Source: Tateyamaria sp. Alg231-49 (GTDB lineage: Bacteria > Pseudomonadota > Alphaproteobacteria > Rhodobacterales > Rhodobacteraceae). Taken from it: a DNA stretch of 64,000 nucleotides. Position numbers and translations under genes: made by a program. The DNA lies in the NCBI RefSeq assembly GCF_900143535.1, contig NZ_FRFA01000004.1:124001-188000 (forward strand). Reading direction: 5' to 3'. Positions 1 to 64,000 of this stretch are shown piece by piece. The notes beneath the pieces are model-generated. The model made no database searches. It was not told the origin of the DNA and saw only the letters and a list, made by a program, of their open reading frames with translations. How positions within the stretch are numbered: the stretch's first letter is position 1; every line of letters starts with the position of its first letter.

Positions 1-530
1 TCACCCATACGCCCGCCAGAATACGACACGTCCCCGATATGTATACGTCCGCGCAAGAATGTACCCGAGGTCAAAACAACCGCGCGCCCATGCACAACGG
101 TATCGTCAGCCAACATGACGCCAGACACCGCATTCTCGGCCATAACGAAGTCAACAACCTCGCCTTCGATGGTAGTAAGGTTTGCCTGTGAGCGTGTCAG
201 CGACAGCATCTCACTCTGGTATACTTTTCGATCCGACTGGGCACGAGGCCCTTGAACTGCCGGGCCTTTGCGTCGGTTTAACAAGCGGAACTGGATACCA
301 GAGGCGTCAGCAACACGACCCATTACGCCGTCCATCGCGTCAATCTCGCGCACGAGGTGTCCTTTTCCAAGACCGCCTATGGCAGGGTTACAGGACAAAA
401 TGCCGATGTCAGAGGTTTTCATAGTGATGAGAGCTGTGTTTGCGCCAGTACGTGCAGCAGCATGTGCGGCTTCGCAGCCTGCATGCCCGCCTCCAACGAC
501 AACGACATCAAATTGTTTCACGTGAAACAC
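1..530 (-). CDS. mnmG: MnmG (GidA), tRNA uridine-5-carboxymethylaminomethyl synthesis flavoprotein, 5' part only
   Basis: N-terminal ~176 residues of MnmG; the gene runs off the left edge. The FAD dinucleotide-binding motif [14 protein letters not shown] lies at residues 8-21, followed by the conserved [20 protein letters not shown] stretch. MnmG works with MnmE to modify U34 of certain tRNAs using methylene-THF and FAD. The start is GTG at 530: the nearby ATGs run into a stop within a few codons, and the GTG frame gives the familiar opening [14 protein letters not shown]. It begins 4 bases after the mnmE stop, so the two are probably co-transcribed and coupled. A parS palindrome covers the first codons. 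Confidence 0.93.
514..529. other. parS: parS centromere-like site (ParB binding)
   Basis: TGTTTCACGTGAAACA is a perfect 16-bp palindrome equal to the widely conserved chromosomal parS consensus. It sits over codons 1-6 of mnmG, about 3.2 kb from the candidate oriC. In alphaproteobacteria parA and parB usually follow mnmG and rsmG, which here would lie just beyond the left edge. It is the only full match I found in the window. ParB binding itself is inferred. Confidence 0.85.
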
Positions 531-534
531 TCCA

Positions 535-1818
535 TCATTTACCCAAGCAAAAGCTTGAAAAAATCTCGTCCAGCAGATTTTCAACGCCTATATGCCCGAC
601 CAAAGCCTCAAGAGATCGAATCGCGCTGCGGATTTCCTCTGCAACGATATCATATTGATCCGGTCCGTTGCCAACGCAGTTCTGCGCCATACGCAACGCA
701 TCCAACGACGCGGCCATTGCATCCCGATGCCGGGCATGTGTCGCCAGCCCAGCAGAAGAGGTCATTGAAGACAATGCATCTGTGATACGATCAGTGAGTT
801 CAGCGATCCCCTCCCCGGTTCTTCCTGAAACAGAAAAAACACCATCGTTGCGGGTATCGCCTTTTGGAGCCACCTGGATATCATTCACGCCCATCTGGAC
901 AGGCACATCCTCTCCAGGTTCAATCAGAAAAACTCTCAGGTCAGCTGATTCAGCACGCTGAACCGCACGCTGAATGCCAATAACTTCGATTTCATCCACG
1001 CCGTCACGCAATCCGGCCGTGTCCAAAAGTGTCACCGCGTAACCATTAAGGTCCATACGAACTTCTATGACATCCCTTGTTGTCCCCGCCCGCTCTGAGG
1101 TTATTGCCGCTTCTCGTTTGGCCAAAGCGTTCAAAAGAGTAGATTTTCCCGCATTTGGCGGGCCAACAATGGCAACTTCAAAACCGGTGCGAATACGTTC
1201 CGCAGCAGCAAAACCGCTCAGCTCCACCTGCACCTCATCAAGCACCAAACCCAGCAAGGACTGAACTTCTGGGCTGACATCAACTGGTACATCTTCATCC
1301 GCAAAATCGATGGTTACCTCGATAAGCGACGCGGCGCGGATCAGGTTCGCACGCCATCCTTCGATCTTCTTACCCAAGGCACCATCGAATACCCGAAGCG
1401 CCTGTCGACGTTGCCCTTCCGTTTCCGACGCGATGAGATCGCCGAGTCCTTCGACCTGCGCCAAGTCCATCTTGTCGTTATCCAACGCACGGCGTGTAAA
1501 TTCTCCCGGATCTGCCATACGGGCACTGCCCGCACCCAAACAGCGCAAGACTGCCGATACAACTGCGATACTGCCATGCATATGCAGCTCAACGACATCT
1601 TCGCCCGTGAAGCTGTTCGGGCCAGCAAACGCGAGCACCAGGGCTTGATCCAGAAGTTCGCCCTGTTCGTCCTGCAAAGAACGTAATCCTGACTGCCGAA
1701 GTGGTGGCAAAGAACCACAGAGCACCCTGGCGCAGTCAAATGCTTCGGGTCCTGAAATTCTGACCACAGAAACGCCAGCACGACCCTGAGCCGTAGCCAG
1801 AGCAAAGATCGTATCCAT
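535..1818 (-). CDS. mnmE: MnmE (TrmE), tRNA modification GTPase
   Basis: Protein of 427 residues. The N-terminal tetrahydrofolate-binding domain starts [20 protein letters not shown]. The helical domain is split by an inserted G domain with P-loop GPPNAGKST at 219-227, DTAG switch II, and the C-terminal CLGK tetrapeptide carrying the catalytic cysteine. It partners MnmG in forming cmnm5/nm5 on wobble uridine. It is a little shorter than the usual ~450 residues but complete at both ends. It lies 22 bp downstream of rho on the same strand. Confidence 0.96.
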
Positions 1819-1840
1819 AGCTAAGACCCCGCAGGTTGCG

Positions 1841-3124
1841 TCAGGTGTTCATGGAATCGAAGAATTCTTCGTTGGTCTTTGTCTGCTTGAGCTTGGAAAT
1901 AAGGAACTCGATCGCATCCGTCGTCCCCATCGGATTCAGGATCCGACGCAATACAAAGGTTTTAGCGAGGTCGATCTTGTCGACCAGCAGTTCTTCTTTC
2001 CTTGTACCGGACTTGAGGATGTCGATTGCGGGGAATACGCGTTTGTCTGCGATTTTCCGGTCCAGCACGATTTCAGAGTTACCCGTGCCTTTGAATTCTT
2101 CAAAGATCACCTCGTCCATACGGCTACCTGTGTCGATCAGCGCTGTTGCGATGATGGTCAGTGAACCACCTTCTTCGATGTTCCGCGCTGCACCAAAGAA
2201 CCGTTTCGGGCGTTGCAAGGCGTTCGCGTCCACACCACCGGTCAAAACCTTACCCGAAGACGGCACCACAGTGTTGAAAGCTCTACCAAGTCTTGTGATC
2301 GAGTCGAGAAGAATAACAACATCTCGTTTATGTTCGACCAAACGCTTGGCCTTTTCGATTACCATTTCAGACACAGCGACGTGGCGCGTTGCAGGTTCGT
2401 CAAAGGTTGAGCTGACGACCTCACCTTTAACCGAGCGCTGCATGTCCGTAACTTCTTCAGGCCGCTCATCAATCAAAAGAACGATGAGGTAGCATTCAGG
2501 GTGGTTCTTTTCGATGCTCGACGCGATGTTTTGCATCAGGACCGTTTTACCAGTCCGGGGCGGAGCGGTGATCAGTGCACGCTGACCTTTACCGATGGGC
2601 GCCACCAAATCGATGATACGGGCCGAGCGATCCTTGGTTGCTGGGTCGCTTGTCTCCATCTTCAAACGTTCATCAGGATAAAGCGGTGTGAGGTTATCAA
2701 ACGCAATCTTGTGACGCGCCTTTTCAGGATCTTCAAAGTTAATCCGGGTCGCGTTTGTCAGAGCAAAGTAACGTTCTGTGTCGTCCGGCGCCTTGATCAT
2801 TCCATCAATCGTATCCCCGGTGCGCAGAGAATACTGGCGGATCATGTCAGGCGAGACGTAGATGTCGTCCGGACCCGGAAGATAATTCGCTTCGGGCGAA
2901 CGCAGGAAACCAAAGCCATCTTGCAGGACTTCGAGAACGCCATCACCGTAGACTTCCCATCCCTCATCTGCACGTTCGCGCAAAATCTGGAACATCATCT
3001 CGCCCTTACGCATGGTCGAGGCGTTTTCAATTTCCAACTCTTCGGCCATCGCCAAAAGGTCTTTGGGACTTTGCGCCTTAAGATCAGCGAGCGCGAGGAC
3101 TTCGATTGGTTCAGAAGATGTCAT
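1841..3124 (-). CDS. rho: Transcription termination factor Rho
   Basis: Hexameric RNA helicase, 427 residues from the chosen ATG. It has an N-terminal Rho domain ([13 protein letters not shown]), a cold-shock-like RNA-binding fold ([22 protein letters not shown]), Walker A APPRTGKT, Walker [11 protein letters not shown] and the Q/R-loop region. In-frame ATGs also exist at 3157 and 3208, but only MTSSEP gives a family-length protein; none of the three has a strong Shine-Dalgarno, so the start is uncertain by up to 28 codons. Confidence 0.95.
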
Positions 3125-3247
3125 GGGAATATTCTTGGCTTGCCCGTAATCGAGCATAGCACGTCCATTAGGATGTAAAGCTGTGTGCGATCCCCGGACG
3201 GGGTGCATGAGCGCAGATAAGGACCTATGGACGGCGAGTCAACGGTT

Positions 3248-3697
3248 TCAGAATTTGACCACGACAGAGAGGACAATCAGCACCATCAGAAGCGTTGGTA
3301 CCTCGTTCATCATCCGGTACTGCCTGCCAGTCTTGACCGGGCCCCCGTTGGCAAATGCACGACGCTGTGCACTCAGCCATCCGTGAAAGCCTGACATCGC
3401 CAAAATGCCAATCAGTTTTGTCCAGGGCCATACAGCGCCCCAATCAATCACACCTGGAATGAGGGCAAGGCAAATGCCAAACACCCATGTTGCGATCATT
3501 GCAGGTGTCATGATCACTTTGAGTAGTTTGTATTCCATGGTCTGAAACAGTTCATGTGTTTCACCAGACAATCCGACCTGTTCTGAGTGATAGACATACA
3601 ACCGAGGCAAGTAGAACAAAGCGGCCATCCATGCGATAACGGACATGATATGAAATGCCTTGATCCACGGATAAAAACTGGCAAGCAGATCAGTCAT
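3248..3697 (-). CDS. hemJ: HemJ, protoporphyrinogen IX oxidase
   Basis: Small integral membrane protein of 149 residues with four predicted helices, beginning MTDLLASFYPWIKAFHIMSVIAWMA, the hallmark of the HemJ/UPF0093 family. The conserved His in FHIMSVIAWM and the YLPRLYVYH segment fit the proposed haem-binding and active site. HemJ oxidises protoporphyrinogen IX in bacteria lacking HemG and HemY oxidases. AAGGGA lies 8 bases before the ATG at 3697. It is the first gene left of the candidate origin and points away from it. Confidence 0.9.
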   Translation of the reverse strand: MTDLLASFYPWIKAFHIMSVIAWMAALFYLPRLYVYHSEQVGLSGETHELFQTMEYKLLKVIMTPAMIATWVFGICLALIPGVIDWGAVWPWTKLIGILAMSGFHGWLSAQRRAFANGGPVKTGRQYRMMNEVPTLLMVLIVLSVVVKF

Positions 3698-4104
3698 GTC
3701 GTGGTCCCTTCGTTCCGGGCCCACCTATAAATAAATAAAGAATATAAAAGAAGATGGTGATGAAGTAGGGATGCCGTTTTCTGTGGATCAAATGGTTATT
3801 GGTGTAGTTATGCCCAGAGTTCATAGGATTTCAAACGCTGGCCATAGATCTTTGATATCTAATATTACTCATTTAAAAACATATAGTTAAATTGAAGCAC
3901 AGAGTATTTTTTCTGGGACGAATCTGTGGATAGTTCGGTACAAACCACGTTGCCCACACAGATGTAGTTTTCCTTGTTCCCTATGGGTTAAGAACGGGTA
4001 AACAGGGCGAAGCGGAGCCTGAGTAACTGGTGCTTCACAATTTCGCGGATCTGCGCACAACATGCCACAGTTTTAACCCCGTACTTTTTCACAAGGTTAC
4101 GCAC
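3698..4104. other. oriC: Candidate chromosomal replication origin (oriC)
   Basis: A 407-bp gene-free stretch between divergent hemJ and maf, clearly AT-richer than its surroundings, especially 3727-3752 and 3853-3911. DnaA-box-like 9-mers: TGTGGATAG at 3925-3933 (8/9 to TGTGGATAA), TGTGGATCA at 3782-3790 (7/9), and TTGCCCACA at 3950-3958 (7/9 on the other strand). A GANTC (CcrM) site abuts the best box at 3920-3924. Position between the rho/hemJ and maf/aroE/coaE/dnaQ blocks matches the Caulobacter-type origin neighbourhood. It also holds the promoters of both flanking genes. Confidence 0.65.
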
Positions 4105-4704
4105 ATGGATACATCCATTATTCTGGCGTCAGGCTCTCAAATCAGAGCGCAGCTGCTGCGCAATGCGGGCCTCGACTTTGATGTGAGCGTCGCCCGGATA
4201 GATGAAGACATGATAAAGGCTGCGCTGCTGGCTGAAGATGCGCCGCCGCGTGACATCGCCGATACGCTGGCCGAAATGAAAGCGCGCAAGATCGCAGATA
4301 AGAATCCAGATGCCATGGTTATTGGATGTGATCAGGTACTTGCGTTCAAACAGTCCATTCTGTCCAAACCGACCAGCCCAGAAGACGCGGCACAGCAGTT
4401 GCGCATGATGCGCGGTGAGCAGCACATCCTCCTCTCAGCGGCAGTTGTATATCATCAGGGAAAGCCGGTTTGGCGTCATGTAGGACAGGTTCGCCTGCGC
4501 ATGCGGGATGTGTCGGACACGTATCTGGATGCCTATATTTCCAGAAATTGGGATGACATTCGCCACTCAGTTGGCGCATATCAGCTTGAGGGTGAGGGAG
4601 TGCGACTGTTTCACAGCATACAAGGCGACTACTTCCACGTGTTGGGACTACCGTTGTTGGAGTTGCTGGCCTATCTGACTCTACGCGGTGTGATCGAAGG
4701 ATAG
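4105..4704 (+). CDS. maf: Maf-family nucleoside triphosphate pyrophosphatase
   Basis: Protein of 199 residues. The signature SGSQIRAQLLRNAG follows the N terminus. GCDQVL carries the catalytic Asp, and SVGAYQLEGEGVRLF with GDYFHVLGLPL closes the domain. Maf proteins hydrolyse non-canonical NTPs to NMPs. The ATG at 4105 is preferred over an upstream in-frame start because it has AAGG 9 bases upstream and starts directly at the family motif. It is the first gene right of the candidate origin. Confidence 0.93.
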   Translation: MDTSIILASGSQIRAQLLRNAGLDFDVSVARIDEDMIKAALLAEDAPPRDIADTLAEMKARKIADKNPDAMVIGCDQVLAFKQSILSKPTSPEDAAQQLRMMRGEQHILLSAAVVYHQGKPVWRHVGQVRLRMRDVSDTYLDAYISRNWDDIRHSVGAYQLEGEGVRLFHSIQGDYFHVLGLPLLELLAYLTLRGVIEG

Positions 4705-4716
4705 AGAGCGAAACAC

Positions 4717-5547
4717 ATGGTCGATAAAATCCCATTGGCCGGGGTCATAGGCTCCCCCATTTCTCATTCAAAGTCGCCACAACTGCATCGTCATTGGTTG
4801 AAAACCTACGGCATTGCAGGAGACTATATCCCAATGGATGTGGCAGCCCATGATTTGGCCGAGGTGTTGCGTGCCCTGCCAAAGGCTGGATTTGTCGGGG
4901 TCAACGTCACCATCCCGCACAAGGAAACCATTCTGGAAATTGCCGATCTTGTGACAGACCGGGCGACGTTGATTGGTGCCGCGAACACACTGATTTTCCG
5001 CAAAGATGGTAAAATCCATGCTGACAACACGGATGGGTACGGGTTTGTCGAAAACCTAAGATCCGGCGCTCCAGAATGGCGAGCCGGAGCTGGCCCTGCA
5101 ACCGTATTGGGCGCTGGTGGTGCCGCACGCGCGGTGATTGCATCCTTACTTGATGCCGGTGTTCCAGAAATTTTTGTGACCAACCGCACCCGTGTGCGCG
5201 CCGAGAAGCTGGCGGACGATTTTGGGAAGCGGCTTACAATCGTGGACTGGGTGCAGGCGGGTAATATCCTTGAGGACTCGGCACTGATCGTGAACACGAC
5301 ATCCCTAGGAATGATTGGCAAACCGTCCATGCGCGTGCCGCTTGATGGATTGCGCCGAGGTTCTGTTGTGACGGACCTTGTGTACACGCCTTTGAAAACC
5401 GATTTGCTCGCCGTTGCGGAAGACGCCGGTTGTGTGACTGTTGATGGCTTGGGCATGTTGCTGCATCAGGCCGTGCCCGCCTTTGAACGCTGGTTTGGCA
5501 AAAGGCCCGAAGTAGACAGCCATGCGCGCGCGGCTGCTCTCAGATGA
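4717..5547 (+). CDS. aroE: Shikimate dehydrogenase (NADP+)
   Basis: 276 residues. The shikimate-binding SPISHSKSP lies near residue 14, the catalytic Lys in NVTIPHKE, the NTDGYGF substrate loop, and the NADP-binding GAGGAARAV. It reduces 3-dehydroshikimate in aromatic amino acid synthesis. It begins 12 bp after maf and its stop overlaps the coaE start (ATGA), so maf-aroE-coaE-dnaQ reads as one operon. Confidence 0.96.
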   Translation: MVDKIPLAGVIGSPISHSKSPQLHRHWLKTYGIAGDYIPMDVAAHDLAEVLRALPKAGFVGVNVTIPHKETILEIADLVTDRATLIGAANTLIFRKDGKIHADNTDGYGFVENLRSGAPEWRAGAGPATVLGAGGAARAVIASLLDAGVPEIFVTNRTRVRAEKLADDFGKRLTIVDWVQAGNILEDSALIVNTTSLGMIGKPSMRVPLDGLRRGSVVTDLVYTPLKTDLLAVAEDAGCVTVDGLGMLLHQAVPAFERWFGKRPEVDSHARAAALR

Positions 5548-6137
5548 GTTTTCGTTTGGGGCTGACCGGGTCCATTGGAATGGGAAAATCCACGACTGCG
5601 CAAATGTTTGCCGATGCAGATTGTACCGTCTGGGATGCGGATGCAGCGGTGCACCGTCTGTATTCTCAAGGGGGTGCCGCGGTTAAGCCGATGGCAGAAG
5701 TCTTTCCAGACGCAATTGAAAATGGAGCTGTCAGCCGCGTAACGCTCAAGAATATCATTTCCACAGATCCTGGCGCCCTAAAACGGATCGAAAGCATTGT
5801 TCATCCGCTTGTTGCCGCTGATCGAGCGAAGTTTATTGAGCAGGCAAGCTCCGATATCTTGGTTTTCGACATTCCCCTGTTGTTCGAAACAGGTGGAGAG
5901 AAGGCGATGGATGCAGTGGCAGTTGTGTATGTTTCAGATGATGTTCAGCAAGCTCGTGTCATGGCGAGGGGCACAATGACACTGGACCAGTTTTTAGCCA
6001 TCAAATCCAAGCAAATGCCCGCATCGGAAAAACGTGCCCGTGCAGATTTCGTCATAGAGACGGACACGCTTGAACATGCCCGCACCCAAGTCCATCATAT
6101 CGTTGAGCAGATAAAAAAGCGGGTCTCACATGCGTGA
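5544..6137 (+). CDS. coaE: Dephospho-CoA kinase
   Basis: 197 residues with P-loop GSIGMGKST at about 9-17 and the CoaE features WDADAAVHRLY and IVHPLV. It catalyses the last step of coenzyme A synthesis, phosphorylating the ribose 3'-OH of dephospho-CoA. The start overlaps aroE by 4 bases and the 3' end overlaps dnaQ by 8 bases, indicating tight translational coupling. Confidence 0.95.
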   Translation: MSFRLGLTGSIGMGKSTTAQMFADADCTVWDADAAVHRLYSQGGAAVKPMAEVFPDAIENGAVSRVTLKNIISTDPGALKRIESIVHPLVAADRAKFIEQASSDILVFDIPLLFETGGEKAMDAVAVVYVSDDVQQARVMARGTMTLDQFLAIKSKQMPASEKRARADFVIETDTLEHARTQVHHIVEQIKKRVSHA

Positions 6138-6816
6138 AATCGTACTGGATACTGAAACAACGGGTTTCGACCCAGAAAGTGGCGATCGTATTGTCGAGAT
6201 CGGGGCCATTGAACTGGTCGGCCACATCCCCACAAAAAACGTGTTTCATGAATACATCGATCCGGAACGCGGTATGCCCCAAGAAGCGTTCGAAGTGCAC
6301 GGGTTGGGCGATGATTTTCTGCGTGGAAAACCAAAGTTCGCGCAGATTGGTCAAAAGTTTCTCGATTTTGTCGGTGACGCCAAGCTGGTGATTCACAACG
6401 CGGCCTTTGACATGAAGTTCCTGAACGCGGAGCTCAAGTGGTTGGGCCTTCCACAACTGCCATGTGATCAAGCCATTGATACACTTGAGATTGCGCGGCG
6501 CAGATTTCCGGGATCGCCCGCGTCCCTGGATGCTTTATGTCGTCGATTCAGCATCGATAACTCTGCCCGCACGCTGCACGGCGCCCTGTTGGACAGTGAA
6601 ATTCTGGCCGAAGTCTATCTTGAACTGATTGGCGGGCGGCAGCCTGATTTCGCTCTGTCTGCGAGCGCTGGGCAGCGCAGTCAGCCAGGCGAAACGGTCG
6701 CATGGACCCCTTCGCCTCGGCCGAAGACACTTCCGTCTCGGATTACCGACAGCGAAAAACAAGCGCATTCGGAGTTTGTGGCCAAACTTGGCGACAATGC
6801 CATGTGGTCAAACTAA
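6130..6816 (+). CDS. dnaQ: DNA polymerase III epsilon subunit (3'-5' proofreading exonuclease)
   Basis: 228 residues of the DEDDh exonuclease family. Exo I motif DTETTG at 7-12, VHGL, Exo II HNAAFDMKFL, and Exo III HGALLDSEILAEVYLEL with the catalytic His and Asp. After about residue 180 comes a less ordered tail that would carry the alpha-binding segment. The ATG lies inside the coaE 3' end. A hairpin follows the stop within a few bases. Confidence 0.95.
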   Translation: MREIVLDTETTGFDPESGDRIVEIGAIELVGHIPTKNVFHEYIDPERGMPQEAFEVHGLGDDFLRGKPKFAQIGQKFLDFVGDAKLVIHNAAFDMKFLNAELKWLGLPQLPCDQAIDTLEIARRRFPGSPASLDALCRRFSIDNSARTLHGALLDSEILAEVYLELIGGRQPDFALSASAGQRSQPGETVAWTPSPRPKTLPSRITDSEKQAHSEFVAKLGDNAMWSN

Positions 6817-6818
6817 AA

Positions 6819-6843
6819 CGCCCGACACGAAGTGTGCCGGGCG
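6819..6843 (-). terminator. Hairpin terminator, chiefly for secB
   Basis: CGCCCG and ACAC pair with GTGT and CGGGCG around a GAA loop, with a 2-nt bulge. Read on the minus strand the hairpin is followed by TTTTAG, fitting an intrinsic terminator for secB. It also lies just past the dnaQ stop, but there is no T-run in that direction. Confidence 0.75.
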
Positions 6844-6865
6844 AGATAGATTGGTTTTCAAAGCC

Positions 6866-7345
6866 TTAGGCGTCGGCAGGCGCGGCCTGATTTTGACGAC
6901 GCGCAATCTCGTTCCGGTAGAGCGAGATGAAATCGATGTTTTCAAGGTTCAGCGGTGGGAACCCACCATCACGCGTGATGTCGCTGACGACGCGACGCAG
7001 GAACGGGAAGATCATGCGCGGGCATTCGATCAAAAGGAACGGGTGCAACTGGTCTTCGGGCACGTTTTCGATATGGAACATGCCGACATAATCGATCTCC
7101 AGAACAAACAGGACAGTATCGCCCTCTTTGGCCTTCGACGTGATGTTCAGCTTGATCGCCACTTCGTACTGGTTGTCTTGCGAGCGTTTTTTCGCATCTA
7201 GATTCACCTGAACTTGAACGTCTGGCTGTACGTCTGGCGACGCGCCTTTTTGGGCGACGATGTTTTCAAACGACATGTCGCGGACAAATTGCCCAAGGAC
7301 CCGCATTTGCGGCTGAACTGGTTGGGCTGCTTTTTCTTCGGCCAT
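6866..7345 (-). CDS. secB: Protein-export chaperone SecB
   Basis: 159 residues, typical of alphaproteobacterial SecB. FVRDMSFENI lies near residue 22, VNLDAKKRSQDNQYEVAIKLN in the beta-sheet, and LLIECPRMIFPFLRRVVSDITRDGGFPPL in the SecA-contact and dimer region. It keeps preproteins unfolded and hands them to SecA in the cytosol. CGGGAG lies 7 bases before the ATG. It follows fxsA on the same strand with a 58-bp gap. Confidence 0.96.
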   Translation of the reverse strand: MAEEKAAQPVQPQMRVLGQFVRDMSFENIVAQKGASPDVQPDVQVQVNLDAKKRSQDNQYEVAIKLNITSKAKEGDTVLFVLEIDYVGMFHIENVPEDQLHPFLLIECPRMIFPFLRRVVSDITRDGGFPPLNLENIDFISLYRNEIARRQNQAAPADA

Positions 7346-7403
7346 TGGTATTCTCCCGAGGGCGATTTGATTTGATGTCTGGTATCAGTTTGGGCGCAGG
7401 GCC

Positions 7404-7871
7404 TCAATGCTTGGTCCAGCCAGAAGGACCCTGCTGATCATTCGAATTTGGGTCGACCTCTGCATACTCGCCCTCGATTATGTCCGATTGCGGTCTGTGC
7501 TGGGGATGGCTGGCAAAAGTCTGTACATTAATGCGCGCCCGGGCCCATTTGAAAACAGCCAGGCGCACGCCCGGAATCAACAGAGCAAATCCAACGCCAT
7601 CCGTGAAAAATCCGGGTGTTAGCAACAATGCGCCAGAAAACAGGATCATGGCGCCGTGGGCCAGTGCTTCGCTTGGGTCGCGCATTTCATTGAAAGACGA
7701 TCTGACCTGCCCCAGCGCTTGCGCGCCCTGCGCGCGCACCAAAACCGTGCCCATAATTGCTGTTACAACAACAATCAAAAGCGTCGGCCACAGTCCAATC
7801 GCACCACCAATCTGGATGAACAGACCGATTTCGATCAACGGAACAGCAAGAAATGCCAAAAATAACCACAT
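7404..7871 (-). CDS. fxsA: FxsA-family membrane protein
   Basis: 155 residues, starting MWLFLAFLAVPLIEIGLFIQIGG, a characteristic FxsA opening. There are about three to four membrane segments (to roughly residue 100) and a hydrophilic C-terminal tail. The ATG at 7871 is preferred: AAAGGA lies 7-8 bases upstream. An ATG three codons earlier (7880) directly abuts the SD. E. coli FxsA suppresses F exclusion of phage T7; the native role is not established. Confidence 0.85.
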   Translation of the reverse strand: MWLFLAFLAVPLIEIGLFIQIGGAIGLWPTLLIVVVTAIMGTVLVRAQGAQALGQVRSSFNEMRDPSEALAHGAMILFSGALLLTPGFFTDGVGFALLIPGVRLAVFKWARARINVQTFASHPQHRPQSDIIEGEYAEVDPNSNDQQGPSGWTKH

Positions 7872-7985
7872 CTGCGACATCCTTTCCCTAGCCCATGCGG
7901 GCCACGTAGTGGACTTGGGTCCACTGGGCACCTACATAGGGATCAAACGTGGCGGTTGCCACCCGACCCGCTTAACGAGGTATGA

Positions 7986-8645
7986 ATGAATTCTCCGCTG
8001 ATCCAGTTGCTTGTCCTTGCGGGCATAGCCGTCTTTTTGATCCTGCGTCTGAAAAACGTGCTGGGCACTCGAGAGGGTTTTGAAAAGCCCCCTGCCCCAC
8101 AAAAAACCAGTGACCGTGTTGGTGGCCCAAACTTGGAAGTCATCGAAGGTGGTCCCGATCTGGACATCACCGATCACGTTGAAGAAGATAGCGACGCTGC
8201 CAAGGCTCTGGCTGGAATGAAGCGGGTGGAACCGTCGTTCAACGTAGCAGATTTTCTTCAGGGCGCGCGCGGCGCTTATGAAATGATCGTTATGGGTTAC
8301 GAGGCGGGCGAACTTTCAGACATTCAACCGTTTCTGTCTGAAGAAATTTATGAGTCTTTCGTTGATGGCGTGGCCGCCCGCGAAGATCAGGGGCTGAGCA
8401 TCGAGGCTGAATTTATCGGCGTGCGCGAGTTGAAGCTGTTGGATGCGACATTCAACGAAGACACAAACGAGGCGGAGTTGAGCATTCGATTTGTGGCTGA
8501 ACTGACATCTGTTGTCCGTGATCAAGGCGGCGATGTCGTAGAAGGCAGCCCGACCGAGGTGAAACGGCAGAAAGACACTTGGTCTTTTGCGCGAACCATG
8601 GGGGCTGACGACCCGAATTGGCTGCTGGTTTCTACAGACGGTTAA
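7986..8645 (+). CDS. Tim44/TimA-domain inner-membrane protein
   Basis: 219 residues. A single N-terminal anchor (LIQLLVLAGIAVFLILRL), a charged low-complexity linker to about residue 65, then a Tim44-like domain from FNVADFLQGARGAYEMIVMGYEAGE to the C-terminal WSFARTMGADDPNWLLVST. This fold is shared with mitochondrial Tim44, and bacterial members are membrane-linked proteins of unsettled function. GAGG lies 7 bases upstream. It is divergent from fxsA, and its end overlaps the mltA start by 28 bases. Confidence 0.85.
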   Translation: MNSPLIQLLVLAGIAVFLILRLKNVLGTREGFEKPPAPQKTSDRVGGPNLEVIEGGPDLDITDHVEEDSDAAKALAGMKRVEPSFNVADFLQGARGAYEMIVMGYEAGELSDIQPFLSEEIYESFVDGVAAREDQGLSIEAEFIGVRELKLLDATFNEDTNEAELSIRFVAELTSVVRDQGGDVVEGSPTEVKRQKDTWSFARTMGADDPNWLLVSTDG

Positions 8646-9676
8646 TCCGAACCTATGTCGGGTTTCTTAGCGCAGCGGCCATCATGATTGGTGGGGCTAA
8701 CGCTGAGGTACGGTATTCCGTCATGGAATATGGTGACCTTGATGGATGGGATGCGGATGACCATGCACAGGCGCTAAGCGTTTTTCGCAGCACATGTCAG
8801 GACATGAATGATCCCGATTGGCGCTCGCTTTGTGCTGTGGCGAGCGACATTCCCGATGCCAAAAGCTTCTTCGAGCTCTTCTTTCGCCCAGTTCTGATCG
8901 AAGACGGGGCTCCCGGCTTGTTCACTGGGTATTTTGAGCCTGAATTGGACGGCTCAAAGCGTCGCAGTTCCCGCTACCGCTATCCTGTTTATGCTATGCC
9001 GCCAGAGGCGCGCGTATCGCGCCCTTGGTATCCGCGACGCGACATCGTGCAGGGTGGCGTAATGAACGGGCGCGGCTTGGAAATTGCCTGGGTCGACGAC
9101 CCTGTAGAGCTGTTTTTCCTTCAAATTCAAGGATCTGGACGAGTTAAGCTGCCGGGCGGACAAACGATACGCCTCGGGTATTCGGGCTCTAATGGACATG
9201 AATATCGCTCTATTGGGCAAGAACTGGTCAGGCGTGGAACGTTTTCACCTCATCAGGTTAGCGCAGATGTGATCAAGAATTGGGTGCGGCGCAATCCCGT
9301 TGCTGGTCAGAACCTTTTGCTGCACAGCCCGTCTTACGTGTTTTTCCGTGAAGTAAGCGAGGTGCCTTCCGATCTTGGGCCTCTTGGCGCGATGAATAGG
9401 TCCATCACCACGATGCGCACTGTTGCGGTCGATCCGGCCTTTGTTCCACTTGGCGCGCCGGTTTGGATTGAAAAAGATGGCAAAGGCCCATTGCGACGTT
9501 TGATGGTGGCGCAGGATACAGGATCCGCCATCAAGGGAGCGCAAAGGGCGGATGTTTTCTTTGGCACTGGCGATCGCGCTGGGCGTGAAGCGGGGCGGTT
9601 ACGAGACCCGGGGCGGCTTATGGTATTGATGCCAATCCAGCGTGCCTATGCCTTGCTGCCCGAAAGCGCGATATGA
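8618..9676 (+). CDS. mltA: MltA-type membrane-bound lytic transglycosylase
   Basis: About 352 residues from a TTG start inside the 3' end of the preceding gene. No upstream ATG is open, and this start gives a sensible export signal: RRLIRTY, then a hydrophobic run ending GGANA. The MltA domain spans GLFTGYFEPELDGS to YVFFREV, and the C-terminal 3D domain is marked by DPAFVPLG, QDTGSAIKG and ADVFFGTG with the catalytic Asp. It cleaves murein to 1,6-anhydro-MurNAc products. No lipobox Cys is seen, unlike E. coli MltA. Confidence 0.92.
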   Translation: MAAGFYRRLIRTYVGFLSAAAIMIGGANAEVRYSVMEYGDLDGWDADDHAQALSVFRSTCQDMNDPDWRSLCAVASDIPDAKSFFELFFRPVLIEDGAPGLFTGYFEPELDGSKRRSSRYRYPVYAMPPEARVSRPWYPRRDIVQGGVMNGRGLEIAWVDDPVELFFLQIQGSGRVKLPGGQTIRLGYSGSNGHEYRSIGQELVRRGTFSPHQVSADVIKNWVRRNPVAGQNLLLHSPSYVFFREVSEVPSDLGPLGAMNRSITTMRTVAVDPAFVPLGAPVWIEKDGKGPLRRLMVAQDTGSAIKGAQRADVFFGTGDRAGREAGRLRDPGRLMVLMPIQRAYALLPESAI

Positions 9677-10263
9677 AACGGCGCCGGCTGCGCCCGGACG
9701 AGGAAGAGTTGTGGCGCAAAGTTGTGTCGAACACGGAGCGATTGCATCCGGAAAAACCTCTGAAACCGCAGGACTTTGTCACAACACCACAGATGAAGCC
9801 GCGCAAGAAAGCAACGTTCGAAGCGATACCAAAATCGCTGACAATTAAGCCGCAAGCTCCCTCAACGTCTGCCTACCTTAGTCCGACAATCGCCGAACAG
9901 GTGGGTGGGCAACCTGTACAGATGGACAGGAAGGCTTTTGATCAGCTGAAACGGGGCAAGCTGCGCCCCGAAGGCAAGCTGGATTTGCACGGCATGACGT
10001 TGGAACGCGCACACCTTGCCCTGACGCGGTTCATTTTGAATGCGCAGTCCGGGGGTAAACGGCTGGTTCTGATCGTGACCGGTAAAGGCAAACAGCGTGA
10101 CGATGGAGGACCGATCCCCGTCCGCTTTGGGGTCCTCCGTCATCAGGTGCCGCAATGGTTGTCTATGCCACCTCTTGCCCCGGCAGTTTTGCAAGTCACG
10201 CAAGCCCATGTGCGTCATGGTGGCGGCGGGGCGTATTACGTCTATTTACGCAAATTGCGGTAA
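9673..10263 (+). CDS. Smr-domain protein
   Basis: 196 residues. A basic, disordered N-terminal half precedes an Smr domain starting LDLHGMTLERAHLAL near residue 101, with VTGKG and the closing HVRHGGGGAYYVYLRK. Smr domains are nucleases acting on nucleic acids (MutS2-like). The start overlaps mltA (ATGA), and the stop overlaps the convergent transporter by 18 bp. Confidence 0.88.
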   Translation: MKRRRLRPDEEELWRKVVSNTERLHPEKPLKPQDFVTTPQMKPRKKATFEAIPKSLTIKPQAPSTSAYLSPTIAEQVGGQPVQMDRKAFDQLKRGKLRPEGKLDLHGMTLERAHLALTRFILNAQSGGKRLVLIVTGKGKQRDDGGPIPVRFGVLRHQVPQWLSMPPLAPAVLQVTQAHVRHGGGGAYYVYLRKLR

Positions 10264-11490
10264 GGCAGTCTGATACCGCTTGATACCGATCCACATGCAA
10301 ACGCTGGCCAGCACAAAATAGAACGCGACCCCGATGAATTGCGTTGGCAAATCCACTTGTAAATCGATCAAAATTCCAGTGACTCCCGGCCCGATCGCCG
10401 AGCCAAGGACCATGACGGCTGTCGCCATCGCTTTGATCGAACCGATGTGCCGGGTGCCATAAAATTCGGCCCAAAATGCGTTGGGTAGGGTCGAATTTGC
10501 CCCAGTCGTCAATGCCAGAAATACAAAACCAATGGCTGCATGGCCCAATGATGTCGCGACAGAAAAAACCAAAAAGGCGATGACCATCGGCAGTTGGTAA
10601 AGTGTGATCAATCTGGCCGTCCCAAACCGATCAAGGGCCACTCCGGATATAACCATCGCCGCGATGGCGACCCCTGTGTAGAGCGGGAAGAGGGACACCA
10701 ATGACAGGTGAGTCCACCCTTTGAGCTCAGCGAAGTAGACCTGATGAAAGAAGAATGCAGTGTTGAATGCAGAAGGCCCAAGGATGGCAGGCACCATGAA
10801 CCAGAACAGCGGATGACGCAGTGCCGCGTTTCGGGACCAATGGGCTTCTCCCATGCCAAGGCTTTGGTTTTCATCAGCCATAGATTGCGGTGTGCGTTCT
10901 GTTTTTAGAAGTCGCAAAAGCAATGGTATGCCCAAGATCGCGACGCAGGCCGCCACCACCCAAAGTGACCGCCAGTGAAAGATGCCCAGAAGGGCCACGA
11001 AGATGAGAGGCAACAGGGCTTCCCCGGCGGCAAACCCAAGCGAGGCAATGGACAGTGCCCGCCCGCGGGTGGCCACAAACCACCGCGCCATCGATACGAT
11101 AGCGATATGACTGCACAACCCCTGCCCTGTCAGCCGAAGCGCAAAGATCACGACCGGCAAAAGTGCCACATATGGGTTCCACGCCATCGCAAGGCATGCC
11201 GCCGCCAATCCTGCCAGAACCAATGCGCCCAAGGTGCGCGCGCGCAGCACATCTGTAAGCCCTCCTGCCCAGATCATCACGGCGGCAGATGCGGTAGTTC
11301 CAAGAGAATAGATCGCGCCCCATCCCCCGTGGCTTAGGCCAAAATCCATGCGGATTTCAGCAGCAAAGAGCGAGATGAAATAGGTCTGCCCAAAGGATGA
11401 TAAGAGCGTAAGTACCGCCCCAGCCGACAGCCAGTTTCGATTTTCCTTTAGAAAAGTCAGTAGATTAAGGGACGCTGAATTTGTTTTCAT
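10246..11490 (-). CDS. Major facilitator superfamily transporter
   Basis: 414 residues with about 12 hydrophobic segments in two halves, the MFS pattern. GGLTDVLRARTLG matches the loop 2-3 motif A region. The substrate cannot be told from sequence. The start ATG at 11490 is 1 base after the stop of the upstream hydrolase gene (TGACATG), so translation is probably coupled; no clear SD is present. Confidence 0.82.
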   Translation of the reverse strand: MKTNSASLNLLTFLKENRNWLSAGAVLTLLSSFGQTYFISLFAAEIRMDFGLSHGGWGAIYSLGTTASAAVMIWAGGLTDVLRARTLGALVLAGLAAACLAMAWNPYVALLPVVIFALRLTGQGLCSHIAIVSMARWFVATRGRALSIASLGFAAGEALLPLIFVALLGIFHWRSLWVVAACVAILGIPLLLRLLKTERTPQSMADENQSLGMGEAHWSRNAALRHPLFWFMVPAILGPSAFNTAFFFHQVYFAELKGWTHLSLVSLFPLYTGVAIAAMVISGVALDRFGTARLITLYQLPMVIAFLVFSVATSLGHAAIGFVFLALTTGANSTLPNAFWAEFYGTRHIGSIKAMATAVMVLGSAIGPGVTGILIDLQVDLPTQFIGVAFYFVLASVCMWIGIKRYQTALPQFA

Positions 11491-11491
11491 G

Positions 11492-12532
11492 TCACTGGGC
11501 CGGGACCAAGACAACACCACCCGGGTCACCGTTCAGGAAACGGCGATCGATGTTAGATGATCGACGCAACAACTGGATCAATGCAGGAGAATTGCCAGCG
11601 ACGAAATGATTGCCCGATTTGGGATCTGAAAACTCTGTTACATCCACAATCGTGATTGGAAGATCGGCGACTTCCCCAACATTGGATATATTGCCAAGCT
11701 GGCTTTCCTGGCCACGCAACCGGGATGACACACGAAGAACGGCGTCTTTGCGGGAGACGAAAACAACAAATGGGTTGGGTATGTCCTGGATTTGATTGAA
11801 CTGGGCCCGAAAGACATCAACGTTCAGATCAGGTGAGATCAAAACCACGCCGCGGATATTTTTTCCGACCCAACCGGGCTGGGCAATCTCAAGCTGACGG
11901 AAAGTTTCCATCAAAAGAGAACCACCCATTGAGTGCGCAATGATAACCACGTCTGGTTGCCCTGCTGCTCGGACCGTTTTTAGAAGGTCGGCCAAACCGT
12001 CTCTCGCGAACAAAGAGCTGTCCTGATCATACCCGTAACCCAGCGGATTTGCGCGGCTTGGCCACGCATAGCTGACGTGGGCCCCCGGAATTTCCAAATC
12101 ATGACCCAGCTGCGCCATTCGAAACGCAGCATCGGAAAAATTGTTGTTGTACCCATGTACAAAAACAACGACTTCGCGCTGATCAACTTTGCGTTTTGAG
12201 ATTTCGGCTTCCAGACTAGAGGTAAAGCGGTTTTTGTCTTCGAACTCTTCAAGACCTGCGATGGCAAAGTCGCGGTCCAGCTTGGGAGAGTCTTGCCCAT
12301 ATGAAATAGTGCCCACCTCACGATTGGGTGGAATGGAAACTGTCGCCTTGAGCAGACGCAGAGAAGAAGATCGTTCGATCCCGAATTTGCCTGCGTCGTT
12401 GATTGCGCGTGTGGTGCCCATGTAGACAGGCAAGTTCAAACCAAAGTTAAGGGCGTCGGGCACGACCGGTGCAGTCGCGCGGTCATCACATGCACCGAGG
12501 GCAATAAGAAAAGTTAATATGACCCACCGCAT
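11492..12532 (-). CDS. Alpha/beta-hydrolase lipoprotein (DUF900-like)
   Basis: 346 residues. The N terminus MRWVILTFLIALGAC is a lipoprotein signal with lipobox LGAC, so the protein is probably membrane-anchored and faces the periplasm. The body is an alpha/beta hydrolase: VVVFVHGYNNNF oxyanion region, AHSMGGSL nucleophile elbow with Ser, and late SGNHFVAG supplying the His. It resembles the DUF900 family. CGGGAAC lies 7 bases before the ATG at 12532. Substrate unknown. Confidence 0.83.
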   Translation of the reverse strand: MRWVILTFLIALGACDDRATAPVVPDALNFGLNLPVYMGTTRAINDAGKFGIERSSSLRLLKATVSIPPNREVGTISYGQDSPKLDRDFAIAGLEEFEDKNRFTSSLEAEISKRKVDQREVVVFVHGYNNNFSDAAFRMAQLGHDLEIPGAHVSYAWPSRANPLGYGYDQDSSLFARDGLADLLKTVRAAGQPDVVIIAHSMGGSLLMETFRQLEIAQPGWVGKNIRGVVLISPDLNVDVFRAQFNQIQDIPNPFVVFVSRKDAVLRVSSRLRGQESQLGNISNVGEVADLPITIVDVTEFSDPKSGNHFVAGNSPALIQLLRRSSNIDRRFLNGDPGGVVLVPAQ

Positions 12533-12586
12533 ACGCTTGTTCCCGATACTGCCTGCACAAGCCTTAGTGCAGATCAATCTGTAGGA

Positions 12587-13894
12587 CTACAACACATAAC
12601 GGCTGAGGTCAGTCGACCGCGAAAGCTCGCCCAGATGTTTCTCTACAAAGGCGGAATTCACGACAATTTCGTCCCCGCCCCGATCCGGCGCGTTGAAAGA
12701 AAGCTCCTCAAACACGCGTTCCATGACGGTGTAGAGACGACGCGCGCCAATATTTTCAATGGCCTGATTGACCTCTGCGGCGATGCGCGCCAGTGCGCGG
12801 ATGCCTTCGGGCTCAAACGTGACAGTCACTTGTTCGGTGGCCATAAGAGCAGAGTACTGCAAGGTCAGTGCGTTGTCCGTTTCCTCAAGAATACGAACAA
12901 AGTCGTCTTCAGTAAGCGCCCGCAGCTCTACCCGAATGGGCAAGCGACCTTGTAATTCGGGAAGCAGATCGGACGGTTTGGCGATGTGGAACGCGCCGGA
13001 CGCAATGAACAGGATATGGTCAGTTTTGACGGGACCATGTTTCGTGCTGACGGTTGTCCCTTCGATCAGGGGCAGCAGGTCGCGCTGCACCCCTTCACGG
13101 CTTACATCTCCGCCACGCGCATCGGAACGCGCGCACACTTTGTCGATCTCGTCCAAAAAAACGATTCCGTTTTCCTGCACTGACTCAAGTGCGGTTTTTG
13201 TGACGGTTTCATCATCGAGCAGTTTGTCCGCCTCTTCCCCGATCAGCACGTCATAGCTGGAGGCGACAGTCAGCTTTTTGCGGGTCGTGCGACCGCCCAT
13301 CGCTTTGCCGAACAGATCGCCAAGGTTCATCATGCCCGCCCCAGCACCAGGCTGCCCGGGAATATCCATCACCGGAAATGGGTTTGAGGTGTCGGCGACA
13401 TCCAGTTCAATCACGGTATCGTCCAACTCGCCGCTGCGCAGTTTCTTGCGAAACATTTCCCGCGTGTTGTCCCGCGCATCAGTTCCAGCGATTGCAGTGA
13501 TTACGCGATCTTCTGCGGCATCCTTGGCTTTGGTTCTTACATCTTCCCGCATCAGATCACGGGTTTGCGCAATCGACGCATCGACAAGATCCCGAATGAT
13601 CTGCTCGACATCACGGCCGACATAACCAACCTCTGTGAATTTCGTAGCTTCAACCTTGAGAAAGGGCGCGCGCGCCAGTTTGGCGAGGCGGCGGCTAATC
13701 TCGGTCTTGCCCACGCCAGTGGGGCCGATCATCAATATGTTCTTGGGATAGACTTCATCGCGCAGATCATCGCCCAGTTGTTTGCGGCGCCACCGGTTGC
13801 GCAAGGCCACGGCCACAGCGCGTTTGGCGTCGGCTTGGCCGATGATGAACCGGTCAAGTTCTGAGACGATTTCGCGCGGGGTGAGGTCAGTCAT
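12587..13894 (-). CDS. hslU: HslU, ATPase subunit of the HslUV protease
   Basis: 435 residues. [20 protein letters not shown] at the start, Walker [10 protein letters not shown], the GYVGRDVE pore loop, an I domain around 110-240, Walker B VFLDEIDK, and the conserved C terminus LSRYVL that inserts into HslV. It unfolds substrates for degradation in the cytosol. The ATG lies inside the hslV 3' end (8-bp overlap), with AAGGAA 7 bases upstream. Confidence 0.97.
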
Positions 13895-14456
13895 TCGTCG
13901 TTCCTTTGATCGTCTCAACGGTCAGGTTTCCGTTGGTGTAGACACAGATATCTGAGGCGATGGCCATCGCATCACGGGCGACGGTCTCGGCATTGCGATC
14001 GCTGTCCATCATGCCGCGGGCAGCGGCCAAGGCATAGTTCCCGCCAGACCCGATGGCCGCGACACTATGTTCGGGTTCCAACACGTCGCCCGCCCCGGTG
14101 ATCACGAACAAATCGGTTCCGTCCGTGACGATCAGCATGGCTTCCAGCTTTTGCAGGTATTTGTCGGTGCGCCAGTCTTTGGCCAGTTCCACGCTGGCGC
14201 GGGCCAGTTGGCCTGGCGTCGCCTCCAGCTTGGTTTCAAGCCGTTCGAGCAAAGTGAATGCATCGGCAGTCGATCCGGCAAACCCTGCCACAACGTCAAA
14301 GCCGCCGGGGGATAGGCGACGCACCTTGCGCGCGGTTCCTTTGATCACTGTCTGCCCAAGGGAAACTTGGCCGTCGCCTGCGATCACAACCTCACCGCCT
14401 TTTTTCACGCCGATGATCGTGGTGCCGTGCCAGCCGGGGAAATTCTCTTTGGTCAT
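13887..14456 (-). CDS. hslV: HslV, peptidase subunit of the HslUV protease
   Basis: 189 residues. A short propeptide [11 protein letters not shown] precedes the catalytic Thr in [34 protein letters not shown] is conserved. It forms a proteasome-like dodecamer capped by HslU. GGAAGG lies 9 bases upstream. It is divergent from the neighbouring kinase-like gene; the 67-bp gap must carry both promoters. Confidence 0.97.
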
Positions 14457-14523
14457 AAGTTTGCCTTCCAGTTACGATACCATATGAAACCGCCATCCCT
14501 CTTTCGCAAGGCCAAAGCCTGAA

Positions 14524-15498
14524 GTGACCTCTGTGCTCAACCGCGATTATCTGCGCCAATCAGCGCGCGAGACATTTCTCCCTTTGGCAAGTGAAGCTGG
14601 CATTGATCCGACGGGCTATTCAGTGGGTGCTGAATGGATCAAGGATGATGCCAACCGTTTACATATTGTTCAAAGGTATGATGGGCCAGATGGCGCAGCT
14701 GTTGTGCTCAAACATGCGTTGCGCCCAGTCGATCAAGCCGGGTTTGGCGCAATACTGGACGCACATCGAAACGCGCATACCGCTTTGTCTGGGCACGAGG
14801 CAGCGGGCGTTCCAGAGATTTTGGCGCAGGATGTGGACCGCCAGAGTTATCTCATGTCGTTTTTTTCTGGCGAGACGTTCCTGAACCTATGTCGCCGAAA
14901 CGAAAATCATGAACCGTTCTTGCATGCCGCTGGTGTTTGGCTTGGCGCGTTTCATGCGGCCACGTTTGAGCAAGAGCGTCCGTTTCAACCCAAGTTCATG
15001 CTAGATCATATGCACCGCCTGTCGGATCAAATGGAACGGGGCGAGCGCAAAATACTTGGTCAGAAACGCTTTGTTTCATTGGCGCGAGACATGGGCTCTT
15101 ATGCGCAGGATGCGACAGGGCATTTGGGCAAGGTTTCTTCGAAACATGGCGATTTGAACGCGCACAATATCCTGATCGATGGAACGCGTGCCGTTGCACT
15201 TGATTTTCTGGCGCCATCGACGGCGCCTGTTGGCTACGATATCGCGCGCTTCTTGCTCAGTTACGTGCAAATGGTTGGGGATCTGGACAGCCTGCCAAAA
15301 GGTCACGTGCTGCCGCCGGATGCGATGCAGGCTTTTTTTGAAGGCTATGGGAATGTCTCGTCAAACGACCCGGTGGTGCACTTTCTTATGAGGATACAAA
15401 TCCTGACCGATTGGAACCGCATGTCGGATAAGAAAACGCTTGCCAGTGTCATGCGGTTTGAACGCATAAAAAAAATCGCGCGCCGGGCTTTTGCCTGA
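14524..15498 (+). CDS. Aminoglycoside-phosphotransferase-like kinase of unknown substrate
   Basis: 324 residues from a GTG start; no upstream ATG is in frame. The kinase-like fold is shown by KHGDLNAHNIL (Brenner motif with catalytic Asp and Asn) and ALDFLAPS (metal-binding Asp), plus YLMSFFSGETFL near the hinge. The family includes APH, choline and fructosamine kinases; nothing here fixes the substrate and resistance should not be assumed. The last codons contain the trxA terminator hairpin. Confidence 0.72.
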   Translation: MTSVLNRDYLRQSARETFLPLASEAGIDPTGYSVGAEWIKDDANRLHIVQRYDGPDGAAVVLKHALRPVDQAGFGAILDAHRNAHTALSGHEAAGVPEILAQDVDRQSYLMSFFSGETFLNLCRRNENHEPFLHAAGVWLGAFHAATFEQERPFQPKFMLDHMHRLSDQMERGERKILGQKRFVSLARDMGSYAQDATGHLGKVSSKHGDLNAHNILIDGTRAVALDFLAPSTAPVGYDIARFLLSYVQMVGDLDSLPKGHVLPPDAMQAFFEGYGNVSSNDPVVHFLMRIQILTDWNRMSDKKTLASVMRFERIKKIARRAFA

Positions 15499-15506
15499 CG
15501 CGCGAT
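15468..15506 (-). terminator. trxA intrinsic terminator, inside the convergent gene's 3' end
   Basis: ATCGCGCG pairs with CGCGCGAT (15475-15482 with 15499-15506), with an inner GGC-AAAA-GCC stem-loop. On the minus strand it is followed by an uninterrupted T-run (15468-15474). It begins 21 bp past the trxA stop and lies mostly within coding sequence of the kinase-like gene. Confidence 0.85.
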
Positions 15507-15527
15507 CCTAACAAATTCTACAGGGGC

Positions 15528-15848
15528 TTAGATCGACTCTTCGATCCAGCTTTGCAGTGCTGCTTTTGGCTTGGCACCTGCCATGTTGGAAACAACCTCA
15601 CCGTTTTTGAAGATGAACAGTGCAGGGATACCGCGCACACCCATCTGAGCAGGCGAGTTGGGGTTCGAATCCACGTCTACTTTGACGATCTTCACTTTGC
15701 CTTCCATCTCGCTCGACAACTCTTCGAGTGCGGGGCCGATCTGTTTACAAGGGCCACACCATTCTGCCCAGAAATCCACCACAACGGGGACGTCGGAATT
15801 TCGGACTTCGGCGTCAAATGTCGAATCTGTTACGGCCACAGTTGCCAT
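15528..15848 (-). CDS. trxA: Thioredoxin
   Basis: 106 residues with the active site WCGPC in [16 protein letters not shown] near residue 30, and the cis-Pro in [11 protein letters not shown]. It is the general cytosolic disulfide reductant. GGAGAG lies 6 bases upstream of the ATG. It is the last gene of the long leftward addB-addA run, with a strong terminator just beyond. Confidence 0.97.
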
Positions 15849-15886
15849 TCTATCTCTCCTGGATGCACCACGCGTGAGACGGCAAC

Positions 15887-18800
15887 CTATGTACCCGGTC
15901 CGTCATCGTCAAGATATGGCGTACGATGAAGGGCCGTCATCACCATATCGTGCTGGAGGGGCATCAATTCTCCACTCCGCGTCCACAAAATGCTCAGTCG
16001 CTGACTGTGTGCAGGATAGATTTGCGCAATGGCATGTGCATAGGCGCCCATCTGACGCAACACGCCCTCGGGGCAGTCCTGTGATGTGCTTGGAACGACG
16101 CGATTGGTTTTGAAATCGATGATATGCACCTCATCCGGGGTGATAATCAGGCGGTCGATGGTGCCATGCAGCGTTTGCCTGCCCAAACGGGCGGTCATTG
16201 ATACCTCTGCCAAAGTGGTAGGGTCGAAAACCGCTGCCAACTTGGGGTCGCTCAATACTGCTTGGGCCTCGTCTATGCCTTCCTGCTGTAAGTCAGTTGA
16301 TAATTCTGGTGGTGGAGCGACGTAGGGGTTTCCCCGCGTCTCCAGCAGGTGGTGGACCCACGTGCCATAAGCCATCGCCGTTTCCTCATCCAATCCATCG
16401 CCGGGCAATGCTTTGGCTCCGCCCATGTCTGATGGTGAAATGGCTTGCGGTGCAGGCGTCGCCTCGGGGGCGGCGGTAGAAAAGTAGTCTGATAGTTGGG
16501 GTGCTGCTGCGTCTTTCGGCGGATCAGACGCAGGTGCTGTCATGTCCCACGCCCCATGTTCCATCCGCAAACCATCGCCCGCTGGTGTCTGCAGGTGGAA
16601 TGCACCGGATGTGTGCATTGCTGCCTCAACCCGCTGATGCCAATCCTCTCCGTTCTTGTCCAATTCGCCAGACGCTGCAACGATCAGCCACTTTTCTGCC
16701 CGTGTCAGAGCCACATAAAGCAGACGCAACGATTCCTCGCGCTGGGCCACTTTCATCTGGTCAATGCGGTTCACCATCGGTTCCGGCTGCAAAGGAGAGG
16801 GCATTTTCCAGACCGGGACACCGTCCATTTTGATGATCTCATCTCGGATCTGGATGTCACGCTTGCCGCATTCAGGCAGGATCACGATGGGCGCTTCCAG
16901 CCCTTTAGATCCATGCACTGTCATCACCCTGATCTGGTTCGATGCGCTGTCGACTTGGCGTTTTACCTCAAGGTCATCGGTCTCCATCCACGCCAAGAAA
17001 CCTGTGAGGCTGGGCACAGACGCGCGCTCATAGGCCAGCGCCTGAGACAAAAGCGCGTTAATCCCATCTTCGGCTTCTGCCCCAAGCCGGGCAAGCAGAC
17101 GCTTGCGCCCGCCATGGCGCGTCAAAATCCGCTCGATCAGGTCATACGGGCGGAGGAAATCAATATTGTCGCGCAGGTCATAAAGGATCTGAACTGTCTC
17201 TGGATACTCGGTTTCCTTGAGGCGCAATGTCGCCCACAGGAAATCTGTCTCGCGATGATGGGCTAGGGTGAACAAATCCTGTTCTGACCAACCAAACAAG
17301 GGCGAGCGGAGCGCTGTAGCCAGGGAAAGACTGTCGTCTGGCGTTGCCAGAAAGGCGAGCAACGCACCAAGGTCGCGCACTGCAATCTCGGCGCCGACTT
17401 TCAGACGATCAGCCCCGGCGATTGGCAACTCCATCTCTTTACAGGCGCGAATGATGTCCGGGAAAATACCGCCGCGTCGCTGCACGAGGATCAGAAAATC
17501 GCGCGGCTGAACTGGGCGAGAGCCGGCTTTGTCCGGGATCAGAACCCGGTCGTCGATCATCTGCTTGATCTGGGTGGCGACTTGTTTGGCCAGAACACGA
17601 AACTGATGCTCTGGGCTGCGCCGATCCAGCGGGTCGAACCATTCCTGCTCGTCCTCTTTCTCTGGTTTAGGAACAAGTGGCCATAGATCCACGCGTCCAG
17701 GCAAATCTGTATTAAACGCCAGATGCTGCCCGCCATCAAAACCGGCGTGCCCGGCCTCTTTGAATACCTCATCGACCAGACGCAGAATGGCAGGCGAAGA
17801 CCGGAACGAATAGTCGAGCGTTTCGTCGCGCAGGCTTTGACCTGCCTCGCTTAGTTTCGTGCCGAATTCCCGTTGCATCCGGTCAAATTCGCGCGGGTCA
17901 GCTCCTTGAAAGGAATAAATCGACTGCTTCTTGTCTCCGACCACGAAAATTGTGCGGGTCACATCTGCGCGCGCGCCTTCACCGCTGGAAAACTCCTCGG
18001 CCAATCGACGGATCACGTCCCACTGCGTTGGGCTGGTGTCTTGCGCTTCGTCCACAAGGATATGGTCAATACCCCCGTCCAACCGATAGAGCACCCATGC
18101 TGCCACGCGATCATCACTGAGCAACTGACGCGCTTTCTGGATCAGGTCATCAAAGTCTAACCATCCGCGTCGTTGTTTGGCGCGAATGTAAGCCTGAGTG
18201 AACCTTTGAGCGAACTGGTGCAGGACAACGGTGCGTTCAGAGGCATCAAGCGACAGCAACTTTTGACGCGCCAGAAACACGCGATCCATCAATGCCTCAA
18301 TCTGTGGCATTAGGTGCGCGGCATCATCTTTGGTTTTTTTTGTGGGGAATCTGGCCTTGAGTGTCCCGGCCTGAGTCAGAAATGCGGCCATCAAGGCTGG
18401 CAGCGGATCCTTTGCATCGATCAGCCTGAGTTTATCCGCAACGCCACTGTCTTGTTTCCCATTTTCGGCAAGGATCAAAGTAAATGCGCGGATGACGTCA
18501 AGATCGCCAGCTTCCACGGTTTCTGCTTCAATGCTCTGACGGGACAGCCCTGCTGGTTGGTCAAACAACCCAAGTGCGGCATCTAAATTCAGGTCTGTGA
18601 AGGCGCCCGCCATGCCGACCATACTTTTGGTCAGCTTCACGAATTCTTCGCCAGTGTATTGGCGCGCCAACGCCGACAAAAGGGCGGCGTCAGGTCCATC
18701 CGCCATCTGATCCACCAATTCCGCCCGCAACAGATCAGAGGCACGATCTTCGATCTCGGTGAACTGCGGGCTTACCCCAGCTTCAAGCGGAAAACGCCGT

Positions 18801-19195
18801 AATAGAGACGCACAAAACGAGTGGATGGTTTGTATTTTCAACCCACCCGGAGTCTCAATAGCGCGGGCAAATAATGTACGGGCACGCAAAAGATCGTCAG
18901 AAGATGGGGTGCGATCAAGGCCAAGTTGAGCCAAAGCATCACGCAAATCATCGTCATCCAGCATGGCCCATTCGCCTAGGCGCTGAAACAGTCGGTTCTG
19001 CATCTCTGACGCGGCAGCTTTGGTATATGTCAGGCACAAGATATGTTGTGGTTCGACCTCTTCCAAAAGCAGGCGCGCTACGCGGTCAGTCAAAACACGC
19101 GTTTTCCCAGATCCCGCGTTCGCCGATAGCCATGTTGAGGCCATCGGCTCTGCGGCGCTGTGCTGGCGGCGCGTTGCTTCGTTGAACCCAGTCAC
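15887..19195 (-). CDS. addA: AddA, helicase-nuclease subunit for double-strand break repair
   Basis: 1102 residues from a GTG start that overlaps the addB stop (GTGA). UvrD-type helicase: Walker [13 protein letters not shown] near residue 27, [15 protein letters not shown] motif Ia, VDEAQDTSP motif [18 protein letters not shown] motif III, and [18 protein letters not shown] motif V. A C-terminal RecB-type nuclease is marked by [10 protein letters not shown] and IIDFKTNR. AddAB replaces RecBCD in alphaproteobacteria. Confidence 0.96.
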
Positions 19196-22140
19196 GTCAG
19201 AACCTCGGGTTCCGGGTTTGCAGACACGTCCCACTCGCCAAAGCGCGCCAACTGGTCATAGTCGCGCTCATGCGTGTCTTTTTCGACGGCGCGCCGCGAG
19301 GCATAGCCCTTGTCTCCCTCAAGATAAACAGACAGCAGGCTGACCAGCTCTGCGAGGATTTTGTGTCCCGGTTCATCCGCAATCGGAGCGTCCTCGGTGC
19401 TTGGTGTGGATCCCAACCCGATGAACTGGGCGGCGCGAACGCTGCGAGGCCCCAGTTTCCCGAAAGCGCCTTCTTCTACCATTGCGGCTTCGATCAGCAG
19501 TTGTTTGTCAAAATGAGTCTGCTGTTTTTTCGCGGGCGGCTTGCCGGTTTTGTAATCGTAGATGATCACGTCACCATTTGGATCAACGTCAATACGGTCG
19601 GCGCGCCCCTCAAGCGTTGTGGCGATGGAGGGCAGGGTGAGCCGGCCGACAGCGTCCGCTTCGAACAAGGTTGGCGTGGCAATCGACTGCCGTGTTTGCT
19701 CGGTTTCAACAATCCACGAGGCGGCTCGCTCAAATCTGGCAAACCACAGGGCGCGGGCGGCTGGCCATGGCACATCAGCGTCCAAAACCTGTCGTGCGTG
19801 TTCCAAAAGGGCGTCAGTACTCAATGTGCTGGCATCGTCTAGCGTCGCCTTGACGAAATGCTCCATCACATCGTGGGACAGTATTCCGCGCAGTAATGCA
19901 TCGGGGCTTTGCACCAGGGGTTTGAGGGCGCGAAGACGCAGGCAGTGTTTGGCATAAATCGCGTAAGGATCTCTTATTAGGGTCTGTATTTCTGTAACAG
20001 TCATACTGCGCGGGCGGGCAGATACCGGTGGGCATGGTGCGGGGCGTTTTGCCTTGTCGACATCACTGGCCGCCTCTAGTTGGCGGGCGCGCGCCAACCA
20101 GACAGCGCCGCGTTCCTGCATTTGGCTCCAGACATCGGGGGCGCCTTGCGCGGCCAGTCCCACCGACAAGTTCTTGAGCCGGTTGATCCAGCGCGATGGG
20201 ATCGTTTCAGCATCATCCGACCGGATCGACCGCGTGAGCCACACCTCTGGCGCTGCGATGGCCTGTTGGAAATCGTGGGCTGACAAGCCAATGCGTCGTT
20301 CGGGCAATAAAAGCCCGGCATCCTGCCGCATCTTGCGGTTCAGCCAAGGGTCAGGTTTGGGGGCTTCCGGCCAAGTGCCATCGTTCAATCCTGCAAGTAT
20401 AACCAGATCAGCGCCTTGAACGCGTGCCTCAAGCGTGCCCCAGATCATGTTCGAAGCATGTGGTGAGTCCCGGTCGCGCACTTCGCCCTGGCTTAGGATG
20501 CCACCGATCAGGTTGGCGTAATCCGACGCGGTTAGTTCCACTGTGTCGTTGGACTCGGCCAAAACGTCCGCCATGGTCTTTCGAGCCTCTTGGCCCGTCT
20601 TTTTTAGCCACAATTCGCCAGCGTCTGACCCGTCTGGTCCATTGGCGATATCCGTTGCCAATGCGATGTGGCGATTTACCCATTCGGTCAGGCTCAACTT
20701 GCCGGAAATCGATTTCGAGCAGGTCACATCCGCGACCCACTGGGCCCAAAGCTCCATGGCCTCAGCATGGTTTTTGTCAGCAAGCGGCGCAAGGCGGATG
20801 AGTTTGTCGCGATCGGGGTAGGGAAGACCCGTCTTGCGCATCCGCAATTCCAGTTTTTGGGTTTTCAGGATGTGATCGTTGCGCCCATGGCTCGAATGCG
20901 TCAGCGGATGTTTGAGAAGGGTGAGTAGGGCCTCGGCATCTAGTTGGCGATCAAAAAGGCCGGCCACATGACGCAGGAAGCGACCCGGTGGGGTCAGGTG
21001 CAACGGTGTACCCGCGCTGTCGTCTGGCAAGATGTTCCATCTGTCCAGCGCAGCAGTAACTTGCCGGGTCAACATACGGTCAGGCGTAATCAAGGCGGCG
21101 CGCTGTCCGGTTTCGGCGGCCTCGCGCAGGCGCATTGCAATCGTGATGGCCTCGGCGCGTGGCGTGCCGGCCTCGACCAGGGTGATCTGTGCGGTGGCGA
21201 CGTCCAGGTCACCCAGTTTGGGTCCTTCGGTTCGCCATGCATTCGTAACAGGTGCAGGCCGCAAAGCGAGAGAGATCAACCGATTGCGCACCAGTGTCGG
21301 GACGGCATTGCCGGACCAGGCGGTGATATCATTTGGGTGAATGCCCATCGCCTGTGCCAGCTTGAGAAACCGAAACTGTGGATGATCTTCTCCGGCCTTA
21401 TCCTTGGCTATGTCATCCCAGACATTCGGCATGTCAAAGTCAAAACCGGGGAGGATGACGGCACCTTGCGGAAGGGCAGCAATCGCTTGCATCAGCAGTT
21501 GTGTGGTGCCGCGTGACCCGGTGGAACCAACGACAAGAACAGGGTCTGTTATGGGGTTTTTTGCCCAATGTGCCGCCAAATTCAGGACGGTTTCGCGCTG
21601 TCGTCCTTCTGCGTCAGGCGCTGTCTTTGATCCATCAATATAGGATTGCGCAATGGCGATAAACGCCTGCGCGCGCGCCCAGTGTCCGGATTGGTCTGAC
21701 ACATCAAGATTTGCGATATCTGCAGCAGTGACGCCTTCGCCCTGCATCTCGTCCATCAAGGTGGCGAGGCTATCGGCCATATCGAAACCGGCGGTTTCAG
21801 GGGCAAAGCCGGTTTGCTGTTCGATCAACTTGTTGGTCAAAGCCACGAGTTCCAGCCGACGCCTCAATGGCGAGGTGGGCCGGGGCAATGCGTCGCCGGG
21901 CAACAGATCATCGAGATCGGTGATCATACGAATGCGAGGCAACAAACGTGCAGGTCCTGCGTCGAACAGATCTCGCAGACGGCGTGACATCCTGCGTGTG
22001 TTCACCAAAAGGGTCACGCGCGCCCATGCATCTGGTGTTGCGTTTTCCAGCCTTTCTTCAAGGCCCCTAATCACAGCGGCGGGGAAATCGACGCCCATCG
22101 CACAGCCAAAGACCCGAGGGGATGTGGATGGATCAAACAT
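19192..22140 (-). CDS. addB: AddB, nuclease subunit for double-strand break repair
   Basis: 982 residues. The ATG at 22140 overlaps the murU stop (TGATG). The N-terminal half is an inactive helicase-like fold without a clear Walker A. The conserved block VILAGLNDGTWPEAPKPDPWLNRKMR lies centrally, and a C-terminal RecB-like nuclease has GRADRIDV and IIYDYKTGKPP. The four-Cys iron-sulfur cluster of Bacillus AddB is not seen, in line with the alphaproteobacterial type. Coupled to addA downstream. Confidence 0.94.
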   Translation of the reverse strand: MFDPSTSPRVFGCAMGVDFPAAVIRGLEERLENATPDAWARVTLLVNTRRMSRRLRDLFDAGPARLLPRIRMITDLDDLLPGDALPRPTSPLRRRLELVALTNKLIEQQTGFAPETAGFDMADSLATLMDEMQGEGVTAADIANLDVSDQSGHWARAQAFIAIAQSYIDGSKTAPDAEGRQRETVLNLAAHWAKNPITDPVLVVGSTGSRGTTQLLMQAIAALPQGAVILPGFDFDMPNVWDDIAKDKAGEDHPQFRFLKLAQAMGIHPNDITAWSGNAVPTLVRNRLISLALRPAPVTNAWRTEGPKLGDLDVATAQITLVEAGTPRAEAITIAMRLREAAETGQRAALITPDRMLTRQVTAALDRWNILPDDSAGTPLHLTPPGRFLRHVAGLFDRQLDAEALLTLLKHPLTHSSHGRNDHILKTQKLELRMRKTGLPYPDRDKLIRLAPLADKNHAEAMELWAQWVADVTCSKSISGKLSLTEWVNRHIALATDIANGPDGSDAGELWLKKTGQEARKTMADVLAESNDTVELTASDYANLIGGILSQGEVRDRDSPHASNMIWGTLEARVQGADLVILAGLNDGTWPEAPKPDPWLNRKMRQDAGLLLPERRIGLSAHDFQQAIAAPEVWLTRSIRSDDAETIPSRWINRLKNLSVGLAAQGAPDVWSQMQERGAVWLARARQLEAASDVDKAKRPAPCPPVSARPRSMTVTEIQTLIRDPYAIYAKHCLRLRALKPLVQSPDALLRGILSHDVMEHFVKATLDDASTLSTDALLEHARQVLDADVPWPAARALWFARFERAASWIVETEQTRQSIATPTLFEADAVGRLTLPSIATTLEGRADRIDVDPNGDVIIYDYKTGKPPAKKQQTHFDKQLLIEAAMVEEGAFGKLGPRSVRAAQFIGLGSTPSTEDAPIADEPGHKILAELVSLLSVYLEGDKGYASRRAVEKDTHERDYDQLARFGEWDVSANPEPEVLT

Positions 22141-22826
22141 CAAAACCTCTCCAACATCGCTTCGGCCTCGACGATCCCACCGGGGTGACCGACGTCACAC
22201 CAGTGTCCCGGGTATGACAGGCCGAACAGCCGACCTTTGTCAGCCATCTTGTTCCATATGACGTTCAGCGAAAAAGCCTGCTCAGAGACTGTTTCGAGTA
22301 GATCGGTCTTCATTATTTGGGCGCCGCCGTACACCGTTTCATCGCCTCGATGCAGTCGCCCCAGCGGGTCAATTTCAAAGTCAGCTTTGCCGTTGCGCCC
22401 ATGCACCCGTGCCTTTGGGACGCACATCAGCAAGGCGTCCATTTTTGACGGATCCCACGCCTGCATCAGCAGGTCCAACGGATTAGGCCCCGCCCAAACC
22501 GCATCGGAGTTCAGAGTAAGAACCGGATCGGTGCCAAGAAGTGACAGGGCGTTGCGCAACCCACCGCCTGTATCGAGGATTTGTGGATCTTCTCGAATTG
22601 TGTGCACGTCTGTGCCAGCGAGATGCTGTTCCAGCATTTCGGGCAGGTAGTGCAGGTTCGCCACGATTGGCGCGGCGTTCACTTCATGAGCAAGCGCAAG
22701 CGCGTGGTCGATCAGCGCGCCGCCAGCCACTTTGACCAGCGGTTTGGGTTGGTGCGCTGTCAGATGCTTCATCCGGGTTCCGAACCCGGCGGCAAATAGC
22801 ATTAAGGCAATGGGATCGTGGCGCAT
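22140..22826 (-). CDS. murU: MurU-like nucleotidyltransferase (MurNAc-1-phosphate uridylyltransferase)
   Basis: 228 residues. The nucleotide-binding opening is MLFAAGFGTRMKHLT, with PKPLVKVAG and TLNSDAVW, as in sugar-1-phosphate nucleotidyltransferases. Lying directly after an AmgK-like kinase (25-bp overlap), it is best read as MurU of the anhydro-MurNAc recycling route, which makes UDP-MurNAc while bypassing de novo synthesis. The family assignment is firm; the MurNAc substrate rests on context and resemblance. Confidence 0.85.
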   Translation of the reverse strand: MRHDPIALMLFAAGFGTRMKHLTAHQPKPLVKVAGGALIDHALALAHEVNAAPIVANLHYLPEMLEQHLAGTDVHTIREDPQILDTGGGLRNALSLLGTDPVLTLNSDAVWAGPNPLDLLMQAWDPSKMDALLMCVPKARVHGRNGKADFEIDPLGRLHRGDETVYGGAQIMKTDLLETVSEQAFSLNVIWNKMADKGRLFGLSYPGHWCDVGHPGGIVEAEAMLERF

Positions 22827-23824
22827 TGGTCTTTGAGCTTTTGCAAAAGGTCCGGGTTGGGAACAGGCAGTGTGTTGTCGATCAAGGGTTTGATGGATGC
22901 CAGCGCAGGGTGAGACAGGTTGGTTTGGATATTTCCCCAGACGCGCGGGATCAGATCGACGTAATGCGGCTTTCCATAGTGCATGGAAAGTCTGGCAAAT
23001 ACGCCCAGAATGCGTAAGTTCCGCTGCGCACCAAGCAGGGCATAGGCGTCTCGAAACGGGTCTTCGTCCAAATGCGTCGCGCCAATGTATCGCGCGATCA
23101 TCGCTTCACCTACATGCCCCGGCACTTCACGTCGGGCGTCCTGCACAATGGACACCAGATCATAAGCGGGGTGGCCCAGCATGGCGTCCTGATAATCCAG
23201 CAAGCCAACCTTCCGGACGCCCGTGCGGTTGGGCAGCCAGATCAGGTTTTCGGCGTGATAATCGCGTTGGATCAAGACGGCAGGCGCGGAATCAAGTGGC
23301 TCAAGGCAGGAGCGGAAGGCGGTAACAAACGCATCCTTTTCTGTTGCATTGACGCTGCCTTTCACTCCGCGCTGATACCAATCGTAGGCTAGCGCCGCGC
23401 GGTCTGTCATGATGTCTGCATCGTAGCGCGGCAAGTCGGGGGAGTGCGCCTGATGCAGATGCACCAGAACGTCGACGGAGGCCGCATATAGCGGCTCTTC
23501 CAACTTTGAATCTGCCGCCATGACACGCGCAAAGAGGTCATCGCCAAGGTCTTCGATGAGCAACAGGCCATGTGTATCGTCTTGCGCGTAAATCTCAGGC
23601 GCAGACAAGCCAACCTCGCGCAGATGGTTTGTGATGTGCACAAAGGGGCGTACATCTTCGCCTTTGTCGGGGGGCGCATCCATCAGAATGGCGGTGGTCT
23701 GCGCGTCGCGTTCCAATCGCTCATATCGACGGTTCGATGCGTCGCCGGCTACCAGTGTTCGGGGCATATCGCCCCAACCCGCCTGATCCAGAAAGCTAGA
23801 AATGAGGGTAGCGCGATCAGGCAT
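22802..23824 (-). CDS. amgK: AmgK-like sugar kinase (MurNAc/GlcNAc anomeric kinase)
   Basis: 340 residues of the APH-like kinase fold: GDASNRRYERL near the N terminus, GLLLIEDLGDDLF hinge, LIQRDYHAENLIWLP catalytic loop and GLLDYQDAMLGHPAYDL metal-binding loop. Paired with murU, it would phosphorylate MurNAc at C1 in cell-wall recycling. The ATG at 23824 overlaps the tsaE end by 8 bases, and GGAG lies about 10 bases upstream. Confidence 0.87.
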   Translation of the reverse strand: MPDRATLISSFLDQAGWGDMPRTLVAGDASNRRYERLERDAQTTAILMDAPPDKGEDVRPFVHITNHLREVGLSAPEIYAQDDTHGLLLIEDLGDDLFARVMAADSKLEEPLYAASVDVLVHLHQAHSPDLPRYDADIMTDRAALAYDWYQRGVKGSVNATEKDAFVTAFRSCLEPLDSAPAVLIQRDYHAENLIWLPNRTGVRKVGLLDYQDAMLGHPAYDLVSIVQDARREVPGHVGEAMIARYIGATHLDEDPFRDAYALLGAQRNLRILGVFARLSMHYGKPHYVDLIPRVWGNIQTNLSHPALASIKPLIDNTLPVPNPDLLQKLKDQCATIPLP

Positions 23825-24290
23825 GCTGGAGGACTCCTGCCAAGCGGGTGTTCCATTTGGGGGCAGTCCATTCCCATTGAGCAACGCGCCCATCGTCCCG
23901 GTAAGAGATGTCGATCAACAGTGCATCCGCCGGGGCCAGCGGGCCAAGGCGATCTGGCCACTCAACCAGGCAAATGGCGTCCTCAAACGCGTCCACAAGC
24001 CCCAATTCATCAATCTCTGTGTCCGTGGAAATACGGTACAAGTCGGCGTGCCAAAGCGCGCCGTGCCGCGTGTCATAAGTCTGGATCAAAGTGAAAGTCG
24101 GGGAGGGGACATCCTCATGCGTTTCCAAAAGAGATTGGATCAACGCGCGGGCGAAATGCGTCTTGCCAGCGCCTACAGGCCCGCTCAGCAGGACCGTGTC
24201 GCCCGGACGCAATTGAGCACCAAGCGCGATTGCGCTGTGTGCAGTCGCATCCGCATCTGGCCAGTCAAAAGTGAGTGGGCTTTGGCTCAT
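23817..24290 (-). CDS. tsaE: TsaE, ATPase of tRNA t6A biosynthesis
   Basis: 157 residues with Walker A GPVGAGKTHFARALI, the SPTFTLIQTY segment and HADLYRI, the YjeE/TsaE signature. It works with TsaB, TsaC and TsaD to form t6A37 on ANN-decoding tRNAs; tsaD is in this window at 35-36 kb. It begins the tsaE-amgK-murU-addB-addA overlap chain. Confidence 0.95.
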   Translation of the reverse strand: MSQSPLTFDWPDADATAHSAIALGAQLRPGDTVLLSGPVGAGKTHFARALIQSLLETHEDVPSPTFTLIQTYDTRHGALWHADLYRISTDTEIDELGLVDAFEDAICLVEWPDRLGPLAPADALLIDISYRDDGRVAQWEWTAPKWNTRLAGVLQHA

Positions 24291-24335
24291 TGCGCCAAAC
24301 TATCTGCATCACCGGGCGCTGCAAGCACAATGACC

Positions 24336-25832
24336 TCAGGCAGGCAGTTGGGATGAGGCCTTTTGAGCTGGGTCTTTAACCGAAAAGCGGATGACCGTTG
24401 CACCGGATGCGATGGGCGACAGACGCGCCGTAAACAACCCATCACTTTTGTGGATCACTTCTGCTTCCCACGTGGCGCGTTCGCCCACTTTCATTACAAA
24501 ATCCCGCATATCAGCCCAAGCAGGGTCTGGTTCCGCCTGCGCCTGCCATTCCTTCAGAGAGTCGACAATCGTGACATCTGCGAAACTTCCTTCGGGATCC
24601 ATGCCCCACATTTCACGAAAGGCTGCGTTGCAAAACGTCAGAACACCGGCAGCGGAGAACACGGCAAGAGCATCCTCAAAGGTGTCCATCAGCGACTGAC
24701 CCAGTTCCAGCTCTGCCCGGAAGTTACGGGTGAGGGAGATTTCGGCGGTGATATCCTCGACCAAAAAGGCAACGGCACCGTCTGGGTGTGGGCGCCCGCT
24801 GATACGGTAAGTATGCCCGGTATCGAGGGTCCACGTCTCTTGGTAACTGGCATGAGTAGCCGCCGCGATCATGTCCGAAATTTCCTGCCGCCACGAACTG
24901 TAATTCTTGGGCTCTGGCATCACACGATTGTCGCGCAGACGGTCAAAAAAAGCGAGCAGGCCCGGCCGCCCGCTCAAAAACTCAACCGGCAGCGAGGTCA
25001 GATCGACCATCGCCGGGTTGAACAAAGCCAACTGTCCGTTGCGGTCAAAGATGGCCAGCCCGATGGATAGATGGACAAAATTGCGCTGGGCCACTTCGGC
25101 TTCGATCACAGCATTGATGTCCACGGCATGATAAATGGTGCTGTCGTCCACTTGAGTGGCTGTGACGTTGTACCATTCGGTCAGGTTGGTTTCTTCGACC
25201 TTGATCGACGCACGGACAGTGCGCTTTTCATCCAACTCTTCCTGATCGAGATGGAACAACGGATCATCTGTTCCCTCGTCTGAAGGACGTGCGGCATCTG
25301 CCAGTGTCTGGTAGGCGATATTGCGCCAGTGGATTTTGCCGTCAGCACCGACGAGCCAGATGGGGTAGGGCGAGGATGCAGCGGCAAGCCTAAGCGTGCC
25401 AAGTTCTGCCTCAGTTGATTTGATCTCGTGAACGGCGCTGGCATCGATAAGAAAGTCACCTTCGATTACAACGCGCGTCATTTCCTGTTCGCGATCCAGA
25501 TGCAGGACGGCAGGATCGTCCAGCGCTGCGGCACGAAGCGTCAGTGTATCGAGGCTGCGCAGGGCATTGCCGTCCGGCAATCCGGGAAACCGAGCAGTCA
25601 GTGCGGCGCGCAACGCGTGCCAATCCGTTTCACCAGACTCCTTTAACAGAACCGACCGCGCCTGATCTGTTGCGTGCTCCAGATCGAGATCGCAAAATAG
25701 GAAATGCATACCGCATGGGTTTGGCGCCACCTGTGCCTTTTGCGGTGCCGATTGCGTACCCAAAAACACAAGGCCAGCAATGACTGCGGCTCCTGCACCG
25801 ACAAGTACCACGATAATCTCGACTACAGGCAC
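24336..25832 (-). CDS. Membrane-anchored multi-PAS protein lacking a kinase domain
   Basis: 498 residues. A single N-terminal membrane segment (about 3-25), then a less defined region, then PAS-like units: SSPYPIWLVGADGKIHWRN near 155, LSIGLAIFDRNGQLALFNPA near 260, and FEDALAVFSAAGVLTFCNAAFREMWG near 390. No HisKA or HATPase motifs follow; the protein ends after the last PAS. It may be a sensor or scaffold that acts through a partner, perhaps RegB, encoded immediately upstream on the same strand. The function is not known. Confidence 0.78.
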   Translation of the reverse strand: MPVVEIIVVLVGAGAAVIAGLVFLGTQSAPQKAQVAPNPCGMHFLFCDLDLEHATDQARSVLLKESGETDWHALRAALTARFPGLPDGNALRSLDTLTLRAAALDDPAVLHLDREQEMTRVVIEGDFLIDASAVHEIKSTEAELGTLRLAAASSPYPIWLVGADGKIHWRNIAYQTLADAARPSDEGTDDPLFHLDQEELDEKRTVRASIKVEETNLTEWYNVTATQVDDSTIYHAVDINAVIEAEVAQRNFVHLSIGLAIFDRNGQLALFNPAMVDLTSLPVEFLSGRPGLLAFFDRLRDNRVMPEPKNYSSWRQEISDMIAAATHASYQETWTLDTGHTYRISGRPHPDGAVAFLVEDITAEISLTRNFRAELELGQSLMDTFEDALAVFSAAGVLTFCNAAFREMWGMDPEGSFADVTIVDSLKEWQAQAEPDPAWADMRDFVMKVGERATWEAEVIHKSDGLFTARLSPIASGATVIRFSVKDPAQKASSQLPA

Positions 25833-25916
25833 GTCCCGTTACCTTTCATTAGCGAGGCTTCACACATGCTTCACTAAAGTTAACGGCGGGTTAATTCGGA
25901 GGGATCGAACGCAGGT

Positions 25917-27314
25917 CTATGCCTTAATTTTTTCGTTTTGGCCCTGTGGTATGGCATTTTCGCCAATGCGGGCGTCGATCTTGTGACGTGGCCATTCTAC
26001 GGCAACAATTGCGCCGCGGTATTCGCCGTCGACCGGAGTGCTGGCGTAGGGGTCAGATCCGTTGGCGAATGTCAGTCCGGCACCCGAGCGCTCTAGAAGT
26101 GTTTTGGCGATGAACAGACCCAGGCCCATGCCTTCGTATTCGGGGCGTTCTACACGGGCGTTGCCCGCCTTCCGCGCGCGGACAAATGGATCGCCGATCC
26201 GACCCAAAACTTGTGGGGGAAAACCGCGCCCGTCATCCATAATCCGCAGAGTGATCCGATCGTCTGTCCAATGGGCTTCGATCCAGACGGTCGAACGGGC
26301 AAAGTCGACAGCATTCTGAACAAGGTTGCGCAGTCCGTGTATGATCTCTGGTTGACGCAGAATGGATGGCTGGTCCATCTCGATCCCTGCATCGGGATCG
26401 TGGGTGTATTTCACATGCTTGCCGCGATGAACGTGGGGCTCTGCTGCCTCTTGTACGACAGCCATCAAAGGAGCTTGGCGCAGGTGCAAGTCGTCTTTTC
26501 CGGCCCGGCCCATGTCGCGCAGAATGTCCCGGCACCGGTCCGCTTGTTCGCGGATCAGGGCGGCATCTTCACGCAACTCGGGCTGGCCTTCTAGCTCTTC
26601 CATCAACTCACCGCTGGCGAGCTTGATTGTGGCAAGGGGGGTGCCAAGTTCGTGGGCTGTAGCAGCAATAACTCCACCGAGGTCTGTCAGCTTTTGCTCA
26701 CGCGACAGGGCCATTTGGGTGGCGGACAGAGCGTCGGACATAGAGTGTATTTCGACAGTCACCCTACGGGAATAAAGCCCGATGAAGCATACGGCGATGA
26801 CAAGTGCGATCCAGTTGCCGAATACAAACAGATCCGGAATCCGCAAGAGGGCTCCGTCTTGGGTGAGTAAGGGCAGGTGGAATTCGGACAGCAACGTCAC
26901 GATGATGATGGCTGTTGCCCCGACCAATATCGTCGACCGCGTTGTCAGAATGGCGGCAGAAATCGTAACCGGCCCAAGCATCAGAAGGGCGAATGGATTG
27001 TTGAGGCCCCCCGTCAACGCCAGCAGAAACCCGAGCTGAAGCAGATCAAACAGGACCATCAGCAGGTTCTCGGACTCGGCAAGACGTTTGTTTTCGGGGA
27101 AGATGAAGATGGCGATCAGATTGCCGATCACCGACACGCCGACGGCCAGATAGCACAGCCCAAGCTCCAGTTGCAGGCCATACATGCGCTGCGCAACCGT
27201 CAGGGCGACAAGCTGACCAACGATGGCAACCCATCGCAATAGGATCATCGTGCGCAGCCTGATCCAGCTGGAACGTTGTTGACCGGCGATTAAGCCAAAA
27301 TCTGATTGCGCCAT
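25917..27314 (-). CDS. regB: RegB (PrrB), redox-sensing histidine kinase
   Basis: 465 residues. Six hydrophobic segments fill about 20-185, with the quinone-binding heptad GGLNNPF at 102-108. The phospho-acceptor His is 221 in ATAHELGTPLATIKL, and a cytosolic Cys261 in QADRCRDIL matches the redox-active Cys265 of R. capsulatus RegB (40 residues after the His in both). ATPase boxes: NLVQNAVDFA, DDGRGFPP and GMGLGLFIAK. Start ATG at 27314. It is divergent from senC across 78 bp. Confidence 0.95.
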   Translation of the reverse strand: MAQSDFGLIAGQQRSSWIRLRTMILLRWVAIVGQLVALTVAQRMYGLQLELGLCYLAVGVSVIGNLIAIFIFPENKRLAESENLLMVLFDLLQLGFLLALTGGLNNPFALLMLGPVTISAAILTTRSTILVGATAIIIVTLLSEFHLPLLTQDGALLRIPDLFVFGNWIALVIAVCFIGLYSRRVTVEIHSMSDALSATQMALSREQKLTDLGGVIAATAHELGTPLATIKLASGELMEELEGQPELREDAALIREQADRCRDILRDMGRAGKDDLHLRQAPLMAVVQEAAEPHVHRGKHVKYTHDPDAGIEMDQPSILRQPEIIHGLRNLVQNAVDFARSTVWIEAHWTDDRITLRIMDDGRGFPPQVLGRIGDPFVRARKAGNARVERPEYEGMGLGLFIAKTLLERSGAGLTFANGSDPYASTPVDGEYRGAIVAVEWPRHKIDARIGENAIPQGQNEKIKA

Positions 27315-27392
27315 GATGTCACTACTTCGTTGGTTGCACTGGAGTGTAAGGTTGATAGCTAGGACATCAATATCCTCGCCGAAAGGACGATC

Positions 27393-28010
27393 ATGACGCG
27401 TATCATTGCACCCATTGCCGCCCTTGTCGCTGCCGTATTTCTGGGTGGCGTCTGGTGGATATCCCAACCCAGCGACGAAAGCGCCTTTGCCCAATGTTCG
27501 GCCACGACGATTGCAGGGGATGGCAATCAGATTGGTGGCCCGTTTGAGTTGGTCAATGCCGAGGGGCAAACCGTCACCGATGGGGATGTGATCACCGAAC
27601 CCAGCCTAATTTACTTTGGATACACGTTCTGCCCCGATGTTTGTCCGCTCGACACGTCGCGCAATGCCGAAGCGGTTGATCTGCTGGCAGAGCGTGGGAT
27701 GTCCGTGACGCCTATCTTCATTACCATTGATCCAGAGCGGGATACGCCCGAACTGGTTGGTGATTTCGCCTTTAACCTGCACGAGAAGATGATTGGCCTT
27801 ACAGGGTCGCCCGAGCAAATTGATGCAGCGTCAAAGGCTTATCGCACCTATTACAAAGCGCATGACAAGTCGGACGAATTCTACCTTGTTGATCATTCCA
27901 CCTTTACTTACCTCGTCTTCCCTGAAATCGGGTTTGTCGAGTTTTTTCGCCGGGATACGAGTGCTGAGGTGATGGCAGACCGCGTGGCGTGTTTTATAGA
28001 AAACGCCTGA
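27393..28010 (+). CDS. senC: SenC/PrrC, SCO1-type copper chaperone for cytochrome oxidase
   Basis: 205 residues. One N-terminal membrane anchor (IIAPIAALVAAVFLGGVWW), then a periplasmic thioredoxin-like SCO domain. The copper ligands are Cys80 and Cys84 in FCPDVCP and His168 in VDHST. It is needed for Cu delivery to cytochrome oxidases and influences RegBA signalling in Rhodobacter. AAAGGA lies 7 bases upstream. It sits between regB and regA, the classical arrangement. Confidence 0.94.
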   Translation: MTRIIAPIAALVAAVFLGGVWWISQPSDESAFAQCSATTIAGDGNQIGGPFELVNAEGQTVTDGDVITEPSLIYFGYTFCPDVCPLDTSRNAEAVDLLAERGMSVTPIFITIDPERDTPELVGDFAFNLHEKMIGLTGSPEQIDAASKAYRTYYKAHDKSDEFYLVDHSTFTYLVFPEIGFVEFFRRDTSAEVMADRVACFIENA

Positions 28011-28098
28011 AAACGCGGAAAAAATTGACCCCGCCTGCTGCGCGCTACATATTCTCTTCCAGCCACAATACGACGATACACGGGAACTGGAGCACAAC

Positions 28099-28653
28099 AT
28101 GGTCACTTCGGCATTGCCTGAACTGGGCGCTGACAAGAGTCTTTTGCTCGTCGATGATGACGAGCCGTTTCTGCGTCGGCTTGCCAAAGCCATGGAAAAA
28201 CGTGGGTTTGAGATTGAAACAGCTGACAGTGTCGCGGGCGGCAAGGCCATCGCGACAGCCCGTCCCCCTGCCTATGCCGTTGTCGATCTGCGCCTTGAGG
28301 ATGGCAACGGGTTGGATGTCGTTGAAATATTGCGCGATCGCCGCCCGGACGCTCGGGTTGTTGTCTTGACGGGATACGGTGCTATCGCGACCGCAGTTGC
28401 GGCTGTGAAAATCGGTGCGACGGACTATTTGTCCAAACCTGCCGATGCGGCAGACATCACCAACGCTTTGCTGGCCAAAGGTGATGATTTGCCCCCACCG
28501 CCAGAGAACCCAATGAGTGCAGATCGCGTGCGCTGGGAACATATTCAGCGGGTCTATGAGCTGTGTGATCGCAACGTGTCAGAGACGGCACGTCGGCTGA
28601 ACATGCATCGCCGAACCCTGCAGCGCATTCTGGCAAAGCGTTCGCCCCGCTGA
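28099..28653 (+). CDS. regA: RegA (PrrA), redox response regulator
   Basis: 184 residues. The receiver domain has acidic LLLVDDDEP, phospho-acceptor Asp63 in VVDLRLEDG, Thr in VLTGYG and Lys in LSKP. A proline-rich linker (LPPPPENP) leads to a Fis-type helix-turn-helix ending NVSETARRLNMHRRTLQRI, which is nearly invariant in RegA proteins. It controls respiration, photosynthesis, N2 and CO2 fixation genes in relatives. GGAG lies 8 bases upstream. Confidence 0.96.
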   Translation: MVTSALPELGADKSLLLVDDDEPFLRRLAKAMEKRGFEIETADSVAGGKAIATARPPAYAVVDLRLEDGNGLDVVEILRDRRPDARVVVLTGYGAIATAVAAVKIGATDYLSKPADAADITNALLAKGDDLPPPPENPMSADRVRWEHIQRVYELCDRNVSETARRLNMHRRTLQRILAKRSPR

Positions 28654-28662
28654 ACCTATCAA

Positions 28663-28722
28663 GGGGGCTGTCTGCCCCCGTCGCATACGCGACTCCCCCG
28701 AGGATTTTTTAAATCAGAGAAG
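28663..28722. repeat. Dispersed intergenic repeat, copy 1 (also acts as a hairpin after regA)
   Basis: GGGGGC...GCCCCC stem followed by a second GC-rich stem, GACTCCCCCGAGGA, TTTTTTAAAT and CAGAGAAG. A near-identical unit follows serB at 63683-63736. It probably terminates regA transcription. Confidence 0.75.
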
Positions 28723-28816
28723 ATAAAGGTCATTGGGCTTTTTTGGGCCCTGTCGAGGTGCGCACCGTTTCGGCATATACGGATAAATGCACTCTGAATG
28801 CGGTGATACGCCGTTT

Positions 28817-29305
28817 TCAGAGATCGTATCGTTTGAGAATCTTGTCGACCTTTTGGCCGTTGGCCATCTCATAGCCTTCGATCCGTCCATAATCCTGAAA
28901 ACCGCGGGATTGGTAGTAGATCAACCCACCCTCGTTATCGGCGCGGATGTTCGCGTTGATCCATGAGTAACCAAAGTCCTTGGCCGCCCGTTTGGTGGCA
29001 TCAAAGAGTTTAGAGCCAATCCCAAGCCCGGTTTGGCCAATCTGGACAAAGGTGGCGATTTCCGCGGCTTCGGGCGGAAGGTAGTCTCCGCCTTGCGCGA
29101 TCCACTGGAAGCCGACAACTTCCTCAGCGTCGTTTACAGCCACATGCCAGGCGTCGCGGTCATATTTGTCGGCCATCCATGTGACCAGGACATCGCCTGT
29201 GACCTTGGTGGCGATGGCGGTGGTGCTGCCGTCTTCGATGATCGGGTTGAGCAGCCGAGCCATGGACGGCGCATCCAGTGCGATAGCGGGGCGGACATTG
29301 ATCAT
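28817..29305 (-). CDS. GNAT-family N-acetyltransferase
   Basis: 162 residues. The acetyl-CoA binding motif is QTGLGIGSKLFDATKRAAKDFGY, followed by INANIRADNEGGLIYYQSRGFQDYG, the typical motif B and C-terminal strand. The start at 29305 overlaps the upstream HD gene stop (ATGA); an ATG two codons earlier (29311) is also possible. The acyl acceptor is not predictable. Confidence 0.85.
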   Translation of the reverse strand: MINVRPAIALDAPSMARLLNPIIEDGSTTAIATKVTGDVLVTWMADKYDRDAWHVAVNDAEEVVGFQWIAQGGDYLPPEAAEIATFVQIGQTGLGIGSKLFDATKRAAKDFGYSWINANIRADNEGGLIYYQSRGFQDYGRIEGYEMANGQKVDKILKRYDL

Positions 29306-29898
29306 GTGCATAGCTTCAACAGGGCGGCGTGGCGCGCGGTGAAGTCGGCGCGGGTTTCTAGTGGGGCGCGCAGGATGATTTTTAGATCTGCGATCATGTC
29401 CAGCGGGGGCTTGCCGAAAAAACGCGTGGCTTCTTGTTCTGTGAATCCAGCGATTTGCGTCGCCTCCATCCAAGCACTTATTTTGTCAGCCTTTTTGATC
29501 TGTTTTTTGATGGTCGCGGGTACCTTGGCGGGCAGACCAAATCGGATGTGCACTGCCGCCTCAAGCCGTTCATCGAGCGCGCCATAACCGGGGCCAACAG
29601 CTGCCTTCACGGGCGAAATCATGTCGCCGATCACGTATTCTGGTGCGTCATGCAGCAAGGCGGCGAGACGCCATTTTGGCGGCGCGTTTGGCGCGATGCG
29701 GCAAAACAGTGTTTCGACCAGCAGCGAATGTTCGGCCACGGAATAAGCGTAATCCCCGATCGTCTGCCCATTCCAACGCGCCACAAAGGCAAGCCCGTGA
29801 GCAATATCTTCGATTTCGATATCCATCGGCGTAGGGTCGAGTAGATCAAGGCGTCGTCCCGACAGCATCCGCTGCCAAGCACGGGGTTGTTTTGCCAT
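29302..29898 (-). CDS. HD-domain phosphohydrolase (YfbR-like)
   Basis: 198 residues. HD metal site: YSVAEHSLLV (first His), LLHDAPEYVIGD (HD pair) and later KKADKISAWMEA with Asp. It resembles YfbR-like 5'-nucleotidases or HD phosphohydrolases acting on nucleotides. The ATG at 29898 is supported by GGGGAG about 8 bases upstream. It is coupled to the GNAT gene downstream and divergent from ahcY. Confidence 0.82.
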   Translation of the reverse strand: MAKQPRAWQRMLSGRRLDLLDPTPMDIEIEDIAHGLAFVARWNGQTIGDYAYSVAEHSLLVETLFCRIAPNAPPKWRLAALLHDAPEYVIGDMISPVKAAVGPGYGALDERLEAAVHIRFGLPAKVPATIKKQIKKADKISAWMEATQIAGFTEQEATRFFGKPPLDMIADLKIILRAPLETRADFTARHAALLKLCT

Positions 29899-30105
29899 TT
29901 TTGTATCTCCCCTTCCGCCTTGAACTCTGCATTCAGCACGCGTGTGTTTTTTCATTATGGACCGCGTTGTGAAAGTCGCAATCTGCTTTCTTCGCCCACC
30001 CATATCGTGATTTTCTGCACACACTGTTTAGCGTGAAGCAAAGCCGCATTGAGCCAGCACACAGAAACTGGTAGCGGGAGCCCAACGTTAAAAAGGATTG
30101 TGCAG

Positions 30106-31494
30106 ATGGCAACCGACTACATTGTTAAAGATATCGCGCTGGCCGCTTATGGCCGCAAGGAACTGGACATCGCCGAGACAGAGATGCCAGGCCTGATGGC
30201 GTGCCGTGCCGAGTATGGTGAGAGCAAACCGCTTGCGGGTGCGCGCATCGTGGGTTCGCTCCATATGACCATTCAAACGGCGGTTCTGATTGAAACGCTG
30301 GTTGTGCTGGGTGCAGACGTACGCTGGGCCTCGTGCAACATCTTTTCCACGCAGGACCATGCGGCGGCTGTGATTGCCGAAGCGGGCGTGCCTGTCTTTG
30401 CCATCAAGGGCCAAAGCCTTGAAGAGCACTGGGATTATCTGGACAAATCGTTCCAATTTGCCGACGGACCGAACATGATTTTGGACGATGGTGGCGACGC
30501 TACTTTGTACATCTTGTTGGGCGCCCGTGCCGAAGCTGGCGAAGAGATCATTGCCGTTCCGACGTCTGAAGAAGAGACAGTGATCAAGGCGCAGATTGCC
30601 AAGCGGATGGCGGAAACCCCCGGTTGGTTCACCAAGATGCGCGATCAGATCAAGGGCGTATCCGAAGAAACGACAACTGGCGTGCACCGTCTTTATGAAC
30701 TGGTCCGCGATGGGCAGCTGCCGTTCCCTGCGATCAACGTGAACGATTCGGTGACCAAGTCGAAGTTCGACAACAAATACGGCTGTAAGGAATCGCTGGT
30801 CGACGGCATTCGTCGCGCCACGGACACCATGATGGCGGGCAAAGTTGCTGTTGTCATGGGCTACGGCGATGTTGGTAAAGGTTCTGCTGCGTCGCTCGCT
30901 GGTGCAGGTGCACGCGTTAAGGTGACCGAAGTAGATCCGATCTGTGCCCTGCAAGCGGCCATGGATGGTTTTGAGGTTGTGTTGCTGGAAGACGTTGTCG
31001 GATCGGCAGACATCTTCATCACCACCACCGGCAACAAGGACGTGATCCGCATCGAGCACATGCGCGAGATGAAGGACATGGCCATCGTTGGCAACATCGG
31101 CCACTTCGACAACGAAATTCAGGTTGCGGCCCTCAAGAACCACAAGTGGACGTCTATCAAGGAACAGGTGGACATGATCGAGATGCCGAATGGCAATCGT
31201 CTGATCCTGCTGTCCGAGGGGCGCTTGCTGAACCTTGGTAACGCGACGGGCCACCCGTCGTTCGTGATGTCTGCGTCCTTCACCAATCAGGTGCTGGCAC
31301 AGATCGAACTGTGGCAGAACACGGATCAGTACAAAAACGAGGTCTACATCCTGCCGAAAGCTCTGGATGAAAAGGTTGCGCGTCTGCACCTTGATCGTAT
31401 CGGTGTGAAACTGACCAAGCTGGACGGTGAACAAGCAGCGTATATCGGCGTCACACCCGAAGGGCCGTTCAAGCCTGAGCATTACCGTTATTGA
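30106..31494 (+). CDS. ahcY: S-adenosylhomocysteine hydrolase
   Basis: 462 residues. Substrate and NAD sites: [36 protein letters not shown] with the catalytic Lys and Asp, and the NAD motif [15 protein letters not shown]. The C terminus [27 protein letters not shown] is diagnostic. It splits SAH to adenosine and homocysteine, relieving methyltransferase inhibition. The ATG at 30106 follows AAGGAT at an 8-base gap. The 207-bp upstream gap shows no SAM- or SAH-riboswitch I could recognise. Confidence 0.97.
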
Positions 31495-31537
31495 TAAGCT
31501 GGGTGGGGCGAAACTCCGCCTTACTGTTTGACAAAAA

Positions 31538-31568
31538 GGCCCCGCGCAGCAGCGTCGGGGCCTTTTTT
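31538..31568 (+). terminator. ahcY intrinsic terminator
   Basis: GGCCCCG pairs with CGGGGCC over an 11-nt loop, followed by six T residues and more T-rich sequence. Confidence 0.92.
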
Positions 31569-31610
31569 ACTTTTCCGCTCTGGATCAGATCGCCGTTCGG
31601 ATTGGTCCGT

Positions 31611-33092
31611 CTAAGCGCCCTTCTTCTGCGGGTTTCCGAGGTCTTCGGCCTCGATCACGTCGCTGTCTGCGGCAGTGGTTTCCACGACGGCGCTGGTTGT
31701 GTCTGCCACATCAGACCCTTTTGGCGCCAACAGCGGCAGCATCTCTGTGCCTCCGGGCATAGCTACCATCGCGCTGGGCGGCCGTTTCCATGTCAGTGTG
31801 TCGAAGGCCGCGCAATTGTTGCAGGTTGGTGTCCATTCAGGCTCGATATTCTGGCAATTGTCGCACACCCATTGCGGTCCACGTGGGGCAGATAGCGCGC
31901 GGGTGAGCCAGCCCTGAACCACTGCGTCACTGGCACCCTGACCCCGTTCAATTGCAGCCATCAGGGTTGCTGAGCGAATTGTAGGATCAGTTTCGAACAG
32001 ATCACCAAGCGCGCGACGCGCTGCTGGGAAGTCTTCGGCGGCGATGTTGAGTTCGGACATCAACATCTTGGTTTCAGAGCTGTCCGGGTGCACGCGCCCC
32101 AGCTGGCCAAATCGTTTGAGACGTGCTGTCGGAGTCTCGTCCGGCTCGATTGCTGCAAAGGCGGCGGCGAGATCGGGGTGGGGTTGTGCCTCCCATGCCT
32201 TTTTCAGCACGCGGGCCGCGTATTTCTTTTGCCCTTTTTCGATATAGCCTTGGGCGGCCATCACCGCCGCTGGGATCAAATCAGGGGACTGTTTATTGGC
32301 AGCTATCGCCGCCTCGCGCGCCTCGATGGTTTGATCTTCGTCGAATATCTTCTTGGCTTCGCTCAATGCCAGAACGGCATCGCGCCGTTTGTGCAGATCG
32401 CGGGGCATGCTGCCATAGCGCAGTTTGGCGGACAGGGTCTTGCGCGCACCTGTCCAATCCTCATCCGCGGCTTGAAGCTTGAGCAACACGTCCTGGGTGT
32501 CCTCATGCTTGGGCTTTAGCGCAAAGGCCTTTTCGGCCAGCTTCAGTGCCGTGTCTGTGTCTCCATCCGCAAGCTTTTGTTTCATGATTCCGCGCACACC
32601 GACAAAGCGTGTGGATTCGCTTTGCACCAGTTTGCGATAGGTTTCTTCTGCTTTCTTGCGGTCCCCAGCCATTTCCGCTGCCTGTGCGGTCAGCAAGTTG
32701 GTCAGTTCGGGGCGATTCAGATAGCGATCTGCTTTTTCCGCCTTGGCCAGCGCCACGCGCCCTTCGCCAGAGGCGAGGGCCATCATGCCTTCGGCAATCG
32801 CGTCAAATCCTTTGGCCGCCTTGTTGCGCGCAAAATACCGAGACAAGGCCGTTTCATCACCGTTGAGGAATTTCCAGAGAGCGATAAGCAGGCCCAGCAG
32901 CTTGAGCCCAAGCCAGATCACGATGACCAACGCAAACAGTGCAATAACGGACTCCAGCGGACCAAACGGATATTCGCGCCCGCCAACGACAACTGTCAGA
33001 CCGCCTTCGGCTTCCAGAAGATAGCCTGCCCCGAGGGCCAGCGCGGCAACCGCACAAACAAAAAAGATAATCTTGAACAAAGACCAGATCAT
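31611..33092 (-). CDS. hemY: HemY-like TPR membrane protein with a C-terminal CxxC/CxxC ribbon
   Basis: 493 residues. Two N-terminal membrane helices (MIWSLFKIIFFVCAVAALALGAGY and ESVIALFALVIVIWLGLKLLGLLIAL) enclose a small periplasmic loop, the HemY_N domain. A cytosolic TPR solenoid follows from about 100 to 400, then CDNC at 410-413 and CNNC at 424-427 with Trp between them, a rubredoxin-like metal ribbon. It is not the protoporphyrinogen oxidase of the same name; its role in tetrapyrrole metabolism is unclear. AAAGGG lies 8 bases upstream of the ATG. Confidence 0.85.
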   Translation of the reverse strand: MIWSLFKIIFFVCAVAALALGAGYLLEAEGGLTVVVGGREYPFGPLESVIALFALVIVIWLGLKLLGLLIALWKFLNGDETALSRYFARNKAAKGFDAIAEGMMALASGEGRVALAKAEKADRYLNRPELTNLLTAQAAEMAGDRKKAEETYRKLVQSESTRFVGVRGIMKQKLADGDTDTALKLAEKAFALKPKHEDTQDVLLKLQAADEDWTGARKTLSAKLRYGSMPRDLHKRRDAVLALSEAKKIFDEDQTIEAREAAIAANKQSPDLIPAAVMAAQGYIEKGQKKYAARVLKKAWEAQPHPDLAAAFAAIEPDETPTARLKRFGQLGRVHPDSSETKMLMSELNIAAEDFPAARRALGDLFETDPTIRSATLMAAIERGQGASDAVVQGWLTRALSAPRGPQWVCDNCQNIEPEWTPTCNNCAAFDTLTWKRPPSAMVAMPGGTEMLPLLAPKGSDVADTTSAVVETTAADSDVIEAEDLGNPQKKGA

Positions 33093-33103
33093 AATGGGCC
33101 CTT

Positions 33104-34408
<1,305 letters not shown>

Positions 34409-34500
34409 GGTCGTCTCCCCCTTCCGATTCTTTTGATGCATGTTGCATCGGATAAAACACTACTCCGCGCGCCGCTGCCTCTCAACCCGCCGGATTGCAA

Positions 34501-35175
34501 TCAGGACCGTGTTAGCGCCTCAGCCAGTGCCGCGCCCATTGCCTGTGCATCTGGGTGGGCTGCAACGTTGAGGGAATATACTGCTTTCACTGGAATTTCG
34601 TGCCCTACTGCGGCGCTGAGGGCAATGACCTGCACGGAATGCAGGGTTGGCGCTGTCTTTACAAATTGGGCCGCTGTGCGCGGGGAAAACAGGGGAACAA
34701 TTGCGCGGCGGGCATTCAGGATCGCCTGCTGTGCCTCGTCAGACAAAGGACGCAGGATTTGATCATAGATTGGAACATTACTGATGTTCAGTCCCGCTTG
34801 GGACAGCTTGCCTGAAATGTCCCCGCGCGTATGCCTGCCAGACAAATGCACAAGGCGGTCCTTGGGCTGCATGGACCGAAGCGCGTTCACCAGACCATCG
34901 GCATCGCTGCCAACCTGCTGTGCGTTCCACCCTTTTGCCAAAGCGGCCTCGGTCGTGGCCGGACCGATGCAATAGGCCGCGCGCCCATGGCCCTCTGGCG
35001 CGGCCTCAACCCCATTTCGCGATGAGAAAACCGCACTGTCTTGAGGGCCTATTTTGGCGTCATTCTGCATTGGAATGATGTCGATCAGGGGGCTGAACAC
35101 AGGGTTCAACTGTGCGCGCACGTTTTCTGGCAGTGTGGTCACAAAACCTTCTGACGCAGCACGCGGGCGCGTCAT
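34501..35175 (-). CDS. hemD: Uroporphyrinogen-III synthase
   Basis: 224 residues from the ATG at 35175. [11 protein letters not shown] at the N terminus, [16 protein letters not shown] in the centre, and VPIYDQILR with [13 protein letters not shown] near the C terminus match HemD. It cyclises hydroxymethylbilane to uroporphyrinogen III. The family normally has a short beta-strand before TRP, so a GTG start at 35214 ([14 protein letters not shown]) is also plausible; neither start has a good SD. It lies upstream of mic60-hemY and is divergent from tsaD. Confidence 0.88.
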
Positions 35176-35263
35176 GATCAGGGGAACCAGTGCGGGGGAT
35201 GCATTGTTTGGCACAACTCGAAGTGTTACCTCGCGCGCAAGCCTCGTGCAACGGATCCATATG

Positions 35264-36358
35264 ATGACCCCCACCCAAACCCTGCTGGGCATTGAAAGCA
35301 GCTGTGACGATACTGCCGCTGCGGTGGTACGCGGTGCGCCGGGGGATATGCACGTTCTGTCGTCCGTCGTCTTTGGTCAGGCGGAATTACATGCCGATTT
35401 TGGCGGCGTCGTGCCTGAGATTGCAGCCCGCGCCCACGCGGAACGTCTGGATGTCAGTATCGCTGCGGCGTTGGAGCAGGCAGACCTCGGTTTGGATCAG
35501 ATTGATGCCATCGCCGTGACCTGTGGACCGGGTCTGATCGGCGGTGTTGTGTCAGGTGTGATGATGGCCAAGGGGTTGTCGGCAGCCACTGGCCTGCCCC
35601 TTTACGGTGTGAACCATCTGGCAGGACATGCGCTGACCCCGCGCCTGACGGATGGGGTCGCCTTTCCCTATCTTATGCTGCTGGTGTCGGGCGGGCATTG
35701 TCAGTTCCTGATCGCGCATGGCCCGGACAAGTTTGAGCGGCTTGGTGGCACCATCGACGACGCGCCTGGCGAAGCCTTTGACAAAGTTGCGCGGCTATTG
35801 GGGTTGGGTCAGCCCGGCGGCCCGGCGATAGAAGCGATCTCGGCCCATGGGAATGCGGTACGCTTTGCCTTTCCGCGTCCGCTCGCCAACAAGCCGGGAT
35901 GCGATCTGAGCTTTTCTGGCCTGAAGACAGCAGTCTTGCGCGCCCGAGACGATCTGGTTGCCGCGCAAGAGGGGCTGCACGCGTCAGATCAGGCCGATCT
36001 TGCCGCCTCTTTTCAAGCTGCTGTGCGTGATAGTCTGGTTGGCAAGAGTGCGCGGGCTTTGGAGGCTTACTTGGCTCTTAACCCGCACCAACCCATGTTT
36101 TGTGTTGCGGGTGGTGTTGCTGCAAACATGGCTATTCGCGCCGGATTGGAAGCTGTTTCTTCCGATCTGAGTGTCCGTTTTCTGGCTCCACCTCTTTCGC
36201 TGTGCACTGACAATGCCGCGATGATTGCAGCAGCCGGGATCGAACAAATGGCTGTGCGTGGTCCCGACGGGATGGCGCTTTCGGCCCGTCCTCGTATGCC
36301 GCTTGATACGGAACGGGCTGGGATGCTGGGGTCGGGCAAGAAGGGGGCCAAAGCATGA
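35264..36358 (+). CDS. tsaD: TsaD, tRNA N6-threonylcarbamoyltransferase
   Basis: 364 residues. [16 protein letters not shown] at the start, the metal-binding HLAGHA (HxxxH), the phosphate loop [26 protein letters not shown] and the late [10 protein letters not shown] and [10 protein letters not shown]. It transfers threonylcarbamoyl to A37. Two adjacent ATGs exist at 35261 and 35264; the second has slightly better SD spacing (GGATCCAT). The stop overlaps gpsA by 4 bases. Confidence 0.96.
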
Positions 36359-37293
36359 GTATTGCCGTCATCGGTGCAGGCGCATTTGGGACTGCCCTTG
36401 CAGTGACGCTGGGACGGGAAGGACCTGTGGCCTTGTGGGGTCGTGATGTGGGGCCTTTGGCCGCCGAACGGGAAAACCGCCGTCGATTGCCCGGTGTTGC
36501 TTTTCCGGCAGACATGGTCATTTTGACGCAATTAGAGACTGCTTTAGAGTCTGATATCTTACTGATTGCATTACCAGCACAGTCCCTTTCCACCTTTGCA
36601 TCTACCAACGATCTAAGCGGCAAAACCGTTGTGGCCTGCTGCAAAGGGATTGATTTGGCGTCCGGGTCTGGCCCCTCATCGCTTCTGGCAACGGCCAAAC
36701 ATGTCGCTGTGCTGACGGGCCCAAGCTTTGCCGCTGACATTGCAAATGGATTGCCAACCGCATTGACGCTGGCCTGTGCGGATGAGGCCGTTGGGCAGGG
36801 TCTGCAGGCGCAGTTGTCCACATCAACACTGCGCCTCTATCGCAGTACGGATGTGGTGGGCGCGGAACTGGGCGGGGCACTCAAGAATGTGATTGCCATT
36901 GGGTGCGGCGCTGTCATGGGCGCTGGGCTTGGAGACAGTGCCCGCGCTGCTTTGATGACCCGCGGATTTGCCGAAATGCAGCGGGTGGCGGCAGCTTTTG
37001 GGGCGCAGGCCGAGACTTTGATGGGGCTGAGTGGGTTGGGTGATCTGACCCTGACTTGTACGAGTGACCAGTCCCGCAACTACGGGCTTGGCCTTGCGCT
37101 TGGGGCGGGACGCGACTTTGATAGCGGCGTCACTGTGGAAGGGGCCGCCACTGCGCAGGCCCTGCGCCGTGTGGCGCGTGAACGGGGATTGGATTTGCCC
37201 ATTTGTGCCTGCGTTTCCGATCTGGTCGCAGGTGACGTGGATATGAAGGGTGCGATGCAGCAGTTGCTGGGCCGCCCGCTCAAGGAGGAATGA
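36355..37293 (+). CDS. gpsA: Glycerol-3-phosphate dehydrogenase [NAD(P)+]
   Basis: 312 residues. N-terminal Rossmann motif [31 protein letters not shown], the catalytic Lys in [15 protein letters not shown], and [14 protein letters not shown]. It makes sn-glycerol-3-phosphate for phospholipids. Start overlaps tsaD (ATGA); the next gene follows after 1 base. Confidence 0.96.
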
Positions 37294-37294
37294 C

Positions 37295-37570
37295 ATGATT
37301 TTTGCATTGATGGCGTGGGATAAAGAGGGCGCATTGCCAATCCGGATGGAGAACCGGCCCGATCATCTGGCCTATCTGGAAAGCACTGGCGTGGTCCAAA
37401 AGGCAGGTCCGTTTCTGGACGCGGATGGACAGCCCTGTGGGTCGCTGATTGTGCTGGATGTCGCCGACATGACTGCTGCTCAGGCTTGGGCGGACAACGA
37501 TCCATACGCCAAGGCTGGGCTGTTCGCAGACGTGCAGATCACCGCGTGGAAACAGGTCATGGGCGCATGA
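37295..37570 (+). CDS. YciI-like protein
   Basis: 91 residues, MIFALMAWDKEGALPIRMENRPDHLAYLE, a YCII-domain protein of ferredoxin-like fold. The conserved His is in RPDHLAYL and the Asp in ADNDPYAKAGLF. Family members are small enzymes or binding proteins, mostly uncharacterised. A full AAGGAGG lies 7 bases upstream, the best SD in this stretch. The stop overlaps the EVE gene start. Confidence 0.88.
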   Translation: MIFALMAWDKEGALPIRMENRPDHLAYLESTGVVQKAGPFLDADGQPCGSLIVLDVADMTAAQAWADNDPYAKAGLFADVQITAWKQVMGA

Positions 37571-37986
37571 AGTACTGGCTGTTCAAGTCCGAACCCAGCA
37601 CATGGAGTTGGGACGATCAGGTTGCCAAGGGCGACGAGGGCGAGGAATGGGACGGCGTGCGCAACTATCAGGCGCGCAATTTCATGCGCGAGATGGTCGT
37701 TGGGGATCGCGGCTTCTTTTACCACTCGCAAAAGGAAAAGGCTGTGGTTGGCATTGTCGAGGTGATTGCCGAGGCACACGCTGACAGCACGACTGACGAT
37801 GACCGTTGGGAGTGTGTGGACATCAAAGCCATAGGCCCTGTCAAAACGCCGGTCACGCTGGAGATGGTTAAGGCGGATGTGCGCCTTTCCGAAATGGCGT
37901 TGATCCGCAATTCCCGTCTGTCTGTGCAGCCTGTGACAGATGCAGAATGGCGCGCCGTGTGCGAGATGGCGGGCGTGCCTGCATAA
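37567..37986 (+). CDS. EVE-domain protein
   Basis: 139 residues of a PUA-like EVE domain: MKYWLFKSEPSTWSWDDQ at the start, WDGVRNYQARNFMREM, and GFFYHSQKEKAVVGIVEV. EVE domains are thought to bind modified bases in nucleic acid. It is the last gene of the tsaD-gpsA-YciI-EVE chain, where every junction is within 4 bases. Confidence 0.92.
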   Translation: MKYWLFKSEPSTWSWDDQVAKGDEGEEWDGVRNYQARNFMREMVVGDRGFFYHSQKEKAVVGIVEVIAEAHADSTTDDDRWECVDIKAIGPVKTPVTLEMVKADVRLSEMALIRNSRLSVQPVTDAEWRAVCEMAGVPA

Positions 37987-38015
37987 ATGTTTGGCCTGAC
38001 GCCCGATCTCTGTCA

Positions 38016-38037
38016 AATTGGCATTAAACTGCCAATT
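38016..38037 (+). promoter_or_regulatory. Perfect inverted repeat directly before a ribosome-binding site
   Basis: AATTGGCA-TTAAAC-TGCCAATT, an 8-bp perfect dyad, abuts the SD GGGAGG of the DUF1761 gene. It could be an operator, or an RNA hairpin adjoining the SD. Confidence 0.55.
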
Positions 38038-38048
38038 GGGAGGGTGAT

Positions 38049-38447
38049 ATGGGATTTCTTGCAGTCATAATTGCTGGAATCGGCGGATTCATGTTTGGCG
38101 CTGTCTGGTACACACTCTTTGCCAAACAGTGGATGGCAGCATCGGGTGTGCCGTTGAATGAGGCCGGGGATGCTCCTGCCAACCGGTCCAATCCCGTTCC
38201 CTACATCACCAGTATAATTGGTGCGATTTTAGTGGCAGGCATGATGCGCCACGTTTTTGTTCTTAGCGGGATCGACACTGTGGGTGCCGGTCTGGTGTCT
38301 GGATTTGGTACGGGGTTGTTTCTGGTCAGCCCTTGGATTGCCACCTTTTACGGGTTCAGCGCGCGGCCCTTTCGACTGACGCTGATCGACGGGGGCTATG
38401 CCACGTTCGGGTGCACGGTCATCGGCACGATTCTGACGCTGTTTTAG
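38049..38447 (+). CDS. DUF1761 membrane protein
   Basis: 132 residues, four hydrophobic segments: FLAVIIAGIGGFMFGAVWYTLF, ITSIIGAILVAGMM, GLVSGFGTGLFLVSPWIATFYGF, and ATFGCTVIGTILTLF. The AVWYTLFAKQWM segment is typical of DUF1761. No function is known. GGGAGG lies 6 bases upstream, next to the dyad at 38016-38037. Confidence 0.82.
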   Translation: MGFLAVIIAGIGGFMFGAVWYTLFAKQWMAASGVPLNEAGDAPANRSNPVPYITSIIGAILVAGMMRHVFVLSGIDTVGAGLVSGFGTGLFLVSPWIATFYGFSARPFRLTLIDGGYATFGCTVIGTILTLF

Positions 38448-38454
38448 AACAGGA

Positions 38455-38558
38455 AAGGGGTCTGACCCAAAGTGATCAAACCCCTTACACCCTCAGCGCG
38501 CACTCCCATGAGCCACCACAAGTGTTCAAAATAAGGGTCTGACCTTTCTGGTCTGACC
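38455..38558. repeat. Small hairpin and three GGTCTGACC copies in the 38.45-38.68 kb gap
   Basis: AAGGGGT at 38455-38461 pairs with ACCCCTT at 38480-38486. The 9-mer GGTCTGACC occurs at 38459-38467, 38536-38544 and 38550-38558. No gene is seen here; the meaning is unknown. Confidence 0.5.
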
Positions 38559-38628
38559 ACACAGACTTACGCGGTATGGCGCATATAACGCAAATCCTAA
38601 GTCGTTATGATTAGAGGCAAAACAGAAA

Positions 38629-38650
38629 CACCCGCCTCTATGGGCGGGTG
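38629..38650 (-). terminator. Terminator of the DUF2853 gene
   Basis: CACCCGCC pairs with GGCGGGTG over a 6-nt loop; on the minus strand it is followed by TTTCTGTTTTG. Confidence 0.82.
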
Positions 38651-38675
38651 CGCTTTAGTCACTTGTTTGCCGGGC

Positions 38676-39017
38676 TTAGCCGTAAACGGATTCTTTGCCG
38701 AAATGCTTGGTCAGCATGTAGTAGACAACGGCGCGGTATTTGTTGCGCTCGGACTTGCCGTAGGTTTCGAGGACGCTGTCGATTGCGGCCATCAGGTCCG
38801 GGCTGTCGGACAGGCCCAGCTTTTTCATCAGGAAGTTTTCTTTGACAGTTTCCAGTTCGGATTTCTGGCTGCCTGCGACGGTCGATGCGTCCGCATTGTA
38901 GATTGCCGGACCACAGGCAATCGTCACTTTGGTCAGCAGGTCCATATCCGGCGTCATGCCACACTTGTTTTTGAGGTCGTCCGCGTATTGCGCAATCAGG
39001 TCGTCGCGTTTGCCCAT
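38676..39017 (-). CDS. DUF2853 protein
   Basis: 113 residues beginning MGKRDDLIAQYADDLKNKCG, mostly helical, with MAAIDSVLETYGKSERNKYRAVVYYMLTKHF at the end, as in DUF2853. GGGAG lies 10 bases upstream. Small soluble protein of unknown role. Confidence 0.83.
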   Translation of the reverse strand: MGKRDDLIAQYADDLKNKCGMTPDMDLLTKVTIACGPAIYNADASTVAGSQKSELETVKENFLMKKLGLSDSPDLMAAIDSVLETYGKSERNKYRAVVYYMLTKHFGKESVYG

Positions 39018-39183
39018 GTCTTCATTCTCCCAGCGGTATTGACGCCCCAAACTTTTGGTGGCGCGTATCGTTACAATTATGTTTGCGCACGTTAGCGGTA
39101 AAGTTTCCGTGCACAAAGAAGTTTTCAGGGGGAAAGTATGGCCAGGTTTCCCGGTTAAGATTGCAAAACGACGGAGTGCGTTC

Positions 39184-39873
39184 TCAGCGGATCGTAAGGA
39201 TTTCGTCCAGTGGCTTTTTCATCTTGGCAACAGCAGGCACGGTTGCATCCTCTGCAGCGTGTCCAACGGCGATGATCATCGTCGCTTTTTCGCTGTCGGG
39301 CCGTTCAAGCAGCTCGCCAAGGAACTTCATCGGATTGGGGGTATGTGTCAGCGTGACAAGACCTGCGCTGTGCAAAGCTGTGAGCAACATGCCGGTGGCG
39401 ATCCCGACGCTTTCGGGCACGTAGTAATTCTTGTACCGGGTGCCGTCGTCAAAGGTGCCATAGCGCTGGGCAAAGACAACGATCAGCCATGGCGCATCCG
39501 TCAGATGCGGTTTGTGATCGTTGGTGCCGATAGGTTCCAGCGCCTTGATCCATTCGTCACTGGCGCCGCCGCCGTAGAATTTACGCTCTTCTTCTTCGGC
39601 TGCTTCGCGGATTTTCTGCTTGGTGGCGGCATCGCGTACAGCAACAAAGTGCCAGGGCTGGTGGTTTGCTCCGGATGGCGCAGTACCGGCGGCGGCGATG
39701 CAGGTTTCGATGACACTTTGGTCAACGGGGCGGGTTGAATAATCGCGGACCGAGTGCCGGGTGGCGAGGAAGTCACGGAATTCCTGAACCCGCGCCAGCA
39801 TTTCGTCGTCCGTTAGTGACGCGCGGTCTGGCAGGGCGAGTTGGCTGTATTCAAGGTTGTCTTTGGAGAACAT
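39184..39873 (-). CDS. Nitroreductase-family flavoprotein
   Basis: 229 residues. FMN-binding RHSVRDYSTRPVD near residue 40, GTAPSGANHQPWHFVAV, and the late TLTHTPNPMKFLGELLERPDSEKATMIIAVGHA. It resembles the iodotyrosine-dehalogenase/BluB side of the family, but the substrate is not assignable. AAAGG lies 6 bases upstream. It lies downstream of gyrB on the same strand. Confidence 0.85.
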   Translation of the reverse strand: MFSKDNLEYSQLALPDRASLTDDEMLARVQEFRDFLATRHSVRDYSTRPVDQSVIETCIAAAGTAPSGANHQPWHFVAVRDAATKQKIREAAEEEERKFYGGGASDEWIKALEPIGTNDHKPHLTDAPWLIVVFAQRYGTFDDGTRYKNYYVPESVGIATGMLLTALHSAGLVTLTHTPNPMKFLGELLERPDSEKATMIIAVGHAAEDATVPAVAKMKKPLDEILTIR

Positions 39874-39961
39874 GGGGCACCTTTGGTTTCAGCATTGCTA
39901 TAGCAGATGTCATGCGCGGCGGGAACGACTGAGCGCACCCGACCGCGGCCTGATGCTTAGA

Positions 39962-42400
<2,439 letters not shown>

Positions 42401-42456
42401 CTAAATGTACCGTTTTTTGGGGGGAATGTCACGCCACTGACACAAGATTTTGCGTT

Positions 42457-43077
42457 TCAGGTCAGAGGGATGACAAGACCGACGCAGATCAGCAGAACAC
42501 CTGCTGTAATGTTCATCCGTCTGAGCGCTTCGGGGCGCTGCATCAGGCGTCGCGCGCGGTCGATGAAGAGCGCCATGGCAAGGTTGCCGATCAACGGGAT
42601 GATCATCGACAAGGTGGCGATAATGACGATGTCCAGTGCCGTCAGCTGCGTCAGATCAAAGAAGCCGGGGAGCATACCCGCGTAAAACAGGATGGCCTTG
42701 GGGTTGCCAAGGATCACGACCAGTCCGGCCACAAACCCCGCCCACATACCGGGGCGGGTCAACCGGCTGTCCGTGTCGATTTGTTTGTCAGCGCCGCGGA
42801 TGACCAGTGCACCCATAACGACGAACATGATCGCTGCGACCCATTTCAGCGCCTCAAGGAAACCGCCATAGACCGACAGAACCCATGTGATGCCAAAGAT
42901 CGCCAGTAACGACCACATCACGTCGCCCACAACCACGCCAAGGGCCAGCGGCCACGCGGCATGAAACCCACCCGACAGGCTGCGCGCGATCAAACCGACC
43001 CAGACAGGGCCGGGGGTCAGGAATAGGATCGCCAGCGCGCCTGCATAAAGTGCGATGTCCCATGCATCCAGCGTCAT
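42457..43077 (-). CDS. LysE/RhtB-family exporter
   Basis: 206 residues with about six hydrophobic segments. LFLTPGPVWVGLIARSLSGGF near residue 20 is the LysE-family signature, with ALGVVVGDVMW and NPKAILFYAGMLP. It probably exports an amino acid or homoserine-lactone-like compound. The start overlaps the recF stop (ATGA), an unusual insertion between recF and gyrB. Confidence 0.87.
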   Translation of the reverse strand: MTLDAWDIALYAGALAILFLTPGPVWVGLIARSLSGGFHAAWPLALGVVVGDVMWSLLAIFGITWVLSVYGGFLEALKWVAAIMFVVMGALVIRGADKQIDTDSRLTRPGMWAGFVAGLVVILGNPKAILFYAGMLPGFFDLTQLTALDIVIIATLSMIIPLIGNLAMALFIDRARRLMQRPEALRRMNITAGVLLICVGLVIPLT

Positions 43078-44171
43078 AGCCCCGATACGGTGCTGGCACC
43101 GTCCTCTTCTGTCACTTCAAGGTATTGCGCACGCTCGCCCAGGTGTTCGAACAATTGCGTTTCGGTTCCTGTCATCCAAGCCTGTGCGCCCAGTGCACAA
43201 ATCTCATCATAAAGGGCCGCACGCCGGTCCGCATCCAAATGTGCGGCGACCTCATCCAGCAACAAGAGCGGCGGCGCCCCGAAATCCCGGGCCAGCGCCC
43301 GCGCATTGGCAAGAATGAGTGAGACCAGCAGCGCTTTCTGCTCGCCCGTCGAACAGTCTTTGGCGGGTACGTCCTTGGCCGCATACACTCCGTACAAGTC
43401 TGCGCGGTGCGGCCCAATCAAGGTCCGACCTGCCGCGAGATCACGGGGGCGCCCATCGGCAAGTGCTTCGCGAAAGTCCTCGGCCGTGTCTGGCAGGCCC
43501 AACTCACCGGGTTGTAGGGTCAATGTGGCGGCTGGAAATGCGGTCTGCGCATCCCCTTGGGCCTCGGCCAGGGCAGCCAAAGCGTTCAGGCGGTTGGCAT
43601 GTATGGCGGTCCCGGTCTCCGCCATGCGCGTCTCAAGCGCTGCGTACCAATGTGCATCGCGCACCATGTCTTTGAGCAACCGGTTCCGCTCGCGCATGGC
43701 CTTTTCATACTCAAGCGACAGTTGCGCATGATCGGGAATGAAACTGAGCGTCATGCGATCGAGAAACCGGCGACGTCCCTCTGCCCCTTCGATCCACAGC
43801 CGGTCCATGGACGGGATCAGCCATAGCACGCGTGCAATGCGGCCCAATGCAGTCTGGGCGGCGGACTTTTCATCAATGCGGACCTGGCGGGCGTTACCAT
43901 TCTCGGACCACGTTTCAACTTCATGCACTTGGTGCAATGAGTGCAACACGCAGGACAGTTTCCACCCCAAGGCCTCAGGTCGACGTGCCATATCCTCGGC
44001 AGAGGATCGGCGCAGCCCGCGCCCGGGCGAAAACAAAGACACTGCTTCCAGAATGTTGGTCTTGCCCGCACCGTTGGGTCCGTAAATCGCAACAGGTCGC
44101 GCATCTAGCGAAAGGCGCGCTACCTTGTGTGAACGGAAATGCGACAATGTCAGAGAAGATAGGGACAACAT
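43074..44171 (-). CDS. recF: RecF, recombination mediator ATPase
   Basis: 365 residues. Walker A IYGPNGAGKTNILEA near residue 31, the signature TGEQKALLVSLILANA and Walker B LLLDEVAAHLD. RecF helps load RecA at gaps. It begins 68 bp downstream of dnaN, behind the dnaN hairpin and an intergenic repeat, so expression from dnaN transcripts may be reduced. Confidence 0.95.
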   Translation of the reverse strand: MLSLSSLTLSHFRSHKVARLSLDARPVAIYGPNGAGKTNILEAVSLFSPGRGLRRSSAEDMARRPEALGWKLSCVLHSLHQVHEVETWSENGNARQVRIDEKSAAQTALGRIARVLWLIPSMDRLWIEGAEGRRRFLDRMTLSFIPDHAQLSLEYEKAMRERNRLLKDMVRDAHWYAALETRMAETGTAIHANRLNALAALAEAQGDAQTAFPAATLTLQPGELGLPDTAEDFREALADGRPRDLAAGRTLIGPHRADLYGVYAAKDVPAKDCSTGEQKALLVSLILANARALARDFGAPPLLLLDEVAAHLDADRRAALYDEICALGAQAWMTGTETQLFEHLGERAQYLEVTEEDGASTVSGL

Positions 44172-44180
44172 GTTTTAAGT

Positions 44181-44240
44181 CCCCGCGTTTCTTCTGACCA
44201 AAAATACCACCGCCGGAGGCACGATTTCTGGAGAAATCGT
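44181..44240 (-). terminator. dnaN-recF gap: hairpin plus Roseobacter-type intergenic repeat
   Basis: ACGATTTCT-GG-AGAAATCGT (44221-44240) is a perfect 9-bp dyad touching the dnaN stop codon, with no T-run directly after. Next (minus strand) comes GCCTCCGGCGGTGGTATTTT and TGGTCAGAAGAAACG, which I recall as a family of short repeats common between genes in this clade. Confidence 0.55.
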
Positions 44241-45358
44241 TATACCCGCATCGGCATGACGACGTAGACTGCCGACAGGTCATTGCCTTCGCGCATCAGG
44301 GTGGGATCACCCGATGAGTTGAACAGGAACACCGCGTTTTCGCGATCGACTTGCGATGCGATCTCAAGCAGGTACTTGGCGTTGAACCCGATCTCGAGCT
44401 TTTCGTCGGCATAAGCGACGGCCAGTTCTTCTTCGGCGGCGCCGGAGTCTGGTGCGTTGACGGATAGGATCAGACGGTCTTCGTCCAGTTGTAGCTTAAC
44501 CGCACGAGAGCGTTCGGAGCTGACGGTGGCCACACGGTCAACAGCCTTGGCAAAATCCGATGCGTCGACTTCCATTTTGCGGGTGTTGCCAGCTGGGATT
44601 ACCCGTGTGTAGTCGGGGAATGTTCCGTCGATCACCTTGGACGTCAGCGTAATGTCAGGCGTGGCAAAGCGCACCTTGGTTTCGGATACAGACACAGCGA
44701 TCTGCATTTCATCGTCATCCAGCAGCTTGCGCAATTCACCAACTGTCTTACGGGGTACGATCACGCCCGCCATGTCGGCAGCACCCTCGGGCAATTCGCT
44801 GTCGATACGTGCCAGACGGTGGCCGTCGGTGGCCACACAACGCAGCGCGCGGCCCTCATCCCCATCTGCAATGTGCATGTAGACGCCGTTCAGATAATAC
44901 CGCGTCTCTTCGGTCGAAATCGCAAACTTGGACTTGTCGAACAGGCGGCGCAGCTTGGGTGCGGGAACCGAAAAGTTCGAGGCATATTCGGACGAGGCCA
45001 TGACCGGAAAGTCTTCTTTTGGCAGTGTCGCCAGCGAGAAATTCGAGCGCCCGGCTTCGACCGTCAGACGGCCAGCTGCGCTGTCGGCTGTCAAAGACAC
45101 CAACGCGCCATCCGGCAATTTCCGTACAATTTCATGGAGCGTCGTGGCCGAAACGGTTGTTGCCCCGGCGCGTTCGACTTGGGCAGGGGCCTTGTCGACC
45201 ACCTCAATATCAAGGTCCGTCGCGCGAAAGGTCACATCAGACCCTTCAGCCTCGATCAACACATTGGCGAGGATTGGGATGGTGTTACGCCGTTCGACCA
45301 CGGATTGAGCTTGGGCAACTGCCTTGAGCAGGACGCCGCGTTCGACACTGATTTTCAT
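44240..45358 (-). CDS. dnaN: DNA polymerase III sliding clamp (beta)
   Basis: 372 residues beginning MKISVERGVLLKAVAQAQSVVERRNTIPILANVL and ending SAVYVVMPMRV, the usual C terminus. Three clamp domains of about 120 residues. The ATG at 45358 follows GGGAG at about 8 bases. It is not next to dnaA: an acyltransferase gene lies between. Confidence 0.97.
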   Translation of the reverse strand: MKISVERGVLLKAVAQAQSVVERRNTIPILANVLIEAEGSDVTFRATDLDIEVVDKAPAQVERAGATTVSATTLHEIVRKLPDGALVSLTADSAAGRLTVEAGRSNFSLATLPKEDFPVMASSEYASNFSVPAPKLRRLFDKSKFAISTEETRYYLNGVYMHIADGDEGRALRCVATDGHRLARIDSELPEGAADMAGVIVPRKTVGELRKLLDDDEMQIAVSVSETKVRFATPDITLTSKVIDGTFPDYTRVIPAGNTRKMEVDASDFAKAVDRVATVSSERSRAVKLQLDEDRLILSVNAPDSGAAEEELAVAYADEKLEIGFNAKYLLEIASQVDRENAVFLFNSSGDPTLMREGNDLSAVYVVMPMRV

Positions 45359-45649
45359 GGTCCGTCTCCCAGATATCCCCGACCGCAGTGCAGGGACGAG
45401 CACCCTAGCCCAAACACGCGGCATCACAAGCATTTTGTTGGTTTGTCCGCCGGATCGAAGGGGGCGTCAAGTCAACGCCGCCCAAGAGCGTGGCAATTTT
45501 GCGCAACAGTGGAGAAAGTGAAAACCTTTTCACACTTAGCAGGGGGAAAATCTGCAGTAATTCCCATTGTCTGGCTTATTGTACGATCCATGCAGGGTTC
45601 ATACATCATCAAGTATCGTTTTAGAGTTTCATTTTACGGGAGCAATTTA
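45359..45649. promoter_or_regulatory. dnaN/acyltransferase divergent intergenic region with a 16-bp dyad
   Basis: About 290 bp holding the promoters of dnaN and the acyltransferase unit. GTGAAAA-CC-TTTTCAC at 45518-45533 is a perfect inverted repeat, operator-like. I see no DnaA boxes and no other gene. Confidence 0.5.
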
Positions 45650-45685
45650 ATGAATGCCACGTTCCGCAGTGGGATCTTCGCATGA
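45650..45685 (+). CDS. Possible 11-residue leader peptide coupled to the acyltransferase
   Basis: ATG at 45650 has a good SD (GGGAG, 9 bases upstream) and reads MNATFRSGIFA, then TGA overlapping the acyltransferase ATG (ATGA). The acyltransferase ATG has only a weak SD of its own, so translation may depend on the leader. No similarity is claimed. Confidence 0.4.
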   Translation: MNATFRSGIFA

Positions 45686-46374
45686 TCCGTTTTCTGGATG
45701 CGACCCTGGGGCGTTGGCTACGCCACTTTTTGTTCATCCTTGTGCGCAGCTATTACGCGCTTTTTTACAACGTCAGTTGTTCCGGAAAGCATCTGTTACA
45801 GGATCAGCCCGGCACACTGATCCTTGCCACCCATGTCAGTCGTCATGACGGGCCGATGATTGCGGCGATGTTGTATTCGACCAAACGAATTCGACCCACT
45901 GTGCATTATGACGAGTACTACAATTGGGGCCAGTTCCTGCCCATGTACATCGCGTCTGCCATTCCGATGAGTTCGCCAAAATCGTGGCCTGATGAAAAGC
46001 GCAAAGAACGCAAGGTGACGGTCCTCGAGATTGTGCACAAGGTTTTGGCCAAGGGAAATTCGGTTCTTCTGTTTCCAGCGGGAAGGGTCCGGCGCGAAGA
46101 ACGCGAACTTGTGCCCGCTTATCTGAGCGGCGTACACGAAATCCTGCGCTCTGAACCCGACACGCCTGTCATGTTGCTGCGGCTTGACGGTTTGGGGCGG
46201 TTTCAGCAGGCCCGGTATGATGGCTTTTGGAGCTTTATTGGGATCAAGAAGGGGCGGCGGCATGTCGCCATGGACCTGCGCCCTTTGAACGATCTTGATC
46301 CGGCGCAGGATTTGGAAGCATTCAATGCACAGCTTGAAGCGTTGTTGAACAAGCCGATTTCCTACGAGCTGTAA
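45682..46374 (+). CDS. PlsC-like 1-acyl-glycerol-3-phosphate acyltransferase family protein
   Basis: 230 residues. An N-terminal hydrophobic segment (HFLFILVRSYYALFY), then acyltransferase motif I HVSRHD (H-x4-D) near residue 51 and motif III FPAGRVRREE near 131, a variant of FPEG. The family transfers acyl groups to lysophosphatidate or related lipids at the membrane. A bidirectional terminator lies 20 bp beyond the stop. Confidence 0.82.
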   Translation: MIRFLDATLGRWLRHFLFILVRSYYALFYNVSCSGKHLLQDQPGTLILATHVSRHDGPMIAAMLYSTKRIRPTVHYDEYYNWGQFLPMYIASAIPMSSPKSWPDEKRKERKVTVLEIVHKVLAKGNSVLLFPAGRVRREERELVPAYLSGVHEILRSEPDTPVMLLRLDGLGRFQQARYDGFWSFIGIKKGRRHVAMDLRPLNDLDPAQDLEAFNAQLEALLNKPISYEL

Positions 46375-46394
46375 GCTCAGGTCAAACAAACAAA

Positions 46395-46412
46395 CGGCGC
46401 CCTAGGGCGCCG
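46395..46412. terminator. Bidirectional terminator between the acyltransferase and dnaA
   Basis: CGGCGCCCTAGGGCGCCG is a perfect 18-bp palindrome. It is followed by CATTTTTTC on the plus strand and TTTGTTTGTTTG on the minus strand, serving the two convergent genes. Confidence 0.9.
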
Positions 46413-46438
46413 CATTTTTTCAGAGATATTGCTTTGTT

Positions 46439-47800
46439 TTACGCTTCAAGCGCGCGGCGCAGCAGTTCCAGATCCTCGGCGATCTGACCATCCTGCTGGC
46501 GCAGCTCATCAATCCGTTTGACCCCGTGCATGACCGTTGTGTGATCGCGTCCGCCAAAACGGCGGCCAATCTCGGGCAGGCTGCGCGATGTCAGATGTTT
46601 GCACAAATACATCGCCACCTGACGTGGGCGGGCATAGCTACGCAGCCGTTTGGGGCCGATCATGTCGCTGAGGCGAATGTTGTAGTGTTCGGACACCTTG
46701 CGCTGGATTTCTTCCACAGTGATCTTGCGCTCGGAAGCGCGCAGCACGTCGGCCAGGCAATCCTGAGTGAGATCAAGATCGATCTTGCGACCCACAAGGC
46801 TGGCAAACGCAAAGAGGCGCGTCAAAGCGCCTTCGAGTACGCGGACGTTGTTGGAAATGCGCAAGGCAAGGAATTCGAGTACGCCGTCTTCGATCTTGAG
46901 ATCAGGATAGACCAGCTGTTGCTGCTCTACCTTGGACTGAAGGATGCCTAGACGCAGTTCGTAATCAGTCGGGTGCAGATCAACGATCAGGCCACATTGC
47001 AGGCGCGACTTCACGCGCTCTTCGAGGTCCTTGATCTCGCCCGGGGCGCGATCTGCGGAAATGATAATCTGTTTGTTCTGGTCCACGAGCGCATTGAAGG
47101 TATGAAAGAATTCTTCCTGGGTGCTGTCCTTGCCGGCGATGAACTGTACGTCGTCCACCATCAGCACATCGACAGAGCGGAACATTTCCTTGAAGTCCAT
47201 CATCTTGCGATCACGCAAGGCCTGCACAAAGCGGTACATAAATTGTTCGGCAGACAGATAAAGGACGTTCATGCCGGGTTTGCGGGCGCGCAGCTCCCAT
47301 GCGATGGCGTGCATCAAGTGGGTTTTACCCAGACCTACGCCTCCGTATAGAAACAGGGGATTGAACGTGACGGGCCCACCTTCAGCTACACGGCGGGCAG
47401 CGGCGTGAGCGAGTTCATTGGGTTTGCCGACAACAAAGCTGTCAAAGGTAAATCGCTTGTCCAGCGCCGCGGCGGCCAATCCGGATGAAGAGGATTGGGC
47501 GGCAGGGGCTGTGGGCGCAGGCATAGGTTTGTCCAGTGCAGTTGGGCGGGATTGGGAGTTGGCGGCCACAGAAAAGCTGAGGCGGCGCACAGTGTCATAT
47601 TCGGATTTCAATTCGTGCAAAATTAGATCTGAAAAGTTCTGGCTGACATAGTTACCCATGAAATTGGTCGGCACATCAAAGGTGACGATCCCGTCGCTCA
47701 ATCCCCGAAATTCAAGCGGTTCGATCCACGTAGTATAATTGTTTTGACCTACAGTCTTAAGCAGCCGTTTTCTCAGCTGTCCCCATTCTTGTTGTGTCAT
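46439..47800 (-). CDS. dnaA: Chromosomal replication initiator DnaA
   Basis: 453 residues. Domain I starts MTQQEWGQLRKRLLK, a short linker follows, the AAA+ Walker A is LYGGVGLGKTHLMHA near residue 150, Walker B LMVDDVQFIAGK, and domain IV ends with the DNA-binding signature GGRDHTTVMHGVKRID. The ATG at 47800 is preferred over an upstream in-frame start because it fits the family N terminus. It lies 43 kb from the candidate oriC. Confidence 0.97.
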   Translation of the reverse strand: MTQQEWGQLRKRLLKTVGQNNYTTWIEPLEFRGLSDGIVTFDVPTNFMGNYVSQNFSDLILHELKSEYDTVRRLSFSVAANSQSRPTALDKPMPAPTAPAAQSSSSGLAAAALDKRFTFDSFVVGKPNELAHAAARRVAEGGPVTFNPLFLYGGVGLGKTHLMHAIAWELRARKPGMNVLYLSAEQFMYRFVQALRDRKMMDFKEMFRSVDVLMVDDVQFIAGKDSTQEEFFHTFNALVDQNKQIIISADRAPGEIKDLEERVKSRLQCGLIVDLHPTDYELRLGILQSKVEQQQLVYPDLKIEDGVLEFLALRISNNVRVLEGALTRLFAFASLVGRKIDLDLTQDCLADVLRASERKITVEEIQRKVSEHYNIRLSDMIGPKRLRSYARPRQVAMYLCKHLTSRSLPEIGRRFGGRDHTTVMHGVKRIDELRQQDGQIAEDLELLRRALEA

Positions 47801-48259
47801 ATGCGCACTATAACCTTTCCGCCACCTCTGTCCGGCGATCATCGGCTCGCCGGGAATGCCCATCCCATGTTGTCACTCGAGGCAAACCGATTTGATTGCG
47901 CTGTATTGCTACAGCACATCGGTCCGGTTGGAATTTACAGTCTTTGCCCGCAACAGACCTCGATTTTTCGAGTGTCTTTCACGTGCCTCCTGCACACCAA
48001 TCCATTTTCGACAGGTTCAGCAGCAGCACCACAGTGTGCACCAAAACACGAGGTATCCTCACAAAAGTCTATCCCCGATCCAGTCACAAGTGCACTGCAG
48101 TGTACACCCGTTTCCGGCCTGTTCCCCCAAGGCGATTCCTGATCGCATCTTCGGTGGTATCAAGTTCGCTCGCGGCCCGTCTACTTAACTTGATACTTGA
48201 CTCGGGCTTTATCGAAAAAGAATCTGTCCGTGCCTTGTTTTCATAGGGAAAACGAAAAA
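47801..48259. promoter_or_regulatory. dnaA upstream region, 459 bp without a gene
   Basis: Between the dnaA start and the rpsT terminator. It holds GTGCACTGCAGTGTAC at 48090-48105, palindromic except for one position pair, with a perfect 10-bp core. No convincing DnaA box (8/9 or better) was seen, so I do not call an origin here. dnaA promoter elements are expected but not assigned. Confidence 0.45.
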
Positions 48260-48280
48260 GGCGCCGCAAATCGCGACGCC
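48251..48280 (-). terminator. rpsT terminator
   Basis: GGCGCCGC pairs with GCGACGCC (one mismatch) over a 5-nt loop; the minus strand continues CTTTTTCGTT. Confidence 0.85.
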
Positions 48281-48304
48281 CCGTGTTTGCATGTGTGGGT
48301 TGCG

Positions 48305-48568
48305 TTAGCCCAGTGCTTTGACCCGAGCCGACAGCCGAGACATTTTGCGGGACACAGTGTTTTTGTGATAAACACCCTTTGTCACACCGCGCATCAATTC
48401 AGGCTGGGCAGCCTTGAGCGCAGCACCGGCTGCATCTTTGTCACCCGAGGCGATCGCCTCTTCGACATTGCGCAGGTAGGTGCGGATGCGCGACCGGCGC
48501 GCCTTGTTTACTGCAAAGCGTTTTTCGTTTTGACGGGCCCGCTTTTTGGCCTGAGGCGAATTTGCCAT
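48305..48568 (-). CDS. rpsT: 30S ribosomal protein S20
   Basis: 87 residues: [17 protein letters not shown] at the start, basic helical throughout, ending [15 protein letters not shown]. It binds the 16S rRNA 5' domain. GGGACGAG lies upstream and a hairpin terminator follows. Confidence 0.97.
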
Positions 48569-48722
48569 TTTATCTCGTCCCTATATAGGTGCGGTAGTTT
48601 CAGAAGAGGCGTCTTTAGGCGCGACTCGGATGCCTGTCAAGCAGGGCAGAGGACGCTCTGCCTCCGTCAACATTCACCCGCGGCATTTTTCACAAAAAAG
48701 CAACAGGGTCGCTTTGGCGGTA

Positions 48723-49499
48723 TTACTTGTCGCGGAACTGTGCGGTGCGTTTTTCAAGGAAGGCTTCCATGCCTTCTTTTTGGTCTTCTGTCGCAAAGAG
48801 CGAGTGGAACACACGCCGTTCGAACACCAGACCTTCGCGCAACGGCACTTCGAAGGATTTGTTCACAGCCTCTTTGATTGCCATGGTCGAGATCATCGAC
48901 TTTTCCGCGATCTTGTGGGCTGCGCCCATTGCTTCTTCCATGAGCTTTTTGGGTGGAACCACACGGCTGACCAAACCGGATCTTTCGGCTTCGGCCGCAT
49001 CCATAAAGCGGCCTGTCAGGTTCATATCCATCGCCTTGGCTTTGCCCACGGCCTTGGTCAGCCTCTGCGTTCCGCCAATCCCCGCCATAACACCAAGGTT
49101 TACTTCGGGCTGACCGAACTTGGCAGTTTCAGACGCGATGATGAAATCGCACATCATTGCCAATTCGCACCCGCCGCCCAGCGCATAGCCTGACACCGCA
49201 GCGATGATCGGTTTGCGTACGCGGTTGATGGCGTCAATCTCGGGGCCAAACAGATCTTCGGTAAAGACTTCGACGTAGGTCTTGTCCTTCATCATCGCGA
49301 TGTCGGCGCCAGCAGCGAACGCTTTTTCTGAACCCGTTAGAACGATGCACCGTACTTTACTGTCGGTCTGGGCCGCGGCCATCGCATCTGCCAGTTCTGT
49401 CATCAATTGATCGTTGATGGCATTCAGCGCGTCAGGCCTGTTCAGGGTGACTTTCGCGATGTGGTCTTCGACTTCGACGATGATCGTCTCGTAGGCCAT
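48723..49499 (-). CDS. Enoyl-CoA hydratase
   Basis: 258 residues of the crotonase fold. Oxyanion and catalytic Glu segments: AFAAGADIAMM, GYALGGGCELAMMCD (first Glu) and FGQPEVNLGVMAGIGGTQRLT (second Glu), both Glu present as in true hydratases. It hydrates 2-enoyl-CoA in fatty-acid oxidation or related routes. Placement between rpsT and mutM is conserved in relatives by my recollection. Confidence 0.93.
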   Translation of the reverse strand: MAYETIIVEVEDHIAKVTLNRPDALNAINDQLMTELADAMAAAQTDSKVRCIVLTGSEKAFAAGADIAMMKDKTYVEVFTEDLFGPEIDAINRVRKPIIAAVSGYALGGGCELAMMCDFIIASETAKFGQPEVNLGVMAGIGGTQRLTKAVGKAKAMDMNLTGRFMDAAEAERSGLVSRVVPPKKLMEEAMGAAHKIAEKSMISTMAIKEAVNKSFEVPLREGLVFERRVFHSLFATEDQKEGMEAFLEKRTAQFRDK

Positions 49500-49562
49500 A
49501 AGGATCTATCCAGTTGTTGCCGTTGAGAGGGGAGCAATACCATGGGTGGCTCGTGTTTCAAG

Positions 49563-50414
49563 CTAAGTTTGGCAAGACTTGCAGTAGAAAGAGGACCGAC
49601 CTGACTGCACGATCCGCTGGATCGCACTGTTGCAATCCTGGGTGCGGCAGGGCTCGTTTTCGCGTCCATACACATCGAAACGATGCTGAAAATATCCAAG
49701 CTCTCCATCGGCTTGGCGGAAATCACGCAGGGAAGAACCGCCTGCCTCAATCGCCTCGCTCAGCACGTCCCGGATGATCGGAACAAGGGCGGCGACACGC
49801 GGTTTCGCGATCCGGCCCGCCTTGCGCGTCGGAGAGATGCCGCCACGGAACAAAGCCTCGCAGACATAGATATTGCCTAATCCCGCGACGATTCTCTGAT
49901 CGAGGAGCGCGGATTTGATGGGTGAGTTCTTGCCATCGAAGGCGTCGATCAGGTGGGCCTCGTTGAATGCGTTACCCAGTGGTTCTGGCCCAAGAATGCT
50001 CAGCAGTTTGTGTTGATCTGCAGTCGCCGTATCCATGAGGTCCATCGCCCCGAACCGGCGCGGGTCGTTGAAGGTGATGCGTGCGCCATTGTCCATGTGC
50101 AAAACCACATGGTCGTGTTTTTCGGCCTGTGGGTGTTCGTGTGCGAATTGACCCAATGGGTCGCCCGATACCAGCATCCGCCCAGACATGCCCAAATGGA
50201 TCAGCAGCGTTTCACCCCCGCTGAGGTCCGCAAGGATGTATTTCGAGCGCCGCCGCAGGCCCAGAACAGTCTGCCCTGTCAGCCGCTCTGCCATACCATC
50301 GGGGAACGGCCAGCGCAGATCGGGCCGGTTCACGTCAGCTTGGGCGATGACAGCTCCGGTCATGGCGGGTGCGAGGCCACGGCGGACCGTTTCGACTTCG
50401 GGCAGTTCGGGCAT
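49563..50414 (-). CDS. mutM: Formamidopyrimidine-DNA glycosylase (Fpg)
   Basis: 283 residues. [14 protein letters not shown] supplies the catalytic Pro2 and Glu3, a helix-two-turn-helix region lies near [19 protein letters not shown], and a C-terminal zinc finger has four Cys in EPCRTQDC and FYCKSCQT. It excises 8-oxoG and other oxidised bases. It lies 63 bp upstream of the enoyl-CoA hydratase gene, same strand. Confidence 0.97.
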
Positions 50415-50472
50415 GCTAGATTTAATCCATTGTCAGGCGCCCACAGATAGTGCGCCCGAACTGGGGGTGCAA

Positions 50473-51096
50473 TCACTGCCCGTTGGTATCCAGTCGTGCG
50501 ATGATCAGCGCTTTGAACGCGTCATGTCCTTCGATGAATCGAGGTACAGAAATCTTGCGGTTCTTTGTGAAGTACAATGTGTACCCGTCTCGGGTCGTTT
50601 TGGCAGCCGTTAGATCCCAAAGGTCAAACTGTCGTTGGGTGAGCAGCGCGGATGTGCAGGACATGTCGTCAACATCGATCTCAAGCCGGAAAATCCACAT
50701 ATACGCGCCGGCCCAGATCAAAAACCCCACCATGATCAGGTAGTAAATTGCCGGGGTCTGTCCGGCCAGATGCGTTCCTGTTTCCAGATAGACTATGAAG
50801 CCGATGACAAACGGAATCAGCGCCAGATATCCGTATCGCCACCCAACAGTCGCACGAAAAACCAGAGTGTCGTCCACCTGCTGAGGTGTTTTGCGCCCAA
50901 CTGAAAAGACGTTGCCAATCGCCTCTTCGGGATTGCCAATGGGCGACCAGAAACCAACGAGCGCGTTCAAAAGCCGCATCAGCATCGTTCGGTCTTCGCG
51001 AATGTCGTGCGGTCCGGTCAGTTTTCTTGCCAGGCGCCTGCTCAACAGGAACACTCCCAAAGATGTGGCGAGTACCAACAACGTAACGAGATTCAT
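50473..51096 (-). CDS. Hypothetical membrane protein with a soluble C-terminal domain
   Basis: 207 residues not recognised as a named family. An N-terminal anchor ([19 protein letters not shown]), a cytosolic stretch, two more hydrophobic helices near 95-110 and 120-140, then about 65 polar residues including [42 protein letters not shown], which looks like the last strands and helix of a PH-like fold. It ends 58 bp before the mutM start on the same strand. Confidence 0.72.
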
Positions 51097-51192
51097 GCCT
51101 GCGACCTTTGCGCTGATTTGTCTGTTTGTCTCTTGTCCCCCGAGTCTTTAAGCACAAATGCGACACAACTGAGACGGACCCGGATCATTCGC

Positions 51193-51945
51193 ATGACTGA
51201 AGCCTCTGAAAAGAAAACCCATTTTGGTTTCTCTGAAGTGCCCGAGGGTGAAAAGGCAGGCCGCGTGCAGGGCGTCTTCAACTCTGTTGCCTCCAAATAT
51301 GACATCATGAACGATGTGATGAGCGTCGGCATCCACCGCATCTGGAAAGAGGCGATGATGGATTGGCTGGCGCCGCGCGCTGGGCAAAAGCTGCTGGATG
51401 TGGCTGGCGGGACCGGGGATATCTCGTTCAAGTTCCTCAAACGTGCGGGCCACGGACATGCAACGGTTCTGGACCTGACCGAACCGATGCTGGTGGAAGG
51501 ACGCAAGCGCGCCGAAGCGGACCAGATGGCCGACAGCCTCGACTGGGTTGTGGGTGATGCGATGGCACTGCCGTTCGAAGACAACAGCTTTGATGTTTAC
51601 ACAATCAGCTTTGGCATCCGGAACGTCACTCGTCCTCAGGAAGCGTTGACTGAGGCCTATCGCGTGCTGAAACCGGGTGGCCGCCTCATGGTGCTTGAGT
51701 TCAGCCAACTGCCCAACGAGGGCATGCAAAAACTATATGATCTTTACAGCTTCAATGTCATTCCACGCATGGGACAGATGATTGCGAACGACCGCGACAG
51801 CTATCAGTACCTTGTGGAGTCCATCCGGAATTTCCCCGATCAAGAAACGTTTCTGGGAATGGTCCGCGCAGCCGGATTCGAACAGGCCAAGTACCGCAAC
51901 ATGACCATGGGCGTGGCCTGCCTTCATTCGGGGTGGAAAATCTAA
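51193..51945 (+). CDS. ubiE: UbiE, ubiquinone/menaquinone C-methyltransferase
   Basis: 250 residues. [28 protein letters not shown] motif [14 protein letters not shown], and [28 protein letters not shown] are diagnostic of UbiE/COQ5. It methylates the benzoquinol ring. The ATG at 51193 gives [13 protein letters not shown]; its SD is weak. ubiB follows after 3 bases. Confidence 0.96.
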
Positions 51946-51948
51946 ACG

Positions 51949-53481
51949 ATGCGCGGCCCTCACAACATCATACGGCTGATCCGCACTGGCGCGACGTTGG
52001 AACGTACGGGTGCGATGAATGTCGTGTTGGACGCGTTTGAGGCGCCGCCAGCGCTGCGGTTTGTCGCCAAGGCGCTGGGCAAGCCGTTTCAGTGGCTGGG
52101 TTATCAGGGTGACCCAAGCATGCCGCCCGCGACCCGCGCGCTTACCGCGCTTGGACCAGCCTACATCAAATTCGGTCAGGTATTGTCGACGCGGCCGGAC
52201 GTGGTTGGGGATGAACTCGCCGTGCAATTGCGCGTCTTGCAAGACAAGCTGCCGCCCTTTCCTGTGGGGCAGGCCAAGGCCGAAGTGGAAAAGGAGTTGG
52301 GTCAACCGATTGACACGATCTTTTCCGTTTTCAGCGAACCGGTTGCCGCCGCTTCCATCGCGCAGGTGCACAAGGCTGAACTGGCCGATGGCGGGGACAG
52401 CGTCGCGGTCAAAGTGCTGCGGCCCGGCATCGAAAAAGCGTTCAAAAAGGATGTAGACGCGTTCTACTTCGCGGCGCGAATCGTAGAAATCTTTGCCCCG
52501 GGCGGGCGCAGACTGCGCCCGATTGAGGTGATCGAGCATTTTGACGGTGTGGTGCAGGGCGAACTGGATTTGCGTCTGGAATCCTCGGCTGCCGGGGAAT
52601 TTGCCGCCAACACCAAGGATGATACTGGATTCGCTCTGCCCAAAATCAGATGGGAATATTCGGCCCGCCGCGTCATGACCTTGGAATGGGCAGACGGCGT
52701 GCCAATGGGCGAAAACGAAGCCATTGATGCCGCCGGCCACGACCGTGTCGATCTGTCTGAACGAGTGCTGAAGCTGTTCTTGCTGCACGCCCTGCGCGAC
52801 GGGTATTTCCACGCTGATATGCATCAGGGCAACCTCAAGGTCGCACCCAACGGTGACATCATTGCCTATGATTTCGGGATCATGGGGCACATCGATGAAT
52901 ACACGCGCCGGGTCTATGCTGAAATCCTGTTTGGGTTTATACGCAAAGACTACAAACGCGTCGCCGAGGTGCACTTTGAGGCTGGGTACGTGCCTGCTGA
53001 CAAGGATGTCGACGAATTCGCCCGCGCACTTCGTGCTGTCGGCGAGCCAATCTTTGGCATGGACGCCTCCAAAATCTCCATGGGCCGTTTGCTGAGCTAC
53101 TTGTTCGAAGTCACTGAACGGTTCGGTATGGAGACACGAACTGAACTGATCCTTCTGCAACGCACCATGGTTGTGGTCGAAGGGGTCGCACGTTCGCTCA
53201 ACCCTAACATCAACATCTGGCAAGTCGCATCCCCGATTGTGACCGACTACATCCAGAAATCGATTGGGCCCAAGGCGATTGTCACCGACCTTTATAAAAC
53301 CGCGCGTGTCCTGACCCGCTTTGGCCCACGCCTGCCCGGATTGGTCGAGGCTGCGCTGATCGCACAATCCAACCCCCAACCGGAAAAACGGCGTGGCTTC
53401 TGGCGATGGATTGCGCTTGCAGGCTTGGTTGGCTTGTTGGCAGGCGGTGGTGTGGCACTGTTGATCGAAGCGCTGGCCTAG
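51949..53481 (+). CDS. ubiB: UbiB, ATPase/kinase-like ubiquinone biosynthesis protein
   Basis: 510 residues of the ABC1/ADCK family: LGPAYIKFGQVLSTRPD (KxGQ motif), AAASIAQVHKAEL (Ala-rich loop replacing the P-loop), FHADMHQGNL, and IAYDFGIMG. One to two C-terminal membrane helices (WIALAGLVGLLAGGGVALLIEAL) anchor it. It supports ubiquinone synthesis. It forms an operon with ubiE. Confidence 0.96.
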   Translation: MRGPHNIIRLIRTGATLERTGAMNVVLDAFEAPPALRFVAKALGKPFQWLGYQGDPSMPPATRALTALGPAYIKFGQVLSTRPDVVGDELAVQLRVLQDKLPPFPVGQAKAEVEKELGQPIDTIFSVFSEPVAAASIAQVHKAELADGGDSVAVKVLRPGIEKAFKKDVDAFYFAARIVEIFAPGGRRLRPIEVIEHFDGVVQGELDLRLESSAAGEFAANTKDDTGFALPKIRWEYSARRVMTLEWADGVPMGENEAIDAAGHDRVDLSERVLKLFLLHALRDGYFHADMHQGNLKVAPNGDIIAYDFGIMGHIDEYTRRVYAEILFGFIRKDYKRVAEVHFEAGYVPADKDVDEFARALRAVGEPIFGMDASKISMGRLLSYLFEVTERFGMETRTELILLQRTMVVVEGVARSLNPNINIWQVASPIVTDYIQKSIGPKAIVTDLYKTARVLTRFGPRLPGLVEAALIAQSNPQPEKRRGFWRWIALAGLVGLLAGGGVALLIEALA

Positions 53482-53510
53482 ACTTCATATTGTCAGAAAA
53501 TCTGTGGGGT

Positions 53511-53543
53511 CTGAGGTCGAACCTTAGGGCGTTCGATCCTCAG
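53511..53543. terminator. Hairpin between convergent ubiB and thiolase genes
   Basis: CTGAGG and CGAAC pair with GTTCG and CCTCAG, with small bulges and an 8-nt loop. It overlaps the thiolase stop codon. No T-run is present, so it may be a transcript-end stabiliser or Rho-aided terminator. Confidence 0.55.
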
Positions 53544-54721
53544 CTCATGCGCTCAATAGCAAGTGCGATGCCCTGACCGCCGCCGATACACATAGTGATC
53601 AGAGCCTTCGAACCGCCGATGCGCTCCAACTCATAAAGCGCTTTGATCGTGATGATTGCGCCTGTTGCCCCGACCGGATGGCCCAGCGCTATGGCGCCAC
53701 CATTCGGGTTCACGCGGGCGGGATCGAGGCCAAGGTCTTTGGACACAGCGAGAGCTTGCGCTGCAAAGGCTTCGTTTGACTCCACAACGTCGAAGTCTTC
53801 TGCCGACAGGCCCGTACGCTCAAGCAGGTTGCGCACCGCTGGGATAGGGCCAATCCCCATCACCTCGGGTCGTACCCCGGCATGGGCATAGCCAAGCACC
53901 CGGGCGCGGGGCTTGAGTCCGGCCTTTTGCGCCGCCTCAGCCGTGGCAAGCACAACAGCGCCTGCACCATCATTTATGCCTGAAGCATTGCCTGCGGTGA
54001 CGGAACCATCTTTCTGAAAGACGGGTCGCAATCCGCCCAGCGCCTCAAGGCTCGTGGCCTTTGGATGTTCATCGACTTCAAAGGCAACTGTGTCGCGTTT
54101 CACGCGCACCTGCACAGGCGTGATCTGGCTATCGAAACGCCCGTCAGCAATGGCCGCTGCTGCGCGTTCCTGGCTTTGCATAGCAAAGGCGTCCTGATCT
54201 GCGCGGGTTATCTGGTGTTCTGCGGCCACGTTTTCCGCCGTGACCCCCATATGCCCCGTTCCAAAGGGACAGTTGAGCGCGCCCAGCATCATATCAAGCG
54301 TGCGCACATCCCCCATCTTGGCGCCCCAGCGCTGGTCCGGAATGATAAACGGCGAGCGGGACATATTTTCGGCCCCACCGGCAAGGCCAAATTCCGCATC
54401 GCCCAGTATCAGTGACTGAATGACAGACACAATTGCCTGCACGCCTGACCCACATAGACGGTTCACATTCATCGCGGGTACGCTGTCGGGCACCCCGGCC
54501 TGCATTGCAGCGACGCGGCTGAGATACATGTCGCGCGGTTCGGTGTTGATGACATGGCCAAAGGCAACATGACCGATCTGGCCGCCGTCTACGCCTGAGC
54601 GTTCAAGCGCAGCTTTCGCGGCCACGGTGCCAAGGTCAATTGGCGTGGTCCCGGCAAGGGCGCCACCGAATGTGCCGATGGCCGTGCGTGCGCCGTCCAG
54701 AATGACGATGTCTTGGGTCAT
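53540..54721 (-). CDS. Acetyl-CoA C-acetyltransferase (thiolase)
   Basis: 393 residues. Active-site Cys in NRLCGSGVQAI near residue 89, GAENMSRSPF, His in NGGAIALGHPVGATGA and the second Cys in TMCIGGGQG. It condenses two acetyl-CoA or cleaves acetoacetyl-CoA; a PHB (phaA) role is possible, but no phaB is adjacent. AGGAGG lies 7 bases before the ATG at 54721. Confidence 0.93.
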   Translation of the reverse strand: MTQDIVILDGARTAIGTFGGALAGTTPIDLGTVAAKAALERSGVDGGQIGHVAFGHVINTEPRDMYLSRVAAMQAGVPDSVPAMNVNRLCGSGVQAIVSVIQSLILGDAEFGLAGGAENMSRSPFIIPDQRWGAKMGDVRTLDMMLGALNCPFGTGHMGVTAENVAAEHQITRADQDAFAMQSQERAAAAIADGRFDSQITPVQVRVKRDTVAFEVDEHPKATSLEALGGLRPVFQKDGSVTAGNASGINDGAGAVVLATAEAAQKAGLKPRARVLGYAHAGVRPEVMGIGPIPAVRNLLERTGLSAEDFDVVESNEAFAAQALAVSKDLGLDPARVNPNGGAIALGHPVGATGAIITIKALYELERIGGSKALITMCIGGGQGIALAIERMS

Positions 54722-54819
54722 GGTGATCCTCCTGAGTTGGGGCCATGATGACGATGCGCACAGGGCAAAGGAACCCCCACACCTTGACACCGACGCAACG
54801 GCACGGGCATCTCTCTGTT

Positions 54820-55380
54820 ATGACGGATGAAACCGACGCTATCTTATCCCTGTTGCCTGCCCGCCTGAAAGAGGCGCGGCGTGTTCAAGGTCTGTCTTTG
54901 GACGCGGTCGCTAAATTGTCTGGCGTCAGCCGGTCTATGGTCAGTCAGATTGAACGAGGCGAGTCTTCGCCTACCATCGCGACACTCTGGAACCTGACAA
55001 AGGCATTGCAGGTGGATTTTGCCGGATTGCTCGAAGAGCAGGGCAGCGCGTTTATCGAAGTGTTGCGCGCGGCTGACGTGCCGCAGATCGAAGCCCGCGG
55101 CACCGGGTGCGCCATTCGCATTCTCAGCGCCCCGGAAGACGCAGGCATGCACGAAGTCTACGAGCTACGCTTTGCGGATGGCGGTGTGCTGGACAGTCAG
55201 GCCCACAGACGTGGGGCCCGCGAACATTTGACGGTGATCGAAGGTGTGGTTGATGTCATGTCAGGAGAGTCTTCTGAACGAATTTCAGCAGGTGATACGG
55301 CGCGATATGCAGCGGATGTCGCGCATCGGATCAGTGCTGTGGGTGCGGCCAGGGCTTTTTTGATCGTGAAGAATGCCTAA
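54820..55380 (+). CDS. XRE-family regulator with C-terminal cupin
   Basis: 186 residues. Helix-turn-helix: LKEARRVQGLSLDAVAKLSG and VSRSMVSQIERGESSPTIATL (about 14-55), then a cupin domain with HRRGAREHLTVIEGVVDVMSG and ISAGDTARYAADVAHRISA. Such proteins are ligand-responsive repressors. An in-frame ATG at 54745 exists, but MTDETDAILS fits better. It is divergent from the thiolase across 98 bp, so regulation of that gene is plausible but unproven. Confidence 0.85.
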   Translation: MTDETDAILSLLPARLKEARRVQGLSLDAVAKLSGVSRSMVSQIERGESSPTIATLWNLTKALQVDFAGLLEEQGSAFIEVLRAADVPQIEARGTGCAIRILSAPEDAGMHEVYELRFADGGVLDSQAHRRGAREHLTVIEGVVDVMSGESSERISAGDTARYAADVAHRISAVGAARAFLIVKNA

Positions 55381-55423
55381 GTATAGAAGATGTAGGCGGC
55401 TTTGATTGCAAAGGAGTTTACCC

Positions 55424-55831
55424 ATGGCTGACGACCCAAACGGACTGGTTTTTCTTGACTTCAACGACCCGGATGCTGGCTTGCTCGCTTATGCGATTTA
55501 CGGCGGCGATCTCGAACCGGAGTCGGTTCAACCCATATGGGATTGCATCGACGCAGCTCGGGAAAATGGCACCAAACTGCGCATTTATTGTGAATTACAC
55601 GCTATGCCCAAACCGAACCTAAGCGTGATCGGCGACAAGCTGAAGCGACTGGGAACGATCTGGACACACATTGAACGCATGGCGATCGTCGGGGATCAGG
55701 CCTGGCTTGAATACTACGAAAAGATTGTCGATCCGATCACCCGTTTCGACGTTCGCTGGTTTCCGGTTGCCGATGCAGAAGAGGCGCGTGCCTGGGCGTC
55801 TGCGCCGCCCGCCATAGCCGCCGATCCGTAA
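55424..55831 (+). CDS. SpoIIAA-like (STAS-fold) protein
   Basis: 135 residues, LLAYAIYGGDLEPESVQPIWDCIDAARENGTKLRIYCEL then RMAIVGDQAWLEYYEKIVDPITRFDVRWFPVADAEEARAWA, the pattern of SpoIIAA-like proteins. The role is unknown in these bacteria; related proteins bind membranes or non-polar ligands. AAAGGAG lies 8 bases upstream of the ATG at 55424. Confidence 0.8.
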   Translation: MADDPNGLVFLDFNDPDAGLLAYAIYGGDLEPESVQPIWDCIDAARENGTKLRIYCELHAMPKPNLSVIGDKLKRLGTIWTHIERMAIVGDQAWLEYYEKIVDPITRFDVRWFPVADAEEARAWASAPPAIAADP

Positions 55832-55858
55832 TCACGGATTTTTGTGCGGTAAGGTAGA

Positions 55859-55889
55859 ATTCCTCTATTTAGGAATCATATCCGATATG
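55859..55889 (+). promoter_or_regulatory. Two inverted repeats in the kbl-tdh upstream region
   Basis: ATTCCT-CTATTT-AGGAAT (55859-55876) and CATAT-CCG-ATATG (55877-55889) lie back to back within 60 bp upstream of kbl. They look like operator half-sites; no regulator is assigned. Confidence 0.45.
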
Positions 55890-55916
55890 TTAGAGATGCG
55901 GTAAAGGAGCCGCACC

Positions 55917-57104
55917 ATGACCTCTGCCTTTCTCTCTCAGATCACTGACACGCTTGCCCAGATCGAAGCAGACGGGATGACCAAGCGCGAGCGCATGATC
56001 ACCTCGCCCCAAGGGGGAACAATTTCGGTTGGGGATCGCGATGTTCTGAACCTCTGCGCCAATAACTATCTGGGTCTGGCCGATCACCCAGACCTTGTGG
56101 CAGCAGCGGGTGGCGCGATGCGAAGCCATGGGTTTGGCATGGCCTCTGTCCGGTTCATTTGCGGCACACAGGACCTGCACCGGCAACTGGAACAAAGGCT
56201 CGCTGGTTTTCTGGGCAAGGACGATGCCATCTTGTTTGCGGCCTGTTTTGACGCGAACGGAGGGCTGTTTGAACCTCTGCTGGGTCCCGAAGATGCGATC
56301 ATATCGGATGCATTGAATCACGCGTCGATCATTGACGGCATCCGTTTGTGCAAGGCGCAGCGGTATCGGTACGCCAACAGCGACATGGACGACTTAGAGA
56401 CACAATTGAAAGCCGCCCGCGCCGCTGGTGCGCGTCACATCATGATCGCTACGGACGGGGTGTTTTCAATGGATGGGTATCTGGCGAAGTTGCCTGAGAT
56501 TACCGAACTCGCGGCGCGCTATGACGCTCTGGTCATGGTGGATGACTGCCACGCGACCGGGTTCATGGGACCAAAAGGAGCAGGCACCCCAGCCCATGCC
56601 AATGTCGATGTCGATATTCTGACGGGAACGCTGGGCAAGGCGTTGGGTGGCTCTATCGGTGGCTACATTGCAGGGCCACAACCTGTGATCGACTTGCTGC
56701 GCCAGCGTGCGCGACCCTATCTGTTCTCCAATTCATTGCCTCCGTCCATCGTTGCTGCCGGGATCGAAGCAATCCGGCTGGTCGAAGAGGGCGACGCGCT
56801 GCGCGCGCAATTGTTTGATAATGCGACCTACTGGCGGACTGGCCTGACCGACCTTGGGTTTGACCTGTTGCCCGGTGAACATCCCATTATTCCCGTGATG
56901 CTGGGTGAGGCTCAGGTGGCGCAGGACATGGCGGCGCGGTTGTTTGAGGAAGGCGTTTACGTGTCCGGCTTTTTCTTTCCTGTGGTGCCGCGTGGGCAGG
57001 CCCGCATTCGCACGCAGATGAACGCCGCGCTCACGCAAGACGACTTGGATCGGGGGCTTGCTGCCTTTGAAGTGGCAGGCCAAGCGGTTGGTGTCCTGTC
57101 ATGA
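55917..57104 (+). CDS. kbl: 2-amino-3-ketobutyrate CoA ligase
   Basis: 395 residues of the alpha-oxoamine synthase family. [61 protein letters not shown], and PLP-lysine [14 protein letters not shown]. It splits 2-amino-3-oxobutyrate with CoA to glycine and acetyl-CoA, the second step of threonine breakdown. AAAGGAG lies 8 bases upstream; the stop overlaps tdh (ATGA). Confidence 0.96.
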
Positions 57105-58138
57105 CCAACGAAATGATCGCTCTCGAAAAAAGCCATCCGCGCGAAGGGTTGTGGCAAGTGACTGCTCCCGTACCTGAGATTGGTAGGGATGACGTGCTGA
57201 TCCGGGTAAACAAGACCGGGATATGTGGCACTGATATTCACATCTGGAACTGGGATGAGTGGGCGGCAGGCACCGTACCGACTCCGTTGATCACCGGGCA
57301 CGAATTTGCCGGAGAGATCGTAGAAATCGGCTCTGACGTTCAGGATTTGGTCCTTGGCCAACGCTGTTCCGGCGAAGGACATTTGATTGGCAAGACGTCG
57401 CGCCAGTCACGTGCGGGCAAATTCCACCTTGATCCTGCAACACGGGGGATTGGGGTGAACGAACAGGGCGCGTTTGCAGAATACTTGCGCCTGCCTGCCT
57501 TTAACGTGGTGCCTTTGCCGGACGAGATCAGTGACGATGTTGGGGCGATCCTCGACCCGCTTGGAAACGCTGTACATACCGCTCTTAGCTTTGACTTGGT
57601 GGGCGAAGACGTCGTGGTCACCGGTGCGGGACCCATCGGGATTATGGCCGCTGCCGTCGCCAGACATGTGGGCGCGCGCAACGTGGTGATCACCGATGTG
57701 AACCCTGATCGCCTTGCACTGGCCGCACGAGTGGCAGATGTGGTCCCAGTGAACGTCACTGATACAGATCTTGCCAGCATCATGCCGGGCTTGAAGATGA
57801 AACAGGGCTTTGACGTCGGGCTTGAGATGTCGGGCAATCAGGTTGCGCTGGATCAGATGGTCGAAGCGATGACAATGGGTGGGCGCATCGCGATGCTGGG
57901 CATCCCGCCGGGCAAAAGCCCGGTGGATTGGAGCCGCATCGTGTTCAAAGCCCTTACGATCAAGGGGGTCTACGGGCGCGAGATTTTCGAGACGTGGTAC
58001 AAGATGATTGCAATGCTGCAAAACGGTCTGGATGTGTCGGGCGTGATCACGCACCGTTTCGCCGCGCGCGATTTTGCAAAAGGGTTTGCGGCGATGAAGT
58101 CAGGATCGTCAGGCAAGGTCGTGTTGGACTGGACCTAA
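57101..58138 (+). CDS. tdh: L-threonine 3-dehydrogenase lacking the structural zinc ligands
   Basis: 345 residues of the zinc-type medium-chain dehydrogenase family. Catalytic zinc ligands Cys42 ([15 protein letters not shown]) and His67-Glu68 (GHEFAG) and the NAD motif [15 protein letters not shown] are intact. In the lobe loop [21 protein letters not shown], the four Cys positions of E. coli Tdh (spacing 3, 3, 8) are Gly97, Ser100, Ser103 and Asp111, so a structural zinc is not expected. It oxidises threonine for Kbl. The 3' end overlaps the convergent phosphatase gene by 4 bp. Confidence 0.93.
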
Positions 58139-58878
58139 GCGACGGCAGCGACACTGTTTATGGGTTGGCGGCCCTGTTCGGTCAGTATCCACGCGTCTTT
58201 GCCCTCGAACACGGCCGCTGTCAGCGGTTCACCATATCCGGCTGCGGTATCTAGATTGACCCGATTGCCATAGTGAGTTGCCTTTCGCACCGGCGTGTGG
58301 CCGTGCACGACAAGCTTGGGATGCGCGCCGGTAAAATCATGAAACTCGTTGCGTATCCACAGCATGTCTTCTTCGGTCTGTTTCTTGAGAGGGACGCCCG
58401 GGCGGATGCCCGCATGGACGAACAGAAGATCGCCCACAGTGTGGGACAGTTTTAGTCCTTCTAGAAAGGCCACATGCTCTTTGGGTACCGCTGCGTGCGC
58501 ATCGGCCTGTACGTCCTTTTCCCGCCTCTGGGGCCCCGCATCGACACCGTAGGAGCCAAGCGTTGTATCTCCTCCAAGGCGCGGGTGCAGCCAGTAAAGA
58601 TCAACCAGCATATAGGGATCATGAAGAGGCGGGCGCTGCATAAACCATTCAAACATGCGGTCATGATTGCCTTTGAGGAAAGTCCAGTTCCGCTTGGCCT
58701 GTTGCCCCGCCACTAGAGTTTCCAGAACGCCCTTACTGTCTGGCCCGCGATCCGCATAATCACCCAAGAATACCACTTGTGCGTCGATACCCCCATCATC
58801 TTCGATCAGATCAAGGACGCGGTGCAGTTCTTCGGTTTGTCCGTGGATATCGCCAATGGCGTAAATGGGGTCTGACAT
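58135..58878 (-). CDS. PPP-family metallophosphatase
   Basis: 247 residues with the metal-binding motifs GDIHG, GDYADRGPDS, GNHD and the later His in FVHAGIRPG and VVHGHTPV. It resembles bacterial Ser/Thr phosphatase and ApaH-like enzymes; the substrate may be a phosphoprotein or dinucleoside polyphosphate. It is convergent with tdh. Confidence 0.88.
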   Translation of the reverse strand: MSDPIYAIGDIHGQTEELHRVLDLIEDDGGIDAQVVFLGDYADRGPDSKGVLETLVAGQQAKRNWTFLKGNHDRMFEWFMQRPPLHDPYMLVDLYWLHPRLGGDTTLGSYGVDAGPQRREKDVQADAHAAVPKEHVAFLEGLKLSHTVGDLLFVHAGIRPGVPLKKQTEEDMLWIRNEFHDFTGAHPKLVVHGHTPVRKATHYGNRVNLDTAAGYGEPLTAAVFEGKDAWILTEQGRQPINSVAAVA

Positions 58879-59048
58879 AATATTCCGGCAGCAAAATTGG
58901 ATTGCTCACCGCCTACCGGGATTCGGTGGCAGATGTAAGGCGAAGGCATGGTCACAATTGAGTTGTCGTGGGCGTTGCCGCGAAATTAGGCAGTCCTTGC
59001 GCCGCAAAAGGACCTGAAAATATTGGCCTAACGCAAGCTGCGTTGAAA

Positions 59049-59077
59049 CGTGAGGCAGAGGTGTCCCCCGCCTCACG
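59049..59077 (-). terminator. serA terminator-like hairpin
   Basis: CGTGAGGC pairs with GCCTCACG; on the minus strand it is followed by TTTCAACG. It begins 10 bp after the serA stop. Confidence 0.65.
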
Positions 59078-59086
59078 CGCTTGCCG

Positions 59087-60685
59087 TTATCCCGCGACGT
59101 CGAAGGCCAGCGGTTTGACTTGGGTGAACATGCCAGTGTTTTCGAGTGTTTGAAGTACATCGTTCGGGATTGGATTGTCCACATACAGCAAGGCAATCGC
59201 CTCGCCTCCGACGGAGTTCCGCCCAAGGGTAAAGTTCGCGATATTGACGCCGTTCTTGCCCATCGTGTTGCCAAGCAGACCGATGATACCGGGCACGTCC
59301 TCGTTTGTTGTGTAAAGCATGTTTTGCCCGATCTCGGCGTCGATGTTGATGCCTTTGATCTGGATAAAGCGCGGCTTACCATCCGAGAACACGGTGCCCG
59401 CAACGGAGCGTTCGCGTTTGGAGGTCACCACGGTCACTTTGATGTAGCCATCAAACGTGCCGGATTTGTCCTGATTGGTGGTCGAGATCTTGATCCCGCG
59501 TTCTTTGGCGACAACCGGCGCGCTGACCATGTTCACGTCCGGGTTGGCCCGTTTCATGATGCCTGCGATCACGCCACAATTAAGGGCCTCGAGGTTCATC
59601 TCGGATACGACACCGTCATAAAGGATGTTGATCGCCTTGATCGGCTCGTCTGTCATCTGGCCGACAAAGCTGCCCAAGTGGCCTGCAAGTTTGACCCACG
59701 GACCCATCACTTTGGCCTCTTCGGCTGTTACGGATGGCATGTTCAATGCATTTTCAACGGCGCCCGTCAGCAAATAGTTCGCCATTTGATCGGCCACCTG
59801 AAGGGCAACGTTTTCCTGTGCCTCGGTCGTCGCTGCGCCCAAGTGCGGTGTCACGACGACGTTGGGCAAGTTGAACAGCGCGTTTTCCTTGGCGGGTTCT
59901 TCGGCGAACACGTCGAAGGCGGCACCCGCGACGTGGCCGGATTTAAGGGCTTCGGCTAACGCGGCTTCATCCACCAGACCACCGCGTGCGCAGTTGATGA
60001 TCCGCACGCCGGGCTTCATCATCGCGATGCGTTCCGCGGTGATCATGTTGGCGGTCTGCTCGGTCTTGGGCACGTGCAAGGTGATAAAATCGGCGCGGGC
60101 AATCAGGTCGTCCAGTTCGACCTTTTCAACGCCCATCTTGTTCGCCTTGTCGGTGCTCAGGAACGGATCAAAGGCCAGCACTTTCATCTTGAGGCCACGG
60201 GCGCGATCGCACACGATTCCGCCGATATTGCCTGCACCGATCACACCCAGCGTTTTTCCGGTCAGTTCGGTGCCCATGAACTTCGACTTTTCCCATTTGC
60301 CCGCGTGGGTCGATGCAGAGGCTTCGGGGATTTGACGCGCCACGGCGAACATCATCGCGATGGCGTGTTCCGCGGTCGTGATCATGTTGCCAAAGGGTGT
60401 GTTCATGACGATCACCCCTTTTTTAGAGGCGGCTTCCTTGTCGATGTTGTCGGTGCCGATACCTGCGCGTCCGATGACTTTCAGGTTGGTCGCGTTTTTG
60501 AGGATCGTCGGCGTCACGCGTGTCGCTGAGCGGATGGCGAGGCCGTCATATTGACCGATGATTTCGGCCAGTTTGTCCTTGTCTTTGCCAAGGTCGGGTT
60601 GGAAATCCACCTCGATCCCGCGGTCCTTAAAGATTTGGATGGCGGCAGAGGAGAGTTTGTCAGAGATGAGTACTTTGGGAGCCAT
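59087..60685 (-). CDS. serA: D-3-phosphoglycerate dehydrogenase
   Basis: 532 residues, long type I-like SerA. Substrate and NAD domains: AIRSATRVTPTILKNA, the NAD motif GVIGAGNIGGIVCDRARGLKM, the catalytic Arg in NCARGGLVDE and His in VVVTPHLGAATTEAQ. An intervening domain then leads to a C-terminal ACT domain from about 455 (YTTNEDVPGIIGLLGNTMGKNGVNIANFTLGR) that commonly binds serine. It is the first enzyme of serine synthesis. AAAGGA lies 6 bases upstream; it follows serC. Confidence 0.96.
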   Translation of the reverse strand: MAPKVLISDKLSSAAIQIFKDRGIEVDFQPDLGKDKDKLAEIIGQYDGLAIRSATRVTPTILKNATNLKVIGRAGIGTDNIDKEAASKKGVIVMNTPFGNMITTAEHAIAMMFAVARQIPEASASTHAGKWEKSKFMGTELTGKTLGVIGAGNIGGIVCDRARGLKMKVLAFDPFLSTDKANKMGVEKVELDDLIARADFITLHVPKTEQTANMITAERIAMMKPGVRIINCARGGLVDEAALAEALKSGHVAGAAFDVFAEEPAKENALFNLPNVVVTPHLGAATTEAQENVALQVADQMANYLLTGAVENALNMPSVTAEEAKVMGPWVKLAGHLGSFVGQMTDEPIKAINILYDGVVSEMNLEALNCGVIAGIMKRANPDVNMVSAPVVAKERGIKISTTNQDKSGTFDGYIKVTVVTSKRERSVAGTVFSDGKPRFIQIKGINIDAEIGQNMLYTTNEDVPGIIGLLGNTMGKNGVNIANFTLGRNSVGGEAIALLYVDNPIPNDVLQTLENTGMFTQVKPLAFDVAG

Positions 60686-60711
60686 GTTGTTGGTCCTTTG
60701 ATGTCGGGGTG

Positions 60712-60730
60712 GGCGGACGACACGTCCGCC
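60712..60730 (-). repeat. serC-serA intergenic hairpin
   Basis: GGCGGACG pairs with CGTCCGCC over a 3-nt loop, perfect 8-bp stem, with no T-run. It may tune serA relative to serC, or stabilise the mRNA end. Confidence 0.6.
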
Positions 60731-60762
60731 TTACAGGTGTCGGGAAGGGGTAAGGTTCAGGT

Positions 60763-61905
60763 TTACTGCGCTGCGATTTCAGCCTGGAAGGCCCAGTCGA
60801 GCCAGGGCAGCATGGCCTCGATGTCCGAGGTTTCGACGGTGCCACCACACCAGATGCGCAGGCCCGGAGGGGCGTCACGATAGGCGCTGATGTCGAGGGC
60901 CACGTCTTCGTCTGCAAGCCGTTTGGCCACAGCCTTGGCAAATGCAGCACCGTCCTTGATCCGGTCGTCAGTGAATTTGAGGCACACGGACGTTGTCGAT
61001 TGCGTTGCCGGGTCAGCGGCAAGGTTTGCGATCCAATCATGTGTCTCTACAAAGGCGGAAATGGCAGCAGCATTGGCACTCGCTCGTGTGATCAGACCCT
61101 GCAGACCACCAACCGAACGCGCCCATTCCAGCGAGAACAGGTAATCTTCAACCGCCAGCATGGAGGGCGTATTGATCGTCTCTCCGACAAAGATGCCTTC
61201 GATCAGCTTGCGACCTTTGGTGAGGCGGAAGATTTTTGGCATGGGCCATGGCGGCGTGTAATTTTCCAACCGCTCAACGGCGCGAGGTGACAAAATCAGC
61301 ATCCCATGCGCGGCCTCGCCACCCAGCACTTTTTGCCAGCTGAACGTCGTCACATCCAGTTTGTCCCAAGGCAGGTCCATCGCGAATGCAGCAGAAGTTG
61401 CATCGCAAAGGGTCAGCCCAGCGCGATCCGCCGGGATGGCGTCGCCGTTTGGCATGCGCACGCCCGATGTCGTACCGTTCCACGTAAAACAAACATCGTT
61501 GTCGTAGTTCAGCGCGGCCATATCTACGATCTCGCCATATTCGGCGGTGTGAACGGTGTGATCGATCTTGAGCTGTTTGGCCACGTCGGTGACCCAACCT
61601 GCACCAAAGCTTTCCCATGCGACCATTTCTGCGGGCCGTTCGCCCAGCAGTGACCACATCGCCATTTCGTAAGCGCCGGTGTCGGAGGCAGGCACGATCC
61701 CGATACGGTAATCGTCCGGCACCCCAAGAATCTCACGGGTGTCTTCGATCGCCTTTTTCAGCTTGGCCTTACCAACGGCGGCACGGTGCGAGCGACCAAG
61801 GGGGGCGTCGGCCAAAGCGGTCAGGTCATGTGTGGGGGGTTTGGCACATGGGCCAGAAGAAAAGCGCGGATTTGCCGGGCGCGCGCCCGGTTGTGTCATA
61901 GTCAT
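60763..61905 (-). CDS. serC: Phosphoserine aminotransferase
   Basis: 380 residues of the alphaproteobacterial SerC type. [13 protein letters not shown] at the start, [36 protein letters not shown] and PLP-lysine [17 protein letters not shown]. It converts 3-phosphohydroxypyruvate to phosphoserine. The ATG at 61905 (MTMTQPG) has AAGGAT about 7 bases upstream inside a small hairpin, part of the serC leader. Transcribed with serA. Confidence 0.95.
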
Positions 61906-61955
61906 TTCTGCTATCCTTACAGATAATCGCCCTTCGTTGGGGAAGGGTGTCCCAC
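61906..61955 (-). promoter_or_regulatory. serC leader RNA (candidate serC motif of Alphaproteobacteria)
   Basis: On the minus strand the leader reads GTGGGACAC, then hairpin 1 CCCTTC-CCCAAC-GAAGGG, then hairpin 2 TATC-TGTAAG-GATA (61912-61925), which includes the AAGGA Shine-Dalgarno of serC. A second stem overlapping the ribosome-binding site is the reported hallmark of the serC RNA motif in Rfam; the match is from memory and not computed. The ligand is unknown. Confidence 0.62.
61930..61955. repeat. Left direct repeat (attL-like)
   Basis: 26 bp starting CCCTTCGTTGGGGAAGGG. Identical to 62670-62695, 740 bp away; it forms the 5' half of the serC leader. Confidence 0.85.
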
Positions 61956-62059
61956 CGCCGGACATACGCATCCCCAGTAAAAACAGCAATAGGCAAAGGT
62001 GTTTGCTTTGTAGGTAAATGCAGCCTTTTGCAGAACGATGCGGGAACGCATCTTTCCTA

Positions 62060-62080
62060 TTGGCACAAATCTGACACAAG
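62060..62080. repeat. 21-bp imperfect repeat, left copy
   Basis: TTGGCACAAA-NNN-GACACAAG, 18 of 21 bases shared with 62590-62610, where it forms the integrase stop region. It may be the tail of another lost integrase copy. Confidence 0.4.
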
Positions 62081-62170
62081 GAAATCTGGTTTCGTTCCGC
62101 TACGCCGAGCCGTAGATTTGGGCGGCAAGCCTCATGCAATCGGCCCAATTCTAGCAAGTCAGATGACGTC

Positions 62171-62410
62171 ATGAGCGGCATGGCGTTGATCTGGGCCGCG
62201 AATGTCAAAGGACTGAAGCCTGCCGCCAAGATTGTTCTGATCCAACTGGCGGATTTCCACAACAAAGAATCTGGCCAGTGCAATCCAAGCGCAAAACGGT
62301 TGGCGAGTGAATGCGAGATGGGCCGCGCAACGCTGTTTCGGCACATGACGACGTTGGAGGAATGCGGGCTTGTCACGCGCCATGGGGCAGGTCTGGAACA
62401 ACGTCATTGA
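62171..62410 (+). pseudogene. Truncated phage/plasmid helix-turn-helix protein
   Basis: 79 residues, [31 protein letters not shown] then [34 protein letters not shown], a winged-helix domain (HTH_36-like) common at the start of prophage replication proteins. After about residue 73 the frame enters integrase sequence and stops, so the gene has lost its 3' part by deletion. Confidence 0.7.
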
Positions 62411-62603
62411 GCGAGCGGGCATCGAAAAGCTCTCGCCCCACTGTTGCCGCCACGGATTTGCTACGTCGATGCTGCAGGCAGGCATAGATCCGAAGACTGT
62501 TGCGGTACGCGGCGGCTGGAAAGACGTTGGAACAGTTATGAAATTCTATTCCCACGCAATGGACGATCCGACCGTAACGGATGTGCTTTTTGGCACAAAA
62601 TAG
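62388..62603 (+). pseudogene. Tyrosine recombinase (integrase), C-terminal fragment
   Basis: About 70 residues: [20 protein letters not shown] with the HxxR motif, GGWKDVGTVMKFYSHA with the His/Trp position and nucleophilic Tyr, ending DVLFGTK. The N-terminal domains and the first catalytic Arg are missing. It is fused out of frame to the upstream helix-turn-helix remnant near 62385-62395. Confidence 0.75.
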
Positions 62604-62669
62604 ACACAAGTTCAAGTTGTCAAGCAATCAAGTAACTGTAAATAAAGGAAAAAATAACAATGACTCGGA

Positions 62670-62695
62670 CCCTTCGTTGGGGAAGGGTGTCCCAC
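62670..62695. repeat. Right direct repeat (attR-like)
   Basis: Perfect copy of the 26 bp at 61930-61955, 108 bp before the serB start, in the same orientation. Beyond the repeat both copies continue with GGAC and GCATC, offset by two 4-bp indels, so homology may once have been longer. Confidence 0.85.
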
Positions 62696-62803
62696 GGACG
62701 CATCTACTGGCGTCGCCGGGGTGGTGCAAGCGGGGATTGGGGGCTATAGCCCGCCCCGGGCGTTTATTTGCGACAGGCCCGTCGCCTTTCGGAAACTCGG
62801 CTC

Positions 62804-63682
62804 ATGTTCGTTTGCACCCTTTTGACTGATCCTGCCGCTCCGTCTTTGGACCCTGCATTGGTCGACAGTTTGCGCAATGCCTGGGGTGGCGGTGACGCTC
62901 AGTGGTTGGCACCGGATGAGGCGGCAGCGTTTTCTCTGACGTCTATTCCGGACAATCGGTGGGATGTCTGGGCGGATGTTCAGGGTCTGGGTGTTGATCT
63001 GGTGATCTTGCCGCTGGCAGGGCGGCGCAAGGCCATGCTGCTGGCGGATATGGACAGCACGATGATCCAGCAGGAGTGCATTGACGAATTGGCGGATGTT
63101 GCTGGCGTGGGCGCACGGGTCAAGGACATCACCGCGCGTGCGATGAACGGCGAGCTGGACTTTGAGGCTGCCATTCGCGAGCGCGTCGGGTTGCTGAAAG
63201 ACCTGCCCGAGACTGTGATTGGAGAAGTGTTGGCCACGCGCATCAGTTACATGCCGGGGGGTGCAACCTTGCTTGCCACGATGAAGGCGCATGGGGCCTA
63301 TGCCGCCCTTGTTTCGGGTGGATTCACGGCCTTTACCGCCTCTGTTGCGGACGCGTTGGGTTTTGATGAGAACCGGGCAAATACATTGTTGGCGGATGGT
63401 GGCGTTTTGACCGGAGAGGTCGGGACGCCAATCCTTGGGCAACAGGCCAAGGTGGATGCGCTGAATGAGATTACGGGTCGCCTTGGGCTGGAAGCGTCGG
63501 ATGTGCTTGCCGTCGGTGACGGCGCCAACGACCTTGGCATGTTGCAGCGCGCCGGAATGGGTGTGGCCTTGCACGCCAAGCCAAGCGTGGCGGCCCAATG
63601 TGATGTGCGCATCAACTTTGGCGATCTGACGGCCCTGTTGTACTTGCAAGGCTATGCCCGGTCTGAATTTGTGAGCGTTTGA
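62804..63682 (+). CDS. serB: Phosphoserine phosphatase
   Basis: 292 residues. An N-terminal regulatory-like region (to about 90), then a HAD phosphatase: LLADMDSTMIQQECIDEL (motif I with catalytic Asp pair), ALVSGGFTAFTASVA, and AVGDGANDLGMLQRAGMG (motif IV). It performs the last step of serine synthesis. The ATG at 62804 gives MFVCTLLTDP; the SD is weak (CGGAAAC, 12 bases). Its upstream region has been split by the relic element. Confidence 0.95.
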   Translation: MFVCTLLTDPAAPSLDPALVDSLRNAWGGGDAQWLAPDEAAAFSLTSIPDNRWDVWADVQGLGVDLVILPLAGRRKAMLLADMDSTMIQQECIDELADVAGVGARVKDITARAMNGELDFEAAIRERVGLLKDLPETVIGEVLATRISYMPGGATLLATMKAHGAYAALVSGGFTAFTASVADALGFDENRANTLLADGGVLTGEVGTPILGQQAKVDALNEITGRLGLEASDVLAVGDGANDLGMLQRAGMGVALHAKPSVAAQCDVRINFGDLTALLYLQGYARSEFVSV

Positions 63683-63736
63683 GGGGGCTCTGCCCCCGTC
63701 CTTCGGACTCCCCCGGGATTTTTTAAATCAGAGAAG
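63683..63736. repeat. Dispersed intergenic repeat, copy 2 (hairpin after serB)
   Basis: GGGGGC-TCT-GCCCCC stem, then GACTCCCCCGGGATTTTTTA and AATCAGAGAAG. Matches 28663-28722 apart from a short variable centre; probably terminates serB. Confidence 0.75.
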
Positions 63737-63813
63737 TGGTGGACCTACGCGCTGTGGGGCCGCCGGGTAATGTGATATACTGCACATATTCAACACGGAG
63801 AGGGAGCCTTGTT

Positions 63814-64000
63814 ATGCCGAAATTCGTTTTTGCCTATCACGGGGGCGGGATGCCCGAGACGCCGGAAGAGGGTGCGCGGATGATGGCCGCGTGGAATGAC
63901 TGGTATGCTGCGATGGGGGACGCCGTCGTGGACGGGGGTGCACCGGTTGGTCAGTCCATGACAGTGTCGCAGGGCGGCGTGACAGGGGATGGGGGCGCCA
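63814..64000 (+). CDS. YCII-related domain protein, 5' part only
   Basis: 62 codons to the window edge, MPKFVFAYHGGGMPETPEEGARMMAAWNDWYAAMGDAVVDGG, typical of small YCII/DGPF-domain proteins. AGGGAG lies 9 bases upstream. The gene continues past the edge; its function is unknown. Confidence 0.75.
   Translation, partial: MPKFVFAYHGGGMPETPEEGARMMAAWNDWYAAMGDAVVDGGAPVGQSMTVSQGGVTGDGGA

Follow-up and report, generated by a model that had tools for sequence, protein, structure and literature searches.

The 740 bp that separate two copies of the 5' half of the serC leader RNA in Tateyamaria sp. Alg231-49 very probably represent a decayed integrative element, the tyrosine integrase of which recombined within that half leader, so that the promoter of serC was exchanged while the leader RNA was rebuilt. 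In the mechanism we propose, the attP of the element would combine an arm site, a promoter with the host spacing, a core that copies the 5' half of the leader and, next to the integrase gene, another arm site. When this attP recombines with the host leader, presumably through the integrase of the element, the element promoter and a complete leader would come to lie beside serC, and the far end would retain the native promoter with a half leader. Because transcription is presumed to begin at the first leader base, the exchange would involve untranscribed DNA alone and the RNA would be rebuilt. In the stretch analyzed here (64,000 nucleotides, referred to as the window), nearly all of the DNA between a helix-turn-helix gene and the integrase C terminus would later have been deleted, with serC remaining behind the element promoter.

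The duplicated leader and its empty site

The two copies form an exact 26-bp direct repeat at 61930-61955 and 62670-62695, 740 bp from start to start. No other match with up to three mismatches occurs anywhere in the window, and dinucleotide shuffles (n = 100) gave a mean of 0.00 matches. On the minus strand the 26-mer consists of GTGGGACAC followed by hairpin 1 of the serC leader. The serC-side core (61930-61955, minus strand) lies within a complete leader with both hairpins (Rfam RF00517, 61906-61957, minus strand; 73.6 bits, above gathering, model positions 1-52 of 52), which directly adjoins the serC coding sequence (60763-61905, minus strand; phosphoserine transaminase, start judged by eye). 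The far core (62670-62695, minus strand) gives an RF00517 match at 62658-62697 (minus strand) of 36 bits, 1 bit above the gathering threshold of 35, because only the 5' half of the leader is present; a complete leader and a downstream serC are absent there, and the half leader runs into element sequence. We refer to the serC-adjacent and far copies as attR-like and attL-like, respectively, names that we infer. The native divergent neighbor serB (62804-63682, plus strand) begins 108 bp from the far copy. NCBIfam models identify serC, serA and serB, each scoring over its cut-off (TIGR01365, 601 bits against a cut-off of 448; TIGR01327; and TIGR00338, 201 bits against 144); a Pfam search of serC at E 0.1 returned no family.

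The DNA between the cores carries the features expected of such a remnant. The serC-side end of the element (61956-62080, minus strand), which is alignable in 27 element ends, holds a putative promoter and an arm-type repeat. Another direct repeat, GGCACAAAnnnGACACA, is set 106 bp inward of the core on the serC side and 61 bp inward of the far core, the corresponding arm-type direct repeats being GGCACAAATCTGACACA at 62062-62078 (plus strand) and GGCACAAAATAGACACA at 62592-62608 (plus strand). Between the cores lie the 5' part of an HTH_36 gene (62171-62386, plus strand; PF13730, E 5e-15, the match itself spanning 62171-62407), the end of which is approximate, its reading frame overlapping the integrase piece, and the C terminus of a tyrosine integrase (62370-62603, plus strand; PF00589 at 62370-62600, E 8e-13), which is 94% identical to the integrase of a relative, G349. 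The G349 protein matches PF00589 positions 23-169, and the window piece covers only positions 107-168 of 172 rather than the full catalytic domain. The preliminary description, made from the letters of the window, was right about the perfect repeat and its spacing, its extent over the 5' half of the leader, the intact leader retained by serC and the relic state of the integrase, of which the window keeps only a C-terminal piece. It also correctly placed the integrase C terminus near the far copy, but its gap of 67 bp is amended to 66 bp, the stop codon ending at 62603.

Comparison with the genus reveals the site before insertion. Among 20 same-genus genomes, two leader matches occur in the window and in the integrase-bearing G240, and a single match occurs in the other 18; of these, 15 have native upstream sequence, one (G399) has element-type upstream sequence and 12.6 kb between serC and serB, and two (G410 and G406) were not classed. 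When the window flanks are joined at the core, they match the single-copy locus of same-genus G397 at 236 of 289 positions with one gap, and the joined flanks of G240 match the empty locus of G404 at 266 of 290 positions with no gap. In both element/relative pairs the empty site therefore equals the joined flanks, with the target rebuilt at one end, and we take this match to be the most direct evidence for precise insertion. The same comparison bears on a native regulatory duplication of the leader, common to serC and serB. Although the far copy stands 108 bp from serB and its upstream sequence is promoter-like, the single leader of 18 of the 20 genomes (native upstream in 15) and the element sequence that in relatives follows the far copy and leads into an integrase make such a duplication very improbable. 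The preliminary description had named two copies in relatives that lack an integrase as the case against insertion; that case is absent from the genus, and the description's proposal that the leader is the attachment site is supported by the ends of the relatives' elements, which lie at the same place.

Integrase, half leader and traces of elements in relatives

The arrangement recurs in two samples, 394 genomes of the family of the window (family sample) and 385 genomes of its class (class sample). RF00517 was found in 348 of the 394 family genomes, with two matches in 16, and 15 of these 16 combine a full leader with a 5'-half leader. The sixteenth, G244, was dropped as a two-leader genome: its two matches are a single leader found at two contig ends, one contig carrying serB and the other serC. 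In 11 of the 15 the half leader lies on the same contig and strand as serC and upstream of it, at 7.7-17.1 kb in ten genomes and 0.74 kb in the window, and in the remaining four the full and half leaders are on different contigs. Immediately past the half leader, 12 of the 15 have serB, so the insertion falls between the divergent serC and serB genes. The distance to serB is about 5 kb in G094 and, provided that its contig is circular, in G309; in G151 serB was not found.

The integrase was followed with a 17-row profile, A1 (E ≤ 1e-60; five candidates scored per genome), which 19 of the 394 family genomes pass. Fifteen of them encode a close integrase (14 at 527-666 bits; that of G377, cut by a contig edge, at 278 bits), and a half leader adjoins the integrase in all 15. 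The four lower-scoring integrases (207-286 bits) have no half leader; instead, tRNA-Thr sequence adjoins them (a whole tRNA by ARAGORN for one, the rest read by eye). Two genomes of the class sample pass, G768, where integrase and leader are far apart on one chromosome, and G492, where it adjoins a tRNA fragment, tRNA-Ser by eye. Thirteen loci in named genome contigs, five of them contigs already counted above, gave 11 clear half leaders; in Ascidiaceihabitans (L108) a decayed half leader and a decayed integrase stand beside serB, and the Afipia locus has none, its integrase being distant from the leader on the same chromosome. In Mesorhizobium kowhaii, which we take to belong to another order, a half leader adjoins an integrase of 55% identity, and the only full leader, on another contig, has element-like upstream sequence. 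The far half leader of this species (L106, L138) is about 65 kb from the contig end, possibly within a large element; none of five VirB4 matches in this genome lies on contig C86 or C78, and a conjugative element was not retained as a candidate. A complete replicon of Pseudorhodobacter turbinis (NZ_CP039965.1) carries a 10.6-kb element at the serC leader. Ends located on different contigs were paired by inference in G370, G256, G056, G290, G258, Sulfitobacter, ANT-1 and Mesorhizobium. In the 15 elements compared, the arm repeat was found at both ends of nine, on the serC side only of five and at neither end of G309.

Element ends were also traced with R1, a profile built from sequence alone that covers, in 27 element ends, the 125 bp upstream of the core on the serC side. 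At E 0.01 it matches 39 of the 394 family genomes, 17 of which are known elements, all in the model. In ten further genomes (G215, G294, G325, G047, G131, G313, G288, G087, G239 and G315) R1 matches directly upstream of the serC leader, followed by serC, with 35-81 bits; we interpret these matches as element ends. The A1 search found no close integrase in these ten genomes and a laxer search found no half leader, a 25-bit half-leader match in G313 being unrelated sequence. The distance between serC and serB is 12.8 kb in G215 (C12) and 18.4 kb in G239 (C1), so that more of the element may remain and the ten genomes were not accepted as promoter-only fossils; in the other eight, serB is on another contig (five) or was not found (three). 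Strong R1 matches away from serC in G013 (L255, about 1480-1620) and G157 (L262, about 1480-1610) may represent secondary attachment sites, the core-like sequence in G157 being a different GC-rich inverted repeat. The remaining matches comprise a partial one in G291 and nine of at most 21 bits, of which those in G332 and G353 lie just upstream of the leader. Altogether, 28 of the 394 family genomes carry an element or a trace of one: 15 with an integrase, three with a half leader and no close full integrase (G000, G271 and G123, the window included) and ten with a serC-side end.

Just before the far core, the window (62644-62662) and many other far ends show a conserved Shine-Dalgarno-like AAAGGA and an ATG, from which a short frame enters the core. 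A gene spanning the attachment site was considered and rejected: where measured, the frame stays open for 63-136 codons from the core onward but has no coding signature, substitutions at codon positions 1, 2 and 3 beyond the join numbering 359, 497 and 374 (65 pairs), and in G094, G309, G221, G123 and G258 the selected ATG lies out of frame.

Probable promoter exchange at the leader

Putative serC transcription starts are located directly before the RF00517 motif, the last hairpin of which has been suggested to hide the ribosome-binding site, according to the excerpted description of the motif (Corbino 2005, PMC1273637). With the starts so placed, recombination in the leader would exchange the promoter and restore the transcript. 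Promoter positions were counted from the first base of the leader. In 44 single-copy loci, taken from the best RF00517 matches and the genus, a TTG occurs at -34 (43 loci) or -35 (one locus) and a TA at -11 (all 44). The serC-side element ends keep TTG at -34 and TA at -11 in 23 of 23 cases, and the far ends that lack element-like upstream sequence keep both positions in 17 of 19. In the window the serC-side copy is preceded by a putative -10 TATGTC (61961-61966, minus strand) and -35 TTGCTG (61984-61989, minus strand) with a 17-bp spacer, and the far copy by a putative -10 TAGATG (62701-62706, minus strand) and -35 TTGCAC (62724-62729, minus strand), all read from the sequence.

These geometrically equivalent promoters differ in origin. 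The 60 nt upstream of the far copy of the window match the empty locus of G397 at 49 of 60 positions, whereas the 60 nt on the serC side match it at only 17 of 60 and match the element end of G240 at 56 of 60. Similarly, when G240 is compared with its empty relative, 54 of 60 positions agree in the far upstream sequence and 22 of 60 on the serC side. Mean identity is 0.70 among the 23 serC-side ends and 0.42 between them and the 44 empty loci, and each of the 23 resembles other element ends, on average, more closely than the empty loci. Conversely, 18 of the 23 far ends are nearer to the empty loci, with G256 a tie; those nearer to element ends are G151, G094, P. turbinis and, less clearly, G309, which probably reflect tandem or earlier insertion at this position. 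Several other far ends (for example those of G258, G056 and Mesorhizobium) show small mean differences because native promoters vary. At the four loci with element-like far ends, additional DNA separates the far core from serB, or serB was not found: L150 634-6014 (G094), the end of L151 with the start of L065 (G309), L103 11130-20766 (G151) and L130 15124-29026 (P. turbinis).

In the window, then, the far copy appears to keep the native serC promoter and the serC copy to have an element-borne one; as the preliminary description had foreseen, serC is cut off from its original promoter, and we find in addition that the element supplies a replacement with the same geometry. Insertion would thus swap the promoter as far as the presumed start of transcription, with the transcribed leader left whole. 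The native and element promoters are presumably both active, and serine synthesis might be affected by the exchange. The opposite assignment, with the serC-side promoter that of the host and the far promoter that of the element, would fit the fact that the former precedes serC today and that four far ends are element-like, but it is hardly credible given that in the window and G240 the far upstream sequence fits the empty loci and the serC-side sequence does not, that serC-side ends resemble one another more than they do empty loci, and that the attP of phage contigs carries this promoter geometry.

That attP is seen in the viral loci, of which the first 39 of 80 were examined. Two IMG/VR contigs, L186 (47.2 kb) and L189 (43.9 kb), contain an uninterrupted attP in the order arm repeat, core, promoter (TTG at -34, TA at -11) and arm repeat, with phage-like genes nearby (a repressor and a Gam-like gene in L186; endolysin and tail genes in L189). 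This arrangement argues that the promoter travels with the element. A variant core adjoined by a related integrase occurs in L189 (GGGAGACC, 3015-3040) and in L172 (GGGAAACC, 7485-7515); these variants perhaps match serC-like leaders of other bacterial groups. A search with the Rfam serC model at gathering gave no match in L172, L186, L189, L191 or L167. A half leader lies beside the integrase in 6 of the 39 loci, two of which (L165 and L166) also have a full leader at the other end. The rest comprise the attP of L186, a half leader about 770 bp away in L191 (a 52-kb contig), the two variant cores, 17 loci that stop no more than 70 bp from the integrase match, too little to judge, and 12 with other sequence.

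Element kinds, target history and comparison with known systems

The gene content of the elements, assessed from the subset of ORFs that was searched, divides into several kinds. G349 encodes HTH_36, NikA/MobC and relaxase (PF03432) proteins; relatives of the relaxase occur in G240, G123, G370, G399 and the Roseovarius element, and G286 has a Mob_Pre gene. An integrase together with a relaxase, the mark of a mobilizable element, is found in relatives and not in the window, with G399 and G123 lacking a close integrase; the HTH fragment of the window resembles this mobilizable kind. Cargo includes an AcrB-type transporter in G240 and a solute-binding protein in G271. The transporter of G240 is encoded in L059 5100-11602 together with a membrane-fusion protein and an AAA_14-DUF4143 protein (PADLOC candidate PDC-S01), and in G286, L061 11906-16098 holds a type III restriction-modification pair. 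Other elements encode capsid genes: G094 has terminase GpA, portal and capsid-protease genes, with relatives of these in G309, and the P. turbinis element has another terminase, capsid, protease and portal set, with relatives of some or all of its genes, by similarity, in G151, G050, G256, G221 and Pseudotabrizicola. These elements of about 10 kb resemble capsid-forming satellites. Mobilizable elements, capsid-encoding satellites and larger phage contigs appear to use related integrases at the serC leader.

In the integrase tree, 20 rhodobacterial serC integrases are united (99/96), and the Mesorhizobium integrase groups with three that are not found at serC (support 80/53). Mapped to examine whether the serC target had a single origin, target labels change twice on the tree, compared with 7.2 times when shuffled, and one change suffices in 20% of bootstrap trees, so that one origin is possible; a search for the targets of the Afipia, G768 and Bradyrhizobium phage integrases found none. 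The pattern CCC-N7-GGGAG-N-GG, with at most one mismatch, occurs in tRNA sequence at the flanks of four of seven outgroup integrases (L123, L125, L126 and L129) and was not found in the flanks of L127, L128 and L107. The serC core has a similar layout (0.38 occurrences expected per window by shuffling, two found, which are the two copies), so that a core layout shared by tRNA and serC targets offers a lead. Differences in the left arm (G094 and ANT-1) and in the C-run (G094, G309, G221, G258 and G271) bear on the crossover and point to a position on the 5' side of the hairpin-1 loop. The far cores of G094, G309, G221, G258 and G377 have one C fewer (CCC versus CCCC), and no simple overlap fits; four of these five are in the integrase tree, where they form one clade, so the C-run difference looks element-borne and bears on strand crossing.

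These observations leave room for a reading, to which we incline slightly, that the site is chosen only as a conserved GC-rich inverted DNA repeat, promoter exchange being a by-product that keeps serC expressed and has no regulatory meaning. In its favor, the integrases of G291, G064 (one mismatch), G263 and G492 lie at tRNA fragments with a CCC-N7-GGGA layout like hairpin 1. On the other hand, G038, G768 and Afipia did not pass the layout test and the layout has low specificity, as its expected frequency indicates, and the element ends vary widely in sequence yet keep the exact -35/-10 spacing, which shows selection for a working promoter; that selection, however, fits plain and altered serC expression alike. 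More tentatively, and in our judgment rather doubtfully, an integrase lineage common to phages, satellites and mobilizable elements may have moved from tRNA genes to a leader RNA, with the elements' own serC promoters taking over transcription of serine (possibly B6) biosynthesis and some hosts keeping the captured promoter after the element dies. If this were true, mobile DNA would repeatedly rewire a core pathway while leaving its RNA regulator untouched.

The serC elements would extend the range of tyrosine-integrase targets to a conserved mRNA leader, with clean insertion at the head of a core biosynthetic operon that exchanges the promoter and keeps the transcript. Sister species would provide matched native and element promoters before the same leader and gene, making the cost or benefit of capture measurable, and insertion may be one reason for abrupt changes upstream of serC among related alphaproteobacteria. 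In tRNA-targeting islands and prophages, the integrase stands beside one end, the target is rebuilt at the other and the displaced fragment lies at the far end. The serC element is like these islands, and its related integrases adjoin tRNA fragments. In contrast to them, it targets the 5' end of an mRNA leader, so the promoter would be replaced. Capsid-forming PICIs are elements of about 10 kb with integrase, terminase, capsid, protease and portal genes; the satellite-like serC elements share this gene set and size, but their hosts are alphaproteobacteria.

In agreement with the preliminary description, which knew of no element at this RNA motif, no paper listed in literature searches reports elements at the serC leader or a regulatory leader as an attachment site, and the main texts of PMC8224337 and PMC12884075 contain no mention of "serC". 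RF00517 is the same RNA as that of Corbino 2005 (PMC1273637), and mobile elements are absent from its description as excerpted. The closest parallels are provided by dusA-associated islands, which, in the excerpted report, swap the 5' end of a conserved gene for island sequence, with putative -10 and -35 elements before and after (PMC4482086). There a coding part is replaced, whereas in the serC elements an untranslated regulatory RNA forms the core and the coding sequence is untouched. Streptococcal ICEs in rbgA and ebfC likewise insert at 5' ends, sometimes bringing wholly different upstream sequence and a promoter, and SpyCI in mutL is said to disrupt expression when integrated (both from excerpts of PMC4701971); unlike SpyCI as described there, the serC elements would supply a promoter with native spacing. 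Replacement of gene 5' ends is thus already known from the dusA islands, and it is the serC leader as the target that appears to be new.
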